From a virus: a stretch of DNA of 64,000 nt. The notes under the pieces are model-generated. The model was given only the letters and a program-made list of their open reading frames with translations. It ran no database searches and had not been told where the DNA came from. Below are positions 1 through 64,000 of the stretch, one piece after another. Each line of letters opens with the position of its first letter. Within the stretch, counting starts at the first letter, position 1. The position numbers and the translations under genes were made by a program. The stretch spans positions 1-64,000 of IMG/VR virus record IMGVR_UViG_3300025276_000001, one strand, 5' to 3'.

Positions 1-747
1 ACGGATATTGAAACTTACCTAATGTGGGGTAAAGGTGGTAGAATTAAACAAGATGGACCGGATGATATTAGATTATCTGTAGGTTTATGGTCACAGTTAG
101 ATAACTCTTTCAAAAGAGTATATAACAAGTCATCATTTACTCTTGACATGTTTAAGTCTGAGCTTTACAACTTCTATCAAGGTAAAGTTGAATTCAAAGG
201 ACCAGACCCACAAAGATCACTTGTTGTACAAACAGGTATTGCAGGAATGCAATTGATCAACAAAGCTATTGCTGATGAAGTATATGGTTCAGGTCTAGTT
301 CAAAATGCTACAGATATTGGAGCCGTTTCAGGTTCAGGTATGGATTTAGATTATGGTTTTGCTTACACAAGCTTTACTATTCCTTTCTTAGCTAACGTTA
401 AGTTTGTATTGAATCCAGCATTTGATAACTTAAACACAAATGATATTGAGAATCCATTAATTGATGGCCGTCCATTGAGCTCATTTAGTTTCATCATATT
501 TGATGTAACAGATGAAGGAAATGATAACATCCATTTATTGAAGCTTTCTTGGGATAATCAACTTAAGTGGTTCTACCAAAATGGTACTATGGACTACATG
601 GGAAGAACTCAAGGGTTTGCTTCTACTGGAAACTTTAATGGATATAGAGTTATGATGACTCAAACCATGCCAGCTATTTGGGTTAAGGATCCAACTAAAG
701 TTCTTAAAATTGTAATGAGGAATCCTATCACAGGAGGATCATTCTAG
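1..747 (+). CDS. Major capsid protein, C-terminal part (5' end outside window)
   Basis: The reading frame is open from base 1, so the gene begins upstream; the first in-frame ATG (22) is probably internal. About 248 residues are visible, ending at TAG. The protein is soluble, with mixed alpha/beta composition, no signal peptide and no membrane segment, and it ends in a beta-rich part (residues near ITGGSF). A strong terminator follows directly, as expected for the most highly expressed late gene, and connector and fibre genes come next. This position and the overall look fit the HK97-fold capsid protein of crAss-like and other large Bacteroidota phages. The assignment is by context and general resemblance, not by a diagnostic motif; another abundant head protein is the main alternative. 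Confidence 0.6.
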   Translation, partial: TDIETYLMWGKGGRIKQDGPDDIRLSVGLWSQLDNSFKRVYNKSSFTLDMFKSELYNFYQGKVEFKGPDPQRSLVVQTGIAGMQLINKAIADEVYGSGLVQNATDIGAVSGSGMDLDYGFAYTSFTIPFLANVKFVLNPAFDNLNTNDIENPLIDGRPLSSFSFIIFDVTDEGNDNIHLLKLSWDNQLKWFYQNGTMDYMGRTQGFASTGNFNGYRVMMTQTMPAIWVKDPTKVLKIVMRNPITGGSF

Positions 748-761
748 AGCTAAATAATTCA

Positions 762-796
762 GAGGGAGGTGGTTAACGCCTCCTCCCTTTTTATTT
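762..796 (+). terminator. Intrinsic terminator after capsid gene
   Basis: Arms GGAGGTG (765-771) and CGCCTCC (777-783) pair over 7 bp with one G-U and a 5-nt loop, followed by TCCC and a T-rich run (TTTTTATTT). This is the strongest GC-rich hairpin near the capsid gene and probably insulates it from downstream genes, with partial read-through into the 817 gene, for which I see no clear promoter. Confidence 0.85.
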
Positions 797-816
797 AATT
801 TAAAAAAATAGAAATT

Positions 817-1029
817 ATGGCAAACATCATGGGCTTACAAATAAAAAAAGCAAACAAGACAACGGAATTCACTAACGCAAGTGTTTCTAAAATTCTTGCT
901 TCAACCTCTGTAGCTAAAGATATAGTTACAAGAAACTATGCAAATAATGCTGCAGCTAAAGCTGCTGGATTAGTTGACGGGGACTTGTATCATGCTGCTG
1001 GTGCAGTAAGAGTTGTGTTTACAGCTTAA
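817..1029 (+). CDS. Small virion protein (70 aa) with AGL-xx-GDLY motif
   Basis: A 70-residue protein starting at ATG in an A-rich leader. The C-terminal half has the pattern A-AKAAGLVDGDLYHAAGAVRVV. This short 'xAAxxAGLxxGDLYxxxGxVxVV' module recurs at the C-termini of phage virion proteins (known from general experience with tail and capsid-associated proteins). It lies between the capsid terminator and the next promoter, so it is probably made by read-through from the capsid gene. A capsid decoration protein or head-fibre piece is plausible but not proven. Confidence 0.6.
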   Translation: MANIMGLQIKKANKTTEFTNASVSKILASTSVAKDIVTRNYANNAAAKAAGLVDGDLYHAAGAVRVVFTA

Positions 1030-1084
1030 TAATCAAAACTTTAGCAAGTGTAAAAACTTGCTATAGAAATTATAATTATATAAA

Positions 1085-1111
1085 TTGTACATAAAAAAAT
1101 ATGTACCTTTG
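1085..1111 (+). promoter_or_regulatory. Candidate Bacteroidota-type promoter with overlapping inverted repeat
   Basis: TTG (1085-1087), 16 bp, then TACCTTTG (1104-1111), matching the Bacteroidota -7 box TAnnTTTG; the spacer is slightly shorter than usual. The start codon at 1150 lies 38 nt downstream of the box. A perfect inverted repeat, GTACATA (1087-1093) and TATGTAC (1100-1106) with a 6-A spacer, covers the space between the two boxes and could be a protein-binding site or simply promoter DNA. The 120-bp gap 1030-1149 holds nothing else I can recognise. Confidence 0.6.
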
Positions 1112-1149
1112 ATTGTTAACAATTATTAATTTTAAAACCAAAAAACAAG

Positions 1150-2166
1150 ATGAATGATTACACTATTGTAGAAAAGTATCAACAAGGAAAAAGTCCTACT
1201 ATTGCAGTACGTCCTTTCTTTAGTCCAGGAAAAGAAAATATGGGCTTAGAGCAGTATGGATTATCACTTCATGATGGAGTATTCCATGAAGAAAACCTAG
1301 CGTGTTTAGAAATGAACGGTGTAAAACGCTATGTAACAGGACTTAATGAATTTGCTCCTGAAGTAAAAATGTTAGCTAAAGATAAAAAGCAAGCTAAGAT
1401 TAAAGAAATAAGAAGTACTGTTGCTCAGCTTGAAGCTGAACTAGCAGCTAATGTAGTAGATCCAGATGATAAAGACTTCTGGAATAAGCTAACAATTATG
1501 AAACCAGATAACTCTGCATTTTGGGATAAGATCTCATTAAGATGTGGTAATGATCCAGTCTTCTTAGATCCACAAAAGGATCCATATGATTTGATTAAGT
1601 TATTTGCAATTAATGCTGGTGGTTTTTCTATTGTAGCTAAATCATTAAGAAATGCTAAAGAAATGAACAACCCACCTAAGTTTTACTTAGATACAGTTGA
1701 AGAAAGCTTAAGCACAAGAACAGAATTAAGTAAGTTGAAAAACAGATCATTAGTAGAATTACAAAAACTATATGATAAGAATTCAACTAAACTAATGTAT
1801 GTTGCTAAGATATGTGATGTTGATAGTGTACAGTATGTTAAATCTACACCTAATGATATCTTATATGAAAACATGGATAACTACATTAATGGTTTTGGAC
1901 CAGAGTCTTCTAAGAAAAAAGCTGCAAGTCAGTTTTTAGAAGTTTCTAAGTTAGATATGGAAGAGTTAAAAATTAGAGCACTTATTAAAGATGCTTTATA
2001 CTATAGATTTATAACAACAAAAGCCGGAGGTTGGATAGAACCAATTGACAGTGGTATTAGACTAGGAAAAACCCCTTCAGAATGTTTAGAGTTTCTAAAG
2101 AACCCTAAGAATGAAGATTCTCTAATGTCTATACTAGATAAAGTTGAACCATATTGGGCATCCTAA
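1150..2166 (+). CDS. Conserved structural-region protein (338 aa), function unknown
   Basis: A 338-residue soluble protein rich in Lys, Glu and Asp, with no signal peptide or membrane segment. Residues about 75-100 form a charged helix, likely a short coiled coil, after an N-terminal part with the pattern RPFFSPGKENMGLEQYGL. The C-terminal third is helical. The type of protein and its place just before the 234-residue connector-like gene (11 bp gap) resemble a conserved gene found next to the capsid gene in large Bacteroidota phages. A scaffold, portal-associated or neck role is possible. I cannot name a fold. It starts the transcript driven by the promoter at 1085-1111. Confidence 0.6.
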   Translation: MNDYTIVEKYQQGKSPTIAVRPFFSPGKENMGLEQYGLSLHDGVFHEENLACLEMNGVKRYVTGLNEFAPEVKMLAKDKKQAKIKEIRSTVAQLEAELAANVVDPDDKDFWNKLTIMKPDNSAFWDKISLRCGNDPVFLDPQKDPYDLIKLFAINAGGFSIVAKSLRNAKEMNNPPKFYLDTVEESLSTRTELSKLKNRSLVELQKLYDKNSTKLMYVAKICDVDSVQYVKSTPNDILYENMDNYINGFGPESSKKKAASQFLEVSKLDMEELKIRALIKDALYYRFITTKAGGWIEPIDSGIRLGKTPSECLEFLKNPKNEDSLMSILDKVEPYWAS

Positions 2167-2177
2167 ATATATAAATA

Positions 2178-2882
2178 ATGAATAACAATACCCTTTTAAT
2201 TAAACTAAAGCAAAGGTTAAATAAACTTGATAGCCAAGACTATGATAACATAGAATGTTGGCAATTTGTTGAAGCATTTAATAAAGCTCAGGTTGAATGG
2301 TGTAGAAGAAATCTACATGGGGGTAATATGTATAAGGAAGGTGATGAGTTGTCAAAGAAAAGAATTGATGACTTACAACCTTTACTTATTGAGTTATCAT
2401 TAACAGGTACGTCAAATGACACATACTTTGAAACAAATAATTTTCCAGTTAGTAATTACTTAGAATTTAAAAGAGTAAGTACAAATGCAAAAACTGAATG
2501 TTGTCCAGCTAGAAGTATGACAGTTTATTTAGCTGAAGAAGCTAATGTTCCTTTACTACTTAGAGATCCTTTAAAGAATCCGGATTTTGAATGGGGAGAA
2601 ACATTTTGTACAATGATCAACAATACTATTAGAATATATAGAGGTACAGACTTTACTATAGTTAATCCAGTATTAACTTATTATAGACAACCTGTATACA
2701 TAGAAATTCTAGGTTGTGTTGATCCTTATACAGGATTAGAATCTTTAGTAAACATAGACTGTGAGTTTAAAGATGATTTAGCTGAAGTAATGCTAGATGA
2801 TGCAGCATCAATAATTGCAGGAGATATAGAAAACATATATCAACAGCAAAGATCTCAAGCTGCAGCAGAACGTAATAATTAA
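2178..2882 (+). CDS. Putative head-tail connector / neck protein (234 aa)
   Basis: A 234-residue acidic protein. The N-terminal helices carry the pattern LKQRLNKLDSQDYDNIECWQ followed by EAFNKAQVEW and a GDE motif; the middle is beta-rich and the C-terminus is helical (residues about 190-234). The mix of N-terminal alpha-helices around a central beta part resembles P22 gp4-like adaptor proteins, and this N-terminal pattern is one I associate with connector-like proteins of large Bacteroidota podophages. It shares a transcript with the upstream 338-residue gene. The adaptor role is inference; an alternative is a minor capsid vertex protein. Confidence 0.55.
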   Translation: MNNNTLLIKLKQRLNKLDSQDYDNIECWQFVEAFNKAQVEWCRRNLHGGNMYKEGDELSKKRIDDLQPLLIELSLTGTSNDTYFETNNFPVSNYLEFKRVSTNAKTECCPARSMTVYLAEEANVPLLLRDPLKNPDFEWGETFCTMINNTIRIYRGTDFTIVNPVLTYYRQPVYIEILGCVDPYTGLESLVNIDCEFKDDLAEVMLDDAASIIAGDIENIYQQQRSQAAAERNN

Positions 2883-2906
2883 TATAGTAGGTTTATTAAA
2901 ATAGAT

Positions 2907-2917
2907 TTAGTATATTA
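2907..2917 (+). promoter_or_regulatory. Candidate promoter element TTAGTATATTA
   Basis: This 11-mer differs at one base from TTTGTATATTA, the element found upstream of the genes at 4622, 15047 and 32139. It lies about 93 nt before the start codon at 3010, which would give an unusually long leader holding two hairpins (2923-2938 and 2976-2994). Confidence 0.45.
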
Positions 2918-2922
2918 ATATA

Positions 2923-2994
2923 GTAACACATATGTTACGAACAGAGCAAACTGATAAAAGCAATATATATAACCAGCGGGGTAATGGTCCCTGC
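2923..2994 (+). promoter_or_regulatory. Structured 5' leader with two hairpins
   Basis: The first hairpin is a perfect 6-bp inverted repeat GTAACA (2923-2928) and TGTTAC (2933-2938) with a 4-nt loop. The second is GCGGGG (2976-2981) pairing with CCCTGC (2989-2994), 6 bp including one G-U, with a 7-nt loop. The second hairpin is GC-rich in a very AT-rich surround, has no following T run, and ends 15 nt before the chosen start at 3010. It could stabilise the mRNA or control translation of a highly made virion protein. Confidence 0.5.
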
Positions 2995-3009
2995 ACAAAA
3001 TTAATAATT

Positions 3010-4488
3010 ATGGCATATTTTAACAATGCGTTTTACAAAACGTTTGTAGCATCATCTGTTGACGCAGCTGCTGGTACATCAACTATTTCCCTGGCGGCAG
3101 GAGAAATAGGATTAGTAGAAGACAAAACTTGGCAGACAATGGCTATTCCAGGTGCTGTTATTCCTACTAATGCATTAGCTTACTTAGTACAAGGAAGCTT
3201 TTACACAAAAGACACAATTGGAAACAACCCAGGAAATGGTGGATACAAAGAGTCAGTAAAGTCTAAAGGGATAAACCCAAAGTTTATTTCAAGAGTATGG
3301 TCTGTTGCAGCTAACACTGCTGTTCAAGCTACTGCTACTTTAGGTTTAGGATCTTCATGTGTACCATGTGGAACTACTCAATTCATGAGAATGGATGTAA
3401 AAGGTTCTCCTGCATTACGTTTCTTAAATCACAATGCTTATGCAATTGGTGATTCAGCAAATATTTGTTGTGCTGAAGGACAAGAGTTTTTAGATCCAGC
3501 ATTAGTACTAGCTACTGAAGCTTATATGATCTTAGGTGATCCATTAATCAAGCCATTTGTTGCTGAAGCAGATATAGACGGTGTACAAGATGATGCAGGA
3601 AATGCATTAGTTGGTGGTACTGGATATGCAGCTGGTAGCAATGTAGCTGCAACAGGTGGTTCAGGAACTGGAGCATCTTTCAATGTAGTTGTTGCTGCAG
3701 GAGTAATTACTTCATTAGTAGTTTCAGCTCCAGGTAAAGGATATAAAGCAGCAGATGTATTAACTATCTCAGGTGGTAATGGTGATGCAACATTAACTTT
3801 AGCAGCAGGAGGAATTACTGCAGGTGGAGTTGTTGTATCTGTAACAGATGCGGCTGGAGAAGTTGTAGGAAGTGTATATACTATTGCTCAAGCAAAAGGT
3901 ACTGCAGCTTCTGGAAATTATGTAGCTTCACTAGTTCCAAATGCAGCAGCAGCTAAAGTTAGCGCAACTGTAACATGGGTTGGTGCTTATGTTGATACTA
4001 AATTTGGTAACTGTTCTTTTGATACTAGAGATCATTATGATGCTGAGCCAGTTGAAATTATTGCAAGTATTCTAGATGAAACTGGAAATGCATGTAATGA
4101 TTGTGGAACTGCTTCAAGAACTCCAGGTCAAATGCAACAAACGCAAGGTGAAGAAGTTATTAGAGCTTTAATCTTATCTGAAAGATACCGTCAATCTCCT
4201 TATAACCAAGGAAATGCTGACAGTGCTAGAATCAGAGAGATTGAAATGTCTGATGAGTTACTTGCTGCTGTAGATAGAACAGCTATCTATAAAGCTTACT
4301 ATGTAATGCATACAGTTCCACGTTACAATAACCCAAGTGGTGTATTTGACAATGATCAGTATGTTTACCAAATTTTTGTTAAGAGTACAGACGCTGCAGC
4401 TATAACTGCAATGGATGCTGTTGCAACTCAGTTGGTAACATTAGCAAATGCAGCTGGAAATAATATTGCAGTAGAAACAACTTTCTAA
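3010..4488 (+). CDS. Putative abundant virion structural protein (492 aa) with Ig-like beta insert
   Basis: I chose the ATG at 3010 rather than the in-frame ATG at 2932: it sits in the A/T-rich leader seen at other starts here (aattATGGCA), and the extra 26 residues look non-coding and overlap the leader hairpins. The middle (about residues 190-345) is Gly/Ala/Val-rich, with repeats of the form GYxxGdvltisGG, typical of beta-sandwich virion modules, and seems inserted between two more conserved parts. The C-terminal part has VPRYNNPSGVFDNDQY and GEEVIRALILSERYRQ. The family recurs in large Bacteroidota phages as a structural protein. The exact place in the virion (tail, head fibre or auxiliary capsid) is open. 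A strong terminator follows. Confidence 0.6.
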   Translation: MAYFNNAFYKTFVASSVDAAAGTSTISLAAGEIGLVEDKTWQTMAIPGAVIPTNALAYLVQGSFYTKDTIGNNPGNGGYKESVKSKGINPKFISRVWSVAANTAVQATATLGLGSSCVPCGTTQFMRMDVKGSPALRFLNHNAYAIGDSANICCAEGQEFLDPALVLATEAYMILGDPLIKPFVAEADIDGVQDDAGNALVGGTGYAAGSNVAATGGSGTGASFNVVVAAGVITSLVVSAPGKGYKAADVLTISGGNGDATLTLAAGGITAGGVVVSVTDAAGEVVGSVYTIAQAKGTAASGNYVASLVPNAAAAKVSATVTWVGAYVDTKFGNCSFDTRDHYDAEPVEIIASILDETGNACNDCGTASRTPGQMQQTQGEEVIRALILSERYRQSPYNQGNADSARIREIEMSDELLAAVDRTAIYKAYYVMHTVPRYNNPSGVFDNDQYVYQIFVKSTDAAAITAMDAVATQLVTLANAAGNNIAVETTF

Positions 4489-4530
4489 GCATACAATTTT
4501 CATAAGCGTTTATTAGCTTAAATATTAATT

Positions 4531-4568
4531 AGAGCAGGGGTATAAAACTCCTGCTCTTTTTATTTTAT
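4531..4568 (+). terminator. Intrinsic terminator
   Basis: AGAGCAGG (4531-4538) pairs with CCTGCTCT (4550-4557); two further pairs, one of them G-U, close a 7-nt loop. TTTTATTTTAT follows. It ends the 492-residue structural gene and is followed within 20 bp by the next promoter element. Confidence 0.9.
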
Positions 4569-4582
4569 AATGTCTCCTTTTT

Positions 4583-4593
4583 TTTGTATATTA
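4583..4593 (+). promoter_or_regulatory. Candidate promoter element TTTGTATATTA
   Basis: TTTGTATATTA lies between a terminator and the start codon at 4622 (28 nt downstream). The identical 11-mer occurs at 14984 and 32109 in the same position relative to genes. The TTTG probably corresponds to the end of the Bacteroidota -7 box, although the usual TA four bases before it is missing. Confidence 0.55.
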
Positions 4594-4621
4594 TATATAT
4601 AGCGTAATAAAGCAAAAGAAA

Positions 4622-5197
4622 ATGGCAAACAAACACATACTAAGTTTAGAAATACCAGCAGTTTCCAACTGTGAGTTGTTATGTATAAAAGATACCAGCC
4701 AGTATGCAACTGAACTAGCTGTTGATTGTGAAGAGTTATTGATAACTCTACCTGGATACTCAGTACCAATTTTAATTAAAGTAACTAAGGAATTTGACAT
4801 GTGTCTTAATGCCTGTGTGCTTAATCTTCAAAAAACTAAATGTGGTACAGTCTCTTCTGTTATACCTGACGGTATATACATAGTTAAATATAGTGTATCA
4901 CCTAATAGTAAAGTATTTGTAGAATACAACCATTTAAAAGTTTCCTCTTTAATGTCAACATACTATAATGTATTATGTGACTTAGATGTACAAGCATGTC
5001 AACCTGATTCACGTAAAGAAGATCTTTTAAGTGAAATGAATTTTATCAGGACTTTAATTGATGCTGCTGTTGCAAATGTAGAATACTGTCAATCATCAGC
5101 AAAAGGAATGCAACTTTATAGATATGCTAAACAAAGATTAAATAAAATTAGTTGCCCATCAGGTAATTGTGGTGGTAGCAATCCATATATAGTATAA
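4622..5197 (+). CDS. Conserved Cys-containing phage protein (191 aa), unknown
   Basis: A 191-residue protein with many cysteines (for example NCELLC, CLNACVL, SCPSGNCGG) and no signal peptide. The N-terminal half is beta-rich; the C-terminal half is helical with the pattern DLLSEMNFIRTLIDAA and AKQRLNK. It opens a transcript ending at the fibre gene (4622-8249). Its start fits the upstream promoter element and an A-rich leader. I cannot assign a fold. Its place before three fibre-type genes suggests a role in fibre attachment or assembly (inference). Confidence 0.55.
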   Translation: MANKHILSLEIPAVSNCELLCIKDTSQYATELAVDCEELLITLPGYSVPILIKVTKEFDMCLNACVLNLQKTKCGTVSSVIPDGIYIVKYSVSPNSKVFVEYNHLKVSSLMSTYYNVLCDLDVQACQPDSRKEDLLSEMNFIRTLIDAAVANVEYCQSSAKGMQLYRYAKQRLNKISCPSGNCGGSNPYIV

Positions 5198-5218
5198 TTA
5201 AATATAAAAACCAAAATT

Positions 5219-5410
5219 ATGAATTGTAACCATTGTCATAAACCATTTACATGTGGATGCCAAAAAGCAAATGTAGCAAATGGTTTAGTAGTACATAAGA
5301 CATGTGTTAATGAATATAACCAAACACAAACTTTGATTGCTAAAGAAACAGTATCAAATTTAAGTTTGGAAATAGCTAGACAAAAAATAGTAGACCTAAC
5401 AAATAAGTAA
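5219..5410 (+). CDS. Small putative zinc-binding protein (63 aa)
   Basis: A 63-residue protein whose first 30 residues hold C-N-H-C-H, C-G-C and a later C (MNCNHCHKPFTCGCQK, then HKTC), a pattern fitting one zinc site. The C-terminal half is a charged helix. Its stop overlaps the next start (TAATG), which points to translational coupling with the 179-residue fibre-tip-like protein. It may be a small assembly factor or virion piece; no function can be named. Confidence 0.5.
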   Translation: MNCNHCHKPFTCGCQKANVANGLVVHKTCVNEYNQTQTLIAKETVSNLSLEIARQKIVDLTNK

Positions 5411-5949
5411 TGGCCACACCAAAAGGAGTATCAAATAATAATGAAATAGTTAAGAATGCTTTGGCAGCACAAATAAAAACTGAAAAGAATTTTGCTACTC
5501 AAGTATATGCTAAATTTAATTCAATAAAGTTTGGAATAGATTCTTGTTGCTATACTGATTATGTATCAGCAGTATTATCTAAGTCTTTGTGTGATTGGCA
5601 AAATGCTTCTAGTGATAAAGTAGTAGCATCTACTGATGTAAACGGAGTATTTGTAGAACCATTAGCAAAAATAAATAAAAAAGCAAGTATGGCATGTCCA
5701 GCAACCCCATCTAACGTATGTACTATAGTAAACCTAAAAGAACTTTTAGGAGGCAATACAACTTTCACACAATGTTTTGAAGTAGCATCTACCTCATGGA
5801 CTATTACACATCTCTTAGGTAGGTATCCATCCGTAACAGTAGTTGATGGTCAAAACGAAATAGTAGTTGCAGATATAGATTATGTAAGTAGTCAACAATT
5901 AACAATAACATTCAGCATACCCTTTGCAGGTTGTGCCTTTTTAAATTAA
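5410..5949 (+). CDS. Fibre-associated protein with C-terminal tip-like beta domain (179 aa)
   Basis: A helical N-terminal part (residues about 1-60) is followed by a beta-rich C-terminus (about 120-179) with the pattern W-xIxHxLGRYPSVTVVD ... VxxxDIDYxxxxxLTITFSxPFAGxAFL. This 'WxixHnLGxyPsVtVvD' type of domain is common at the ends of phage tail fibres and baseplate spikes. The protein is therefore probably a short fibre or a tip piece that works with the long fibres encoded next. Its start overlaps the upstream stop. Confidence 0.6.
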   Translation: MATPKGVSNNNEIVKNALAAQIKTEKNFATQVYAKFNSIKFGIDSCCYTDYVSAVLSKSLCDWQNASSDKVVASTDVNGVFVEPLAKINKKASMACPATPSNVCTIVNLKELLGGNTTFTQCFEVASTSWTITHLLGRYPSVTVVDGQNEIVVADIDYVSSQQLTITFSIPFAGCAFLN

Positions 5950-5975
5950 ATAACAATAACTTAAACAATAATAAT

Positions 5976-8249
5976 ATGATACAATTTCTTTCAGGTCTAG
6001 ATATTCAAGGGAATATAGACCTAAACAGCAATCAGATCAAAGAGGTTGTTATAGATAATTTGACAGCGGATCCTACTGGGGCTGAAGGAAGAATCTATTA
6101 CAACACGGGTACTGATAAACTTAGACTTTATGCCGGTGGTGCATGGGCAGATCTATCAACAGCTTCAGATTCAAATACAACTTATGATTTATCAGGTGTT
6201 GGATCTACAAACGGAACAGCAGGTGTTAGGCTTGCAGGTTCAGATGGAACTAATGATGATGTACTAGTAGTAGGTGCAGGTACAGTAGGTGTAACAAGAA
6301 GTGGTAATACACTTACAGTTACAGGTGCTGATTCAGCAGCAGGTACCGTAACAGATGTTACAAGTGGTAAAGGTATTTTAATATCAGGTACATCAACAGT
6401 TACACCAGCAGTTAACATTAAAATTACAGGTGCAGACAATGCAATTCTATTTTTAGATGAAGCAGACGCTCCTAAAGATAGTTTCCTTTGGTTTTCTGAT
6501 TCATCTGATGAAACGCTTAAGAAAGTTCAAGTACAAAACATGCCAGGATATGGTAAGGATGGTACAGTAACTTCTGTAGGATCTGGAGCTGGTTTAACTG
6601 GTGGAGCTATTACAGGTTCAGGAACTTTAGCTGTAGATTATATAGGTTCAGATAACGTTATATTAGCTGCCGGAGATGGAACAGCTGTAACTGTAGCTTC
6701 TACAGATAAGATTATGGTAAGTGATGCTACTGATAGCAATGCTAAGTATGTAAACATTTCACAGATTACTGCTGCAATTGGTGGTGGTACTGTAACAGAA
6801 GTAGATGCAAGTGGAACAGTAAATGGATTAACATTAGCAACTACTCCAGCAGGTGGAATAACTGCAACAGGTTCAGTTAACCTTGGAGGTACACTTGCTA
6901 TAAATAATGCTGATTGGTCAGGAGCTGATTTAGCAGTAACTAATGGTGGTACTGGAGCAAGCAATGCAACAGATGCAAGAACTAATTTAGGAGCAGGTAC
7001 TGGAGATGGTTCTGTGACTAGTGTAGCTTTAGGTGCAGATAATGGTGCTGGTACAGCAATTTCAACAACAGGTACTTTAACTGTAGTAGGTGGTACAAAT
7101 GTTACTACATCTATTACTGGACGTGCAATTACTATTAATGCTACAGATTCAAATGTAGGTACAGTAACGTCTATAGCAACTGGTAATGGTATATCAGGAG
7201 GAACAATTACTGCTACTGGTACTTTAACAGTTGGAGCTGGTGATGGTTTATCACAATCAGCTACAGGTTTATTAGTAGATGGTACAGTTGTAAGAACTTC
7301 AGGTGATCAAACTATAGCTGGTGTTAAAACATTCAGTGATCAAGTAGTAGTTCCAGCAACTCCAACAGGAGCAAATAATGTAGCTTCTAAGGCTTATGTG
7401 CTTTCACAAATTGGTGGAGTAGGAGGATTTAGAGGAGGCTATAATGCAACAACTAACTCTCCAGCATTAAGTGGTGGTAGTAACGTTGCAATGGCATTAG
7501 GAGATTTCTTTGTAGTAGATGTAGCAGGAGATAACGGAGATTATTTTGATACCTTAGAACCTGGAGATTTTATATTTGCAGATGCAGCAATTGTTGCAAG
7601 TTCAAGTCCAGCAGTATCAGCTTATACAGTTGTTATTGCAGATCAGAATATTGCAGGTGTAGGAGCTAATGATGGAGTAACAACAAAAGGTGTTGCAGGA
7701 TTTAGTAGTGCATCTTTTGCAGGAACATCAAATGGATTCATTACTGTTAAAGCAGATGGAATCACCAATGCAATGTTAGAAGGACCAGTTAATACAATAA
7801 TTGGTACTGATACTGATTTAGCTACTGGTGGTGTAGATGTTGTAAATGATATTACTGTTACAGACGGTGTTATAACATTTATGGACAAGAGAACATTACC
7901 AAGTTCTACAACAAGTGCAGTTGGTGTTACAGAGATTGCAACACAAGCGGAAGTAAATGCAGGAACAGATTCATTTAGATATGTAACTCCAGCTACTTTA
8001 AAAGGCCGTCAGGATTTACGTAATTACTCTGGTGCATTTCCAGTTGGATCACCAGCATTAACGTGGACAATAGCAGTAGACACACATAAATTAGGTGTAG
8101 GTCCATTTATTATACAAACCTATAATATCAAGAAACAACAAGTGTTTGTTGATATTGAGATTGCAGACACTGGAGATGTTAAATTTTCAACTACTGCAGA
8201 TCAAGCAATAGGAAGTATCACATGTAATATATTGAAAGCTTCAAGTTAA
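5976..8249 (+). CDS. Tail fibre protein (757 aa)
   Basis: The start is placed at ATG 5976 (protein begins MIQFLSGLDIQGN); an in-frame TTG at 5931 overlaps the previous gene and is unlikely. The body is Gly/Thr/Val/Ala-rich with many repeats of the GTVTSVxxGxGLxGGxITxxGTLxV type and one NGGTGASNATDARTNLGAG motif, both hallmarks of trimeric beta-helical tail fibres. Near the C-terminus a VTEIATQAEVNAGTD motif precedes VTPATLKGR, also typical of fibres. The last 70 residues form a beta domain resembling the tip of the 179-residue neighbour. The N-terminus shares IQFLSxLxxxG with the 1765-residue fibre, suggesting the same docking site. A terminator follows. Confidence 0.85.
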   Translation: MIQFLSGLDIQGNIDLNSNQIKEVVIDNLTADPTGAEGRIYYNTGTDKLRLYAGGAWADLSTASDSNTTYDLSGVGSTNGTAGVRLAGSDGTNDDVLVVGAGTVGVTRSGNTLTVTGADSAAGTVTDVTSGKGILISGTSTVTPAVNIKITGADNAILFLDEADAPKDSFLWFSDSSDETLKKVQVQNMPGYGKDGTVTSVGSGAGLTGGAITGSGTLAVDYIGSDNVILAAGDGTAVTVASTDKIMVSDATDSNAKYVNISQITAAIGGGTVTEVDASGTVNGLTLATTPAGGITATGSVNLGGTLAINNADWSGADLAVTNGGTGASNATDARTNLGAGTGDGSVTSVALGADNGAGTAISTTGTLTVVGGTNVTTSITGRAITINATDSNVGTVTSIATGNGISGGTITATGTLTVGAGDGLSQSATGLLVDGTVVRTSGDQTIAGVKTFSDQVVVPATPTGANNVASKAYVLSQIGGVGGFRGGYNATTNSPALSGGSNVAMALGDFFVVDVAGDNGDYFDTLEPGDFIFADAAIVASSSPAVSAYTVVIADQNIAGVGANDGVTTKGVAGFSSASFAGTSNGFITVKADGITNAMLEGPVNTIIGTDTDLATGGVDVVNDITVTDGVITFMDKRTLPSSTTSAVGVTEIATQAEVNAGTDSFRYVTPATLKGRQDLRNYSGAFPVGSPALTWTIAVDTHKLGVGPFIIQTYNIKKQQVFVDIEIADTGDVKFSTTADQAIGSITCNILKASS

Positions 8250-8266
8250 TATAAATTAAAATTGAT

Positions 8267-8312
8267 AAAGGGAGTTTCTAAATACTAAACGGGTTTAGTG
8301 CTCCCTTTTTAT
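8267..8312 (+). terminator. Intrinsic terminator
   Basis: AAAGGGAG (8267-8274) pairs with CTCCCTTT (8301-8308). Inside it a second hairpin, ACTAAAC-GG-GTTTAGT, can form. The 3' arm ends in TTTTT. It separates the two fibre genes. Confidence 0.8.
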
Positions 8313-8323
8313 CATAAAAATAT

Positions 8324-8331
8324 TATCTTAG
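8324..8331 (+). promoter_or_regulatory. Candidate -7 box TATCTTAG
   Basis: One mismatch from TAnnTTTG, placed just after the terminator and 17 nt before the fibre start at 8348. No clear TTG is seen at the right upstream distance, so support is mainly positional. Confidence 0.4.
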
Positions 8332-8347
8332 CAAAACAAAATAAATT

Positions 8348-11300
8348 ATGGCAATACAATTTTTATCTTCTTTAGAACTAACAGGAACAATTACAGCTTC
8401 ACGCATAGATAATGCAAATGCAGATACGGATAAGTTTGTAGTTAGTGATGGCGGTCTTCTTAAATATAGAACAGGTGCAGAACTAAGAAGTGATATTGGT
8501 GCCGGAACAGGAGACGGATCCGTAACATCCGTAACAGTACAAGGAAATACAGGATTATCTGGAAGTGGTACAGTTACTACTTCAGGAACAATAACCCTTA
8601 CAAATACAGATAGAGGATCAGCACAAAAGATCTTTAAGAATTTTGCAGTAGCTGATCAATCAACTATAGTAGCTGATAAGAATGATGATACTATAACATT
8701 TGTTGCAGATGGTGGTATGACCATTAAAACAGATTCTGATACAGATACTATAACATTTTTATCATCTGATAATAATACCAATAATTTTGTATCATCTACA
8801 ACATTTAATACAGGCAATGGAGTACTAACATTAAACAGAAGTGGTTTATCAGCCTTGACTGTAGATTTAGATGGTAGGTATTTAACTTCAGCTAGTAACT
8901 TTTTTCTTGATGGTATAACAAAGTCAGGTAATACACTTACATTTAGTGTAAGTGGAACTACAAATCAAACATATGCTTTTGGAAGTAATGCTTTCAATAG
9001 TACAACAATATATGCTGAACCAGGAATATTTAGTGGAGGTGGTACACCTACCTTAGCTACTGGAGTAACAGCAGCAGAAATTAGATCACTTATAGGAGCA
9101 GGTCAAAGTTCATCTACAGGTACAGTAACGTCTGTTGCAAGTGGGTCAGGTTTAAGTGGTGGAACAATTACAACAACTGGGACTTTATCAGTAGACTCTA
9201 CTGTTATAAGAACAACAGGTACTCAATCAATAACTGGTAATCTAGAACTTAAATCAAATGACCGTGCTACAAGTTATACGGTTGCTCCATTAGAAATACG
9301 TTCAGGTATATCAGGTGTAGACGGTATTGCACCTAGAATGTCATTTCATTGGGATGGTGTTGTTGCTTCTCAAATAGCAATTGAGGCAAACGGAACTATT
9401 GCTATTAGAAACAATCCGGGTACTGGATATGAACAATTTGCTGCAAGTAATTTAACATTACATTCTGGTAGTATTGTTTTAGGTGGAACAGGTAGGATAC
9501 AAGGTATTGATACAGTGTCTGCAGCAACAGATGCTGCTAATAAAGATTATGTAGATAAAGCCATAGCAGCAGTACCACAGGGTGATATTACTGCTGTTGT
9601 AGCAGGAACTAAATTATCTGGTGGAGGAACAGCTGGTTCTGTTAGACTAGATGTTGTTGATGCTGAATTAGGTAGAAACATAGGAACACGTAATGCTGTA
9701 GTTGCAGCAGGATGGATGACAGTTGCTTTAGCAGGTACTGCAAGACTATCAGGAGAAATATTTGTAACTGATGGAGAAAGTAGTGATCATTCCTTTATAA
9801 GGATACACTGGATGCGTAGTTATGCAGATTCAAACTGGACAGTTATAAATTGTGGAGGACATTCCAATAGAATTGTAGGAGTAAGAGTATTACAACAAAC
9901 TGGTGATGTAACATATGGTCCAAAATATTTACAGGTATACGTTACAACTTCTAGTAATTATTATACAACTATATTTACACCAGGTAGTGTACCTAACTAT
10001 GGTAAGCTAGAACCAGTAACACCTGTTTTACAAAATTCTATAGAAGGTTATGCTTTATTTGGAGCACAAGTAGAAGGATTAGATAAAGCAAGTCTAGCTA
10101 CTGATGAAGGTATTATAATTGGTGAAGATCTTATTGTAAAAGGTGGAGATATATTATTAGGTGGTACAGGACGTATTCAAGGAATAGATACTGTAACTGA
10201 TGGAACTGATGCAGCAAATAAAACTTATGTAGATGGTAAAGCAGATACAGGAGTGCCAGCAATACTGTCTAATGGTTCAACACCAAGTTTAAACAGTGGT
10301 ATATCTGCAGCAGAAATAAGAAGTATAACCGGTTCAGGAACATCTAGCTTAACTATTGGGACAAGTGCTTCAACAGCAAAGGCAGGTAACACTACAACAA
10401 TATCTAGTGGACAAGCTTCAGCTATTACGGCTAACACGGCTAAGACTGGTATTACTTCTACTCAGGCTTCAAACATAACAACTAACAATGCTAAGACTGG
10501 TATTTCATCTGGTCAAGCATCTGCAATAACAGCTAATACTGCCAAGACAGGAATTACAAGTAGCCAGGCAAGTGCTATTACGGCAAACACTGCTAAAGTA
10601 ACAGACACAGGTACACCTGCAATATTAAGCAATGGATCTACGCCTACATTAAATTCAGGCATTTCTGCAGCTGAAGTAAGAGGTCTAATAGGTGCTGGAA
10701 CAAGTTCAAGTGCAGGAGTTACTAGAGTAAGAGGTACAGCAAATAGAATAGCAGTTACTTCAGGAACAGATCCTGTAGTAAATGCAATTACAGGAACAGT
10801 AACTTCTAGTTCAGCTAACTTAGCAACAGGAGCACAGATACAAACTGCAATTAACAGTGCAGTAACAGGAGTATTAAAATACAAAGGTACTTGGAATGCT
10901 GAAACAAATACACCTACACTTGAAAGTGCAAAGGGTATTGCCGGAGAATACTATATAGTTTCTGCAAAAGGTGAAACAGACTTAGACGGAATAAAAGAGT
11001 GGGAAGTAGGAGACTGGGCAGTATTTTCTGATCAAGCTACAGATGCATGGCAAAAAATAGATAACACACAAGTAGGTAATGTAACAGGTTCAGGTTCAGG
11101 TGGAAGAGTAGCATTTTGGAATGGAACTTCAAATGTTACAAGTGATGCAGGATTAACATATAATGGAGGTACAAATGCTTTAACAATTACTGGTCCAGTG
11201 ACTTGGAGTGGGGGTGGATCAGCAGAATCTAACTCTGCATATGATAATAAGATTACTGCATTTGGTAATTCAGGTTCTTCAACAAAGGTTTTAACATTAA

Positions 11301-13645
11301 CACAACAAGATGGTGGTACTTTAACTACTTCATTTAGTATTCCACAAGGAGATATAATTTCAGTAGGAGCAGGAACAGGTATGACAGGTGGAGGTGCTTC
11401 AGGTGCTGTAACACTTAATGTTATTGGTGGCACAGGTATAACAGCAAATGCTAATGATATTGCAATAGATGCAACAGTAGCAACACTAGCAGGTTCACAA
11501 GCATTTACTAACAAAACAGGTAATATTAGTCAGTGGACTAATGATTCAGGTTATAAGACCACAGATAACAATACACAATATACTGCAGGTTCAGGTCTTT
11601 CATTGTCAGGAACTGAATTTGCAAATACTGCACCTAATATAGTACAAACTACTATAACAGGTAACGCAGGTACTGCAACCACATTAGCAAACGCTAGAAC
11701 TATAGCAGGTGTATCCTTTAATGGATCAGCTAATATATCATTGAATAACAATGCTATTACAAATGGTGCAGGGTATACTACTAGTGGAGATACAACATAT
11801 AGTGCAGGGACTGGTCTTTCATTAACGGGAACCGTTTTTGCAAATACATCTCCAAACATAGTTCAAACATCTGTATCAGGCTCTTCTCAATATTTAGGTA
11901 CTGAAAGAGGTACACCAGATAATGCTTTACAATATTGGCAAGCATCCGCTCTTGGTACTAAGGAAGCACCAACAACTGATTGGTATAATACTATAAGAGG
12001 TAGTCATGGTGATCCAATATCATACTATAGTAATACTTTGGCTATAAAAATGACAGGTAGTCAAACAGGTACAATTTATACTCAAACAATATCTAATGGG
12101 ACTCCTCAAGGATGGAATAAATTTTGGAGTGATAAAAATGATGGTGCAAGTTCTGGATTAGATGCTGATTTACTTGATGGTCAACATGGTTCTTATTATT
12201 ATCAAGCTAGTAACCCTACTGGATTTACTACTAATACAGGAACAACTACTGCAAGTAATTCACAAACCTTTACTGGTAAGGGTGGTAACATAAGTCAATG
12301 GACAAATGACTCTGGATATAAGACTACAGATAGTGACACTAATCATTATGTAACTAGTTTAGCTTTTAATACAGGTAATGGTATTCTTACTGCAGCAAGA
12401 AATGGTCTTGCTTCAATTACAGTAGATCTAGATGGTAGATACTCTACATCAAATACTACTTATTCAGCAGGTACAGGAATAACATTAACAGGTACAGTAT
12501 TTAGCAATTCTTCACCCAACATAGTTCAAACAAGTGTAAGTGGTAATGCAGGTACGGCAACTAAATTTTCAACAGTTGGTTCTAATTACAAAGGTGTTAC
12601 AGATACTTCTGTTGTTGGTCAGATGATGTGGAAAAATTATGGAAATAACCATACTATATTTGATGCTTCAGCAAGCAGCTCTCCATCTGGAAGTGCTGTA
12701 GATAATACTAATCCAAACTCAGCTTGGACAGGAACTTACCCTACATTAATGGGTTGGAATGGATCAAGCACATACGGAGTTAGAGTAGATATTTCAAGAA
12801 AAGCAGAAGTATTAAACACATCAAGAACAATTGCAGGTGTAGCGTTTAACGGTGCTTCTAATATATCTCTTAATAATAACGCTATAACAAACGGTGCTGG
12901 ATATACTACTAATACTGGTGATATAACAAGTGTTACTGCAGGAAATTATTTATCAGGTGGTGGTTCAAGTGGAGCAGTTACATTAAATGTAGATGCTACT
13001 GTTGAGAATAAACCAAATGTTATTCCAGTAAGAGATTCTGGTGGAGATATTAATGCTAGATTATTTAGAAGTGAGTATGATGTAACTAATGCTTCTATTA
13101 ATTTTATAATGACCCAAGTAGATACAGCTAGTAATAACTATATAAGGCCATCTACAATGGCTCAGGTTAGGGCAAGTCTTAATGTAGCTAATGGAGCTAC
13201 AGCAAATGTAGGTGATATAACTTCTGTTAGTGCTGGTACAGGAATGTCAGGCGGTGGAACATCAGGAGCAGTAACTCTTGCATGTACAATTAATACACCT
13301 GGAGAAGTTGGATTAAGTAATTTATCACAATCTGGTAATAGACTTTCTGGAAGTTTTACAGCTACTGGAAATGTTACAGCATACTCAGATGAAAGGTTAA
13401 AGAGTGAAGTTAAGACTATTGATAACGCTTTAGATAAAGTTAATGCATTAAGAGGTGTTACTTATGTTAAGGATGGAGAAAAGGGCTTAGGAGTCATTGC
13501 ACAAGAAGTAGAAAAAATATTACCAGAAGTTGTTTTAGAAGGTGAAGAATATAAATCAGTTGCATATGGAAACATTGTAGGTGTATTAATTGAAGCTGTT
13601 AAAGAACTTACTAAGGAAGTAGAACAATTAAAATCTAGACTATAA
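8348..13645 (+). CDS. Long tail fibre with C-terminal S74 intramolecular chaperone (1765 aa)
   Basis: A very long fibre. The N-terminus MAIQFLSSLELTGTI matches the docking part of the 757-residue fibre. The body has repeats of many known fibre types: GTVTSVASGSGLSGG units, two GGTGRIQGIDTV units each followed by AANKxYVD, a four-fold 17-residue repeat (residues 687-754), two ISQWTNDSGYKTT units, and LDADLLDGQHGSYYYQA. The C-terminus is a Peptidase_S74 chaperone: S1680-D-E-R-L-K1685 has the same Ser/Lys spacing as the endosialidase catalytic dyad (S911/K916), so self-cleavage after S1680 would release about 85 residues after trimerisation. It ends in a coiled coil (AVKELTKEVEQLKSRL). Translation of the next gene is coupled by TAATG. 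It probably binds the host receptor. Confidence 0.9.
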   Translation: MAIQFLSSLELTGTITASRIDNANADTDKFVVSDGGLLKYRTGAELRSDIGAGTGDGSVTSVTVQGNTGLSGSGTVTTSGTITLTNTDRGSAQKIFKNFAVADQSTIVADKNDDTITFVADGGMTIKTDSDTDTITFLSSDNNTNNFVSSTTFNTGNGVLTLNRSGLSALTVDLDGRYLTSASNFFLDGITKSGNTLTFSVSGTTNQTYAFGSNAFNSTTIYAEPGIFSGGGTPTLATGVTAAEIRSLIGAGQSSSTGTVTSVASGSGLSGGTITTTGTLSVDSTVIRTTGTQSITGNLELKSNDRATSYTVAPLEIRSGISGVDGIAPRMSFHWDGVVASQIAIEANGTIAIRNNPGTGYEQFAASNLTLHSGSIVLGGTGRIQGIDTVSAATDAANKDYVDKAIAAVPQGDITAVVAGTKLSGGGTAGSVRLDVVDAELGRNIGTRNAVVAAGWMTVALAGTARLSGEIFVTDGESSDHSFIRIHWMRSYADSNWTVINCGGHSNRIVGVRVLQQTGDVTYGPKYLQVYVTTSSNYYTTIFTPGSVPNYGKLEPVTPVLQNSIEGYALFGAQVEGLDKASLATDEGIIIGEDLIVKGGDILLGGTGRIQGIDTVTDGTDAANKTYVDGKADTGVPAILSNGSTPSLNSGISAAEIRSITGSGTSSLTIGTSASTAKAGNTTTISSGQASAITANTAKTGITSTQASNITTNNAKTGISSGQASAITANTAKTGITSSQASAITANTAKVTDTGTPAILSNGSTPTLNSGISAAEVRGLIGAGTSSSAGVTRVRGTANRIAVTSGTDPVVNAITGTVTSSSANLATGAQIQTAINSAVTGVLKYKGTWNAETNTPTLESAKGIAGEYYIVSAKGETDLDGIKEWEVGDWAVFSDQATDAWQKIDNTQVGNVTGSGSGGRVAFWNGTSNVTSDAGLTYNGGTNALTITGPVTWSGGGSAESNSAYDNKITAFGNSGSSTKVLTLTQQDGGTLTTSFSIPQGDIISVGAGTGMTGGGASGAVTLNVIGGTGITANANDIAIDATVATLAGSQAFTNKTGNISQWTNDSGYKTTDNNTQYTAGSGLSLSGTEFANTAPNIVQTTITGNAGTATTLANARTIAGVSFNGSANISLNNNAITNGAGYTTSGDTTYSAGTGLSLTGTVFANTSPNIVQTSVSGSSQYLGTERGTPDNALQYWQASALGTKEAPTTDWYNTIRGSHGDPISYYSNTLAIKMTGSQTGTIYTQTISNGTPQGWNKFWSDKNDGASSGLDADLLDGQHGSYYYQASNPTGFTTNTGTTTASNSQTFTGKGGNISQWTNDSGYKTTDSDTNHYVTSLAFNTGNGILTAARNGLASITVDLDGRYSTSNTTYSAGTGITLTGTVFSNSSPNIVQTSVSGNAGTATKFSTVGSNYKGVTDTSVVGQMMWKNYGNNHTIFDASASSSPSGSAVDNTNPNSAWTGTYPTLMGWNGSSTYGVRVDISRKAEVLNTSRTIAGVAFNGASNISLNNNAITNGAGYTTNTGDITSVTAGNYLSGGGSSGAVTLNVDATVENKPNVIPVRDSGGDINARLFRSEYDVTNASINFIMTQVDTASNNYIRPSTMAQVRASLNVANGATANVGDITSVSAGTGMSGGGTSGAVTLACTINTPGEVGLSNLSQSGNRLSGSFTATGNVTAYSDERLKSEVKTIDNALDKVNALRGVTYVKDGEKGLGVIAQEVEKILPEVVLEGEEYKSVAYGNIVGVLIEAVKELTKEVEQLKSRL
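10406..10609 (+). repeat. Four tandem 51-bp units encoding a 17-residue fibre repeat
   Basis: Four consecutive 51-bp units (starting at 10406, 10457, 10508 and 10559) encode variants of SGQASAITANTAKTGIT. Units 1 and 3 are identical at protein level but use different codons at many positions. It lies within the 1765-residue fibre and probably forms a regular shaft segment. Confidence 0.85.
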
Positions 13646-14130
13646 TGGCAGTACCAGTTGAAGGATCATTAACATTACTTGCTATTGCACAAGAACGTAA
13701 GTTTGGTACTTATGGTTCTGGTGATATACAGCAATCAGTTGATCTTGCTGGATTACTTTTAACTGGAGGTGCTAATGGCTATCCTGCTTTAAATCAGAAT
13801 AGTCCTGCAAAACCTAATACAAGTACTCCTCATGCTATGAATGAGTGGTATGGTTATGATCAAGATGCTGCAGCACCAGTTGCATGTGATAGAATTGAAT
13901 TAAGTTATACTTCTAGATATAGATCTGCTACGGATGCATGTGGTGCTGAAATTTATTTAGTTGATGGAGATGCTAAAAATCCTTTTGGTAGTAAGATATA
14001 TGCTTTAGGTACTGACTGTAAAGAACCTGCTGATAGTGGAGCATATAGTAATGGCAAAACTGCTGCTATATGGAGTCAAAAAACTGAATCATGGAGTATA
14101 CTATCTTTATGTGGTAGAGGAGGAAAATAA
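13645..14130 (+). CDS. Probable fibre tip / receptor-binding accessory protein (161 aa)
   Basis: The start codon overlaps the fibre stop (TAATG), so the two are translationally coupled. The N-terminal part (about 1-75) has SLTLLAIAQERK, then YPALNQNSPAKPNTSTPHAM and EWYGYDQ, a pattern I associate with small fibre-linked proteins in Bacteroidota phages. The C-terminal part has four Cys residues (C80, C98, C124, C155 approximately) in a repeat-like layout: DACGAEIYLVDG, KIYALGTDCKEPADSGAYSNG, AIWSQ, then a final C. Two disulfides, or none, are possible. Direct coupling to the fibre gene suggests it caps the fibre or helps it fold. Confidence 0.6.
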   Translation: MAVPVEGSLTLLAIAQERKFGTYGSGDIQQSVDLAGLLLTGGANGYPALNQNSPAKPNTSTPHAMNEWYGYDQDAAAPVACDRIELSYTSRYRSATDACGAEIYLVDGDAKNPFGSKIYALGTDCKEPADSGAYSNGKTAAIWSQKTESWSILSLCGRGGK

Positions 14131-14154
14131 GAAAAACAAACTAAAAATAATATC

Positions 14155-14595
14155 ATGAGTAAAAAAGTTAGATCACCCAGAACAACAATTATTAAAAGAT
14201 CTATAAAAACTATAGAAGACTTAACCAGAGTAGAGCATGAAGTATCAGTAGATACACCTATCATAAGACATAGTTATGAAATAATTTCATTAGCTACTGA
14301 TGATAAAAATAGGTTAACAGAGATACACTTTAATTATAAAGGAGTATTGGTAATACCTAAATCTTTAAAAAAGTCTTGGAAAGCATCTAGTGCAGAAGTA
14401 CAAGCTAACTATTGTATTCCTTCAACTTTAAAACATCCTATATTAGATAAAGATTATAGACACTTAGGTAAAAAAGAAACTACAACTTTTCTAGCAATGC
14501 ATTTAAGAGAAGAATATGTAACAGGTTTAAAAGAATTACTGTACAAAGAGATCATGCCTGAAATTAAAATTATAGATGAACTTCCTTGGAAGTAA
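14155..14595 (+). CDS. Conserved hypothetical protein (146 aa)
   Basis: A 146-residue basic protein with mixed beta/alpha composition and no signal peptide, membrane segment or recognised motif. The N-terminus is rich in Lys/Arg/Thr. It follows the fibre tip gene by 24 bp and so belongs to that transcript. Its 3' end overlaps a small hairpin and the promoter for the next gene. Function unknown; a tail assembly chaperone is one possibility by position only. Confidence 0.55.
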   Translation: MSKKVRSPRTTIIKRSIKTIEDLTRVEHEVSVDTPIIRHSYEIISLATDDKNRLTEIHFNYKGVLVIPKSLKKSWKASSAEVQANYCIPSTLKHPILDKDYRHLGKKETTTFLAMHLREEYVTGLKELLYKEIMPEIKIIDELPWK

Positions 14596-14607
14596 GCTTT
14601 TTTTATT
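14580..14607 (+). terminator. Weak possible terminator at the end of the 146-aa gene
   Basis: ACTTC (14580-14584) and GAAGT (14589-14593) form a 5-bp stem with a CTTG loop, followed by AAGC and seven T. It overlaps the stop codon and the -33 element of the next promoter. The short stem makes it uncertain. Confidence 0.4.
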
Positions 14608-14615
14608 TATCTTTG
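14586..14615 (+). promoter_or_regulatory. Best Bacteroidota-type promoter in the window
   Basis: TTG (14586-14588), a 19-bp spacer and TATCTTTG (14608-14615) fit the TTG-N17-23-TAnnTTTG consensus of Flavobacterium and Bacteroides. The start codon at 14650 is 34 nt downstream. It supports use of host RNA polymerase for late genes. Confidence 0.7.
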
Positions 14616-14649
14616 CCTTATATATATATGAACTTTAAAAATTAGAATA

Positions 14650-14916
14650 ATGGCAAAATCAAAAGTTAAAAAATTAACAGCTAAAGAATTAGAAGGAGTT
14701 AAAGAATTACAAACTTCTATCAATTCTATATTAGTAAATATTGGAAATGCAGAAGTAGTAAAAATACAGATGGTTGAAAAACATGCAAGTCTGCAAGAAG
14801 ATTGGAAAAAGACTACAGGTTTACTAGAAGAAAAATACGGATCAGTAAACATTAGTTTAGAAGATGGAACCATCACTCCTGTAGAAGAACCTAAAGAAGT
14901 ACTTAGCAAAGTATAA
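14650..14916 (+). CDS. Small helical protein (88 aa), unknown
   Basis: An 88-residue, highly charged protein (Lys/Glu-rich), predicted by eye to be nearly all helix with heptad-like spacing over residues about 10-70. It has no cysteine and no signal peptide. It has its own consensus promoter and is followed by another promoter, so it may form a single-gene transcript, which suggests a need for separate dosage. A coiled-coil virion or assembly factor is likely; function unknown. Confidence 0.55.
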   Translation: MAKSKVKKLTAKELEGVKELQTSINSILVNIGNAEVVKIQMVEKHASLQEDWKKTTGLLEEKYGSVNISLEDGTITPVEEPKEVLSKV

Positions 14917-14983
14917 ATATATATCATATCTATTTTTATAAAATTTTTTAAAGTCAAGCATTACTTGTTTGGTTTTAAAAAAT

Positions 14984-14994
14984 TTTGTATATTA
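14984..14994 (+). promoter_or_regulatory. Candidate promoter element TTTGTATATTA
   Basis: An exact repeat of the 11-mer found at 4583 and 32109, here 52 nt before the start at 15047. The rest of the 130-bp gap 14917-15046 is AT-rich and holds nothing else I can recognise apart from a short TGATATCA palindrome. Confidence 0.55.
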
Positions 14995-15046
14995 TAACTG
15001 TATAGAGTGTAACTGATATCACTACATTATAGTAAAAAAAATATAT

Positions 15047-17245
15047 ATGATTCCAACTAGCTCAAGCATCTCATCAAATGGATGTGATAACATATCTTCT
15101 AATTGCGTAATTTGGCAAGGTCCGGATATTGCATGTATTGATTTATGCTCAGGTGATACTATCACTGAAATAACATTTAAGTTAGCAACAAAAGTATGTG
15201 ACCTTATTACAAATGGGGTAGTAGCTAATCCAAGTTTAACAGGTTTAGACTTATCATGTTTAAATATTCCAGGTTTAACACCTACTGAATTAGTACCTGT
15301 ATTACAAGAAATGGTTACTGCTATCTGTGCTGATGATGGCCGTAGTGGTAAATCTACATATACTTTACCAATAATGACATTGCCTGCATGTATGCAGTAT
15401 AATGATGTTAATGGAAATCCAGTAACAGAATTACGTTTAGATTTATTTGCATCTCTTATAGCTAATCAAGTTTGTACTAATTTATCTAGTATAAATATAA
15501 TTAACACAACACTTACTTCTTTAGATTCAAGAATAGATATATTGGAAGCTTGTGTTCTTCCTTGTTCAGGTGCAGTAGCTGAAGTACAAGTTATACCAAC
15601 TTGTGTTTTACCAGCTGCATTAACTAACGTTTCAGTTTTACTTCTTGCATTAGAAGTAAGGTTTTGTGCATTAGAAACTGCAGTAGGATTACCTGCAGCA
15701 ATCTTAGGAACAATATCCCAAAGTTTTATAACATCATCCACTTCTACATTAACTACTCCAGGTAGCAATTATGGAAGTATAGGAGGATGGAATAGTTCAC
15801 CTATTAATTTAGCACAAACTGTTCAAAACGCATGGGTAGTAATAGATGACATGTATACAGCTATTGCAGCTATACAACTTAACTGTTGTCCAGGCGGATG
15901 TGATAGTGTTATATATGCATACTCAACTACAAATAATTTAAACCCTAATGGTACAATAAGTGGGGTAACATTCAACTTTATAAATAGTTCAATACCATCA
16001 GGATTTAATGATTGTTCAGGTAGCACAGTTGTTACTTTAACTGATACATCAGGTGTAGCAGTAACAACAGTAGTAAGTGTAAGTACGTTACAAAATAATG
16101 GATCAGGAGTTTTAATTCCTGTGCCTTCATTAGATACTACATCAGCTCTTACAGCAACAGTTGCATTTTGTACATCAGATGGAATAAATACATGTACTGA
16201 AACACAAACTAGTAGTATAGCAGGAGCATTACCATGTCCTATAGTAGCTATATCTGCAATAACTAAAGATGGTTGTACAGTTAACTTCTCAAATACATTA
16301 GGTGTTACAGCAACATATAAAATTGATGCAGTAAATGTATCAACAGGTGCTATTGATGAAACATATACATGGAATAATCCAGGAGGACCATTAAGTTATA
16401 TATTTGTTGGTTTAGTAGCAGGAACTGCTTATAACATTATATTAAATGTTACTTTAAATGGAGTAACAAAAGCTTGTCCAGCAAATGCTGTTACTACTGA
16501 AACAGCTTCACCACCGTGTGATGCTGGTATGGATGTAGCATTTGTAATTGACTATACTTCTAGTATGACTAGTATCATTAATAATATTAAATCAGGTGTA
16601 GCAACTTTAGTAAATACAATACAAACTTCATCAGGTGCTAATGATTATAGAATTTCATTAACAACTGCAGATGAAAATACTTCCGGTGTACCTAATTATA
16701 GTGCATGTACAGATTATACATCTTTACCTGCACCTCAAAAAGTGGTAAATGTTGGTCCATCAGGAAGACGACAAATAATTACTGCATGGGAAAAGTTCCA
16801 AACTAATAATGGAACAAGTTTTTCAAGCCAACTAGCTAAATTAAATGGCGGGGCAGCAGGATCTTGTATTCAAATGGGACAAGGAATAGATGGACCTGAA
16901 CCATGTGATTATGCAGCACAACTGATAACAGGAGCTGGTGCTCTTACAGGAACCTTTAGACCTGCTGTAGCTAAATATGTTATAATTTTAACTGATAACT
17001 TACCAGGTGGTCAGTCTGATGCTTTCAATTCAACTGTATGGGCAGGAATTCAACAAATGATTCTTGATGCAAATAATTCTGGAATCAAATACTTTGTATG
17101 TGGTCCAGGAGCTTCTTTAAATGGATCAGGATCTTTAAGTTCAATTTATCCTTGGAAAGAATTGGCAACACAAACTGGTGGAACATGGAACGTCTCTGCT
17201 GATGCTTCACAAATTAGTGCAGACATAGTAGCAGGGTGTGCATAA
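15047..17245 (+). CDS. Cys-rich virion adhesin with FnIII-like and C-terminal vWA domain (732 aa)
   Basis: The N-terminal 60 residues (with NCVIWQGPDIACIDLCSGD) form a pattern I recognise from structural proteins of flavobacterial phages; it is probably the attachment module. The middle holds many Cys residues and helical LDSRIDILE segments. Residues about 395-490 look like a fibronectin type III domain (CPIVAISAITKDGCTVNF ... LVAGTAYNIILNVT). The C-terminus (about 495-732) is a von Willebrand A domain: MIDAS motif D502-Y-T-S-S506 after VAFVI, and D650 in IILTDN. The first MIDAS Ser is replaced by Thr. Such domains bind ligands through a metal ion, so a head fibre or tail adhesin is likely. 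It is co-transcribed with the 187-residue gene. Confidence 0.7.
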   Translation: MIPTSSSISSNGCDNISSNCVIWQGPDIACIDLCSGDTITEITFKLATKVCDLITNGVVANPSLTGLDLSCLNIPGLTPTELVPVLQEMVTAICADDGRSGKSTYTLPIMTLPACMQYNDVNGNPVTELRLDLFASLIANQVCTNLSSINIINTTLTSLDSRIDILEACVLPCSGAVAEVQVIPTCVLPAALTNVSVLLLALEVRFCALETAVGLPAAILGTISQSFITSSTSTLTTPGSNYGSIGGWNSSPINLAQTVQNAWVVIDDMYTAIAAIQLNCCPGGCDSVIYAYSTTNNLNPNGTISGVTFNFINSSIPSGFNDCSGSTVVTLTDTSGVAVTTVVSVSTLQNNGSGVLIPVPSLDTTSALTATVAFCTSDGINTCTETQTSSIAGALPCPIVAISAITKDGCTVNFSNTLGVTATYKIDAVNVSTGAIDETYTWNNPGGPLSYIFVGLVAGTAYNIILNVTLNGVTKACPANAVTTETASPPCDAGMDVAFVIDYTSSMTSIINNIKSGVATLVNTIQTSSGANDYRISLTTADENTSGVPNYSACTDYTSLPAPQKVVNVGPSGRRQIITAWEKFQTNNGTSFSSQLAKLNGGAAGSCIQMGQGIDGPEPCDYAAQLITGAGALTGTFRPAVAKYVIILTDNLPGGQSDAFNSTVWAGIQQMILDANNSGIKYFVCGPGASLNGSGSLSSIYPWKELATQTGGTWNVSADASQISADIVAGCA

Positions 17246-17268
17246 ACAAAAAAATAAAAAATTAAAAG

Positions 17269-17832
17269 ATGGCATGTAATTGTACAAAATGTAGTTCAAA
17301 ATGTGGATGTGCTGATACAGCACTTACTAACGCATGTACTTATACTGATTGTAGTGTAGGTAGTGAAAGGTGTACTGATGTACAGTGTACAGAATGCGTA
17401 AGCTACTGCGGAACTTCATTTCAAATAGGAGCTGCAGGAACAAGAATAATCATAACTTCTGGTGAAAGATTAGATTCTATTATACAAAAGTTTTCTATGA
17501 TTTTAGCAAATGGATTAGGTACTTGTACTTCTAATGATTTACAGCATGATCCATTTAATGTATATGCTGGTGTAATTACAAGCAGTACAGCAAATGTAAT
17601 ATGGGATGGTGTTTCAAGTGCTTCTACAGGAACTAATATATATATAGATACACAAATAGCTCCAACAGGTTATGTTTTACAAAACACAACACCTATAGTA
17701 CTTACAACTAATAATTTTGTTATATCAAACTTAGTTGCTAGTACAGCATATAAAGTAAAAGTAATATCAAACTATGCGGGTGCAGCTTCATGCATACCAA
17801 TAGAAATACTGTTCTCAACACCAGCAGTATAA
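17269..17832 (+). CDS. Very Cys-rich N-terminus plus FnIII-like domain (187 aa)
   Basis: The first 47 residues hold 11 cysteines (C3, 5, 8, 12, 14, 23, 28, 35, 40, 43, 47), a density fitting metal binding or a dense disulfide knot. Residues about 100-187 look like one fibronectin type III domain (VITSSTANVIWDG ... NLVASTAYKVKVISNY). There is no signal peptide, so folding occurs in the cytoplasm or the virion. The gene follows the vWA adhesin by 23 bp and ends at a strong terminator. It is probably a partner or short fibre on the virion surface (inference). Confidence 0.55.
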   Translation: MACNCTKCSSKCGCADTALTNACTYTDCSVGSERCTDVQCTECVSYCGTSFQIGAAGTRIIITSGERLDSIIQKFSMILANGLGTCTSNDLQHDPFNVYAGVITSSTANVIWDGVSSASTGTNIYIDTQIAPTGYVLQNTTPIVLTTNNFVISNLVASTAYKVKVISNYAGAASCIPIEILFSTPAV

Positions 17833-17880
17833 AAAAACAACAGAGTAGTGGTTTGTTGGTTTTCTACTACACGAGTTGGA

Positions 17881-17914
17881 AGAGACTGGGGCAACTCAGT
17901 CTCTTTTTGTTTTT
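17881..17914 (+). terminator. Intrinsic terminator
   Basis: AGAGACTG (17881-17888) pairs with CAGTCTCT (17897-17904), an 8-bp stem with an 8-nt loop, followed by TTTTGTTTTT. A second, weaker hairpin (GTAGT with ACTAC) lies just upstream around 17844-17872. Confidence 0.9.
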
Positions 17915-17922
17915 ATAAGTCT

Positions 17923-17958
17923 TTGATAGCTAAAGAATAAAAAAATTATATATCTTTG
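17923..17958 (+). promoter_or_regulatory. Candidate Bacteroidota-type promoter
   Basis: TTG (17923-17925) and TATCTTTG (17951-17958) with a 25-bp spacer, slightly longer than the usual range. The -7 box is a perfect TAnnTTTG. The ATG at 17980 follows 21 nt later, which supports that start over the in-frame TTG at 17956 that lies inside the box. Confidence 0.6.
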
Positions 17959-17979
17959 GTCAACTCTAAATTTTTAACT

Positions 17980-19203
17980 ATGGCCAACATTAGGAAACTA
18001 GTAGCTGCATCTTTGAAATGGAAAAAAGGAATAACTTATTGTGCAGCTAAATTGGGTATCTCAGAATCCAAGTATCTAGAAATCAAACAAGAACTTAAAT
18101 CAGAAAGAAAAAAAGAAAGACTTAAAAACAGGTTTTTTTCTAAAGCATCAAGTGATTCTCAAATTGCAGAAGTAGTTGATATAGAAAAAGGAGAAGCTAA
18201 AATCTCAGGAACATTTGATCATGAACCCAAATCCCCTGAAGAAATTATAGAGCTTCTTAATATTAATACTGCTATATGGAAACTTTCACAATATTGGAAT
18301 AAACAAATGGGAGACCACTGGAGAGTCTCAGCATTAGTTTCTAGAAAAAAAGAATCAGCATTAGATAATTTAGAAGAATTACTTAATGATTGGTCTCCAA
18401 AAACTTTTAAGATTCCTAAAGTAGATTTATCTAAAATTAAAAAAGGACAAACGGTTTGTGGTATAATGTCTTTACAAGATATACATTTTGGTAAACAGGG
18501 TAATGAAACAATTGATAAAGACTTTGAAGAGACAATAATAAACTTGATGTCTAGGGCGGCACCATCACATTATATTGAAAGATTGTATTTTGTTGTAGGA
18601 GGAGATATAATTAACATGGATACTTTCCATGGTACAACAACAGGTGGTACTCCTGTAGATAACTGTATGGATGCTACAGATGCATACTCACAAGCTTTTG
18701 ATGCTATGCACTGGGCTATAAATTATATAAAAGCCTTTTGTAAAGAATTACATGTAGTGTATGTTCCTGGTAACCATGATAGACTTTCATCATATCACTT
18801 AGCTCATGCCTTATCTAAATCAATAGTTAGTGATGAAATTACGTGGGATGTTAAATATGAAGAAAGAAAAGTTCATGTGTGGCATAATAACTTTAATGCT
18901 TTTGAGCATGGAGATAAACGTAGTAAAAACAATCCTTTGATATATGCATCTGAATATCCAAAAAAATGGGGTGCTACAACAAACAGAACATTATTTAAAG
19001 GTCACATACATACTGATAGGAAAGTAGAGTATATGACATCTAATGAAACAGCAGGTTTTATAGAAAAGACTTTACCTAGTTTAGGAAAGACAGATTATTA
19101 TCATTATAGTAATAAATTTGTAGGCAATAGAAGATCAGGAAAATTAGAGTTACAAGATGCATTAATAGGAAATATTTGTGAATTAACGTACCAAGCTATA
19201 TAA
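17980..19203 (+). CDS. Calcineurin-like metallophosphoesterase with N-terminal HTH-like part (407 aa)
   Basis: The start is at ATG 17980. The N-terminal 50 residues (GITYCAAKLGISESKYLEIK) look like a helix-turn-helix, followed by a very basic stretch. From residue about 155 it has all the metal-binding motifs of the family: D167-x-H169, G-G-D209, G-N265-H-D267, H310 (in EHGD) and G-H342-x-H344. This superfamily hydrolyses phosphodiesters (nucleic acid, cyclic nucleotides) or phosphoproteins using two metal ions. It lies alone between two terminators among virion genes. Likely substrates are DNA ends or RNA (inference), perhaps in packaging or degradation of host nucleic acid; the substrate cannot be told from sequence. 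Confidence 0.85.
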   Translation: MANIRKLVAASLKWKKGITYCAAKLGISESKYLEIKQELKSERKKERLKNRFFSKASSDSQIAEVVDIEKGEAKISGTFDHEPKSPEEIIELLNINTAIWKLSQYWNKQMGDHWRVSALVSRKKESALDNLEELLNDWSPKTFKIPKVDLSKIKKGQTVCGIMSLQDIHFGKQGNETIDKDFEETIINLMSRAAPSHYIERLYFVVGGDIINMDTFHGTTTGGTPVDNCMDATDAYSQAFDAMHWAINYIKAFCKELHVVYVPGNHDRLSSYHLAHALSKSIVSDEITWDVKYEERKVHVWHNNFNAFEHGDKRSKNNPLIYASEYPKKWGATTNRTLFKGHIHTDRKVEYMTSNETAGFIEKTLPSLGKTDYYHYSNKFVGNRRSGKLELQDALIGNICELTYQAI

Positions 19204-19205
19204 AG

Positions 19206-19240
19206 ACCCCAATTAAATTTCATTAAGTGGGGTTTTTTTT
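19206..19240 (+). terminator. Intrinsic terminator
   Basis: ACCCCA (19206-19211) pairs with TGGGGT (19228-19233); the stem continues inside with TTAA/TTAA after one mismatch. Eight T end the structure. Confidence 0.9.
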
Positions 19241-19248
19241 GTAAATTA
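19238..19248 (+). promoter_or_regulatory. Candidate promoter element TTTGTAAATTA
   Basis: One base different from the TTTGTATATTA element, directly after the terminator T run and 13 nt before the ATG at 19262. If real, the leader is very short. Confidence 0.45.
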
Positions 19249-19261
19249 TAAATATAACTAT

Positions 19262-19828
19262 ATGAAGAACAATTTTAAAAAACCTGATCTGAAAGCTTCA
19301 AGATATAGAGAAAGAAGGTTGGGCATATTAAATGAGGAAACAATAAAAGAATTTAAAGACAAGAAACCGTTATATTCTAACATAGACAATAATAAATTAA
19401 AAAAAATAATTAAACTATATAATGTAAAACTATGGGAAGCAGTTATTAATTATAGAGATGGTGTAGAGCTACCAGATTCATTAGGCTATTTATTTATAGG
19501 AACATGTCCCTCCTCTAAAACAATTAATCCTAACTATGCTCTATCTCATGAATATGATAAGATTTTACAAAATAAAAATTGGGAGACTGATGGAAATTTA
19601 GCAAAAATCTTTTATACAAACTGGTCAACTAAGTATAGATTTAAAAATAGAGAGTTATGGAGATTTGTTGCATGTAGAGAATTTAAAAGAAATGTTGCTA
19701 AAACATACCCTGAAAATTGGACTAAGTATGTAGTTATGAAAAACAAATATAGAGTAGCTCATTTGTATGATCAAAACGGTGAACAAACAAAAGAGGCTCT
19801 GAAGAATTATAATGAATTTGAAACATAA
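19262..19828 (+). CDS. Conserved hypothetical protein (188 aa)
   Basis: A 188-residue basic, aromatic-rich protein (WEAVINYRDGVELPDSLGYL, then FKNRELWRFVACREFKR). The pattern is one I associate with a conserved small gene preceding the ring-protein genes in large Bacteroidota phages, but I know no function. Predicted mostly helical, without signal peptide. It starts a transcript that runs through the ring and muzzle genes with 5-bp spacing to the next gene. The high positive charge would fit nucleic acid contact or assembly at the portal (inference). Confidence 0.6.
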   Translation: MKNNFKKPDLKASRYRERRLGILNEETIKEFKDKKPLYSNIDNNKLKKIIKLYNVKLWEAVINYRDGVELPDSLGYLFIGTCPSSKTINPNYALSHEYDKILQNKNWETDGNLAKIFYTNWSTKYRFKNRELWRFVACREFKRNVAKTYPENWTKYVVMKNKYRVAHLYDQNGEQTKEALKNYNEFET

Positions 19829-19833
19829 AAAAC

Positions 19834-20505
19834 ATGTCAACAATAGCAGTAGCAATATCAAGAATAAGAGGACAAGTTAAAGCGGAAGTTCAGGATGCTT
19901 TTGTTACGGATAGATACATATACAGTTTAATAGAAAAGTTTGCTCAAGTTTTAATGCGTAGACAAGATTATGCTAATAAGCTTATGAAGTTTAATTCTGT
20001 TTGGAAAGCTTTACCATTTGTAGAATTAATAGATGTAGATAAAGTAGAAGCACATTGTTCAGGAATAACTAGTGGATGTACAATTAAACGTACAAAAGTA
20101 AGACTACCTTCTATGATTGAAGGTTACTGGGGACCACTTATACGTACTGTAAGCTCCATAGATGGCTCTCAGGAGCTCCAAGCCACTCAACCGGGTACTT
20201 ACACCTCTATGACAAAAACAACGTCATTCAAGTACAATACAACAAGATACTTTTGGTGGTTAGATGGTTATATTTATTCACCTAATATAGAATGGGAAGC
20301 ATTAAAACTTGAAGGAGTATTTAATTCTGATATTACAAAATGGAATTGTGATACCTCAGATGATTGTACACCTAGATATGAACAACCAATATATATACCA
20401 GAAGCTTTATTTGCAGAAATAGAAGGACAAGTCATTCAAACAATGATGGGTACACTTCAGGTTCCTGCAGAAGATTCTGATAACAAACAAAACATACATA
20501 GATAA
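19834..20505 (+). CDS. Putative tail ring / connector protein 1 (223 aa)
   Basis: A 223-residue protein: N-terminal helices (about 1-60, with RIRGQVKAEVQDAFVTDRYIY), a beta-rich middle and a C-terminal helix. It is directly followed (overlapping TAATG) by the 311-residue connector-like gene and then by the muzzle gene. The same pair before the large tail protein is seen in crAss-like phages, where they form stacked rings below the portal. The role is by gene order and general resemblance. Confidence 0.6.
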   Translation: MSTIAVAISRIRGQVKAEVQDAFVTDRYIYSLIEKFAQVLMRRQDYANKLMKFNSVWKALPFVELIDVDKVEAHCSGITSGCTIKRTKVRLPSMIEGYWGPLIRTVSSIDGSQELQATQPGTYTSMTKTTSFKYNTTRYFWWLDGYIYSPNIEWEALKLEGVFNSDITKWNCDTSDDCTPRYEQPIYIPEALFAEIEGQVIQTMMGTLQVPAEDSDNKQNIHR

Positions 20506-21440
20506 TGGGCGTATCACAAAAATATAGAACGTTTACTCAGTTAATGGAAGATGTTTCTATTGACTTTTCTACATATGCTCTTGAGGGTATGATAGAACCA
20601 CAGCAACTTATTAAGGTAGCTACAAGAGTAAATTATGATTTGGGTTTAAAAATCCATAGAACTAAAGAAGTAGTAATTGATATTGAACATGGAAGAGGTC
20701 AACTACCAATGGACTTTGCTTTTCTTAATTATGCATTCTTATGTGGAGAATATAAAATTAATTCTACTATGCCTTCAGGTACTCATGTAGAAACTTTTAA
20801 TGATGTACCGTATGTACCTGCTCCTGGAGAAATGTCTCCCTGTAGTAAAGATGATACATGTAAAGATGTTTGTATAATTGAAACATGTGACGGTAAACAA
20901 AGCCATCAAATAGTTCAAAGAATAGGTCCAAATCAATTTAGAACATTTGGTACGTACATGCAATTACGTATACAAGACGTGAACAGTCCAACTTGTTATT
21001 GTCCTGAATTAGGTGCACAAGCAAAAGACATTGCACAAATACAAGATGGTTTTTTAATTACAACTTTTAGAACTGGTAAAGTATATTTAAGTTATCAAGG
21101 TGCTATGGAAGCACCTAACGGTGATCTTTTAGTTTTAGATCATCCATATTGTAATGAATATTATGAGTATGCCTTAAAGCAAAGGATACTTGAAAATATG
21201 ATTTGGCAAGGTGAATCTGTTACTCAACAGTTAGGTTTAGTAGAAACCAGATTAAGAGCTGCTAGAAATAACGCTTTAAGTTTTGTTAATACTCCTGACT
21301 TTGCAGAAATGAGAAAGTTATGGGAAGTTAATAGAAAAGCACAATATCACAATTATTATAACATGTTCTTAAGTCATGCTCCGGCTAACCCAAGAGTTAC
21401 CAGAACAAGCATGTCTGACGGAAACGGTTTAGCTTACTAA
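20505..21440 (+). CDS. Putative tail ring / tail tubular protein (311 aa)
   Basis: A 311-residue protein. N-terminal helices with IKVATRVNYDLGLKIHRTKE are followed by a beta part (VIDIEHGRGQLPMDF), a Cys-containing insert (about 110-135) and a long C-terminal helical region (EYYEYALKQRILENMIW ... RLRAARNNALSFV). This helix-beta-helix layout and these motifs resemble the P22 gp4 / T7 gp11-like adaptor of crAss-like phages. Its start overlaps the previous stop, and the muzzle gene starts 13 bp later, as expected for parts of one short tail. Confidence 0.65.
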   Translation: MGVSQKYRTFTQLMEDVSIDFSTYALEGMIEPQQLIKVATRVNYDLGLKIHRTKEVVIDIEHGRGQLPMDFAFLNYAFLCGEYKINSTMPSGTHVETFNDVPYVPAPGEMSPCSKDDTCKDVCIIETCDGKQSHQIVQRIGPNQFRTFGTYMQLRIQDVNSPTCYCPELGAQAKDIAQIQDGFLITTFRTGKVYLSYQGAMEAPNGDLLVLDHPYCNEYYEYALKQRILENMIWQGESVTQQLGLVETRLRAARNNALSFVNTPDFAEMRKLWEVNRKAQYHNYYNMFLSHAPANPRVTRTSMSDGNGLAY

Positions 21441-21453
21441 AGAGCGTATAACT

Positions 21454-24400
21454 ATGGCAAAGCAAAAGAAACAACCTACTAAGGGTACAACATCTGTAAT
21501 TACTAATTCATTCATTAAAGGGATGAATAAAGATATTACACAATCTATGGAACCTGCTCAGAGTTGGTGGAATGCACGTAATGCAGCAAACAATTCTAAT
21601 GCTGGAGATATGGGTGTCATAGGTAATGAACCATCAAATTTACAATGTGGGGTTATACCATATACTATAATAGGCGCAATACATAGGTATGGAGATGAAT
21701 GGATTATTTATTCAACTGATAATGTATCATCTGAAATAGGACGTTTTGATGATAGTGAGTGTAAGTATACTGTTATTATTAATGACCCTTGTTTAGCATT
21801 TAATAAAAAGTTTTTAATAACTGGAGCTGCAAAAGAAAATTTTGATTGCTCATGGGAAGTTTATTGGGATGATGGAAACAATCCATCAAGGTCTTTAAAC
21901 ATAGATAACGTTCCATACAAACAAGAAATAACTTCAGCACCTGGAGATCCTTGTATTGTATATGGTGACATTTTACCAAGATCATTAAATTGTGAAAAAA
22001 TAAGATTAGCTCCTTTAGTAGATACCCCATGTATAGTACTTGAAAAAGCTACTGATGGTGGTATGTTACAGAATGGTGCATACCAAGCATACATTGCTTA
22101 TACAGAAAATGAACAACGTGTTACAGATTTTATAGGTATATCTAATATACAAACACTATGGAGTCACAAAGGAACTGATGGATCATTAGATGTACATATA
22201 AGTAATCTTGATAAAGATTATGAATTTTTTGAATTGGCTTTATTAATTAGAAACCAAGGTCAATCATATGCTAAACGTATTGGTCTTTATAGTACTGAAA
22301 GAAATGAAATTAATTTAGATTATATAGATGATTCATTAATAGCTATAGATTTAAAATCAATACCACAAAGAAGTCCTTCATATGAAAAATCTGAGGCAAT
22401 GTATGTTGTCAATGATTGGTTGATAAGACAAGGACCAACTGAACAATTTGATTTTAATTATCAACCTATAGCAAATAACATTACAACAAATTTTGTAATA
22501 AACTCTGTACAATCAAACTACTACCACTTAGGTGGAAATAAATTAAGTTATTTACGTGATGAACAATATGCATTTTTTATAAGATGGATATATAACACAG
22601 GGGAAAGATCTTCTTCTTATCATATTCCAGGAAGAGCTCCAGAGTATTATGGTCCTGCAGGGGCAGATGAGAATGTAGATATTTTTGGAGACAATGTTTT
22701 AGATCCAAATGGGGATCCTGTATTTAAAGTTTATAATACAGGAGCTGTTACTACAGCAGTAAGTGAACCACAGTCAGATGGAAGTACAATAATTGCAAGA
22801 GGTAAAATGGGATATTGGGAATCTACAGAAAGGTACCCAGTTAATAGACCAGACATATGGGGTGATTTATGTGGTAAGCCTATTAGGCATCATAAGATGC
22901 CAGCTGAAGGATCAGTAAATGGTTCAAATAAATTAAACTTGACTACTGATGATTCAGATAACATACATTTATTAGGAGTGGAGTTTGGGAATATAGGTAG
23001 ACCTAAGTATAATGATGGAACCTATTTACCAAATGTAGTAGGGTATGAATTACTAAGAGGATCAAGAGGAGGTGCTAAATCAATTTTAGGAAAAGGTTTA
23101 TTTAGGAATATGCGTAAGTATACTGTTCCTAATGCAGAAAATTTAATAGGTAATGATGTACAGGGATTATATCCTAACTACCCTTATAATGATCTAAGAC
23201 CTGATATGTATTTCCATGATGGAAAACGTGGTGATCCTCAGAATCCAGATTTTAATAGAACAGAAAGTTGTGATAACTTTGGTGAATCAATAAGTACTTA
23301 CAAGCCTCTAGGAGCTGATGGTATTGTTGATGGTGTACAATCTGGGTATTCACAAAAGGTATTTACTTTTTCATCACCAGATTTAATGTTTACAAAGCCT
23401 TTTTTAAATGCTTATGAAACTAGAATATATGGAGATTTAAATGGACAGTCTAGTGGATACTTTAAAGCATCAGAAGATCATCCTCAATTTAAATTAATAA
23501 GGAACGGTGCAGCTATTATTTCTGCATTCATTGGTGTAGGTTATGCAATGGGTCAAGTAAGTGGTACTAGAGGATCTAAGTTTATAAGTTCACAAGGTAA
23601 CTATAATGCCGGTGATTTTTATATGGGTCTTGGTACAGGTGGTACCACAGGTTTAGGTTTATCAGCAGCTGCCAATCTCGTTGGTGCAGGTGCCTCTGAA
23701 GTTGTAAATTTAGCTTCATATGCAATATTTGAAACAACAGATTCTACTATGGCACTTGCTGATTTATGGGCAGGTGGTTCTGTAACGGAAATTGCTCAAG
23801 GTGCAATGAACATTGCAGCAATATCTGTAGGTTTAGCACCTGGTGCAACTGGAGGTAAATGGGAAATAGTTAATAATAAGACAACACCTTTATCCAACAT
23901 GCCCGCTCTTTTAAGAGCATTTGCAAGTATGGCTACAACAGGTACAAATATATCCATAGGAGGTAATGAGATTGTTGAGTTAATATATAACTTAGTACGT
24001 CCTTCTGATTTTTGTTTGAAGTATATTTCATCAGGTGTATTTAATGAATTTACTAAAAGAACTTCTGATTTATGGAGAATAAAAAATAGTGATTCAAATT
24101 ATTTAGGTCAATCTTTTCAATCTTTTGATCAAGGTCAATATAAAATAAATAATTTATTTAGACCAAGTACAGTAGTTGTAGGATTAGAAAGAGAATTAGA
24201 ACCACCGTCTACAGAAGATAAATCACGTTTTGTAATTGGAGGTGAAGTAAATGCAAACGGTAGTACAAGTACATATAGTAATAGTTATTTATTAGATATA
24301 GATAGACAACAAAAAAGATCTATCTCAGCTCATTATGGTGCACTTAAATTTAATTTTGATAATCAGTATGGTCAACTTGATGGAATAAAACAAGTTCCAA

Positions 24401-27400
24401 TGAGGGGTTGTGTAGAGTTGATTGATGAAGATCTACCAGAAGCATTTATGTATACATCAGCACCAATCTTTAGTGGAGATGTATTTATCAATAGGTATAC
24501 TGAAAAAGTAATGATGCCTATTTTTGCTCAATTTTTAATGGGTGAACCAGATGAATTTACATATGATTATTCAAATCATGTGAATATTCCTTATCCAAGG
24601 TACTGGATAAACTCACAAAAATATGACATAACTAAGTTAGCTCAAAAAATTGCTACATTAAATATATTAAGTGCAAGTGGATTTAATAATAACACAATTG
24701 ATCCTGTATTGCCAGCTGATTTATTTTATTTAGATAGAGGTTCAGGAACATGTAGTATTGCTGGATTAGGTTCTTTATTTGATACAAATCCTAGTGATCC
24801 CAATCCAATTTTTGCAATGAGGTATGCATATATGTATACACACTCAAATGGTATTTTGGATTTCTTTGTTGAATCAGAAATTAATTTAGCACAAAGAGAT
24901 TGGGAAGATACTAAAGCAAAAAGAATTTATGATATATATCAATACAATGATTTAGTAGATTTATTTCATGCAGCAATTCAAAAAATAGATAACTTTTATA
25001 AATATGATGAATCTTTAAGTCCTGCTAGATTTCCAAGTCAATTAGGTTCTTGGGGAGAAATGCAAGGTAGATTTTATGATCCTTATGTTGCTGCCAATTG
25101 CTATGTATCACGTCCTAAAAGACTTATATATTCTTTACAAGCTCAAGAAGAATCTAAAAAAGATTTTTGGAGAGTCTTTCTAAACTTTAACTATAAAGAT
25201 TTTAAAAATAAAGTTAATGTTATTAAACCAATAAATAAAAACGGAGCTATAATATTCTTCCCTTATTTATCACCACAAATGTTTCAAGGTTTAGATACTC
25301 TTAAGACAGGAATGGGAACTAAATTAACAATAGGTGATGGTGGATTATTTAGTCAACCTTTTCAAAATATTACAAACTCAGATTTATCAAATGAATATGG
25401 ATCTTGTGAAAGTATAAGAGGTGTTATTAATACTCCTATGGGATTATTTTATATTTCTCAAGCACAAGGTAAAATATTTCAATATGCTGGTAAAGGATTA
25501 GATCCTATATCTAATAAAGGAATGAAGTGGTGGTTTGAACAATACTTACCATCTCAACTTATTAAACAATTTCCTGAATTAGAACAATCTGTGTTATCAG
25601 ATAATGCAGTAGCAGGAGTAGGTTGTCAAGCTGTGTATGATCCAAATGATGATATAGTTTACTTTATGAAAAGAGACTATAGTGTTAAAGCTAAGTGGCT
25701 TAGTCAAATCTCATTTTCTGAAACCGCTGGATTTAGGTTATTTAATAGTATACCATTAACAATAGGTGATCCAATTTATTTTGATGATACGTCTTGGACT
25801 ATAAGTTATGATCCTAAGTCTAAAGGGTGGATATCATTTCATGATTGGCATCCGGAGTTTTCTTTGCCAAGTATAAATCATTTCTTTACAACTAAGACAA
25901 TAACTACTGAAGTTCCACAATGTCCTCCGGGATATGATTTTAATCCAACAACTGGATTGTGTGAACAAAGTGTAAATGAAACTATCCCTGCTACAATAAC
26001 AGTAGAAGATATAGTAGCTACTATTACAGGAGGAGCAACAAATTGTGTTCTTGATATAGTTATAGCAATGGACTGGTCAGGTAGTACTGTACAGAATTGT
26101 CCAGGTACTGTTCCTGATTATAATCCTAATACAGGAGCAATGGGAAATACATGTCAAGGAACTGCTCAAATGCGTTGGCTAGATGTATTCTTAAACAGTT
26201 CTGGAATAACAGGACCAATGGCATCAGGAGATTTGCAAATTGGATTTACTGGATGGGAAGGTAGTTCAACAAGATGGATGCAACCAGGTAATAAATCAAT
26301 GACAAACACTGTAACAAGTGTTCAAGCTGTAAATTGGTATTTAGGTAATTGGGGTGTAGGAGTTAATGGTACAGACTTATCTGAGGCAATGAATACAACT
26401 AACCCAACAACTGGTTCAGGTGGTTTTGCACAGCTTAATGATAAAGCTAATTCAACTTTAGGTGATAGAGTATCAGACGCAAGTTTTAAACAAATTTTAA
26501 TTGTTGTAACAGATGGTACTACTGGTACTCCAGAAGTTAATGTTGCTAATTTCCAATCTCCAAATATAACATCTGGTACAGGTCAAGTTACCAATACTGG
26601 TTCATGGGCTAATACTAATTTAGGTGATCCATTAAAGCAAGAAGTATTTGGTGTATTTTGTGGTGGTAATTCTAATGTTCCAGGTAACACTGCTGTTTTA
26701 GATAATGCTTCAAATAGTAGGTATAATACACCTAGTGGTCCTGCAGGCCCAAATCAATTTACAATGAATGCACAAAACAATGCAGAGTTAGAAGCTGTTG
26801 CTAGTCAAGTAGCAGGTTCAGTATGTAGCATACCATTTAGTTGTGACTGTCCTGCAGGTTATACAAAAGTATTCCAGAACGCAACCACATTACAATTTAC
26901 AGAAACATCAGGTACTTGTGATGATACAGGTAAGGTTGAGTGTAGAAAGGTAACATGTGAATGTCCTCCGGCTACAATTCCAGGAACTGTTACTACAGCG
27001 TTAGGAACTTGTCCAGATAGTGCACCATTGATTTATTTAGCTGGACCAAAAGGAGATCCTTCTTTTGTATCAGATAGGCAATGTAATTATTTTTATTATA
27101 ATGGCGTAACACCTAATTATTCAGTTGGGTCTATTTGGAGACATAATGAAAGGTGTGATAGCTATGCAAATTATTATGGAGTTGATTATCCTTGGGAAGT
27201 AGAGTTAGTTGCTAACAGTGGACAAACTGTTAACACGCTAAGAAGTATTGAATATCAAATGGAGGCATATGTATACAAAGGTGTATTGGGATATGCATGT
27301 GGAAATGATAAATGGGAAGACTTGCTTTTTAATTTTGATCAAGCTGTTATTTATAATAATGAACAAACATCCGGATTACTATTACTAACTCCTACACCAT

Positions 27401-27756
27401 TTAATAACCCAATTTTAGAGTTAACATATCCAATAGTAAACACCAATAGTATTAATATATTATGTTCTAAAGTAGAACAAAAATATAGGTTTAATCAATT
27501 TTGGGATATTACAAATGATAGAGGTGAGTTTCCAAGTGCAGGTGGTGTTATTACACAACAACCAATTTGGAATACACAACTTAATGGATATGTTAGAAAC
27601 TTAAATAATATTAATTTAAATTATTTTAAATCTCCACTGCAACATAAAAAATTCAGAAACTATTTTGTTAATGTTATATTAAGAAGACAAGTATCAGGAG
27701 ATAGACAGATGTTGCTAAGATTAAATAATACTAAATTACTTACATCACTTAGATAA
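21454..27756 (+). CDS. Muzzle-type tail protein (P22 gp10-like / crAss-like) with vWA insertion (2100 aa)
   Basis: The N-terminus (NSFIKGMNKDITQSM, then SWWNARNA and GDMGVIGNE) and the motifs SFHDWHPEFS, SIWRHNERCDSY and YRFNQFWDITNDRGEF are features I associate with the large tail stabilisation or muzzle protein of crAss-like phages, which closes the short tail. Between SFHDWHPEFS and SIWRHNERCD lies an extra region (about residues 1488-1880): Cys repeats (CPPGYDF, CDCPAGY, CECPPA) flanking a von Willebrand A domain with MIDAS D1540-W-S-G-S1544 and a second site near D1687 (VVTDGT). Residues about 685-810 include Gly/Ala-rich, weakly hydrophobic stretches. The insertion probably projects from the tail tip and binds the host surface (inference). 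Its stop overlaps the next start. Confidence 0.75.
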   Translation: MAKQKKQPTKGTTSVITNSFIKGMNKDITQSMEPAQSWWNARNAANNSNAGDMGVIGNEPSNLQCGVIPYTIIGAIHRYGDEWIIYSTDNVSSEIGRFDDSECKYTVIINDPCLAFNKKFLITGAAKENFDCSWEVYWDDGNNPSRSLNIDNVPYKQEITSAPGDPCIVYGDILPRSLNCEKIRLAPLVDTPCIVLEKATDGGMLQNGAYQAYIAYTENEQRVTDFIGISNIQTLWSHKGTDGSLDVHISNLDKDYEFFELALLIRNQGQSYAKRIGLYSTERNEINLDYIDDSLIAIDLKSIPQRSPSYEKSEAMYVVNDWLIRQGPTEQFDFNYQPIANNITTNFVINSVQSNYYHLGGNKLSYLRDEQYAFFIRWIYNTGERSSSYHIPGRAPEYYGPAGADENVDIFGDNVLDPNGDPVFKVYNTGAVTTAVSEPQSDGSTIIARGKMGYWESTERYPVNRPDIWGDLCGKPIRHHKMPAEGSVNGSNKLNLTTDDSDNIHLLGVEFGNIGRPKYNDGTYLPNVVGYELLRGSRGGAKSILGKGLFRNMRKYTVPNAENLIGNDVQGLYPNYPYNDLRPDMYFHDGKRGDPQNPDFNRTESCDNFGESISTYKPLGADGIVDGVQSGYSQKVFTFSSPDLMFTKPFLNAYETRIYGDLNGQSSGYFKASEDHPQFKLIRNGAAIISAFIGVGYAMGQVSGTRGSKFISSQGNYNAGDFYMGLGTGGTTGLGLSAAANLVGAGASEVVNLASYAIFETTDSTMALADLWAGGSVTEIAQGAMNIAAISVGLAPGATGGKWEIVNNKTTPLSNMPALLRAFASMATTGTNISIGGNEIVELIYNLVRPSDFCLKYISSGVFNEFTKRTSDLWRIKNSDSNYLGQSFQSFDQGQYKINNLFRPSTVVVGLERELEPPSTEDKSRFVIGGEVNANGSTSTYSNSYLLDIDRQQKRSISAHYGALKFNFDNQYGQLDGIKQVPMRGCVELIDEDLPEAFMYTSAPIFSGDVFINRYTEKVMMPIFAQFLMGEPDEFTYDYSNHVNIPYPRYWINSQKYDITKLAQKIATLNILSASGFNNNTIDPVLPADLFYLDRGSGTCSIAGLGSLFDTNPSDPNPIFAMRYAYMYTHSNGILDFFVESEINLAQRDWEDTKAKRIYDIYQYNDLVDLFHAAIQKIDNFYKYDESLSPARFPSQLGSWGEMQGRFYDPYVAANCYVSRPKRLIYSLQAQEESKKDFWRVFLNFNYKDFKNKVNVIKPINKNGAIIFFPYLSPQMFQGLDTLKTGMGTKLTIGDGGLFSQPFQNITNSDLSNEYGSCESIRGVINTPMGLFYISQAQGKIFQYAGKGLDPISNKGMKWWFEQYLPSQLIKQFPELEQSVLSDNAVAGVGCQAVYDPNDDIVYFMKRDYSVKAKWLSQISFSETAGFRLFNSIPLTIGDPIYFDDTSWTISYDPKSKGWISFHDWHPEFSLPSINHFFTTKTITTEVPQCPPGYDFNPTTGLCEQSVNETIPATITVEDIVATITGGATNCVLDIVIAMDWSGSTVQNCPGTVPDYNPNTGAMGNTCQGTAQMRWLDVFLNSSGITGPMASGDLQIGFTGWEGSSTRWMQPGNKSMTNTVTSVQAVNWYLGNWGVGVNGTDLSEAMNTTNPTTGSGGFAQLNDKANSTLGDRVSDASFKQILIVVTDGTTGTPEVNVANFQSPNITSGTGQVTNTGSWANTNLGDPLKQEVFGVFCGGNSNVPGNTAVLDNASNSRYNTPSGPAGPNQFTMNAQNNAELEAVASQVAGSVCSIPFSCDCPAGYTKVFQNATTLQFTETSGTCDDTGKVECRKVTCECPPATIPGTVTTALGTCPDSAPLIYLAGPKGDPSFVSDRQCNYFYYNGVTPNYSVGSIWRHNERCDSYANYYGVDYPWEVELVANSGQTVNTLRSIEYQMEAYVYKGVLGYACGNDKWEDLLFNFDQAVIYNNEQTSGLLLLTPTPFNNPILELTYPIVNTNSINILCSKVEQKYRFNQFWDITNDRGEFPSAGGVITQQPIWNTQLNGYVRNLNNINLNYFKSPLQHKKFRNYFVNVILRRQVSGDRQMLLRLNNTKLLTSLR

Positions 27757-30700
27757 TGGAAAGAAAAGACAGAAAATCAATAGGGTTAGTTGGGGGTCCA
27801 AATCAATACATAACAGATATATCTGAATTTATTTCTATTGAAGGATATAAAAGAGACAGTCCTGATGTAAATAACCCATATAACATTATTCCGTCAGGTA
27901 ATATTACTATGGAAGATGTAGACTTTGCTGTTAAGGGTAGAGACAACTTGGGTAATGAATTAATAATGGAGCCTGGTGGTAACTACCAGTTCCCAGGAGA
28001 TAGTGTCTTAGAAACCCGCTTAGCACAAGATGGTACAGAAATGCCATATGAAGGTGATATACCAAGTCCAATGGAAGATCCAAATGGGTTTTTATATCAA
28101 ATAGAAGATTTAGTTGGATATCATTTAGATTATCCAAATGGTAAAGGTGAAACTTTTGCAACAATGCCAGGTGAGGAAAATAGCATTGATAATTTAAGAC
28201 ATGCAGGAAGTGCTAGGTATACAGCAGAAGCAATAGGAAAAAAAGTTAAAGAGGTACCTTATGTTGGTGGACTATTGGATTTTGTTGGTGTAGACAAAGC
28301 AGCTGGTTTTATTGGTGCTAATGTATTAGGCTTAGGTCATGAGCTAACATCTTTTTTTGGTGAAGATGAAAGATCATTCTTAACAAAATTACAAGAAATG
28401 GGTGAAGACTCATTTAATAATTTAGTTGGTTCAATTGTTGGATCAACAGATATGGATTCTGATAAGAAAGATAAATTACTAAAAAAACTTTCATTTAATA
28501 ATATTTTACCTGATGGATATGTAAGTACTGAAAATGGAAGAAAGAATGGCCTTTCTGAAGACATATACTTTAAAGATGAAGAAGGAAAAAGAAAAACTCC
28601 AGAATATAAACGTGGTGGTGGTTTACTAGACAAAACTATGGAATGTAATAGTTGCGGTTGGGAATGGAAAGCTGCAGACGGTGGAGCTGATGTATCTACA
28701 TGTCACAAGTGTGGTAGCAGTGCATTACCTAAAGCTCAAGAAGGGAATTTTCCAACTCCAAATATAAAACCAAGAGAAATTGATTTTATTGATTACAATT
28801 CTTTGGAGAGAAGTAAAAGAGATGATGTAAGAAATAAAGTACATCTAAATAAAGCAACAAACTTTGCAGAAAAATGGATGTCAAGTCCAAGATATGCAGA
28901 ATTGTTAAGTAATTCTGGTGGAAATGATTGGTGGAATAATGGATCAGATATAGCAAAGTCAAGAATAAATAACTTAAATCAAATACAAAAAGAAGTAAAA
29001 TATATAAAGGATGATCCTACACAATCTTATACAGAAGAAGAGTTAGAAGGCATAGGAGGTTATTCAAGTAGTAATACTGGTGAAATTCATGTTAACCCGC
29101 AACAGGGTGCTTTAAAGCATCATACAATATATGATCATGAAATTTCACACAGTGTTGATAGACCTGCAAAAGGAGACAATATTGTAAAACAATTTGCAAA
29201 ATTCTATGCTAGAGGTGCGACCCACGCACAACCTAGATTAATACCAAATAGTGATGTAGAACTTACAGAAAAACTTTTAGATAAATCTATACCGCAAGAT
29301 GACATTGTTACATTTTGGGCAAAGTATGGAGACACTCCAGAAGAAGGGACTAGAAACTATTTTTCTGAGCCTACAGAAGTAAGAGCTAGACTTTCTCAAA
29401 TAAGAAGAGAATTAGACAAAGCAGGTGTAGATATATTTAATAATGAAATTACTCCTGAAGACTATGAAAAGGTAAAATATAGAGGTCCAGTAAAAGGCCT
29501 TAAAAAAGTTTATTCTGAAGAAGCTATTATAGAAATGCTGAATACAATATCAGATGCTGGAGAAAATGCTGGAGAAAATAAAGATGGATTATATTATGCT
29601 CAAAGAGGTGGTTCAACACAAAGGGTTAATTCAATATCAAATGATATATATTTAAGACAAACATTTGCTGAGTCAAGTTTTAAACCTGGTGCAAAATCAA
29701 ATGTTGGAGCACAAGGACTAACACAGTTTATGCCTGATACAATAGAGTATTTAATTGAAAGAGGAACACTACCTGAAGACTTTGATATACATGATCCTAA
29801 ACAAGCTGTAATGGCACAAAAACTTTATATGGAAGATATCTATAATAAAGATTTTATCAACAAGCCTAACCAGTCTGATCAAGTTAGGTTAGCTAAAACT
29901 TTAGCTGCATATAATGGAGGACCAACTAGACTTAAAAATATATTGACTGCACAAAAAAATGAAGGAGTAGATATATATAATTCTCTTGATTGGATGTCTG
30001 CTTTACCTAAAGAAAGCAAAGAGTACATTGATTTAATATTATTAAATAAAAACACAACAGGTAGACCTAAGTTTAATGAAAACTTTGATAGTTTATTAAT
30101 TGATGAAAATTACAAAAAATACATTGATCTTTATCAACAAGGTGGTAGTGTAAACTATACCGTTGCTGCTGGAGATAATTTAGGTAAAATTGCTAATAAG
30201 TATAATACATCTGTTCAAGAAATTGTTGATTTAAATAATATAGAGGATGCTAATAAAATTGGTATTAATCAGGAATTAATAATACCTAGTTCACAAATGC
30301 AAGAAGCAGATATTACTTCTGCATATAAAGTAAGATCAGGTGATACATTAGGTAAAATAGCAAAAACATATAATACTACAGCTAAAAATTTAGCAGAGTA
30401 TAATGGTATTAAGAATATGAATATGATTCAGGTTGATCAACAAATATCTATTCCTGATAATATTAGAAAGCAAGTAAAGAAACCTGAGCCAGCTTGGTAT
30501 GGAGTAGATGATGTAAAAACTAGGAACACAAAAACAAACAGTCAGAGTGATACTAATATAATAATGCAATCTCAATTATTAAATAACCCTAACCAAAGCT
30601 ATGTAATTATAGATAAAAAGTCAGGTCAGTTAAGAGTTATGAATGGTGAAGATGAAGCATTGAGTTTTGAGGTTCTTACTGGTGATAATCCTGGTGATGC

Positions 30701-32072
30701 TCAAACTGTAACTAAAATGGTTGATCAAAATAATGATGGTAAAATTACTGATCAAGATAGAAACAGAAAAAACCAATGGGTAACGGATTGGTCTGCTGGT
30801 AATAAATCTACTGGAGCAGGTATATATTCAATAAGTGCTTCTTCACCAACATCAAAGCCTGGATATCAGAATGCTCCAAGTTGGAATTTAATAAATGATA
30901 ATGGTATTGAGGTATCTACAGCAATACATGGTACAACAAATTATAGAAAACAATTCTTTAATGACGGTAACACTGAGAACAACCAAGCATCTAATGGATG
31001 TATAAATGGACAATGTAGTGACTTAGATGCATTATATGATTTAGACTTGCCAATGGGTACTCCTATTTTTATTTTACCAGAAGATGAAGGAAACAATTTC
31101 ATGTTGCAAGATGGTAAAGCAATAATGAAAATGAGTCAAGAAAATAGAAGTGATTATTTAGATTATACTGATTCTAAAGGTAGAACACAAAAAGGTCAAG
31201 GAGGTAACTATACTACAAACACCTTAGTATATAAACCAATAAAAGCTCAGTTCAATGAAGAAAAATTTAAAAAAGAAAGATTTACAGCTTTTGATTTTAA
31301 TGATACTGAAGAATTAGAAAATTCAACAATACCGTTTATACAAGCTCTTGAAAATAACAAGAAAAAAATAATGCAAGAAGCACAAATTTCTGGAGATGTA
31401 TATAATCAAATTGCTAAAATTGCTTTTGGGGTATATGGTACTGAATCAGAATTTGGTGATACACATAGTTGGGTAGGTAATGCTGCAAGAGGTGCAAATA
31501 AAAAATATGGTACAGATGGCTCATCACCAGACATTACAAAAAAATATGAAGGTTTTGACTTACCATTTACTGAGGCAGGAGCAGGAGCACAATCAAATAA
31601 TAATAGTGTAGGCTATACACAAATACGTTGGAGTCAGCTGAATGATAAAGAGAAGAAAGTATTAAGAGCATTTGATATTACATCTAATGAAGACTTTATG
31701 GATCCTACTAAATCAGCAATAGCTACAGCATCAATATTAGGTGTACGTTATAATGAGCAACTTACTGGTGAACAGAAAAAAAATATATGGGCAAACTTAC
31801 CTGGTAAATGGAATAATAGAGCTAATTATGCAGACAGAGTAAAAGAAAACTCAGTCTATTTAGATTTTCAACAAAAAGATGTAATGGAAAATGGTGGTGA
31901 AATTGAAAATCATATCATGTATAAAAACTATGTAAATGGTGTTTATGAAGGAAGTAAAATGGAAACTAAAGGTGCAAAGATTTATGATAAATTAAATAGG
32001 ATACATTATAGAGATGCAAAAGCATCTAACATGACTCCTTCAAATTACGTCATGACTAACGTTATAGGCTAA
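27756..32072 (+). CDS. Multi-domain cell-wall-acting virion protein (1438 aa)
   Basis: Domains in order: four-Cys zinc ribbon (C297-x2-C300, C316-x2-C319); zincin metallopeptidase H461-E-I-S-H465 with a possible third ligand E538 or E541; SLT-type lytic transglycosylase (E639 in FAESSF, then GLTQFMPDT and AAYNGG, about 628-740); two LysM peptidoglycan-binding domains (about 798-845 and 855-901); a YkuD / L,D-transpeptidase-like domain (about 950-1105; H1058 in AIHGT, C1082 in SNGCIN) with an EF-hand-like loop D990-x-N-x-D-G ... D1001; a second lysozyme-like domain (E1230 in GTESEFG, then GYTQIR). Start is coupled to the muzzle stop (TAATG). It is likely carried in the virion and used to cross the host wall. 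The YkuD His in SHGC is Asn here. Confidence 0.85.
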   Translation: MERKDRKSIGLVGGPNQYITDISEFISIEGYKRDSPDVNNPYNIIPSGNITMEDVDFAVKGRDNLGNELIMEPGGNYQFPGDSVLETRLAQDGTEMPYEGDIPSPMEDPNGFLYQIEDLVGYHLDYPNGKGETFATMPGEENSIDNLRHAGSARYTAEAIGKKVKEVPYVGGLLDFVGVDKAAGFIGANVLGLGHELTSFFGEDERSFLTKLQEMGEDSFNNLVGSIVGSTDMDSDKKDKLLKKLSFNNILPDGYVSTENGRKNGLSEDIYFKDEEGKRKTPEYKRGGGLLDKTMECNSCGWEWKAADGGADVSTCHKCGSSALPKAQEGNFPTPNIKPREIDFIDYNSLERSKRDDVRNKVHLNKATNFAEKWMSSPRYAELLSNSGGNDWWNNGSDIAKSRINNLNQIQKEVKYIKDDPTQSYTEEELEGIGGYSSSNTGEIHVNPQQGALKHHTIYDHEISHSVDRPAKGDNIVKQFAKFYARGATHAQPRLIPNSDVELTEKLLDKSIPQDDIVTFWAKYGDTPEEGTRNYFSEPTEVRARLSQIRRELDKAGVDIFNNEITPEDYEKVKYRGPVKGLKKVYSEEAIIEMLNTISDAGENAGENKDGLYYAQRGGSTQRVNSISNDIYLRQTFAESSFKPGAKSNVGAQGLTQFMPDTIEYLIERGTLPEDFDIHDPKQAVMAQKLYMEDIYNKDFINKPNQSDQVRLAKTLAAYNGGPTRLKNILTAQKNEGVDIYNSLDWMSALPKESKEYIDLILLNKNTTGRPKFNENFDSLLIDENYKKYIDLYQQGGSVNYTVAAGDNLGKIANKYNTSVQEIVDLNNIEDANKIGINQELIIPSSQMQEADITSAYKVRSGDTLGKIAKTYNTTAKNLAEYNGIKNMNMIQVDQQISIPDNIRKQVKKPEPAWYGVDDVKTRNTKTNSQSDTNIIMQSQLLNNPNQSYVIIDKKSGQLRVMNGEDEALSFEVLTGDNPGDAQTVTKMVDQNNDGKITDQDRNRKNQWVTDWSAGNKSTGAGIYSISASSPTSKPGYQNAPSWNLINDNGIEVSTAIHGTTNYRKQFFNDGNTENNQASNGCINGQCSDLDALYDLDLPMGTPIFILPEDEGNNFMLQDGKAIMKMSQENRSDYLDYTDSKGRTQKGQGGNYTTNTLVYKPIKAQFNEEKFKKERFTAFDFNDTEELENSTIPFIQALENNKKKIMQEAQISGDVYNQIAKIAFGVYGTESEFGDTHSWVGNAARGANKKYGTDGSSPDITKKYEGFDLPFTEAGAGAQSNNNSVGYTQIRWSQLNDKEKKVLRAFDITSNEDFMDPTKSAIATASILGVRYNEQLTGEQKKNIWANLPGKWNNRANYADRVKENSVYLDFQQKDVMENGGEIENHIMYKNYVNGVYEGSKMETKGAKIYDKLNRIHYRDAKASNMTPSNYVMTNVIG

Positions 32073-32077
32073 CGTTA
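32057..32077 (+). repeat. Hairpin of two TAACGTTA palindromes at the stop codon
   Basis: TAACGTTA occurs at 32057-32064 and 32070-32077 with a 5-nt spacer (TAGGC). Each unit is itself a palindrome, and together they can form an 8-bp hairpin covering the stop codon (32070-32072). No T run follows. It may be a weak terminator, an mRNA 3' stabiliser or a protein site. Confidence 0.5.
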
Positions 32078-32108
32078 AACCTTAAAAATTAGTAAATCTC
32101 TTGATTTA

Positions 32109-32119
32109 TTTGTATATTA
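32109..32119 (+). promoter_or_regulatory. Candidate promoter element TTTGTATATTA
   Basis: An exact repeat of the 11-mer at 4583 and 14984, here 19 nt before the GTG start at 32139, in the only gap between the cell-wall protein gene and the next large gene. Confidence 0.55.
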
Positions 32120-32138
32120 ATAATATAAAATCATTGTT

Positions 32139-35100
32139 GTGAAAGTAAACAAATTAAGTTTAAAACAGGGTGGAGGAAGTAGTGAACAACCTTCACATCA
32201 AATGCCAGATGGTAGTGTTATGCCAGGTGCAACTCATCAAGAAGCTGAGGGACAACCTATTATGCAAGACCCAAATCAACAACAAGATCCCGCTATTGCA
32301 CAAATAACAGAGATGGTAAGTAGTGCTTTATCAGATGGAGAAGACCCAGTTGGTATAGTAATGGCTTTGATTGAACAGCAAGTAGATCAAAATATTATAG
32401 CTCAAGCTTTTATGAGTGGTGGTTATGCAGAAGAAGATGTTGTTGCTTTATTTGAAACAGTACAACAAAAATCTCAACCTCCGGCTGCTGCTTCAGCAGA
32501 AGAACAAACTAAAGATCCACAAGAGATTGCAAGAAATCAAGCTATGCAGGAAGAAGCTGTAGCTGCTGAAAGCCAAGAAGCAGAAATGCTTGCGGCTGAA
32601 CAAGATGCAATGTCTGAAACCCTAATGGGTAAATCTGGTATAGAAATTAAACCTGAGAATAAAGGTAAATTTACCAAATGGGCTAAAGCCCGTGGAATGT
32701 CTGTTTCTGAGGCTTATAATAAAGTAATGTCTAACAAAGACAAGTATGCTCCTAATGTAGTAAAGATGGCAAACTTTGCTAAGAATGCAGCAGGTTGGAA
32801 AAAAGAAGAAGGTGGAGAGCAAGAAGCTTATAAGCCACACTTTATGTATAAGGGTAAAAGAAAAATTAGGGCTAAAGATATGGAAACACATCTTAGACTT
32901 AAAGAAGCTGGTTATAATCATGATACACCTAAAGCACAGCCAGGTGGAGAACAAGGAACACAACTAGGAAGAGGTGAATCAATAAATACTAATGGAGAAA
33001 AAGTAAATAAATTTGGTAATACTAATGCTCAACAATCTATAATAAATCAAAATACAACAAGTAAACAAACAACATATCCAACTGAGTATTCCAATTATAG
33101 GAATGCTATGACAGCAAGAAGTGTTTGGGAAGATGGTGATGGTGGTAAAAACTTTTTGAAAGATTACCCACAACAAGCTGAATTAGATTCACTAAGAACA
33201 GTGTATAGAAATTTACCTAATATAACTAATATACCTAAAGGTAAACAAGGTAAAGAAATGATTAAGCGTGCTGATGGATCATATTCTCAAAGAGGCATGT
33301 GGGATAACATTAGAGCTAATAAAGGAAGTGGAAAAAAACCTACAGCTGAAATGTTAGCAGAAGGAAGAAAACTTAAAACAGCTCAAACGGGTACTGGAAA
33401 AACTGCTGCACAAAAATTCTATGAAACAACAGGTGTTGTTAAAAGAGGAGATGTATTAACTAATACTGCTCCAAGATATACATTACCAACTACATTCAGT
33501 GATGGAACAGATTTTACTGTATCTGGAGCTCTATCAACTCTTGCAGATGTTGGATCAACTTTATTTAGTAGTGAACTTGATGAAAATGGTTTGAAGTCAG
33601 GAACCTTTATGGATTGGAAAAAAAAGGGTGCTGTTGAAGATGAAATAAAAGGAAACTATTATAACTATGAAGGTACTATAGACCTTAATGATCCAAACCA
33701 ATATGCCGGAGATAATTTAGATTTATATAATGCATCTAAATATAAGAGACCACTTAGAACAGTAGAACAATATAGTGAAGACGTTATGGAAAACTCCATG
33801 GTCAACTATAATGAAGAAACAAAAGAATATGATTTTACTAGATCAAGTAGAAAAATCAATCCTAATCTACCTGGTGTTAATCAAAATTCTTTAGATGGAG
33901 AAAATCTAAATTACTTTAATGAAGTAGATGCTAAGACCAGACAAGAATTATTAGATTTTGGAAGTAGTGATGCTCCAGAAGGTACTACATTAAGTATAGA
34001 TGAAATGGGTGCAACAAGTTATGTAGATCCAGAAGCTGAGAATCTTAATGAGTATGGTACTATGATGGGTTATAATAAGTCAGGAGTAGATAGACGGCCT
34101 AAAGTTATTGAAGAGGAACAAACTTCTATGATACAACCCAATGAGCAAGGTATGTTTAGAGAGCCTAGTATTGTATCAGTTGATCAAACAGAAGAACCTT
34201 TAAGTTTTAAGGAATGGGCAATGCAAGATAGTGTTCGTAGAATGGGTGCAAATGCTCCACAACAATATCAAGACTATATTAATGGTGTAGAAACAGAAAC
34301 AACTAAACCAAGTCTAGAAGATAAGATAAAAACTGGATTAAATGAAGCAGGTGAATTTATTGAAAGTAAATACAATCAAGCTGCTCCAGTTGTTAGAAAA
34401 GGTATTGATGATGCGGGTATGTTTGTTAAAGACAAAGTTAACAGTGGATTAGAATACTTAGAAAATAAGTTTAAAGAAGGTGGTGATTTACCAAAAGCAC
34501 AGTTTGCTGGACAACCAGGATTCTATGATGCCTTATCAGAGTTTACTAGCAACTTGGATTATTCATCAAATTCAGATCAATCAGATATGTTTAATCAACA
34601 ACAAATGAGTTTTGATAATAATCTTCCTTTTGATAATCCAAATAATCAAAATGCAATAGCAGATTTAAATAATGCTATCAGCTTTGGTCAACAAACTGAT
34701 TACAATAGAGATACTGAAGCTGTTAAACGTGCACAAATTGATAATGGGACTTATGGTAATAATAAACAACAATGTCCTGAAGGTCAAGAGTATGATGAAG
34801 TAATGGGACAATGTGTATTAAAAACTGTTGATGTTGTTGAAGATGAAGTTGCAGTTGCAAAACCGCTATATGAACCTGATGCTCCTACAGTTAAAAGAAC
34901 AAATAAATTTAGTGGTGGTTTAAATAGATTTTTAGATAGTAAAGAAGTTGGTGCTTTTGAAGATGTTTCTACAGCAGCTGTAGCAGTAGCAGGTGTAGCA
35001 AATGATTTCTTTAGAGAACGTAGTGTAAATGAAGCAACAGCAAGCAATAGAGCTAATGCAACAGCAGATGAAGTATATGGAGTCAATGAAGATCCATTTA

Positions 35101-35423
35101 TGAAAAGAGGTTCATGGGATATTAATACAGGTACATTTGGTAGTGAAGGACAAAGAACAGTAAGAACAAATATGGGTACTGCTAAAAATGGAGGAGGAAT
35201 AAACAATGCAGGATTTAAAGCTTTGCCACCACAAGCACAACAAAATATTTTAGATAACATGTTATATGGTGGTGATCCAAACCCAGGTATTAGAGCACTT
35301 AGAAAAGTTGCTCCAGAAGTAGTATCAAAAATGGGATATAAATCAGGTGGAGAAACCATCAACGTAAATTCTACTATCTTAGCAAAACTAATTGCAGCGG
35401 GAGCTGATATTGAAATACTATAG
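32139..35423 (+). CDS. Putative internal virion (cargo) protein with KPENKGKFT module (1094 aa)
   Basis: The chosen start is GTG 32139 (protein VKVNKLSLKQGGG), the best codon after the promoter element; it is the only non-ATG start used here. The protein is hydrophilic and low-complexity, rich in Gln, Glu, Asn and Ala. Residues about 160-230 (GIEIKPENKGKFTKWAKARG, then VKMANFAKNAAGW) form a short module seen in internal or tail proteins of many crAss-like and related phages. The KAQPGGEQG and KEGGDLPKAQ linkers resemble joints in such proteins. The C-terminus has repeated Gly-rich helices. Probably packaged in the capsid; no enzyme motif seen. Confidence 0.65.
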   Translation: MKVNKLSLKQGGGSSEQPSHQMPDGSVMPGATHQEAEGQPIMQDPNQQQDPAIAQITEMVSSALSDGEDPVGIVMALIEQQVDQNIIAQAFMSGGYAEEDVVALFETVQQKSQPPAAASAEEQTKDPQEIARNQAMQEEAVAAESQEAEMLAAEQDAMSETLMGKSGIEIKPENKGKFTKWAKARGMSVSEAYNKVMSNKDKYAPNVVKMANFAKNAAGWKKEEGGEQEAYKPHFMYKGKRKIRAKDMETHLRLKEAGYNHDTPKAQPGGEQGTQLGRGESINTNGEKVNKFGNTNAQQSIINQNTTSKQTTYPTEYSNYRNAMTARSVWEDGDGGKNFLKDYPQQAELDSLRTVYRNLPNITNIPKGKQGKEMIKRADGSYSQRGMWDNIRANKGSGKKPTAEMLAEGRKLKTAQTGTGKTAAQKFYETTGVVKRGDVLTNTAPRYTLPTTFSDGTDFTVSGALSTLADVGSTLFSSELDENGLKSGTFMDWKKKGAVEDEIKGNYYNYEGTIDLNDPNQYAGDNLDLYNASKYKRPLRTVEQYSEDVMENSMVNYNEETKEYDFTRSSRKINPNLPGVNQNSLDGENLNYFNEVDAKTRQELLDFGSSDAPEGTTLSIDEMGATSYVDPEAENLNEYGTMMGYNKSGVDRRPKVIEEEQTSMIQPNEQGMFREPSIVSVDQTEEPLSFKEWAMQDSVRRMGANAPQQYQDYINGVETETTKPSLEDKIKTGLNEAGEFIESKYNQAAPVVRKGIDDAGMFVKDKVNSGLEYLENKFKEGGDLPKAQFAGQPGFYDALSEFTSNLDYSSNSDQSDMFNQQQMSFDNNLPFDNPNNQNAIADLNNAISFGQQTDYNRDTEAVKRAQIDNGTYGNNKQQCPEGQEYDEVMGQCVLKTVDVVEDEVAVAKPLYEPDAPTVKRTNKFSGGLNRFLDSKEVGAFEDVSTAAVAVAGVANDFFRERSVNEATASNRANATADEVYGVNEDPFMKRGSWDINTGTFGSEGQRTVRTNMGTAKNGGGINNAGFKALPPQAQQNILDNMLYGGDPNPGIRALRKVAPEVVSKMGYKSGGETINVNSTILAKLIAAGADIEIL

Positions 35424-35425
35424 TC

Positions 35426-38179
35426 ATGGCAAAAATTAAAATAAATAAATTACCAAAAGGGTTTAAATTACTAGACGGCAAAGTTGTTGAAGAACAAGTT
35501 ATGAGAGACGGAGGTGATTTACAAACTGGTGACCAAGCTGATTATGGCCTAGTTACAACTCCACAAGAATACTATAATAATACTAACTTTAACAACACTG
35601 ATGATAGGGATGTTAGATATAGTTTATCTAGTGTACCTAGAGAAAATGCTAATATAGAAGCTGAAGGTGGAGAAACTGTTTTAACAGATTTGACTAATGA
35701 TGGTACGTTTGGATTATATGATATAACAGGACCTAGACATTCTAAAGGTGGAGTACCAATGTTTTTACCTGAACAATCATTTATATATTCAGATACAGAC
35801 AAAATGAAATTTACAAGTGAAGAGTTATCTGAGTTTGGAATTAATAGTAAAAAGAAAATAACACCTGCTAAGTTATCTAAAAAATATCAATTGAATGATT
35901 ACTATAACCATTTAACAGATCCTTATGCAGATAATATACAAGCACTAACTTCAGAGTTAATGCTTAAAAAGAATATGATGAATCTTTCTAAGTTAGCATT
36001 TACACAAGAATCAAAAAAGAAATTTGAAGAAGGAGTTCCATTAGCTGCACATCCATATTTAGTACAACAAGGTATTGACCCAATACAGTTTACAGCAGAG
36101 ATGGAACAAATCAGTAGAGAGCAAGCTGAAATGGAAGCAATAGCAGCATTACCGCCTGAGCAACAACAACAAGTAATGATGATGCAACAGATGATGGCTC
36201 AAGAACAAGAACAACCTCAACAGCCTCAAGGTCAAGAAATGCAAACAGAAGAAATGATGATGCAAGAAGATGCTATGGCAAGATTTGGTGGTGAAAGAAA
36301 ATTAAAAAGATATCAAAAAGCAGGAGAGACAGGTAAAGAATATTCAGAAAGAATGGGTCAAACATGGGATCCAACACTTAAGAATCCTACATATGATAAG
36401 AAAAATAAGATGTGGGTATACGGAGATGGTACTCCATCTGTATCTAAGTCTGATGCTATGAGAATGGCTATGTCTGGACAAAAACCAAGTCAAGATTATT
36501 ACATTTCAGAAACTGAATTAGAAGGATCAGTAAATACAAATACTCAAACTGGAGGTGATAATGTAGAAGTATTAGAAACTGAAATTACTGAGTCATCTAC
36601 ACCAGGTACAGGTAATCCAGGTATACCTGCTGAACAGTGGGCAATATGGAAACCTTATATAGATAATGGAGCAACGCTAGAAACTATTACTCTTGATGAT
36701 GGAAGAAAAACAGTTAGAATTTCTACTCCAAAAAGTGATGTACAAAAACTTAGAGAACAAGTTACTGCTACAAATCTTGTAGGACGTGGAGGTACAACTG
36801 ATATATATGGTGAAGATATAAGTGGTCAAGGAAGAGCTATTAAAGAAGGAACACAAGAAGGATGGGTTTATAAAGAAGGACCACTTACAGGAGGACAAAG
36901 AAATGTTACTCAAGCAGGTGTTGATGGTGTGTATGGTTCTAGTGATATTAATTCTGAGACAACTCAAACAATATTTAGAGATAATTGGGGAGATACATTA
37001 GAAAAAATTGAAGAGCAATTTGGTGTTCCTTTTGACAATACCAATGATGAACAAGTTCTGGCATTTCAAACTGCTGCAGAAGAACAAAGAAAATTAGATG
37101 CAGCAGCAGCAGGTGTTGATTATATCCCATACTTTAAAAAACCAGGAGATGAAGGCTATGTAAAAGGACAGTCATTAGATGGCAAGATGGGTTTATATAC
37201 TATTAACATTCCTAGGTTAAGTAAGAATGACCAATTTAATGATGAAGCTACATACGGAGACATAACAAAAGATGATCTTGTACCAGGAGAAATTGACGTT
37301 AAAGAAAGAGGTCAACCAGAATGGTGGATTCAAGATCAAAATAATTTAAATGCATTAGGTCAAATAGATGATAATTTATATTTACCATGGGCTCCAGATG
37401 CACAACGTGTTACACTTGCACCAACGTTTGATGATTGGAGATCAGCTGTTAATTCAAATAATTCAACAGCTTCTACTATTGCTCAAGCTTTAGGAGCAGT
37501 TGGTGGACCACAAGCAGTTGCAAATTCACAAATACAAGGTCAAACATTAGAAGCAAATGCAAAAGCTATAAACAGAACTAACACAAATAATGTTGGAATT
37601 GCAAATCAATATGGAGCAATGCAAGCTCAGTATGATAATTTAGCTAACCAGGAGAATGATAAAAGAAAGATGGCTGTTTATGACAACACTCAGAAAACTT
37701 TGCAAGCACATGACAACTTTCTAAATTGGAAAATTGGTGAGAATGTTAAGCTACAAAACGCAGCATTAACAAATAGAGCTAATACATTTAATTTAAATAG
37801 CACATATGATAACTATGAAATTGATCCAAGAACAGGTGGTATAATTGATTTTACAGATCCAAGAGCATTAGAAAAACAAGGGCCAATAGCAGATCAAAAA
37901 TCAAGAGAAAGAGATTATTTTGAAGGAGTTACTTCTCTTGCTAAAAATTTAAATAGAGAACCTACTAGTGCAGAAATAGAAGGTTTCTTTGATTATACTA
38001 GAGGTAGTGGAAAGCCAGCATATAGAGATCCAAATATATCTAATGCAGCTGCTGAATTACAAAAAAAAGGTGCACCAGGAAGATCAGTAAATGCTAATGT
38101 GAACACACAAACAGCAAGAAAAGGAAAAGAACTTAAACGAATGGTAGTACCATTCTATAGTGGTAAAATGGGGAGATAG
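35426..38179 (+). CDS. Putative internal virion (cargo) protein (917 aa)
   Basis: The start codon is 3 bp after the previous stop. The N-terminus (about 70-125) has GGETVLTDLTNDGTFGLYDI followed by TGPRHSKGGVPMFLPEQSF, a pattern I associate with large virion proteins of Bacteroidota phages; DIDPIQFTAEM-like helices follow. Residues about 235-290 are a Gln/Met-rich stretch (QQQQVMMMQQMMAQEQEQ), probably disordered or coiled coil. There is an IAQALGAVGGPQAVA helix near residue 690 and an Arg/Lys-rich end. It ends at TAG and a weak hairpin. A DNA-ejection or cargo role is inferred from neighbours and composition. Confidence 0.65.
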   Translation: MAKIKINKLPKGFKLLDGKVVEEQVMRDGGDLQTGDQADYGLVTTPQEYYNNTNFNNTDDRDVRYSLSSVPRENANIEAEGGETVLTDLTNDGTFGLYDITGPRHSKGGVPMFLPEQSFIYSDTDKMKFTSEELSEFGINSKKKITPAKLSKKYQLNDYYNHLTDPYADNIQALTSELMLKKNMMNLSKLAFTQESKKKFEEGVPLAAHPYLVQQGIDPIQFTAEMEQISREQAEMEAIAALPPEQQQQVMMMQQMMAQEQEQPQQPQGQEMQTEEMMMQEDAMARFGGERKLKRYQKAGETGKEYSERMGQTWDPTLKNPTYDKKNKMWVYGDGTPSVSKSDAMRMAMSGQKPSQDYYISETELEGSVNTNTQTGGDNVEVLETEITESSTPGTGNPGIPAEQWAIWKPYIDNGATLETITLDDGRKTVRISTPKSDVQKLREQVTATNLVGRGGTTDIYGEDISGQGRAIKEGTQEGWVYKEGPLTGGQRNVTQAGVDGVYGSSDINSETTQTIFRDNWGDTLEKIEEQFGVPFDNTNDEQVLAFQTAAEEQRKLDAAAAGVDYIPYFKKPGDEGYVKGQSLDGKMGLYTINIPRLSKNDQFNDEATYGDITKDDLVPGEIDVKERGQPEWWIQDQNNLNALGQIDDNLYLPWAPDAQRVTLAPTFDDWRSAVNSNNSTASTIAQALGAVGGPQAVANSQIQGQTLEANAKAINRTNTNNVGIANQYGAMQAQYDNLANQENDKRKMAVYDNTQKTLQAHDNFLNWKIGENVKLQNAALTNRANTFNLNSTYDNYEIDPRTGGIIDFTDPRALEKQGPIADQKSRERDYFEGVTSLAKNLNREPTSAEIEGFFDYTRGSGKPAYRDPNISNAAAELQKKGAPGRSVNANVNTQTARKGKELKRMVVPFYSGKMGR

Positions 38180-38181
38180 TT

Positions 38182-38199
38182 AAACCTAAAAGGTTTTTA
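38182..38199 (+). terminator. Weak possible terminator
   Basis: AAACC (38182-38186) pairs with GGTTT (38192-38196), a 5-bp stem with a 5-nt loop followed by TTA. Short and AT-rich; uncertain. TACCTTG (38204-38210), a poor -7 box, follows before the next gene. Confidence 0.35.
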
Positions 38200-38242
38200 T
38201 ATTTACCTTGTTAAACTTAATAAATTATAGTAATTTTATATT

Positions 38243-41200
38243 ATGGCAACATACGTACCAGGATCAGAAACTTATTTACCGGATATCAAACCGTTTACAC
38301 CAGACTACAAGTTTTTGTCTGCTGTACTTGGTCAGAGACAAGATAAATACAACACAAATTGGCAAGCAACAAATGACATATACAATAAGGTAGTATATGC
38401 GGACATATCACGTGAAGACACTAATGTTAAAAGAGAGCAATATGTAAAAAACTTAGCTCCATCTTTAGAGAAAATAGCTGGTTTAGATTTGTCAATGCGT
38501 GAAAATGTACAAGCAGCTAAGTCTGTATTTCAACCATTTTTACAAGATGATTTGATTGTAAAAGATATGGCAGTTACTGCTAACTATAGAGATCAAATGG
38601 CATTAGCTGAACGTTATAAAAATTCCCCTGATGCTGATACAAGAAAGTTATGGCATAGAGATGGTGTTGCAGCTTTGCAATACAAGATGGAATCTTTTAT
38701 TAATGATGATGCTACAAAAGCATTAAACTTTAGAGCACCCAAGTATGTTCCAGAAGCAAACATAATGGCATTGTCTGAAGAAATTTTAGGTGAAATGAAA
38801 CCACCTTTAAAATTAAAAATAGATCATTTTGGTGTTAATGCAGACGGATCAGTAAATACTGACTGGATTGTTACTGATCAGAATGGAGAAAGATTAGTAG
38901 GTCCTGCATTACAAATTATAAGAAACCAATTACAACAAGATCCAAGAGTTGCAGATTCTTATCAAGTAAAAGCTTATGTAGCATCTATGGACTTTGGAAG
39001 AGCAATGGTAGATAATGGTACATTTGGTTCTGTTGATGAAGGGAGAATGGCTTGGGCTGTTGAAACACTTACTAGAGCACAAGAAAATAATGCTATTAGA
39101 TTAACTGAAGGTGCTGGAGAATTAAGAGAATATAACAATATAAATGTAAGATGGCAAAATTATCAAGCCATTAATGGAGTTATTCCTGGTTCTGATGAAG
39201 AAACTACAATGAAAAATAACTTGTCTGCTTATGAGAAGACAAGAATGCAAATGGCGCAAGATCAAAAAATTGCTGGTATAATTGATACACCTCCTGCTGA
39301 TTTAGAAAGCACATTGGCTACTGCATATCAAGTTCTAATGTTAACTAACATGGATGGAGATATGATTAAAGCAGCTAAATCATATAGCATGAGAGATATG
39401 GAATCTACTTTTAGAGTAAATCCATATGCTAAACAAGATAAGCAGTTTAAATATGATATGCGTAAAGAAGCTGCTAGAGCACAAAATAACTTATTTAGAG
39501 ATTCTGAAAAAGATAGACGTGCTAGACAATTAGCAATAGATAAAGGGGAGATAAAAACTCAAGAACAACTTGATCAAGAAAATAAATTAAGAATAGCTTT
39601 AGGTAATGCTAGTACTGTTCGTGGTGATTCAAGAACAAATACAGCTGATCTAGAGGATGGTGATGTTTATGCTGATGAACAAGCTGACTTTCAGAAGATG
39701 TTAAGTACAAATACTAAAGATCAAGCTAGTCAAATACTTTCATCAATGAGACAAGTTGATCCTATGGGTGAAGTTGTAGATGGAAAAGGTACATACCAAT
39801 GGAGTATGGAACTTGATGGTAAAAAAGTAACAGGTGATATGGCTAAATTAGAAAAAATTCTATATAGCACAAAAGCCCTTACTGAAGAACAAGAAGGAGA
39901 TGAAGACTTTATGAAGTCTTATGTTCCTGAATTTATCTATCAACATGATATTGATAGAATCCATGATGAGAAAATTCAGCAGATGAATTCAGTTGATGAA
40001 AATGGAGCATTGAATATTATTCAATCACATACATCTGAAATTGTTACTCCTGCGTATAAAGCTTTAGTAGAAAGTATGCTAAATACTCAAACTAATAATG
40101 GAACATTAATGAAGACTCATGCTAACTTGCTAGAAGCATATGCAAGGACTGGTGTCAAAACTGATATAGAAGCAAGAAATATTAATGATAACTTAGTAGG
40201 ATTTCAAGAAAGTGGTTACCCAAGTATTTTTCAAAAAAATGCATCTGGTGTAACAGTTAGATTAGGTAGAGAAGAGTATGCTGACTTAGTTGAAAAAATG
40301 GCAAAGGAACGCAAGCTTACAAACTTTGATAGAGATTGGATTGACGGAGGTACTGATCAAAAGAATTACATGAAAGACAAAAGAGGTGTCAATGAATATG
40401 TACATTATGTAACAGAACCAATGTTAGATTCAAATGGTGAACCAGCATTTACTGCAAATGGTGCACCAAGAATGACAAGAAGAAGTATAGTTACTAAAGA
40501 GAAAGTAGACGGTGTTAGAAATTACAGAACAAAAACAACCTACATGGTTGATCAGTTTGGTGAAGAGGTGCGTGCAGCAGACCGTCAAATGAGTAAGATA
40601 ATTGATGGTAAAGAAGTAAGACTAAACTATACTGTAGCTAAAATGCTTGATGTAAGAGGTGTAAGGACTGAAGCAGATTATGTATATGATAAGTATAATG
40701 CTTCTTTTAAAGATGGTCTTAATGGTAAGTTAACTGACCAAGTAGGAGTTTTGGAAACAGGATCACTAAATTCAGCTTTATTAGGATTAGATAATACAGT
40801 AGGAAACCTATCAACTGGAACTTTATACAAAGGGGATTTCAATCCAATGAGTCCTAATGAAGGACAAGGTGCAGTAATATATACTCAATTTTTAGATCAA
40901 GTAGCCTCAATGAATAAATTAGGTATTCAACCTAATTACTACATGGGTAACGAACAAGACTTTGAAGTAGAAGAAACTAGTCCAAAAGCAAAAGCTTTTA
41001 TGGATCAAGTACGTCAGGATGTTATTTCAGACATGCAACCAGCAAATAAAAAATCAACAAGAACTACAGCAAGAGGGGAATGGTTTTATGCTCCAGTATT
41101 AGGATCTGCTGATGATATGGACAAGAGTACTGCTGGATATATTTTTAAACCAACTGAAGATTATGTAACATCAAAAGTTAAAGGTGGAGGTCTAGCTAGC

Positions 41201-41644
41201 CAATGGGCAGGTTTAGATGCAGGAGAAAGAAAGAAAATTCTTGAAGGTGGAATTTCCATGGTGTTTGATCAGAAAGATGATATCAATCCAAGAAAAGTTG
41301 CAGACAACTGGGGGAATACAATAGTAGCACAGGTAATGGGTAGTCCAAATCAAACTAAACAATGGAACCCTACTGATGCTAATGGTGATCCAGCCGGTTC
41401 CTATAGTATAAGTAGAGTTAATCAAAACTTATATGTTATGAATTATCAATATTCTACATATCAGGAAGGTGGAACATATACTCCCAGTACACCAATGATA
41501 ATGAATGTTCCTATTTCTAGGCAAACCGGAGGTTTTAAAGCTTTAACTGCTGCTCAAAATTCTATACTAGAAATATATAAGCAAAGAGGCTTACTCAATA
41601 TGGCAGCTAAAAAGAAAGACAAAGGATTGAACGCAAAAAAGTAA
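38243..41644 (+). CDS. Putative internal virion (cargo) protein (1133 aa)
   Basis: The N-terminus (GSETYLPDIKPFTPDYKFLS, then LGQRQDKY and a long helical part with SREDTNVKREQY and LDLSMRENVQAAKSVF) is a signature I associate with a large conserved virion protein encoded beside the giant RNA polymerase gene of crAss-like and related phages. The protein is hydrophilic, mostly helical, without signal peptide, and ends in a Lys-rich tail (AAKKKDKGLNAKK). It probably travels inside the head and enters the host with DNA. No catalytic motif recognised. Confidence 0.7.
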   Translation: MATYVPGSETYLPDIKPFTPDYKFLSAVLGQRQDKYNTNWQATNDIYNKVVYADISREDTNVKREQYVKNLAPSLEKIAGLDLSMRENVQAAKSVFQPFLQDDLIVKDMAVTANYRDQMALAERYKNSPDADTRKLWHRDGVAALQYKMESFINDDATKALNFRAPKYVPEANIMALSEEILGEMKPPLKLKIDHFGVNADGSVNTDWIVTDQNGERLVGPALQIIRNQLQQDPRVADSYQVKAYVASMDFGRAMVDNGTFGSVDEGRMAWAVETLTRAQENNAIRLTEGAGELREYNNINVRWQNYQAINGVIPGSDEETTMKNNLSAYEKTRMQMAQDQKIAGIIDTPPADLESTLATAYQVLMLTNMDGDMIKAAKSYSMRDMESTFRVNPYAKQDKQFKYDMRKEAARAQNNLFRDSEKDRRARQLAIDKGEIKTQEQLDQENKLRIALGNASTVRGDSRTNTADLEDGDVYADEQADFQKMLSTNTKDQASQILSSMRQVDPMGEVVDGKGTYQWSMELDGKKVTGDMAKLEKILYSTKALTEEQEGDEDFMKSYVPEFIYQHDIDRIHDEKIQQMNSVDENGALNIIQSHTSEIVTPAYKALVESMLNTQTNNGTLMKTHANLLEAYARTGVKTDIEARNINDNLVGFQESGYPSIFQKNASGVTVRLGREEYADLVEKMAKERKLTNFDRDWIDGGTDQKNYMKDKRGVNEYVHYVTEPMLDSNGEPAFTANGAPRMTRRSIVTKEKVDGVRNYRTKTTYMVDQFGEEVRAADRQMSKIIDGKEVRLNYTVAKMLDVRGVRTEADYVYDKYNASFKDGLNGKLTDQVGVLETGSLNSALLGLDNTVGNLSTGTLYKGDFNPMSPNEGQGAVIYTQFLDQVASMNKLGIQPNYYMGNEQDFEVEETSPKAKAFMDQVRQDVISDMQPANKKSTRTTARGEWFYAPVLGSADDMDKSTAGYIFKPTEDYVTSKVKGGGLASQWAGLDAGERKKILEGGISMVFDQKDDINPRKVADNWGNTIVAQVMGSPNQTKQWNPTDANGDPAGSYSISRVNQNLYVMNYQYSTYQEGGTYTPSTPMIMNVPISRQTGGFKALTAAQNSILEIYKQRGLLNMAAKKKDKGLNAKK

Positions 41645-41672
41645 ACCAAAAATAATAAATTACTATTCATAG

Positions 41673-44600
41673 ATGGAAGAGGTACAAAATAATACAGGCT
41701 TAGCTGAAACAATCAAGTCACAGGAAGTTCCATTACAGGAGATACCTAAAGACAGACCTTATATTCCAATTGAGGAAATGTTTAATACTCCGGAATATGA
41801 TGAATGGATAAGCAGTGCTGACGTTGCACAAATACAACAACTTCAAGAGTCTAAATTAGACATTGATAAGTATAGCCCAGCTGCTATGGCCAACCTAGGT
41901 ATAGCACGTCCATCACAAGCAACTACAACATTTGATCCTGTTGCACAACAAAACCCACCAACATTAGAAGAAGAAGGTGGATTCACCAGGCTTCTTAATG
42001 AAGGTATGAATAAAAACTTATCTGTATTAGCTAAAGAAGCAAATGATAACTTTACTGTTGATCCAGTTATATCAAACATTAGACAAACTAATTTTAAAAG
42101 ATATTATGAACATCCTGAATATGCTGATTTAGGTTTCTCTCCTTTTGCAAATAATGAACAGTTCTATAATGAGAATTCTACAGTGTGGGATGATTACTCT
42201 AGAATGTGGGGTCAGTTTGGTAGCTTAGCGGGTACTGGATTTATGAGTGGTTACAGATCAATAGGTGACTTTTTTACAGGAGAAGGTTTAGAAGCAGATA
42301 GACAAAGTGCTTATGAGTTTGAAGATGCTATGGCAATTGGAAACTCATCAAGAGGTGGCGCAATGGCTTGGACAAATAACTTATTGCTTAACTCTGGATA
42401 CACTATGGGTATCATTAGTAGTATAGCATTAGAAGAACTTGTTTTAGCAGGAGCTACAGCTTTATCTGGAGGAGCATTAGGAGCTCCTGCCGCTATAAAA
42501 ACAGGAATTAATGCTGCAAAAATTACTAAGACAGTATCTAATTCATTTGGTGTAGGAAGAATGGCCAACTGGACTAGAAATATGTTGAAGCAATTAAATA
42601 ATGCTGATGCAGCTAAAGACTTATATAATGGTGCTAATAGTGGAAGAAAGTTTTTAGGTAAAATATTTTTACCAGAAACAACAGCAGCTATTAGAGGATT
42701 AAAAACTACAGCAAATGGTGCACAAAATGTAACTAATTTTGCTAAGGGTGCAAAAACATTTGGTGGATTCTATAAAGATTTAAGATCAGTTAACTATGCA
42801 TTAGCTGAGTCTAAGTTAGAGTCAGGTATGGTTTATAATCAGAGGTTAAGACAGAATTTAAATATTGCTAATGAATCAAATTTTGGAGGGGAAATAACTA
42901 CTGAACAAATGGAAGCTGCAACTAGTAATGCTAGTGAAGCTGCATTTGAAACTTTGATAAGAAATGCACCATTAATCTATGCAAGTAACTTTTTTGTTTT
43001 AGGTAATGCATTTGGTGGGTTTAATAAGTCATTTGCAAGAATGGCTAATGATAGTTATAAGTCTATTGGTAGAAGGATAATGAGAAAAGGTGCTGCTACA
43101 GGTGCAGACGGACAAGTACTTAAGAATGTTTTTTCTGATGCGGGTACAGGACTTAAAGGTTTATGGAATAGAACAAAGAATGCAGGAGTAAGAGGTGGGG
43201 GTAAAGCTTTATTTCATTCAAGTGCAAGATACTTTGCAGCAAATTTTGCAGAGGGTATACAAGAGGTAGGGCAAGAAGCAATATCACATGGTGTAAACCA
43301 TTACTATGAATCATTATTTAGAGATCCAATGTCAGGTGGTGCTCAGCTACATAAACAATCTGTTAATTCAGGTATGGGTTCTCAGTTTAGTGGGCAAGGA
43401 CTTGATGTATTTATGTCAGGTTTCTTAATGGGTGGTGTAGTATCAGGACCACAAAAACTTTTCTTCCAAGGCGTACCTGCAGTATATAACTTTGCAAAAG
43501 GTAAAGGAGCATTTGGTGCAGAAGGAGCAGCAGCAGTTGCTGAACAAAACAAAACAGAAAAAGAATTTATTGATTCTGTAGTAGCTTCATATAATGCAGT
43601 TGCAGAGGGTGTTGGTGGAGTAGCTCAGTCTGAAGGAAAAGATTCTGTTGATCCAGGATCTGCTTTTGACATGACTTTACTTAATTTTTTAATTCAAAAA
43701 CAAACAGGTGCTGAGTTAACAGGAAACTCATATGATGGTAACATCTTTGGATATCAAGATGCAAAAGACTTTGGTACATTCCATAACTTATACCAGGTGT
43801 TTAGTACTGGTGGTGCTGCTCAGTTTGAGAGTATGATAAAAGATTTCCAAAAACTAGATGATGCAGCTTTACTTGAAGCATTCCCTGCTAGCAAAGCAGA
43901 AATCAAAAGTGGTAAGTTTAGGTCTAAGTTTACTAAGATGGAACAAAACATGGACAAGATGGAAGTGGATTACAATGCAGCTAAGGATTTATTTCCTAGC
44001 CCATTTGATTCTAGCCAGATGGACAAAGGTACTAGAGCATACCAAGATGAAAGAATAAAAGAAATGTCTTGGAGACATGCACAGTATTTATACATGTTTA
44101 CTAAAGATGGATTTGATCAAGCATTGGTTAGATCAAGTAGTATATATAAAAGATTAGCTGCTGATCCATTATTTGAAGGAATGGCTACTAGTGATGTAAC
44201 TGTTTTATTAAGTCCAGATAGTTTAAAAAATGAAATAAGATTATTAAAAGAAGAGCTATCTACTTATGAAGTAGATGAAGACTCTAAGAAATTAAACAAA
44301 GAAATTATTGCTGCCAAGAAAGGTAAGCAAACTAGATTAGAAGCTTATTTAAAAGTAGTAGAGGATCCTAAAAATCAAAGTAAGGATGGTATCTATGACA
44401 GAAGAAGCATGACTGAAATTGAAAGAGTCTTTGATGATTATATTAAATTTATTGCTAAGAGTGAAGGCAGCTTTATAAATAAAGAAGCTAGAAGAGAAGC
44501 ACTAAAAGATATTATAGATTACAAAGCTTTAAAAGGAAGAGCTATAGTGTATGATAGAACTATGGAGATGATGGCAAATCCTGCTAGGTTCCAAGAGATA

Positions 44601-47600
44601 TTAGACAGAAACAATGCTCTTCATGATTCATACTTTGCTAACATAAAAGAAGAGTATAGAAAGACAATAGAAGACTATGTAGGTGTTGTAAAAAGAAATG
44701 AGTTAATGAATCAAATCACCAACATAGAAGGTGAAGACGTGATTCCTCATCCTTTATATGCTAAGATGTTTTTACAAACGGGTGATGCTTCTATATTTTT
44801 TGAAGGAGATAATTCTTTCTTTTTTGTTCCAGAAAAAGGAAGAGTAACTAAACTAAATAATCCTGTATTATTTGAAAAATTACAAAGTATTGTTTCAATG
44901 TATGAAGCAACAAATGTAAAAGAAGCTAAAATAGCTGAAGAAAAAGCTGAAGCAGATATTGCAGAAAAAAATAGACAAGAAGTTAAAGATGTACTAAATG
45001 ATATTGGAGTAGAAGAAAACCTACCATTCTCAACAAGTTCAGTATATAATAATTTATTAGATTCAAAGTATAATGCTTATGTAGCTACACAAGCTAACCT
45101 AGGTAAAGCTCCATTAACAAAAGATGAGTGGGTAAACAAGGATGGTAAAAACTTTAGAACCGCTTTTCAAGCACTTAGACAAGTCTGGGTTGCTAATGAT
45201 AAATTAATTAATCCCAACAAACCCTTAACTCAAAATGAAATTCTTGATGATACTAAATTTATTAACTGGTTGCTTTCTCCAACAGGAGGTCAAGTTTCAC
45301 CAGAGGTTGATTTGGTATTACAGAAATTAGAGATTTCAATGTTTGACGTTACAGGTCAAAAAGAAACAATACAAGATGGTGCTCAAGTACAAGATAATAT
45401 AGAAAGAGAAGTTGTTGGACAACCTGGTTTATTATTTGCTGTAGTAGAGGAAAATATTGAAGATCAAGAAACACTAAAGAAACAAGTTGTATACAAAATA
45501 ATAGATCTTAATACTCAAGAGGAAGTAGAAGACGCTATTCTACAAAGGTTTGGTTCAGACATAAACATATTTATGACCATAGGAGAAGCTCAAGCAACAT
45601 TGCTTTCTATGGAAAAAGATATGGGTGATGGTAAAACATTTGAGTTTACTGAGCCTGGTATTGGAAATGATAAAGAAACATCAACTACTTTATCTTTTGG
45701 TACTATTGTTTACAATAAAGATGGTGACCAGTTTATAGTACAAAGTAAAATGGACGGTATTATAAATGGTAAAGATTTATTCTTAATTCCTATTGATAAA
45801 GTAGGTTTATCATTTAAAGCCAAAGCAGAATTTTTAGTAAGAGTTCCAAGAGGTGGATTTGCTGGTGTATATAGTTTACAAGAAGTTAAAAATATATCAC
45901 CTGAGTCAGTATCAAGAGTAACACTAAATGAAATTGTTACTCCATATCCATATGTAAATAAAGATCAAAGTGTAAATCCTATAGCTGCTAGGAATGAAGA
46001 TCCTGCTAAAGCAAGAGATAGATATAATGCTATACTTTCAATTTTAACTGATGAAGAAATAAGTCAATTAGAACTTGTAGTTACAATAGATCCACTTGCA
46101 GTAGAGGGTGTATCAAAAGATTATCAAAGAAAAGGTTTTGAACCTAACCCAAACATTAGACAACAAGTATCTAAGTATCAAGTAGGTCTTAAGGCAGGAA
46201 GTATTGAAGCACAAGCAAAGATTGATACTTTACTTAAAGATATGGGATTAGATGATAGTGTAGATCCTAATAATATATTTGGGTTTATTGCTATAGAAAA
46301 CTTTAAGTTTATTAATACTAAGAACGGACCAGCTATTGATCCTTCTAGTATGTCTCAACTTGAGTTAGAAAACTTTATCAACGTACCACAATACTTAAAA
46401 GATAAACTTACAGCTTCAGAGATATTAGAAATGGTTCAGAAAAATTATGCTACAAGCATGGTTTTACAAGGTGTGTTAGATGCAAAAATGAAAGATCAAC
46501 CAATTGGTGTTTCAGTTTCAATACCTATATCATCTTTAAATTTAGATGAAAATGGTAAAGACCTAGGTCATAATATATCATTAGATCTAAAGCTTGGTCT
46601 AGTTGATTATGATAATAACACAAAAGGATTAAATGATCTGGAGTACTCTAGTGTAAATGAAAATGGTGATTACTTAATTTATAAGCTTGAAATGGGTAGT
46701 ACTGAGAGATCAGTGGTTCCTGTAACAAATCTTAAAGAAGGAGCAAGAGATAAACTTATTGCAGAAGTAGAAGTTCAACTAAAAAAGCAAAGCTTGTGGA
46801 ATGAACTTGCACAAGGTAAAGATGGTTATAAAGCTGTAGTACTATTACCAAATGGTACATATGCATTGATTCCATTGAAGGCTGTGCCTCTAGACATTAA
46901 TGAGTTAATGACTGAGACTATTGAGGCTGCTCAAAAAATTATAGAACAAAAAGATCATAATAGTAAAGATGGAATAAAAGGTGAAGCACTTAAAAAGTTA
47001 AGGGCTGATAACAAATTACGTTCTTCTAAATTATTTATAAGTTCACAAAGTGGATATTCTATTTCATTACAAGTCACTAAATGGGGTAAAATACAATTAG
47101 AGTTAGCACTTAAACAAGGAGAAAACTATTCTAGTGTAGCAAAAGTAACGTTGAGTGTTAAGGATATATCAAGTGATATAAGTATTGCTGATAAAACTAA
47201 AATACTTTTTGATGCTTTCAATAAAAATGCTGGTGTACAAGAAGCAGGTATATCATATACTGATGATAATGGAAACTTAAAAGGAATAGGAGCTAAAAAC
47301 TTTAGAGTATCATTTCCTAGAACAGCAAGTATAGCAGAGTTACTTGCAGTTACAACAACTGATGTAATGCCTAAAGTAGTAAATGATAATAACTTTACGT
47401 TGTCTGCTAGTTCATCTTCTATCCAAGCACAACGTGATATGGAAATGACTACTAGTGGAGTATTCCAACAAACAGAATCATATGTTGATGCAGAAGGTAA
47501 TGCTATACCTAAAGGTCCAGAATTAAGAACTGATTCTAACAATAAACCTTTAGTAGAAGTATCTGAAAATGTTGAAGACTCATTGTTAGATTTAACTCAA

Positions 47601-50600
47601 GAAGAATTTGATGAATATGCAGCAAGTAACTTTAACAATTTCCCTATAAAGTATTTACAACATATTGCTAATAAGTTAGATTTAACTGAAGTAGAACTTA
47701 ATGAGAAAGAAGCATTAGTATTTGAAGCACAACGTGAAGCAATAGCCGCATTAGCAGCTATAAATCCTCAAACTCCTGCAATAGATAATTCAGAAGTATT
47801 AGAAAGATCTGCACTTGTTGCTGTTAAAGAAAATATAAAAGCTTTAAAAGCTAAATTACAAAAAGGTAAAACTGGAATAGATAAAATTATAGTACTAAAT
47901 GAAAGTGAACAATTTCAAAGACTTTTAAAAAGAAAAGATGAATTAACTGGAGCGGCTAATAAAATTATAGCTGCTATGGAACCTCAAGATATAGAAGATA
48001 TAAATATCTTTTTAGCTTGGGCCAGTAATAATCTTCCGGGTAATATTACTATACAAGACATTGCTTTATTAGGTGACAACTTAAAAGCAGGCGGTGTCAG
48101 AGTTGGTGCATTTGTTTTAAACCTTAGCAACATAGCTGGTGGAGAAACAATTAATGGTACACTATATACTGGAGCTCAGTCTTCACATAGATATCATGAA
48201 GCTTTCCACGGTATATTTAGAATGTTACTTAGTGATGTTGAAATTAACAAGTACTTAGCAATTGCTAAGAAAGAAGTAAGAGCTAAACTAAGAGCTGAAG
48301 GTAAGACTTTAGAATCTGAGTTAAAAATGTTTAGACGTTCAGCTAACACTTATACTAATATGAGTATGAGTAGACTTGAACAAGAGTACTATGAAGAGTA
48401 TTTAGCTGATGAGTTTCAGAAATTTAAAAGAAATCCAAAGAGTAGTAATACTTCTTCAGAAGTTAAATCATTGTTTACAAGAATATTAGATTGGATTAAA
48501 TCTGTATTCACAAGTTATGATACTAAAGAGCTTCAAACATTATTTGATAACATTGATGCAGGTAAATATAGTGACGCTCAAGTAGCATCTAATCAGTTTA
48601 CTAATTTAGGTATTACATTAGAGGCTAATGCAATTATTCCATATTCTGAAAAAGAGGAAACTGCACTAGTGTCAGATACTGAAGGTGTACAAACAAGAAA
48701 GAATAGAACTGGTTTTTTATATTTAGATAGCGTAGTTGCTGATCCATTGGTTGCTTCTATAGCAGCAATGTATTTACAACGTGTTAGTAATAACACAGAT
48801 CCTTTACTTTTAAGATCTACAATGTTACAAGATGTATTAAATGATTTTTATGTATTGTATGATGTTGAATCACCACATAACTTATCTAAGTCTGATAAGC
48901 AAAAGGTGTTACTAGAACAAGCAAGTACTGCAATCATAGAATATAAAGAATCAATTAAAAAACAAGTATACGGAATATTAAATGTTATTGATACTCAAGT
49001 AACAGAAGAAGAATATAATGCTGAGTTTTTTGAAGACAAAGTTGGTTTAAGAACATCAAGTCAATGGAATACTGACGCATCAATGATTGGTGGTATACAA
49101 TCAACACCTAGAGAAGTAAGAGCTTATCTAGCTACTACTACTATTTCTGAGAAAGATTTCTTTGGTAATACAGAGTTAACACCTGGTGAACGTATAATTG
49201 TTCCTGTAAACTTTTCTGAAGTATATAATGGATTATTAAAGTCTGTTAAAAATATTGAAGACCCAAAACTAATGTTGCAGAACATGTACTTCTTTGGTCA
49301 ACAGAATCCACAAACTGGAGCAGCAGTAAGTAGAATTTTAAGTGACATAGGTATATCTGAAGAAGTGTTACTAAGTGATGCGCCTCTTCCTTTACAAATG
49401 AAAAATGCAAAGTTGTTTCAAGCAATTACTAATGCATTTGAAAACTTTAGAATAGATTATTTATTTACTCAAACAGATAACTCTGGTAATGTATTAATGT
49501 ATTCTGCTGCACAAAGGGATGATGTAAACTCTCAGTTAGATAGATGGTCTCAAGCTTGGGGTCAAGCATCTAAAAAACTTTCAGCAGACAAAGCAGTAAA
49601 GGTTCAATTAGAAAGAGTTTTGGATAGTCTTCAAGATTCATTAAATAACAATCAAGAAGAAGTAGGTATAAGTATAATTGACGCTCTTCAAGACAATGGT
49701 TTATTATCAACAGAAGAAAAAACTGCAATATCTGATAAGGCATTAACTGAAATGTCTCAAAAGTTCTCATCTAATATATTTGACTTAACAGGTATAAAGC
49801 TAAGTGCTCAGTTTATTGCATTTAGTATGATTAAAAATAGACAGGTTAAATTCTTAACACCTAAACAAAAGGCATTAATAAATGTCAATGCTCAAGAAAC
49901 TCCTATATCTCAACTTGATATAATTGAAATGAGACGTTTGATAGTAGACAATAGTGATATCTTTAGTGATGGGGATCAAGGAATGAATTCCAGACTTAGA
50001 AGAATGGCTATTGACAATGCACCTTTTGATGAAACAATAGGTCTCTCAGTATTTAAAAACGCTGAAGGTAACTTGGTTTATGCACATCAGAAAGGAACAT
50101 ATCATTTAAAAGAAGTACAAAAGTTAAATGATTTAGCATACTTAGAACAACTTAAAGAACAAGATCCTTATTTAGATAACAATCATCTTTTAAATAATGA
50201 AGCCTTTAAGCAATTATCAAATGACAATCAACAAAGAATATTAAGAATAGCGGGAACTGCAGTTGGTAAGATTAATGCTACTGAAGAAGAAATTAATGAT
50301 AACATATCTGGTATATCTTCAAGATCTACATATGGTAACTTTACTCCTCAAGAGTTTGCACTTAATTTAATAAACTCTTATACCGGATTACTAAATACTA
50401 AATCAGGAAAGGTAAAGTTTGTAGAATACAAAGATGGTAGAACTGGTAAAATGGTTAGGGTAGCATTAACTGCAAGCCTAATAAGAGTTTTAGAATCATC
50501 AAATACTGGAGATCTAATGTACATGCCGGTTGTTAATGCTGTAAGGTATGCAAGTGGTGACAGAGGATCAAGTGTGTTAACTGATGATGTACTTGTAGCT

Positions 50601-53600
50601 TTTACTAATTCTATAAAGACAGAGTATACACGTATACAAAGAGAAAGGTCTGATGCTTCTAATAAAAATGATGTAGTAGGTTATAACAAAACAGAATTTA
50701 ATGAAGAGACTGGTGAAGAAATAATTGGTAGAGCATTTAAATTACATAACTCAGCATTATTATTAGATCCAACAGTTAAAGGTCAATTAGAAGAAATAGC
50801 AAATAGATCTGAAAGTGTTTCATTTGAAGAAGCTTTAAAAGAATTAACTATAACACCTAAGCAATTTAGTAATCAACTTAATCAAATACTAGAAGCACAG
50901 TTTACTGAATTTAAATCTGAACTTGATCAATTAAATATAAGCAGTGAATTAAGTTTCAATGTAAAAAATGGTTTAACTGCAGATGCTAAATTTAGTGAAG
51001 CTGCTGAACTACTTAATTTAAAACAAGATAAAGATTATAACTTAAAGCAAATCTTTTTTAGTGACTGGGTAAATACAAAAGCTATTAATGAAATACTATT
51101 AGGTGATCAAGCTGTAACATTAAAGAATGGTGTAGATGCAATTAAAAGAGCTAAAGCACAAAATGCAGCTACAGTAACTGCAGCAAGTGTTATTGCTGAT
51201 CCAACAGTAGGTGTAATGCATCCAAATCAAAACTTAAGTGCTTTTGTTTTTGAAGAACCAAGAGGTGAATCTTCACTTACAGGTAAATCAATTGATGAAG
51301 CTGATGCGCAAGCATACTACACTCTTAAAGGATTAAGGTATAGTGAGTTTGGTTTTGGTACATTAACTCCAATGCAAGCAGCATTAATTACAAGATTAGA
51401 ACAAGGAGAAGACATTCCTTCTGAAGAAATATTTGGACAGGATGGTTTTGTATCTAATGGAAGCATGATCAATTCTAGAAAGCTAGTTTATGCAGATGGT
51501 AAAACATTTATTAAAATGTCTACGTTTGTGTTGATTCCTGCTTATACTTCTAATCCAGTTAGAGATGATAACGGAAACATTATTGACTGGGTGGCTAAGC
51601 CTAATAGAGTAGCTCTACACAATCTTAGAATGAAGATGGAGGCAGAAGAAGTTCTAACTGAAACAACGTCTATAGCGGCTCCCTTAAGTGCATTTAAAAT
51701 GCTTAAGCAGAACGTATCTTCTTTAGAAGAAATAGAAAATACTGATGATGTCTTTACTGAAAAACCTACTAAGTTAAAAGCTAAGTATCTTGGACTACAA
51801 GTTCCAGGTCCATCAAACAAAATGGAAATGGTTGATCCAACACAGATAAAAAACATAGTTACATCAGAACAGAAAGATGACACACCTATACCAGGAATGC
51901 AAATGAATGGTAAAACTATGACTGTTGGTGATGTAAGAAGAGAATACAATAAAGCTACTAGTCAACGTTTTGAATTGAAGTTTAAAAATAAAAGAAATTT
52001 GACTTTTAGTTTTGAATCAGCAATGAATGAATTAAGCATATCTAAAAAGGTTGGAGCAATAACTCCTAACCTAATGGCATTTTTAAAATTTGCTCAGAGT
52101 GGTTTAAAATCATCTCAATCAAGTAGTAATCAATTAGAATTCTTTAGTACAAAAGATGGAGAGCAACAATATGATTTAAATAATCCTATTACTATAAATA
52201 ACTTTGAGAGTTTATTTTTAAACTATTTAAGTAAAGGAACACTTGCTGAGAAAATACCTGGGCATAGTCTTGTATTAGTATCTGACTTTGGAAGTAATAT
52301 ATACAGAAGAGTATTTAGCTTTGATGAAAATGGTATTCCTGATAGATCAGTAGTAATAAGACAAAAAGAATGGGAAAGCTCAACAGGTATAAACTCTAGT
52401 GTAAATAATACAATTCAAAATTCTACACAAATAGATGGTCAACCAACTTGGAAAGAAGTTAAAGTACCCGCAGAAGGTGTAGTAATTCTTGACCGTTTAA
52501 GATCAGCTGTAAAAGAATATGATAGTAAAGGAGTAGCAACAGGACTTAGGTATACAGAAATGATGATGCCTTCTCACTATGCTGATGTAATGGATATGAT
52601 TGAGAATGATCCAAGTGCATCTATACCAGATGTGATTGCTAAGATGTTTGCAATACGTATACCATCTCAAGATAATCATTCAACTATAAATAGTAAGTTG
52701 GTAGACTTTATGCCTGCAATCTATGGTTCAGTAGGTATGTATTCAAGAGAACTGGTAGAGATATCAGGAGCGGATTTTGATATTGATAAAGTGTTTAGTC
52801 AAATAAAAGAATGGTACATAAAGAACAATGAGTTTGTTGAGTATGGTAAGACTACTAATGAACGTGAAGCATATGAAAACTATATTGAGTATGTAAAAAT
52901 AAAAGTTAGTAGAAAAGGAACAATATACAATGAAGCATACCAACTAAAAGATTCAGACAATCAATCAATTAGAGAAGGTAACCCTTCAGCGGAAGTTGTA
53001 TCTGATGAATTAGGGCCAGTATATGATCCAGCTATTACTGCATTAGAGATGTTAGGTTTACCAATATCATTTGAACAATATAAAGAATACAAAAATAAAA
53101 ACGGTGAACCTTATGAAGCACCACACAGTAATAAAATTTTAGATTATAAGTATGCTCTGATGGGTAATACAGCAGTAACTGAAGAAGCTTTAGTTGGAGA
53201 ACTTCCAATATCATATACTCCGGCAAGTCTAGATATTCTTGAAGATATATGGAAAGAGTTTAGTGATGAGACAGAAGATAGTTCTACTAGATCTGAGTAT
53301 CTAGTTAAGCGTTCTAGAGAAGATAACATTGATATAGATAACTTATTAGGTAAGATAAAAGCTTTTGCTGCAAATAAAGGTGCGGCCATTGGTGCAGTTG
53401 TTTCTCCTAATCAAGCATTGAGTTTACTAACAGAATATAAAATTCCTTTGGGAGGTATAAATGCTCCGGTAATTGAAATAGATGGGGTTACCTTTAATAG
53501 TTTTGAATACTTAAGAGAAAGATTAGCGGATGGTAAACTAGGATTAAGAAAACAAGATATCATTTCTTCTCTGATAACAATGGCAACAGATAATGCTAAA

Positions 53601-55940
53601 GAAAGATTAGTTGCTAAACTAGGCCTAAACAAAGAAGCGTTAGCTTTAGTTACAAATATGGTTGCATTAGGTATGCCTATAAAGACTGCTCTACTGTTAA
53701 TCAATCAACCGTTTATTCAGGACATTTATACTGAAGCAATAAATAAAAAAGAGAAGACTGATCCGGGAGTAGATAGTTTGGTTAAGGCACTACTAAGTGA
53801 TAAGAAATATAAGGATCTTCAAATGGTAGATGTTACATCAGGTATGATGCGTGAAGGTTTGGATGTTGAATTATCTGATGCACAAACAATGTCTATCCTT
53901 CTTACTTTCCAAGAAGCATTAAAGGTCTCTAAGTTTACAAAAAACATGAGAGCTGTTTCTGATTTAACAAATGGTTTAGGAAAAGATATTGCAAGTGTAA
54001 ACTACAAGAGAGAACAAATGGATTTATTGTTTGAAGAAAATGCAATAATGGATCTTTCACCTATCTATAAAAGTGATACATGGCAGTCTAAATACTTAGA
54101 GGTTTTTGATCAGATATATGATGAGTTGTTGCCTGCTACTTTCTTAAGTGCAAGTCCACAGTTTACAGATATTATGGATGAGTTATTAAAAAGTATTGAC
54201 ACACAGAAAATGGAATTTAATTCTGAAGTTCAATCTAAGATTTCTAAAGATTTATTATCATATATAACAATTAAAGCATATCAAAACAATGTAGGTAATG
54301 GAACAACAGCTTCTATTGCTAATTTAAATAATGACTTTTTATATCCATCTGGTAAAAACTCTATCAATAATATAGTAGAGAACTTAAGACTAACAGAAGC
54401 TGGAAAGAATAACTTCTTTTTAGATACGTTTGCTTTAAGTATTCCGGCAAGTGATAAAAGTAACTTTAGTGGAATGAATCTTTTAATGGCTAATACATTT
54501 AGAAGTTTAAATGCATCACAGAAAGTTGATTTACAAACGTCATTTGCTAAATTGTATGGGTCATTAGAAACTAAAGATGATGCATTATCAATCATTAATT
54601 ATATGATGGTGAAGGATGGTCTTCAGTTATCCTATGGTACATTACTAGAAGCAATATCTCCATTTACAATGAGCTCATATTTAGATCATATAGCAACTGC
54701 TAACTTAGCATTGCGTGATAGTTCTGATTCTAAAATGAATGAAGTTTTTGGAATGACACTAGAAGAAATGAAAACAGACTTTAGAGATGGTTACTTACAG
54801 TCTAATATAAATAATGCTTTGCTTAATACTTTCTCAAGCGCAAACAAAGATGTAAATGTAAAAGATGATGTTGTAAGTGTTAAACTTACAAGTCAACTAG
54901 TTACTAAGGATGTTAACTACATCAGAATAAAAACTATTTCAGGTGATACAGCTTTCTATAAGACATATAAGGTAAATGAAGATTTATCTAATAAAGATGT
55001 ACGTACTTTTGAATTGGTTGATACATATGGATCCAACCAACAGAACGGAATAGGTTTTATGTTTGGGCCAAGATCAACATATGCTGAGGTAAGAAACACA
55101 ATTACTGAGCTACATAAAGATCCTATTGAAAGTAATAATCAGTATTCACAAACTGAAGATAGTGATTTATCTCAAAAAGAAAGAGATGTTGAAAAAGTAA
55201 TACAACAAGCTGATGAAGTTGAAATAGTGATTGGATCAGCTAGACAAGGTGGAACAAAAGTAGAAGTAGATGGTAAAAATGTAGCAGATGTAAAACCTGT
55301 TACTGAACAACCTTCTTTTAGAACTATTACATATACACCAACTGGAAAACCTAAACAAGAGTATACTATTGATGGTGATAGAATACTTAATAAAAAAGGT
55401 ATTGAGGTTTTTAAATCAATGAGTAAAGACAGACTTAAGATATTTGCTAATCTAGCTATTAAGGAAGGTAGAGCTAAGGTTGTTACATATAGAGGTAACA
55501 GTTATGTAGTTAATGACAAGAATCAAATAATGTCAGTGCGTACTGGTTTAGAAATGAAGTGGGAGGAAAACAATGGTAATAGAATTGCAGTGTTAAACCT
55601 AGCACAAGATCCACAGAGTATGAACAGACAAGAGTTTGAAGATGCATCTGAGGAAGTTGCAGATGAGTATACTCCTGGTGCTCTATACGGTGCTGCTCTC
55701 CTAGACAATCAAATGACATTGGAGTTTGAAGCAGAAGATAGCGTTAAGCTAACAGAGTTTTGGGATAATGAAGTTGAAAAATATCCAGAAAAAAAGGCTA
55801 TTTTTGCTAATAACAAAATGCCTACTTATAGCAGCATGGTTATGTTTTATAACACACAGAAATTAAAAGGATTCTTTCAAGGAACTGCAGAACAAAGTTC
55901 AGAAGAGGAGTTTATGGAATCATTAAAATGTTTAAGATAA
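41673..55940 (+). CDS. Giant virion protein: membrane-active N-terminus, zincin, and RNA polymerase (4755 aa)
   Basis: A single uninterrupted 14.3-kb frame. Residues about 232-275 include a hydrophobic, Gly/Ala-rich segment (SGYTMGIISSIALEELVLAG), typical of ejection proteins. A zincin motif H2175-E-A-F-H2179 is followed about 62 residues later by candidate third ligands E2241/E2242/E2247, then LFTRILDWIKSVF and LFDNIDAGKYSDA. The C-terminal third has an RNA polymerase-like catalytic loop: RIPSQ, then DFMPAIYG, then GAD3701-F-D3703-I-D3705-K, parallel to bacterial beta-prime NRAPTLHR ... NADFDGD and to the DxDxD of crAss-like and YonO polymerases. A conserved MATDNAKE segment lies near D3973. 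It is probably packaged and ejected to transcribe early genes. In crAss-like phages, as I recall, the zincin and polymerase are usually separate proteins. Confidence 0.8.
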   Translation: MEEVQNNTGLAETIKSQEVPLQEIPKDRPYIPIEEMFNTPEYDEWISSADVAQIQQLQESKLDIDKYSPAAMANLGIARPSQATTTFDPVAQQNPPTLEEEGGFTRLLNEGMNKNLSVLAKEANDNFTVDPVISNIRQTNFKRYYEHPEYADLGFSPFANNEQFYNENSTVWDDYSRMWGQFGSLAGTGFMSGYRSIGDFFTGEGLEADRQSAYEFEDAMAIGNSSRGGAMAWTNNLLLNSGYTMGIISSIALEELVLAGATALSGGALGAPAAIKTGINAAKITKTVSNSFGVGRMANWTRNMLKQLNNADAAKDLYNGANSGRKFLGKIFLPETTAAIRGLKTTANGAQNVTNFAKGAKTFGGFYKDLRSVNYALAESKLESGMVYNQRLRQNLNIANESNFGGEITTEQMEAATSNASEAAFETLIRNAPLIYASNFFVLGNAFGGFNKSFARMANDSYKSIGRRIMRKGAATGADGQVLKNVFSDAGTGLKGLWNRTKNAGVRGGGKALFHSSARYFAANFAEGIQEVGQEAISHGVNHYYESLFRDPMSGGAQLHKQSVNSGMGSQFSGQGLDVFMSGFLMGGVVSGPQKLFFQGVPAVYNFAKGKGAFGAEGAAAVAEQNKTEKEFIDSVVASYNAVAEGVGGVAQSEGKDSVDPGSAFDMTLLNFLIQKQTGAELTGNSYDGNIFGYQDAKDFGTFHNLYQVFSTGGAAQFESMIKDFQKLDDAALLEAFPASKAEIKSGKFRSKFTKMEQNMDKMEVDYNAAKDLFPSPFDSSQMDKGTRAYQDERIKEMSWRHAQYLYMFTKDGFDQALVRSSSIYKRLAADPLFEGMATSDVTVLLSPDSLKNEIRLLKEELSTYEVDEDSKKLNKEIIAAKKGKQTRLEAYLKVVEDPKNQSKDGIYDRRSMTEIERVFDDYIKFIAKSEGSFINKEARREALKDIIDYKALKGRAIVYDRTMEMMANPARFQEILDRNNALHDSYFANIKEEYRKTIEDYVGVVKRNELMNQITNIEGEDVIPHPLYAKMFLQTGDASIFFEGDNSFFFVPEKGRVTKLNNPVLFEKLQSIVSMYEATNVKEAKIAEEKAEADIAEKNRQEVKDVLNDIGVEENLPFSTSSVYNNLLDSKYNAYVATQANLGKAPLTKDEWVNKDGKNFRTAFQALRQVWVANDKLINPNKPLTQNEILDDTKFINWLLSPTGGQVSPEVDLVLQKLEISMFDVTGQKETIQDGAQVQDNIEREVVGQPGLLFAVVEENIEDQETLKKQVVYKIIDLNTQEEVEDAILQRFGSDINIFMTIGEAQATLLSMEKDMGDGKTFEFTEPGIGNDKETSTTLSFGTIVYNKDGDQFIVQSKMDGIINGKDLFLIPIDKVGLSFKAKAEFLVRVPRGGFAGVYSLQEVKNISPESVSRVTLNEIVTPYPYVNKDQSVNPIAARNEDPAKARDRYNAILSILTDEEISQLELVVTIDPLAVEGVSKDYQRKGFEPNPNIRQQVSKYQVGLKAGSIEAQAKIDTLLKDMGLDDSVDPNNIFGFIAIENFKFINTKNGPAIDPSSMSQLELENFINVPQYLKDKLTASEILEMVQKNYATSMVLQGVLDAKMKDQPIGVSVSIPISSLNLDENGKDLGHNISLDLKLGLVDYDNNTKGLNDLEYSSVNENGDYLIYKLEMGSTERSVVPVTNLKEGARDKLIAEVEVQLKKQSLWNELAQGKDGYKAVVLLPNGTYALIPLKAVPLDINELMTETIEAAQKIIEQKDHNSKDGIKGEALKKLRADNKLRSSKLFISSQSGYSISLQVTKWGKIQLELALKQGENYSSVAKVTLSVKDISSDISIADKTKILFDAFNKNAGVQEAGISYTDDNGNLKGIGAKNFRVSFPRTASIAELLAVTTTDVMPKVVNDNNFTLSASSSSIQAQRDMEMTTSGVFQQTESYVDAEGNAIPKGPELRTDSNNKPLVEVSENVEDSLLDLTQEEFDEYAASNFNNFPIKYLQHIANKLDLTEVELNEKEALVFEAQREAIAALAAINPQTPAIDNSEVLERSALVAVKENIKALKAKLQKGKTGIDKIIVLNESEQFQRLLKRKDELTGAANKIIAAMEPQDIEDINIFLAWASNNLPGNITIQDIALLGDNLKAGGVRVGAFVLNLSNIAGGETINGTLYTGAQSSHRYHEAFHGIFRMLLSDVEINKYLAIAKKEVRAKLRAEGKTLESELKMFRRSANTYTNMSMSRLEQEYYEEYLADEFQKFKRNPKSSNTSSEVKSLFTRILDWIKSVFTSYDTKELQTLFDNIDAGKYSDAQVASNQFTNLGITLEANAIIPYSEKEETALVSDTEGVQTRKNRTGFLYLDSVVADPLVASIAAMYLQRVSNNTDPLLLRSTMLQDVLNDFYVLYDVESPHNLSKSDKQKVLLEQASTAIIEYKESIKKQVYGILNVIDTQVTEEEYNAEFFEDKVGLRTSSQWNTDASMIGGIQSTPREVRAYLATTTISEKDFFGNTELTPGERIIVPVNFSEVYNGLLKSVKNIEDPKLMLQNMYFFGQQNPQTGAAVSRILSDIGISEEVLLSDAPLPLQMKNAKLFQAITNAFENFRIDYLFTQTDNSGNVLMYSAAQRDDVNSQLDRWSQAWGQASKKLSADKAVKVQLERVLDSLQDSLNNNQEEVGISIIDALQDNGLLSTEEKTAISDKALTEMSQKFSSNIFDLTGIKLSAQFIAFSMIKNRQVKFLTPKQKALINVNAQETPISQLDIIEMRRLIVDNSDIFSDGDQGMNSRLRRMAIDNAPFDETIGLSVFKNAEGNLVYAHQKGTYHLKEVQKLNDLAYLEQLKEQDPYLDNNHLLNNEAFKQLSNDNQQRILRIAGTAVGKINATEEEINDNISGISSRSTYGNFTPQEFALNLINSYTGLLNTKSGKVKFVEYKDGRTGKMVRVALTASLIRVLESSNTGDLMYMPVVNAVRYASGDRGSSVLTDDVLVAFTNSIKTEYTRIQRERSDASNKNDVVGYNKTEFNEETGEEIIGRAFKLHNSALLLDPTVKGQLEEIANRSESVSFEEALKELTITPKQFSNQLNQILEAQFTEFKSELDQLNISSELSFNVKNGLTADAKFSEAAELLNLKQDKDYNLKQIFFSDWVNTKAINEILLGDQAVTLKNGVDAIKRAKAQNAATVTAASVIADPTVGVMHPNQNLSAFVFEEPRGESSLTGKSIDEADAQAYYTLKGLRYSEFGFGTLTPMQAALITRLEQGEDIPSEEIFGQDGFVSNGSMINSRKLVYADGKTFIKMSTFVLIPAYTSNPVRDDNGNIIDWVAKPNRVALHNLRMKMEAEEVLTETTSIAAPLSAFKMLKQNVSSLEEIENTDDVFTEKPTKLKAKYLGLQVPGPSNKMEMVDPTQIKNIVTSEQKDDTPIPGMQMNGKTMTVGDVRREYNKATSQRFELKFKNKRNLTFSFESAMNELSISKKVGAITPNLMAFLKFAQSGLKSSQSSSNQLEFFSTKDGEQQYDLNNPITINNFESLFLNYLSKGTLAEKIPGHSLVLVSDFGSNIYRRVFSFDENGIPDRSVVIRQKEWESSTGINSSVNNTIQNSTQIDGQPTWKEVKVPAEGVVILDRLRSAVKEYDSKGVATGLRYTEMMMPSHYADVMDMIENDPSASIPDVIAKMFAIRIPSQDNHSTINSKLVDFMPAIYGSVGMYSRELVEISGADFDIDKVFSQIKEWYIKNNEFVEYGKTTNEREAYENYIEYVKIKVSRKGTIYNEAYQLKDSDNQSIREGNPSAEVVSDELGPVYDPAITALEMLGLPISFEQYKEYKNKNGEPYEAPHSNKILDYKYALMGNTAVTEEALVGELPISYTPASLDILEDIWKEFSDETEDSSTRSEYLVKRSREDNIDIDNLLGKIKAFAANKGAAIGAVVSPNQALSLLTEYKIPLGGINAPVIEIDGVTFNSFEYLRERLADGKLGLRKQDIISSLITMATDNAKERLVAKLGLNKEALALVTNMVALGMPIKTALLLINQPFIQDIYTEAINKKEKTDPGVDSLVKALLSDKKYKDLQMVDVTSGMMREGLDVELSDAQTMSILLTFQEALKVSKFTKNMRAVSDLTNGLGKDIASVNYKREQMDLLFEENAIMDLSPIYKSDTWQSKYLEVFDQIYDELLPATFLSASPQFTDIMDELLKSIDTQKMEFNSEVQSKISKDLLSYITIKAYQNNVGNGTTASIANLNNDFLYPSGKNSINNIVENLRLTEAGKNNFFLDTFALSIPASDKSNFSGMNLLMANTFRSLNASQKVDLQTSFAKLYGSLETKDDALSIINYMMVKDGLQLSYGTLLEAISPFTMSSYLDHIATANLALRDSSDSKMNEVFGMTLEEMKTDFRDGYLQSNINNALLNTFSSANKDVNVKDDVVSVKLTSQLVTKDVNYIRIKTISGDTAFYKTYKVNEDLSNKDVRTFELVDTYGSNQQNGIGFMFGPRSTYAEVRNTITELHKDPIESNNQYSQTEDSDLSQKERDVEKVIQQADEVEIVIGSARQGGTKVEVDGKNVADVKPVTEQPSFRTITYTPTGKPKQEYTIDGDRILNKKGIEVFKSMSKDRLKIFANLAIKEGRAKVVTYRGNSYVVNDKNQIMSVRTGLEMKWEENNGNRIAVLNLAQDPQSMNRQEFEDASEEVADEYTPGALYGAALLDNQMTLEFEAEDSVKLTEFWDNEVEKYPEKKAIFANNKMPTYSSMVMFYNTQKLKGFFQGTAEQSSEEEFMESLKCLR

Positions 55941-55947
55941 AATAGAT

Positions 55948-58900
55948 ATGGCAAAATGTCCCAACGTAAATGCAGCAGAGTACAAAGCACTGCAAGCAGT
56001 TTATAAAACTGAAATTGAAACAAACAGTATTATTAATTCTTGGCAGAACGCTAATGAAAGTGATAATTTTCCAACAGCTGTTCAGGCGGCAAAGTTTGTT
56101 AAAACTACAAAGGCTGTCTATGCACTTAAACAAAAGCAGTTTGGTGAAAGTGTTATCAGTAACTTAGTTAATAAGAAACTAATCCACATGTTTAATGGAA
56201 ACTATCTTGTTAATGTTGCATACCCAGGTACACAAGAATATAATGCGCAAGCTGTCAAGGATAATTTAAAAGCTATATATAAGTATTTAGATATTAATAA
56301 AATTCCTTTAGAGACTATTGACTTTGCTGCAACAGATAAAACATTTAAAGTAACAATGCTTAATAATGTTTTTACACCTAAAGATATATTAGAATCTACA
56401 CGTGGGTGGGATACTTCTAGATCACAAAAGGTTGTAGGCCATCTTAAAAGAATGTTTCCGGGGGTTGAGGTAAGATTAGTATCAGTTAAAGAAGCTAAAA
56501 GAATACATGATGGTTTACCAGCATGGAGAAAAACATCAGGTAGCTTTGCTAATGTAAATTCATTTTACTATGATCAAGTAGCTTATTTAGTTAAAGGAAG
56601 AGTAACAAATGAAACAGCAATAGAAGAGATGCTTCATCCATTCATTGATGCTATTAAGGTAGACAATGAATCTTTATTTAATAACTTACTTGAAGAAGCT
56701 AAAGTAAACTTTCCAGAAATGGTTCAGCAGATTACTGAAGCTTATAATAATAAGAGAAACTTTAATGACTTAGATAGAAACTTAGAAATAGTAACACAAG
56801 CATTAACAAGACATTTTAATAATGAATATGAATCACAACCTACTAATTCTTTTTTAAAGTTAATTCAAGATGCATTAGAATGGTTTAAGAGTGTTATAGA
56901 AAACTTACATGAATATGTTACTGGTAATCCTTTGCCTGTTTCTGCTATAAGTAAGAATGCAACGTTTACTGATATTGCTAAATTATTAAATACAGAAGGT
57001 ATTAGGTTTAAGTTAGAAAAAAGAGCAAGTGCAAAACTTAGATATTCTTTTACTCCAGAAGTACAAAGTATTTTACAAGGTGCACGTTCTGTTGCTAACG
57101 GTATTCAGCTAGAAATACTAAATAAGATGTTTGGTATAGCTGAAAAAGATAGTAGAAATAATGATAGGTTATATGCTAATGCGGCTGAGCCAACTGATGC
57201 AGGTCCTAGAATAGTATTCAATCAAAAGGATCACACTTATATAGATGTCAATAATCCTAATGGTCAGGTGTATGCTTCTGCAACAACTGCAATAAAAGGA
57301 AAACTTAGTAATAAAGAAGGTGAAGCAATCATTAGAAGAGATGAAGCACTACAAGCTTTAAGTGATAAAGGTCAAAAGCCTAATGCTAAATTTACTGAGA
57401 AATATAAAAAAGAAATTGCTAATGGAAAAGCAGATGACATCCAAAAAGAAAAAGATGTTAAGCTTAACCTAGATCTGGGTAATGATGTTGACATGATTGT
57501 TGAGTCAATAGTTAAATTAATGAATGGCTATGAAGGAAACATTAATACTGAATTAGAAAAGGCTATGGATAGCATGGCTGTACTTAGCCGTGATCAAGCA
57601 AGAGAATTTTTTGGTGCAATGAAAGTTGCAATAAGAGACTTTATGCCTATTGATGGAATAGCTCTTTCTCAAGTAGTTGTATATGATGAAGCAACAAAAC
57701 TTGCTGGTACTGCAGATTTAGTTATAATTGATAGGAATGGTAAGATTAGAATATTTGATTTAAAGACTAGTAAGAATTCTATAGAGAAGAAAATTTCATT
57801 ATCTCAAAGTGCAGGTAGAAGAGGTTTAGGAAGTTATGAATTTAGTGAATGGACTTTACCAGCTGATAGTAGGTTAAGAAGTGAGAGTAAAGAAAAGATA
57901 GGTAGAGAAGTAACTAAGTTGAGTACAAAGGGTCAACATAATTTACAAGTAAATCTTTACAGAAGAATGTTTGAGAACATGGGCTTCTCAGTTTATGAAG
58001 GTTCATTTGCAGCATCTACATTTCATGTTCAATTGGATATAGCTAATAAAGGTGAAAAACAAGAGTATAAAGGAACTTGGGATTATGAGGGTAAAGTAGA
58101 TCATTATGAAACTAATATATCTGAAAATAGTGTTTATGTAGACATGCTTATTCCGGCTACTGTTGATAACAGAAACAAGAAAAAACTTGATGCTAAACTT
58201 GCAGAACAACCTGAAGCTCCATATAGAGGAGATCAAGATAAAATGGCTCAAGAAGAAATTGAATCTACTGTTGAGGAAGAAGTAGCACAAGCATTATATC
58301 CAGAAATGAATACAGTATTTGGTGCGTTAGAATCTTATAGTACTGCATTAGATCAAGCACAAAGAGGAGACCTAAATACTAAGAAAGTATATTCTAAACG
58401 TTCTAAAGAACAAAGGTTATTGGACATTGCAAAATTACAAGCATATATTACTAGTGGTATTAGCAGAGGTCCTAAAGCACAATCAAAGATCTATACTGGA
58501 TTATTAAGTAATGCTTTAAAAGACATAAGAGAGTTTACTGATTATGTTACTGATCCTAATAATGTAACAGGTGATCCTGAATACATTGGTTTTGTATTAA
58601 ACTTTAATAGATTCCTTGCAACTTATGAACCTTTATATGCAATAGAAGGGTCTAAGGAATTAAATGCAACACAACAACAGTTGGTGTTAAATTTAAAATT
58701 AGAAGTTGATAAATTAATTGGTGGTACTAGATTAGTCTCAGAAGGTAGAGAGGGTATTATCAATGATGCAATTTTTAATTATGTAAAAGAAACAGTAAGA
58801 CTTAGATCATCTAAACAATTTGGTGTAGAAGGTAGTGGGTTTACTGAAGCTGATTTAATTAAAGAATTAACTATAGTTAATGATATCCCTGGTATTGATT

Positions 58901-61900
58901 TACAAACCAGAGACATGGATACTTCTACAGATACTTTACTTGCTGTAGTAGCTAAGATATACAAATCACAAAAACAACTTTTACTAGACAGGATTCAGTA
59001 TAGAGAAAAAGTAATTAGAACTGCAGGTAATAAAGTATTAATGCTTAGCGGTACTAATAAAGAAAATGCATATAATTATATGCAAAACTTTAATGAGGAT
59101 GGAACACGTAATGGTACTTATGTTAAACCTATTGGTAGTAAGTTTTATGACAAACAAAAAGAACTAAGAGCTGCAACTAGAGATGCTGATAATGTACCAT
59201 ATACTTATTTCAATATAAGTGATAAGAACCAAGCATCTGAAGAAGAGCTGGAATACAATATAGATTTAGCAAATAAAAAAAGAGCTGCATCTCAGTTTGG
59301 ATTTGCTGAAAGAGTTAATGAAAACGGACAAAGAATTGATGGAGAATACTATTCATATAACCAAGAGTTTATTGATGCAAGAAATAAATTTGAATACTTT
59401 GTAAGTAATGATGCATATGAAGGACGTTGGTTTAAAAAACAAAGAGTTGATAGTGTAGAGTTTAATGCTTATGAAGCTAGATACTATAACATTACCAAAT
59501 ATAATCAAGCACTTAGAAATCCTAATGGTGAAGCTACTGGTGTAATCATGCAAGGTGTTGATGGAAGGTTTGTTAAACCGGAGTATAAAGATAAGAATCA
59601 GTTTAGACTAGACAAAGAAGGTAATAGGATAGAAGATTTACGTAGTGATAAATACAAAGCAATATTTGATCCTGCTAAAACTGATGCATTGTCAATAGCA
59701 CAAAGAGAGTTTTATGTTTTATATGTAAAATTCTTTGAAGAAGAGTTGCTTAGAATGTTGCCTGATAACGTTAGGCAATCAATGCTAGGAAAGAACCCTG
59801 TTGTAAAAAGCAATCTTTTAGATGATCTTAAAAATAGACCAAGTATAGTTTCTAGAATGTATGCAAGTAGTGTTAGAGGAGTTAAGAATTTATTCCAAGA
59901 AACTTCTGTACAAAAAGCTGTTCTGCTTGATGAGGTGGGTGACATAACTAATAGTCTACCTATTTTTATGGTAGGAAGCCCAAGGAAAGAAGGGGATATG
60001 GAAGCTGTAGAAGCAAAAATAATAATCCTTGAAGAGAAGTATAAAAAGAATACTGTTAATAGAGAAACTTATAAAAGTCAGTTAGCAGTATTAACTGGTG
60101 AATTAGCAAAAATAAGAAGTAGACCTTTAGCAAGTGAGCTGAGTGGAGATCTAGCAACAAGTTTAATAAAGTTTAGTGCAATGGCAGAGCACTATGAAGT
60201 TATGGGTCAAATAGAAGATACCTTAACTGCAATACAAAGAGTAGTTAATAATAGACAGTATGAACCGTCTGATGTTAATACAAAATTTGTAGGGCGTGGA
60301 CAGAACTTAATAAATAAAGCTAAGAAACAAGTTGACGCAGCTGTTAGTGGTGTTGAACAAAGTGGATCAGTTGGATTTAAAAAAGAAACAAGTGGTGATT
60401 CTAATACTGTAAGAAGATTAAGAAAGTATATGTCAATGGTATACTATGATAATGAATTAATCACAAAAGGTGCAGTAGATAAAATAGCTGATCTTTTAAT
60501 TCAACAATCTTCTCTTGCTTATGTAGCCTTTAATCCTTTTGGTAACTTTAATAACTACCTTATGGGTAGGATTAACAACAACATTGAGATGTTGGGTGGT
60601 AGATTCTTTAGTAAGAAAAACTTTCTTAGAGCGGGTGGTGAGTGGAATAAGCAAGCTATAACCGGCCTTGTTGAAAGAACTGGTTCTGGACTTAGAGATT
60701 TAGCTGATGTATCCACTGCAGGTCTAGCAGGTATTGGTAAGTCTAATTATGATCCTGACTTTGCAAATAATAAGTATGAAGCATTCACACAGCTTCTAAG
60801 AATGATGGATGATTCTACAGACATACGTGAATCTGGTAAAGACTCAGATGGTAAAAGCATATGGGAAAGGTTTAAAGAATGGGGTTATGTAATGCAAGAT
60901 GCTGCAGAGTACAATGTACAAAGTAGAGTAGGTATTGCTATGATCATGGATACTAATTTAATAGATGAAGCAACAGGAGAAACATTATCTATGTATGATG
61001 CATTTAACTTTAATGCTAAAACTAAAGAGTTAGATTTAGAAAGTGGTAAATGGTCAGTATTAAACAAAGACGGATCTACTCAAGAATACAATGATGCATT
61101 CAGATATGACTTAAGAAATAAAATTAGAGAAGTCAACAAACAAATTCATGGTAACTACGCTGCAGAAGATAGAATGGTTATTCAATCACATACGCTTGGT
61201 AATTTAGCTGCTCAGTTTCATAAGTGGGTTGCTCCGGCAATTAGAGCTAGATTCCAAACAGAATACTTTGATGAAAATCTTGGATGGATGGAAGGTAGAT
61301 ATAAATCTTGGTTTAAGTTTTTGGCTTTCTATTTTAAGAATGTAGTAGAAGCTAAGGGTAACATGAAAGAACTTACTGAAACCTTCTTAAAAGAACAAGA
61401 CGGTTATGATGGTAAAGGTGGTCAAGCGGATCAAAAGGGTAAAAATAGACTTTTTGGATTCTATAGAACAATGGGTGAGATGTCTATTATAGCTGGAGTA
61501 TTTTTAACTAATCAACTTTTAGCAGGTTTATTAGAAGGAGATGATGATGATAGTGATACTGAAAAAAGAATTAAAAACTTAACTAAGTATCAAGGAGATA
61601 GACTGTATAAGGAATTAGTATTATTTGCTGTTGTTTTACCAGCATCAATGGAACAGATATTTCAAATGGCTAAGTCACCAATTGCTACTACAAGAACAAT
61701 GGGTGAATTAGGTCAAGCTTTAAGTATGACAATATGGACACCATATGAATTAATTACAAAAGGTAAAGAAGGTTATGAGGCAAACTCAGAATACGTATAT
61801 CAAAACAATCCTAATAAAGGACAGTGGAAACTAGGGAAAGAATGGAAAGATGTTATTCCAATTCTATATACTATACAGAAATGGAAGAATGCTCTTAAAC

Positions 61901-61923
61901 TAGATAAGTTCTGGATTAAATAA
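55948..61923 (+). CDS. Large virion protein with degenerate zincin and RecB-like nuclease domain (1991 aa)
   Basis: The start is 8 bp after the giant gene's stop. Residues about 205-330 resemble the zincin module of the giant neighbour, but the HExxH is E226-E-M-L-H230: the first His is lost, so it is probably inactive. Residues about 425-690 form a PD-(D/E)XK nuclease of RecB/Cas4 type: VYASATTAIKGKL, G-T-A-D590, F-D604-L-K606, and Q667-x3-Y671. Long helical stretches follow. The C-terminus has two hydrophobic segments (about 1845-1863 and 1887-1905) split by an acidic EGDDDDSD stretch. A likely ejected protein; the nuclease could cut host DNA or trim phage ends (inference). Confidence 0.75.
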   Translation: MAKCPNVNAAEYKALQAVYKTEIETNSIINSWQNANESDNFPTAVQAAKFVKTTKAVYALKQKQFGESVISNLVNKKLIHMFNGNYLVNVAYPGTQEYNAQAVKDNLKAIYKYLDINKIPLETIDFAATDKTFKVTMLNNVFTPKDILESTRGWDTSRSQKVVGHLKRMFPGVEVRLVSVKEAKRIHDGLPAWRKTSGSFANVNSFYYDQVAYLVKGRVTNETAIEEMLHPFIDAIKVDNESLFNNLLEEAKVNFPEMVQQITEAYNNKRNFNDLDRNLEIVTQALTRHFNNEYESQPTNSFLKLIQDALEWFKSVIENLHEYVTGNPLPVSAISKNATFTDIAKLLNTEGIRFKLEKRASAKLRYSFTPEVQSILQGARSVANGIQLEILNKMFGIAEKDSRNNDRLYANAAEPTDAGPRIVFNQKDHTYIDVNNPNGQVYASATTAIKGKLSNKEGEAIIRRDEALQALSDKGQKPNAKFTEKYKKEIANGKADDIQKEKDVKLNLDLGNDVDMIVESIVKLMNGYEGNINTELEKAMDSMAVLSRDQAREFFGAMKVAIRDFMPIDGIALSQVVVYDEATKLAGTADLVIIDRNGKIRIFDLKTSKNSIEKKISLSQSAGRRGLGSYEFSEWTLPADSRLRSESKEKIGREVTKLSTKGQHNLQVNLYRRMFENMGFSVYEGSFAASTFHVQLDIANKGEKQEYKGTWDYEGKVDHYETNISENSVYVDMLIPATVDNRNKKKLDAKLAEQPEAPYRGDQDKMAQEEIESTVEEEVAQALYPEMNTVFGALESYSTALDQAQRGDLNTKKVYSKRSKEQRLLDIAKLQAYITSGISRGPKAQSKIYTGLLSNALKDIREFTDYVTDPNNVTGDPEYIGFVLNFNRFLATYEPLYAIEGSKELNATQQQLVLNLKLEVDKLIGGTRLVSEGREGIINDAIFNYVKETVRLRSSKQFGVEGSGFTEADLIKELTIVNDIPGIDLQTRDMDTSTDTLLAVVAKIYKSQKQLLLDRIQYREKVIRTAGNKVLMLSGTNKENAYNYMQNFNEDGTRNGTYVKPIGSKFYDKQKELRAATRDADNVPYTYFNISDKNQASEEELEYNIDLANKKRAASQFGFAERVNENGQRIDGEYYSYNQEFIDARNKFEYFVSNDAYEGRWFKKQRVDSVEFNAYEARYYNITKYNQALRNPNGEATGVIMQGVDGRFVKPEYKDKNQFRLDKEGNRIEDLRSDKYKAIFDPAKTDALSIAQREFYVLYVKFFEEELLRMLPDNVRQSMLGKNPVVKSNLLDDLKNRPSIVSRMYASSVRGVKNLFQETSVQKAVLLDEVGDITNSLPIFMVGSPRKEGDMEAVEAKIIILEEKYKKNTVNRETYKSQLAVLTGELAKIRSRPLASELSGDLATSLIKFSAMAEHYEVMGQIEDTLTAIQRVVNNRQYEPSDVNTKFVGRGQNLINKAKKQVDAAVSGVEQSGSVGFKKETSGDSNTVRRLRKYMSMVYYDNELITKGAVDKIADLLIQQSSLAYVAFNPFGNFNNYLMGRINNNIEMLGGRFFSKKNFLRAGGEWNKQAITGLVERTGSGLRDLADVSTAGLAGIGKSNYDPDFANNKYEAFTQLLRMMDDSTDIRESGKDSDGKSIWERFKEWGYVMQDAAEYNVQSRVGIAMIMDTNLIDEATGETLSMYDAFNFNAKTKELDLESGKWSVLNKDGSTQEYNDAFRYDLRNKIREVNKQIHGNYAAEDRMVIQSHTLGNLAAQFHKWVAPAIRARFQTEYFDENLGWMEGRYKSWFKFLAFYFKNVVEAKGNMKELTETFLKEQDGYDGKGGQADQKGKNRLFGFYRTMGEMSIIAGVFLTNQLLAGLLEGDDDDSDTEKRIKNLTKYQGDRLYKELVLFAVVLPASMEQIFQMAKSPIATTRTMGELGQALSMTIWTPYELITKGKEGYEANSEYVYQNNPNKGQWKLGKEWKDVIPILYTIQKWKNALKLDKFWIK

Positions 61924-61967
61924 TTTAGACAAATTTACATAGAAAAATCTTCTAAGTTTAAATAAGA

Positions 61968-62007
61968 ATGACTATATTATTGTATAAACCTACAGTAGTA
62001 TAGTCAT
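61968..62007 (+). promoter_or_regulatory. 9-bp inverted repeat upstream of outer-membrane operon
   Basis: ATGACTATA (61968-61976) and TATAGTCAT (61999-62007) are perfect inverted copies 22 bp apart, with a second short palindrome CTACAGTAG near the right arm. They lie in the 100-bp gap before the outer-membrane protein gene (start 62024). It could be an operator or an mRNA hairpin; TAAGTTTA (61953-61960) is a one-mismatch -7 box just upstream. Confidence 0.5.
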
Positions 62008-62023
62008 AACTTAATACTTGTAT

Positions 62024-63238
62024 ATGAAAAAAATTATTGTCTTTTTACTTTTATCATTATTTATAACAAGTAATGTATCTGCACAAGGAAAGTTCTTTAG
62101 TGGTTTATATAAGGACTTTTTAAAATACGGTACCGTATACGGTGCTGGAGATATTTCTAATTCCATTGAAGCTGCAGAGCCCACTTACTTTGTAAGAACA
62201 GGCCAAGACGGCAGTCTATATTCCATTCCTGTTGTGGTTGATAATACTCCTAATTATCCCTTTGATTATAGATACGGAATTGGTATTAGAAAGTTAGCTA
62301 GATTTAGTTATGAAAGAAAGCCTAAAAACTTTTATGACGGAACAGAAAATCAGCTAGCATTTTCAGCACCAACATCTGCTTTCAAAGGTTTAGAATATCA
62401 AATACATTTTGAGAAGGAGAGATGGAGAGGGGAGAATTTTACAAACCACCATTTATTTGTAAAGCACACTGGTAAATATCATATTTTTAAAGTTCAAAGT
62501 AGAGAGGTAGATAAAATCAATTTAGAATTCTTTTCAATTGAAGCTAGAGCTAGGTTACCACTTGGTGAGAAGTTTTCAATATCAGCAGGAGTTATAGCAC
62601 GTGGACACGAAAGAGCATATGGTTATAACCCAATAGAGATATGGTTAAATGAAACTACAGAATATATAAACCCAGATGGTACAACTGAGGAGTTTCCAAC
62701 TAACCCTTGGTATACTTTAGGATTCTTATATGGTTATTCTGATCACTTCACAACTTCTACTGATGCTGCTACAGGAGAAGAAACTCAAGACTGGATTTGG
62801 AAAGATGCTGATGGAAACATAGTAGCACATACTGATTTAGAGTTTAGAGAAAATATATTTACTGACTTAATGAATAGGTACAATGGAGAACAATGGGAGC
62901 TCTTAGATCCTTGGGTAGAGATTGCTCCTATTATAGGTGCTGATTTTTATCATTATAAAGGTAACTTTTGGTTACATGCATATGCTAATTATATATTACC
63001 AATGCACAGATATATAAAAGGTGATGAAGACTTTTCATACCTAAACAGAAACAACTACGGTGCAGGAGGTTTAAATCCAGAGTCTGAATTAGAACAATGG
63101 AATGATTATTCTGCTGGACTTAGTTTTGGATTTAAAGTAAATAAAAGCTTAGGGGTTTTTGTACAGGGAGAATACTCTAAGATGTGGGATAGTGAATTAT
63201 ATCAGACTACATTTGGTCTTAATTATACATTTAGATAG
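62024..63238 (+). CDS. Phage-encoded outer-membrane beta-barrel protein (404 aa)
   Basis: The start is at ATG 62024 (an in-frame TTG at 62018 is not preferred). Residues 1-20 form a signal peptide (MKKIIVFLLLSLFITSNVSA) with cleavage likely before QG. The mature part has alternating aromatic and polar residues typical of beta-strands (for example FFSIEARARLPLG, FWLHAYANYILP, LGVFVQGEYS) and ends in TTFGLNYTFR, an outer-membrane insertion signal with an aromatic residue near the end. So it is exported by Sec and probably inserted by the host Bam complex. It forms an operon with the lipoprotein (2-bp gap). Likely roles are superinfection exclusion, surface change or help in release (inference). 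Confidence 0.8.
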   Translation: MKKIIVFLLLSLFITSNVSAQGKFFSGLYKDFLKYGTVYGAGDISNSIEAAEPTYFVRTGQDGSLYSIPVVVDNTPNYPFDYRYGIGIRKLARFSYERKPKNFYDGTENQLAFSAPTSAFKGLEYQIHFEKERWRGENFTNHHLFVKHTGKYHIFKVQSREVDKINLEFFSIEARARLPLGEKFSISAGVIARGHERAYGYNPIEIWLNETTEYINPDGTTEEFPTNPWYTLGFLYGYSDHFTTSTDAATGEETQDWIWKDADGNIVAHTDLEFRENIFTDLMNRYNGEQWELLDPWVEIAPIIGADFYHYKGNFWLHAYANYILPMHRYIKGDEDFSYLNRNNYGAGGLNPESELEQWNDYSAGLSFGFKVNKSLGVFVQGEYSKMWDSELYQTTFGLNYTFR

Positions 63239-63240
63239 AT

Positions 63241-63954
63241 ATGAGAACGTTAATTATTTTTATGATAGTATTATTAAGTAGTTGTTCTACTTATAAAGTA
63301 AGTACAATGGGTCACGATCCAGAATACAGTCTTAATCTACCTGATAATATAACGATTGATACCCTTAACTATAGACAATTACAGTGGAAGCTTAGAACAG
63401 ACTTTAACTTTAGATATGATTTTGCAGTCTATGCAATGAATCAGCCATTTAATTATAGGTTTGGTAGATACAATAGATTTGGTATGTTTAATCCTCAATA
63501 TAGTAGCACACAGTATTGGATGAATTGGGCATTTGGAAATACTAATTTTAATATGTGGGACAACTGGGGTTACCCATATAGTAATAACTATGTATGGAAT
63601 GGATGGAGTAATGGATATGGATATAATGCATGGCACCAATTTGGTGGAATTTATGGTAGAAGAATGTCTATACAAGATAGGCGAGGTATAGCTGCTATGG
63701 GAAATTCAAGAATATCTAGAGAAACGACTGCTGTTATTCATGGTAATAACAATACTAGAGTGAGAGTAAAAAGAACTAATGTTAAACCAAAAGTAGTAAT
63801 TAGAAACAAACCTATAAAAGTATATAAGCCTATACCTTTTAGAAATAATTCAATTCCAATTAACAATACTAGAAGTAATAGAGTAGTACGTAACAACAAT
63901 AATAATAGTACAGTAATTAAAACAGTAAGTAGGAACCCTACTAAAAATCAATAA
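63241..63954 (+). CDS. Phage-encoded lipoprotein (237 aa) rich in Tyr, Trp and Asn
   Basis: The N-terminus MRTLIIFMIVLLSSCST has a short hydrophobic stretch and a lipobox L-S-S-C15, so lipid attachment is expected. The middle (about residues 65-140) is very rich in Tyr, Trp, Asn and Gly with repeated W-x-W/NWGYP-type patterns; the C-terminal third is basic with Arg/Asn/Pro repeats (RNKPIKVYKP). No enzyme motif seen. It starts 2 bp after the outer-membrane barrel gene, so the two are surely co-transcribed and may work together at the outer membrane. A spanin-like part is one possibility; host surface exclusion is another. Confidence 0.75.
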   Translation: MRTLIIFMIVLLSSCSTYKVSTMGHDPEYSLNLPDNITIDTLNYRQLQWKLRTDFNFRYDFAVYAMNQPFNYRFGRYNRFGMFNPQYSSTQYWMNWAFGNTNFNMWDNWGYPYSNNYVWNGWSNGYGYNAWHQFGGIYGRRMSIQDRRGIAAMGNSRISRETTAVIHGNNNTRVRVKRTNVKPKVVIRNKPIKVYKPIPFRNNSIPINNTRSNRVVRNNNNNSTVIKTVSRNPTKNQ

Positions 63955-63959
63955 TAATA

Positions 63960-64000
63960 ATGGCCCAGGAGATAGGAGAAGGAACTAAAGTAACTTTAGA
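63960..64000 (+). CDS. Start of a further gene (3' end outside window)
   Basis: ATG at 63960 follows the lipoprotein stop by 5 bp, and the frame stays open to the window end (MAQEIGEGTKVTL visible). Thirteen residues are too few to name; in other Bacteroidota phages similar short starts with GxKVTLDLKT belong to small membrane proteins, but this cannot be checked here. Confidence 0.45.
   Translation, partial: MAQEIGEGTKVTL

Follow-up and report, generated by a model that had tools for sequence, protein, structure and literature searches.

A crAss-like phage protein combining several cell-wall domains, among them an L,D-transpeptidase fold paired with a presumed cutter

Results

We analysed a window of 64,000 nucleotides (positions 1 to 64,000 of IMG/VR record IMGVR_UViG_3300025276_000001), in which a single 1438-aa protein of a crAss-like phage combines four or five cell-wall tools. 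The protein is encoded at 27756..32072 (all features reported here are on the + strand) and, judging from sequence relationships, is probably carried in the virion. Its YkuD (L,D-transpeptidase-fold) domain is paired with a lysozyme/transglycosylase-like domain, henceforth lyz2. This pairing in phage proteins, and the same tandem in Bacteriovoracales, are new relative to the preliminary description of this DNA.

The open reading frame is real, and homologues of this multi-domain cargo protein occupy the same place after the muzzle gene in >50 viral contigs. The muzzle protein homologue (21454..27756), recognized by tblastn to the csAssE-Sib 'Muzzle protein' and to phi4:1 gp042 and by phmmer, lies immediately upstream, and the position is that of the crAss001 cargo protein C1. 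From the gene position and a virion homologue, we infer that the protein is probably ejected into the host at infection. The preliminary description had proposed a wall multi-tool in the virion; the multi-tool with a conserved YkuD-fold active site is upheld, and the virion location is probable, by way of the homologue and the gene position. The SLT, two LysM and YkuD domains that it listed all exceed their Pfam cut-offs, and the residues that it named (E639, H1058, C1082 and E1230) are present.

The N-terminal anchor (aa 1-98, 27756..28049) is common to nearly all relatives. An N-anchor profile, rebuilt from viral contigs alone to check the circularity of earlier E-values, finds Cellulophaga phage phi4:1 gp040 (4.6e-17) and a Leptolyngbya phage protein (8.1e-12). 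A zinc-ribbon-like CxxC...CxxC segment, assigned from the sequence (aa 295-322, 28638..28721), directly follows the N-anchor in many homologues. The zincin-like region (aa 359-600, 28830..29555) is defined by motif conservation: HE(I/L)SH (H461-E462-x-x-H465) and a downstream Glu (E541) are kept in 7 sequences. We looked for a family match to this region and found none; the zincin-type HExxH...E region proposed earlier is conserved and lacks a curated match. The SLT lytic transglycosylase domain (aa 615-770, 29598..30065) matches PF01464 over aa 638-736 (E 5.8e-17), and its catalytic Glu (E639), G..Q and (A)YN.G motifs are invariant in an alignment of 12 copies; by profile and motifs it belongs to that family. 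Two LysM domains follow (aa 800-845 and 855-900, 30153..30455; PF01476, E 4.6e-27).

The YkuD part (aa 948-1106, 30597..31073) is an L,D-transpeptidase-fold domain, as its profile match and predicted structure indicate. It matches PF03734 (E 5.3e-8) with 34 bits, where the curated cut-off is 23.4 bits, and the same family is matched by 9 out of 37 relatives. The models are of moderate confidence (mean pLDDT 73 and 77). Nearly all top Foldseek matches are L,D-transpeptidase-fold enzymes, with a probability of 1.00 and a sequence identity of ~10-17%. H1058 (codon 30927-30929), G1081 and C1082 (codon 30999-31001) do not vary among 19 aligned copies, and an alignment-level check places C1082 at the catalytic Cys of the YkuD fold. 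At the level of fold search and alignment, neither of the two outcomes that would have told against the earlier proposal, a failed fold match or a misplaced cysteine, arose.

The full motif of the family is H-X-X(14-17)-[S/T]-H-G-C-h (PMC9638812). The window copy departs from it: the motif is S-N-G-C-I, with Asn replacing the motif His, and 20 residues separate H1058 from S1079. In every aligned copy this His is replaced by Asn or some other residue. Because profile, fold and Cys/His pair fit but the motif departs, we regard the domain as a member of the YkuD fold and not, by motif, as a canonical transpeptidase. The residue two after the Cys is Asn (Arg in two divergent copies). Arg is the usual transpeptidase residue at this position.

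Neither the YkuD piece nor the whole protein gave a match when used as a single-sequence pattern query against IMG/VR; relatives of the domain there were found only after an alignment of relatives was used. No YkuD relative was found among isolated phages by tblastn, and no YkuD-lyz2 pair among the isolated phages searched. We considered crAss001 gp30, labelled 'L,D-carboxypeptidase/transpeptidase', and ruled it out as a relative, since it is a DUF5675 protein. One uncultured-phage polyvalent-type protein in BFVD matches the YkuD part by fold search.

The lyz2 domain (aa 1160-1375, 31233..31880) was delimited by conserved residues and an all-helical model. E1230 (codon 31443-31445) and an S-x-G-x-T-Q motif are invariant in 19 tandem copies. 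We found no match in Pfam or PDB sequences and no support by hhalign, and the fold search returned weak matches to GH19, SLT and goose-lysozyme-like viral proteins. The preliminary description had called this region a second lysozyme, which is, beside the zincin, one of its two weaker points. Direct comparison ruled out a recognizable SLT copy and the csAssE-Sib tail lysozyme. We presume, from conservation and modelling, that lyz2 is a putative lysozyme/transglycosylase-like cutter, and it constitutes a domain family that neither Pfam nor NCBIfam recognizes.

The relatives range from 406 to 2185 aa and have only the N- and C-anchors in common. The C-terminal anchor (aa 1376-1438, 31881..32069) is kept whatever the middle, which is a shuffled, exchangeable set of mostly peptidoglycan tools. 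Constant anchors around a shuffled middle indicate a polyvalent-type cargo protein, and unrelated activities are mixed in one protein as in that class, a likeness that concerns the domain mix only. Some relatives carry an ART-PolyVal domain. A polymorphic toxin with an interchangeable tail was dropped as a candidate because the C-terminus is constant. Within the shuffled middle, YkuD and lyz2 go together: of 43 non-redundant complete relatives, 15 carry both and none carries one without the other. The tandem is also found in Bacteriovoracales genomes, in proteins with signal-peptide-like N-termini.

The free shuffling would suit a plain lysis endolysin or tail lysin in which redundant domains were gathered by recombination and YkuD is one more hydrolase without special logic. 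YkuD was also previously known, though rare, in phage lytic proteins (PhaLP, PMC8310338). However, an Amidase_2 endolysin is encoded separately in the genome, as is a holin-like gene, so the 1438-aa protein is not needed for lysis, and we ruled out the gene as the lysis endolysin. The fixed YkuD-lyz2 pair and the invariance of catalytic residues over long divergence also speak against a chance gathering, and we consider the plain-lysin explanation as a whole quite unlikely.

Discussion

The reading to which we give somewhat more than even credence is that of an entry-stage virion cargo protein that opens the wall locally, in which YkuD would break or exchange the L,D bonds by which transglycosylases are hindered. 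The anchors would dock the protein in the cargo zone of the tail or capsid, and it would be ejected into the periplasm ahead of the DNA. The LysM domains may then keep it on the wall while the SLT and E1230 domains cleave glycan strands. Using C1082 and H1058, YkuD would act on the L-centre of diaminopimelate in stem peptides; cleavage or exchange of L,D bonds is the more likely outcome, and the building of new cross-links the less likely one. Such a reaction would also clear LD-cross-links that hinder lytic transglycosylases, and may leave a local gap in the wall through which the conduit can eject. LD-cross-links inhibit transglycosylases, both phage and bacterial (PMC11390936), which provides a reason for coupling YkuD with a cutter. 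The constant YkuD-lyz2 pairing and the recurrence of the tandem in Bacteriovoracales proteins with signal-peptide-like N-termini also count in favour of local opening. The assignment of lyz2 as a lysozyme/transglycosylase, which this reading uses, draws on weak fold matches, and this counts against it.

The same inhibition could serve the opposite chemistry, the cut-and-reseal role suggested in the preliminary description, in which YkuD forms LD-cross-links around the hole made by the SLT and E1230 domains. The wall would thereby be shut once the DNA is in, the spread of damage by the transglycosylases would be checked, and other phages that carry transglycosylases might be impeded. The constant adjacency of YkuD to a presumed cutter agrees with it, and resealing is biologically plausible since the predatory Bdellovibrio uses LDT activity to reinforce the walls of invaded prey (PMC7511926); the homologous tandem in Bacteriovoracales is a further point in its favour. 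However, only a few molecules would be present per virion, and donor tetrapeptides would be required on the spot. When the S-H-G-C His of Tlde1a was mutated, cross-linking was greatly reduced and D-amino-acid exchange remained at the wild-type level (PMC9638812); the replacement of this His in all copies hence supports cleavage or exchange and speaks against resealing, which we rate as rather unlikely. The residue at C+2 is ambiguous: Asn fits DpaA-like amidases (PMC8263019) and is likewise present in the cross-linker Ldtfm, which favours resealing, and this ambiguity, with the Arg of two divergent copies, weighs against the local-opening reading.

YkuD might instead join an injected or other phage protein covalently to host peptidoglycan and so anchor the ejection conduit. 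The fold can take protein acceptors, as E. coli LdtA-C attach Lpp (PMC8263019), and the LysM domains adjoin YkuD. However, we identified no Lys that could act as acceptor and is conserved at a constant protein terminus, and the position and surroundings of YkuD shift between relatives, which leaves covalent anchoring very unlikely.

To our knowledge, the wall enzymes injected by phages are normally cutters throughout. Here a conserved L,D-bond enzyme is always paired with a transglycosylase-like cutter, an arrangement common to phages and predatory-group bacteria. The boldest interpretation, which we judge unlikely, is a porthole kit of two enzymes in the virion, an L,D-transpeptidase joined to a cutter. 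It would open the wall and then strengthen or seal it by LD-cross-links, and Bacteriovorax-type predators would use the same kit, of shared ancestry, on prey. The pairing makes testable the question whether enzymes of external attackers add or remove the LD-cross-links that block transglycosylases (PMC11390936).

Comparison with known systems

The YkuD fold spans cross-linkers (Ldtfm), LD-carboxypeptidases (Csd6, Pgp2, Bd1075), exchange effectors (Tlde1a) and amidases (DpaA). The window domain shares its fold and His/Cys pair with Ldtfm, B. subtilis YkuD, Csd6, Pgp2, Bd1075 and Tlde1a (the last from PMC9638812), whereas these have S-H-G-C and the window copy S-N-G-C.

The muzzle gene of crAss001 is followed by that of the cargo protein C1 (gp45), a virion cargo poised for first ejection (PMC10172136). 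The window protein is likewise encoded directly after the muzzle. Unlike gp45, which has a crAss_CARG1 domain and no wall enzyme, it is without CARG1, and we detected no sequence homology between the two. Phi4:1 gp040, which was detected in virions by MS/MS, shares the homologous N-anchor and the muzzle-linked block, but it is the second gene after the muzzle, with another gene between, and has no Pfam-recognized wall domain. The missing gp45 homology and the extra phi4:1 gene count against local opening by an ejected cargo protein.

Polyvalent proteins, which phages and conjugative elements encode, are large and injected, and mix zincin, lysozyme, ART and other domains (PMC5512222). The window family resembles them in this mix, whereas its middle consists mostly of wall tools between constant anchors; YkuD, transpeptidase and LysM are all absent from the text of the polyvalent-protein survey (PMC5512222).

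The Bacteriovoracales proteins differ from the phage protein in being cellular, in having a signal-peptide-like N-terminus in place of the anchors and in giving no Pfam match for SLT or LysM. They share with it both YkuD and lyz2, in identical order and with identical invariant residues.

The probable cargo protein and its genome setting

The ORF at 27756-32072 (+ strand) encodes a 1438-aa protein, probably carried in the virion and henceforth called the cargo protein. Pfam searches recognized an SLT domain (aa 638-736, E 5.8e-17), two LysM domains (E 4.6e-27, both together) and a YkuD domain (aa 948-1106, E 5.3e-8, 34 bits against a cut-off of 23.4). The preliminary description of this protein had also listed a zincin and a second lysozyme (lyz2, aa 1160-1375). 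Both are candidate domains proposed from conservation, and neither has a curated match in the Pfam search of the 1438-aa protein. All of the residues it named are correct in the translated ORF. The zincin-like region is conserved in sequence among relatives. Its role may lie elsewhere than in the wall, because peptidase domains in polyvalent proteins are thought, in our reading of the themes of a survey of such proteins, to process the polyprotein (PMC5512222).

The virus record is 114,099 bp long. The gene directly upstream (21454-27756) encodes a homologue of the csAssE-Sib muzzle protein that also matches a virion structural protein in two Cellulophaga phages, phi4:1 and phi17:2, which identifies the phage as crAss-like. 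Cargo protein C1 (gp45) of crAss001 is the product of the gene that follows the muzzle, and portions of it are housed in the tail and capsid, where they are poised to be ejected (PMC10172136). Our cargo protein has the same position as gp45, but sequence similarity between the two was not detectable and the crAss_CARG1 domain is absent from ours. The N-terminal 100 aa match phi4:1 gp040, a protein found by MS/MS in virions (E 4.6e-17, using an N-terminal anchor profile built from viral contigs only). This anchor also matches a Leptolyngbya phage protein (E 8.1e-12) whose gene lies directly behind a muzzle homologue. An endolysin with Amidase_2 and PG-binding domains (102582-103496 of the record) and a holin-like protein are encoded separately. 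Given these separate genes, the cargo-type position and the gp040 virion match, a role in entry is more likely than one in lysis, and we infer that the cargo protein is ejected and acts on the wall.

The record also encodes a chaperonin pair (L124, L126), GroEL-like (74419-76050, - strand, E 1.2e-76) and GroES-like (106324-106605, + strand, E 4.2e-16). The product of 15047-17245 has a weak von Willebrand A-type match (E 0.0003, below the cut-off), and visual inspection showed a similar MIDAS-like sequence in the muzzle protein, in its C-terminal part.

A protein family with constant ends and an exchangeable middle

Among 60 viral contigs with a muzzle gene, nearly all that reach far enough encode a protein with the N-terminal anchor right behind the muzzle. 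Complete members share a C-terminal anchor of ~60 aa and differ in their middles, and lengths among the 43 complete, non-redundant proteins run from 406 to 2185 aa. The 37 relatives scanned carry SLT (11), LysM (10), YkuD (9), PG_binding_1 (7), ART-PolyVal (4) and SET (1) domains. Since ART-PolyVal (ADP-ribosyltransferase) or SET domains occur in some cargo proteins at the same locus, what other relatives inject probably extends beyond wall enzymes to effectors.

The motif AQxG(G), often in the form LPKAQxGG, occurs in the cargo protein and its relatives L002-L061 at 9-12 times its frequency in shuffled sequences, a figure inflated by homology. It lies at junctions, outside recognized enzyme domains, in 90 of 92 copies and is also present in the next gene (32139-35423). 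We speculate that it could be a processing or docking site.

YkuD and lyz2 form a unit

YkuD occurs in 15 of the 43 complete proteins, each time with lyz2 about 45-92 aa downstream; the remaining 28 have neither domain. Relatedness of the proteins makes a simple probability for this co-occurrence unreliable. SLT and LysM shift freely in position relative to the pair, which therefore behaves as a unit. Across the aligned tandem copies, E1230 and S-x-G-x-T-Q of lyz2 are invariant, an arrangement similar to the E...G..Q seen in lysozyme-like enzymes. The lyz2 model is all-helical, and sequence and profile comparisons with known families gave no match.

The pair was also found inside a different viral protein of ~629 aa that has neither anchor (L087, L093). 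A 114,697-bp relative of the phage filed under a Pseudomonadales MAG (L094) encodes a YkuD-lyz2 cargo protein near-identical to that of another sequence analyzed (L035); this contig is probably a mis-binned virus.

Outside phages, a genome scan detected YkuD relatives in Gastranaerophilales, a rumen bacterium, a cyanobacterial MAG and two Bacteriovoracaceae MAGs, whose predatory habit we infer from their group. In the latter two, lyz2 also follows YkuD in the same protein, where lyz2 scores 1.3e-13 and 3e-11 against a profile built solely from phage sequences; the N-terminus is signal-peptide-like and the neighbours are ordinary cellular genes. We found lyz2 in 47 of 129 Bacteriovoracales genomes, with YkuD upstream in 10 of 12 loci among the matches listed. 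The tandem profile matched 69 of 291 genomes of the phylum, mostly through lyz2 alone, and at least 11 have both domains in one match. In the YkuD tree, where deep placements are unsure, the phage domains form one group (92/89) adjoining, and outside, the Bacteriovoracales group (99/97).

Possible activity of the YkuD domain

The proposed YkuD fold was borne out by AlphaFold models. The domain modelled alone had a mean pLDDT of 73, and in the tandem model values for the YkuD part lay mostly at 75-93. The best PDB fold matches of both models were almost exclusively L,D-transpeptidase-fold enzymes (probability 1.00), including Ldtfm, B. subtilis YkuD, Pgp2, Csd6 and Bd1075. Across 19 aligned tandem copies, two of them cellular, H1058, G1081 and C1082 never vary, and position 1079 is occupied by either Ser or Thr. 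S-N-G-C is kept in all 11 phage copies of the first alignment; one aligned later has S-Y-G-C.

Most phage copies have a second Cys five residues past the C1082 nucleophile (C-I-N-G-x-C, 30999-31016, aa 1082-1087), and two others have it three residues past. It is absent in the bacterial relatives aligned. This extra Cys could conceivably provide a redox lock for the enzyme.

The fold by itself does not reveal the activity, because it houses cross-linkers, the LD-carboxypeptidases Csd6, Pgp2 and Bd1075 (PMC8938487), the dual-activity effector Tlde1a (PMC9638812) and the amidase DpaA (PMC8263019). Lytic transglycosylases, phage ones among them, are inhibited by LD-cross-links, which also shield cells from transglycosylase-armed phages (PMC11390936). 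Fusing a cutter to an L,D-bond enzyme would make sense for removing such links as well as for adding them. The preliminary description raised addition as a possible role, in which YkuD would repair the wall once the DNA is through; new cross-links ringing the hole would confine and close it. This is a sensible idea with a precedent in Bdellovibrio (PMC7511926), but the motif His preceding G-C is replaced by Asn in our copy (Y, M, T or G in bacterial relatives). The corresponding Tlde1a His mutant largely lost cross-linking, retained D-amino-acid exchange at wild-type level and had partly reduced LD-carboxypeptidase activity (PMC9638812). At Cys+2 the copies have Asn, except for two divergent ones with Arg. 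Arg there is said to be characteristic of transpeptidases, with Ala or Asn typical of DpaA-like amidases (PMC8263019), whereas the cross-linker Ldtfm has Asn as in the cargo YkuD. Taken together, the two positions lean modestly against cross-linking. We favour removal, in which YkuD, if it and lyz2 are active as we suppose, would clear LD-cross-links in its path, with trimming or exchange.

YkuD is rare but recorded in phage lytic proteins, with 10 cases in PhaLP (PMC8310338) and one in a gut endolysin (PMC13284279). The cargo family mixes domains in the style of polyvalent proteins, the survey of which does not mention YkuD in its text (PMC5512222). Within the literature searched, the constant-anchor cargo family of crAss-like phages is new, as are the fixed YkuD-lyz2 pair and its presence in Bacteriovoracales.
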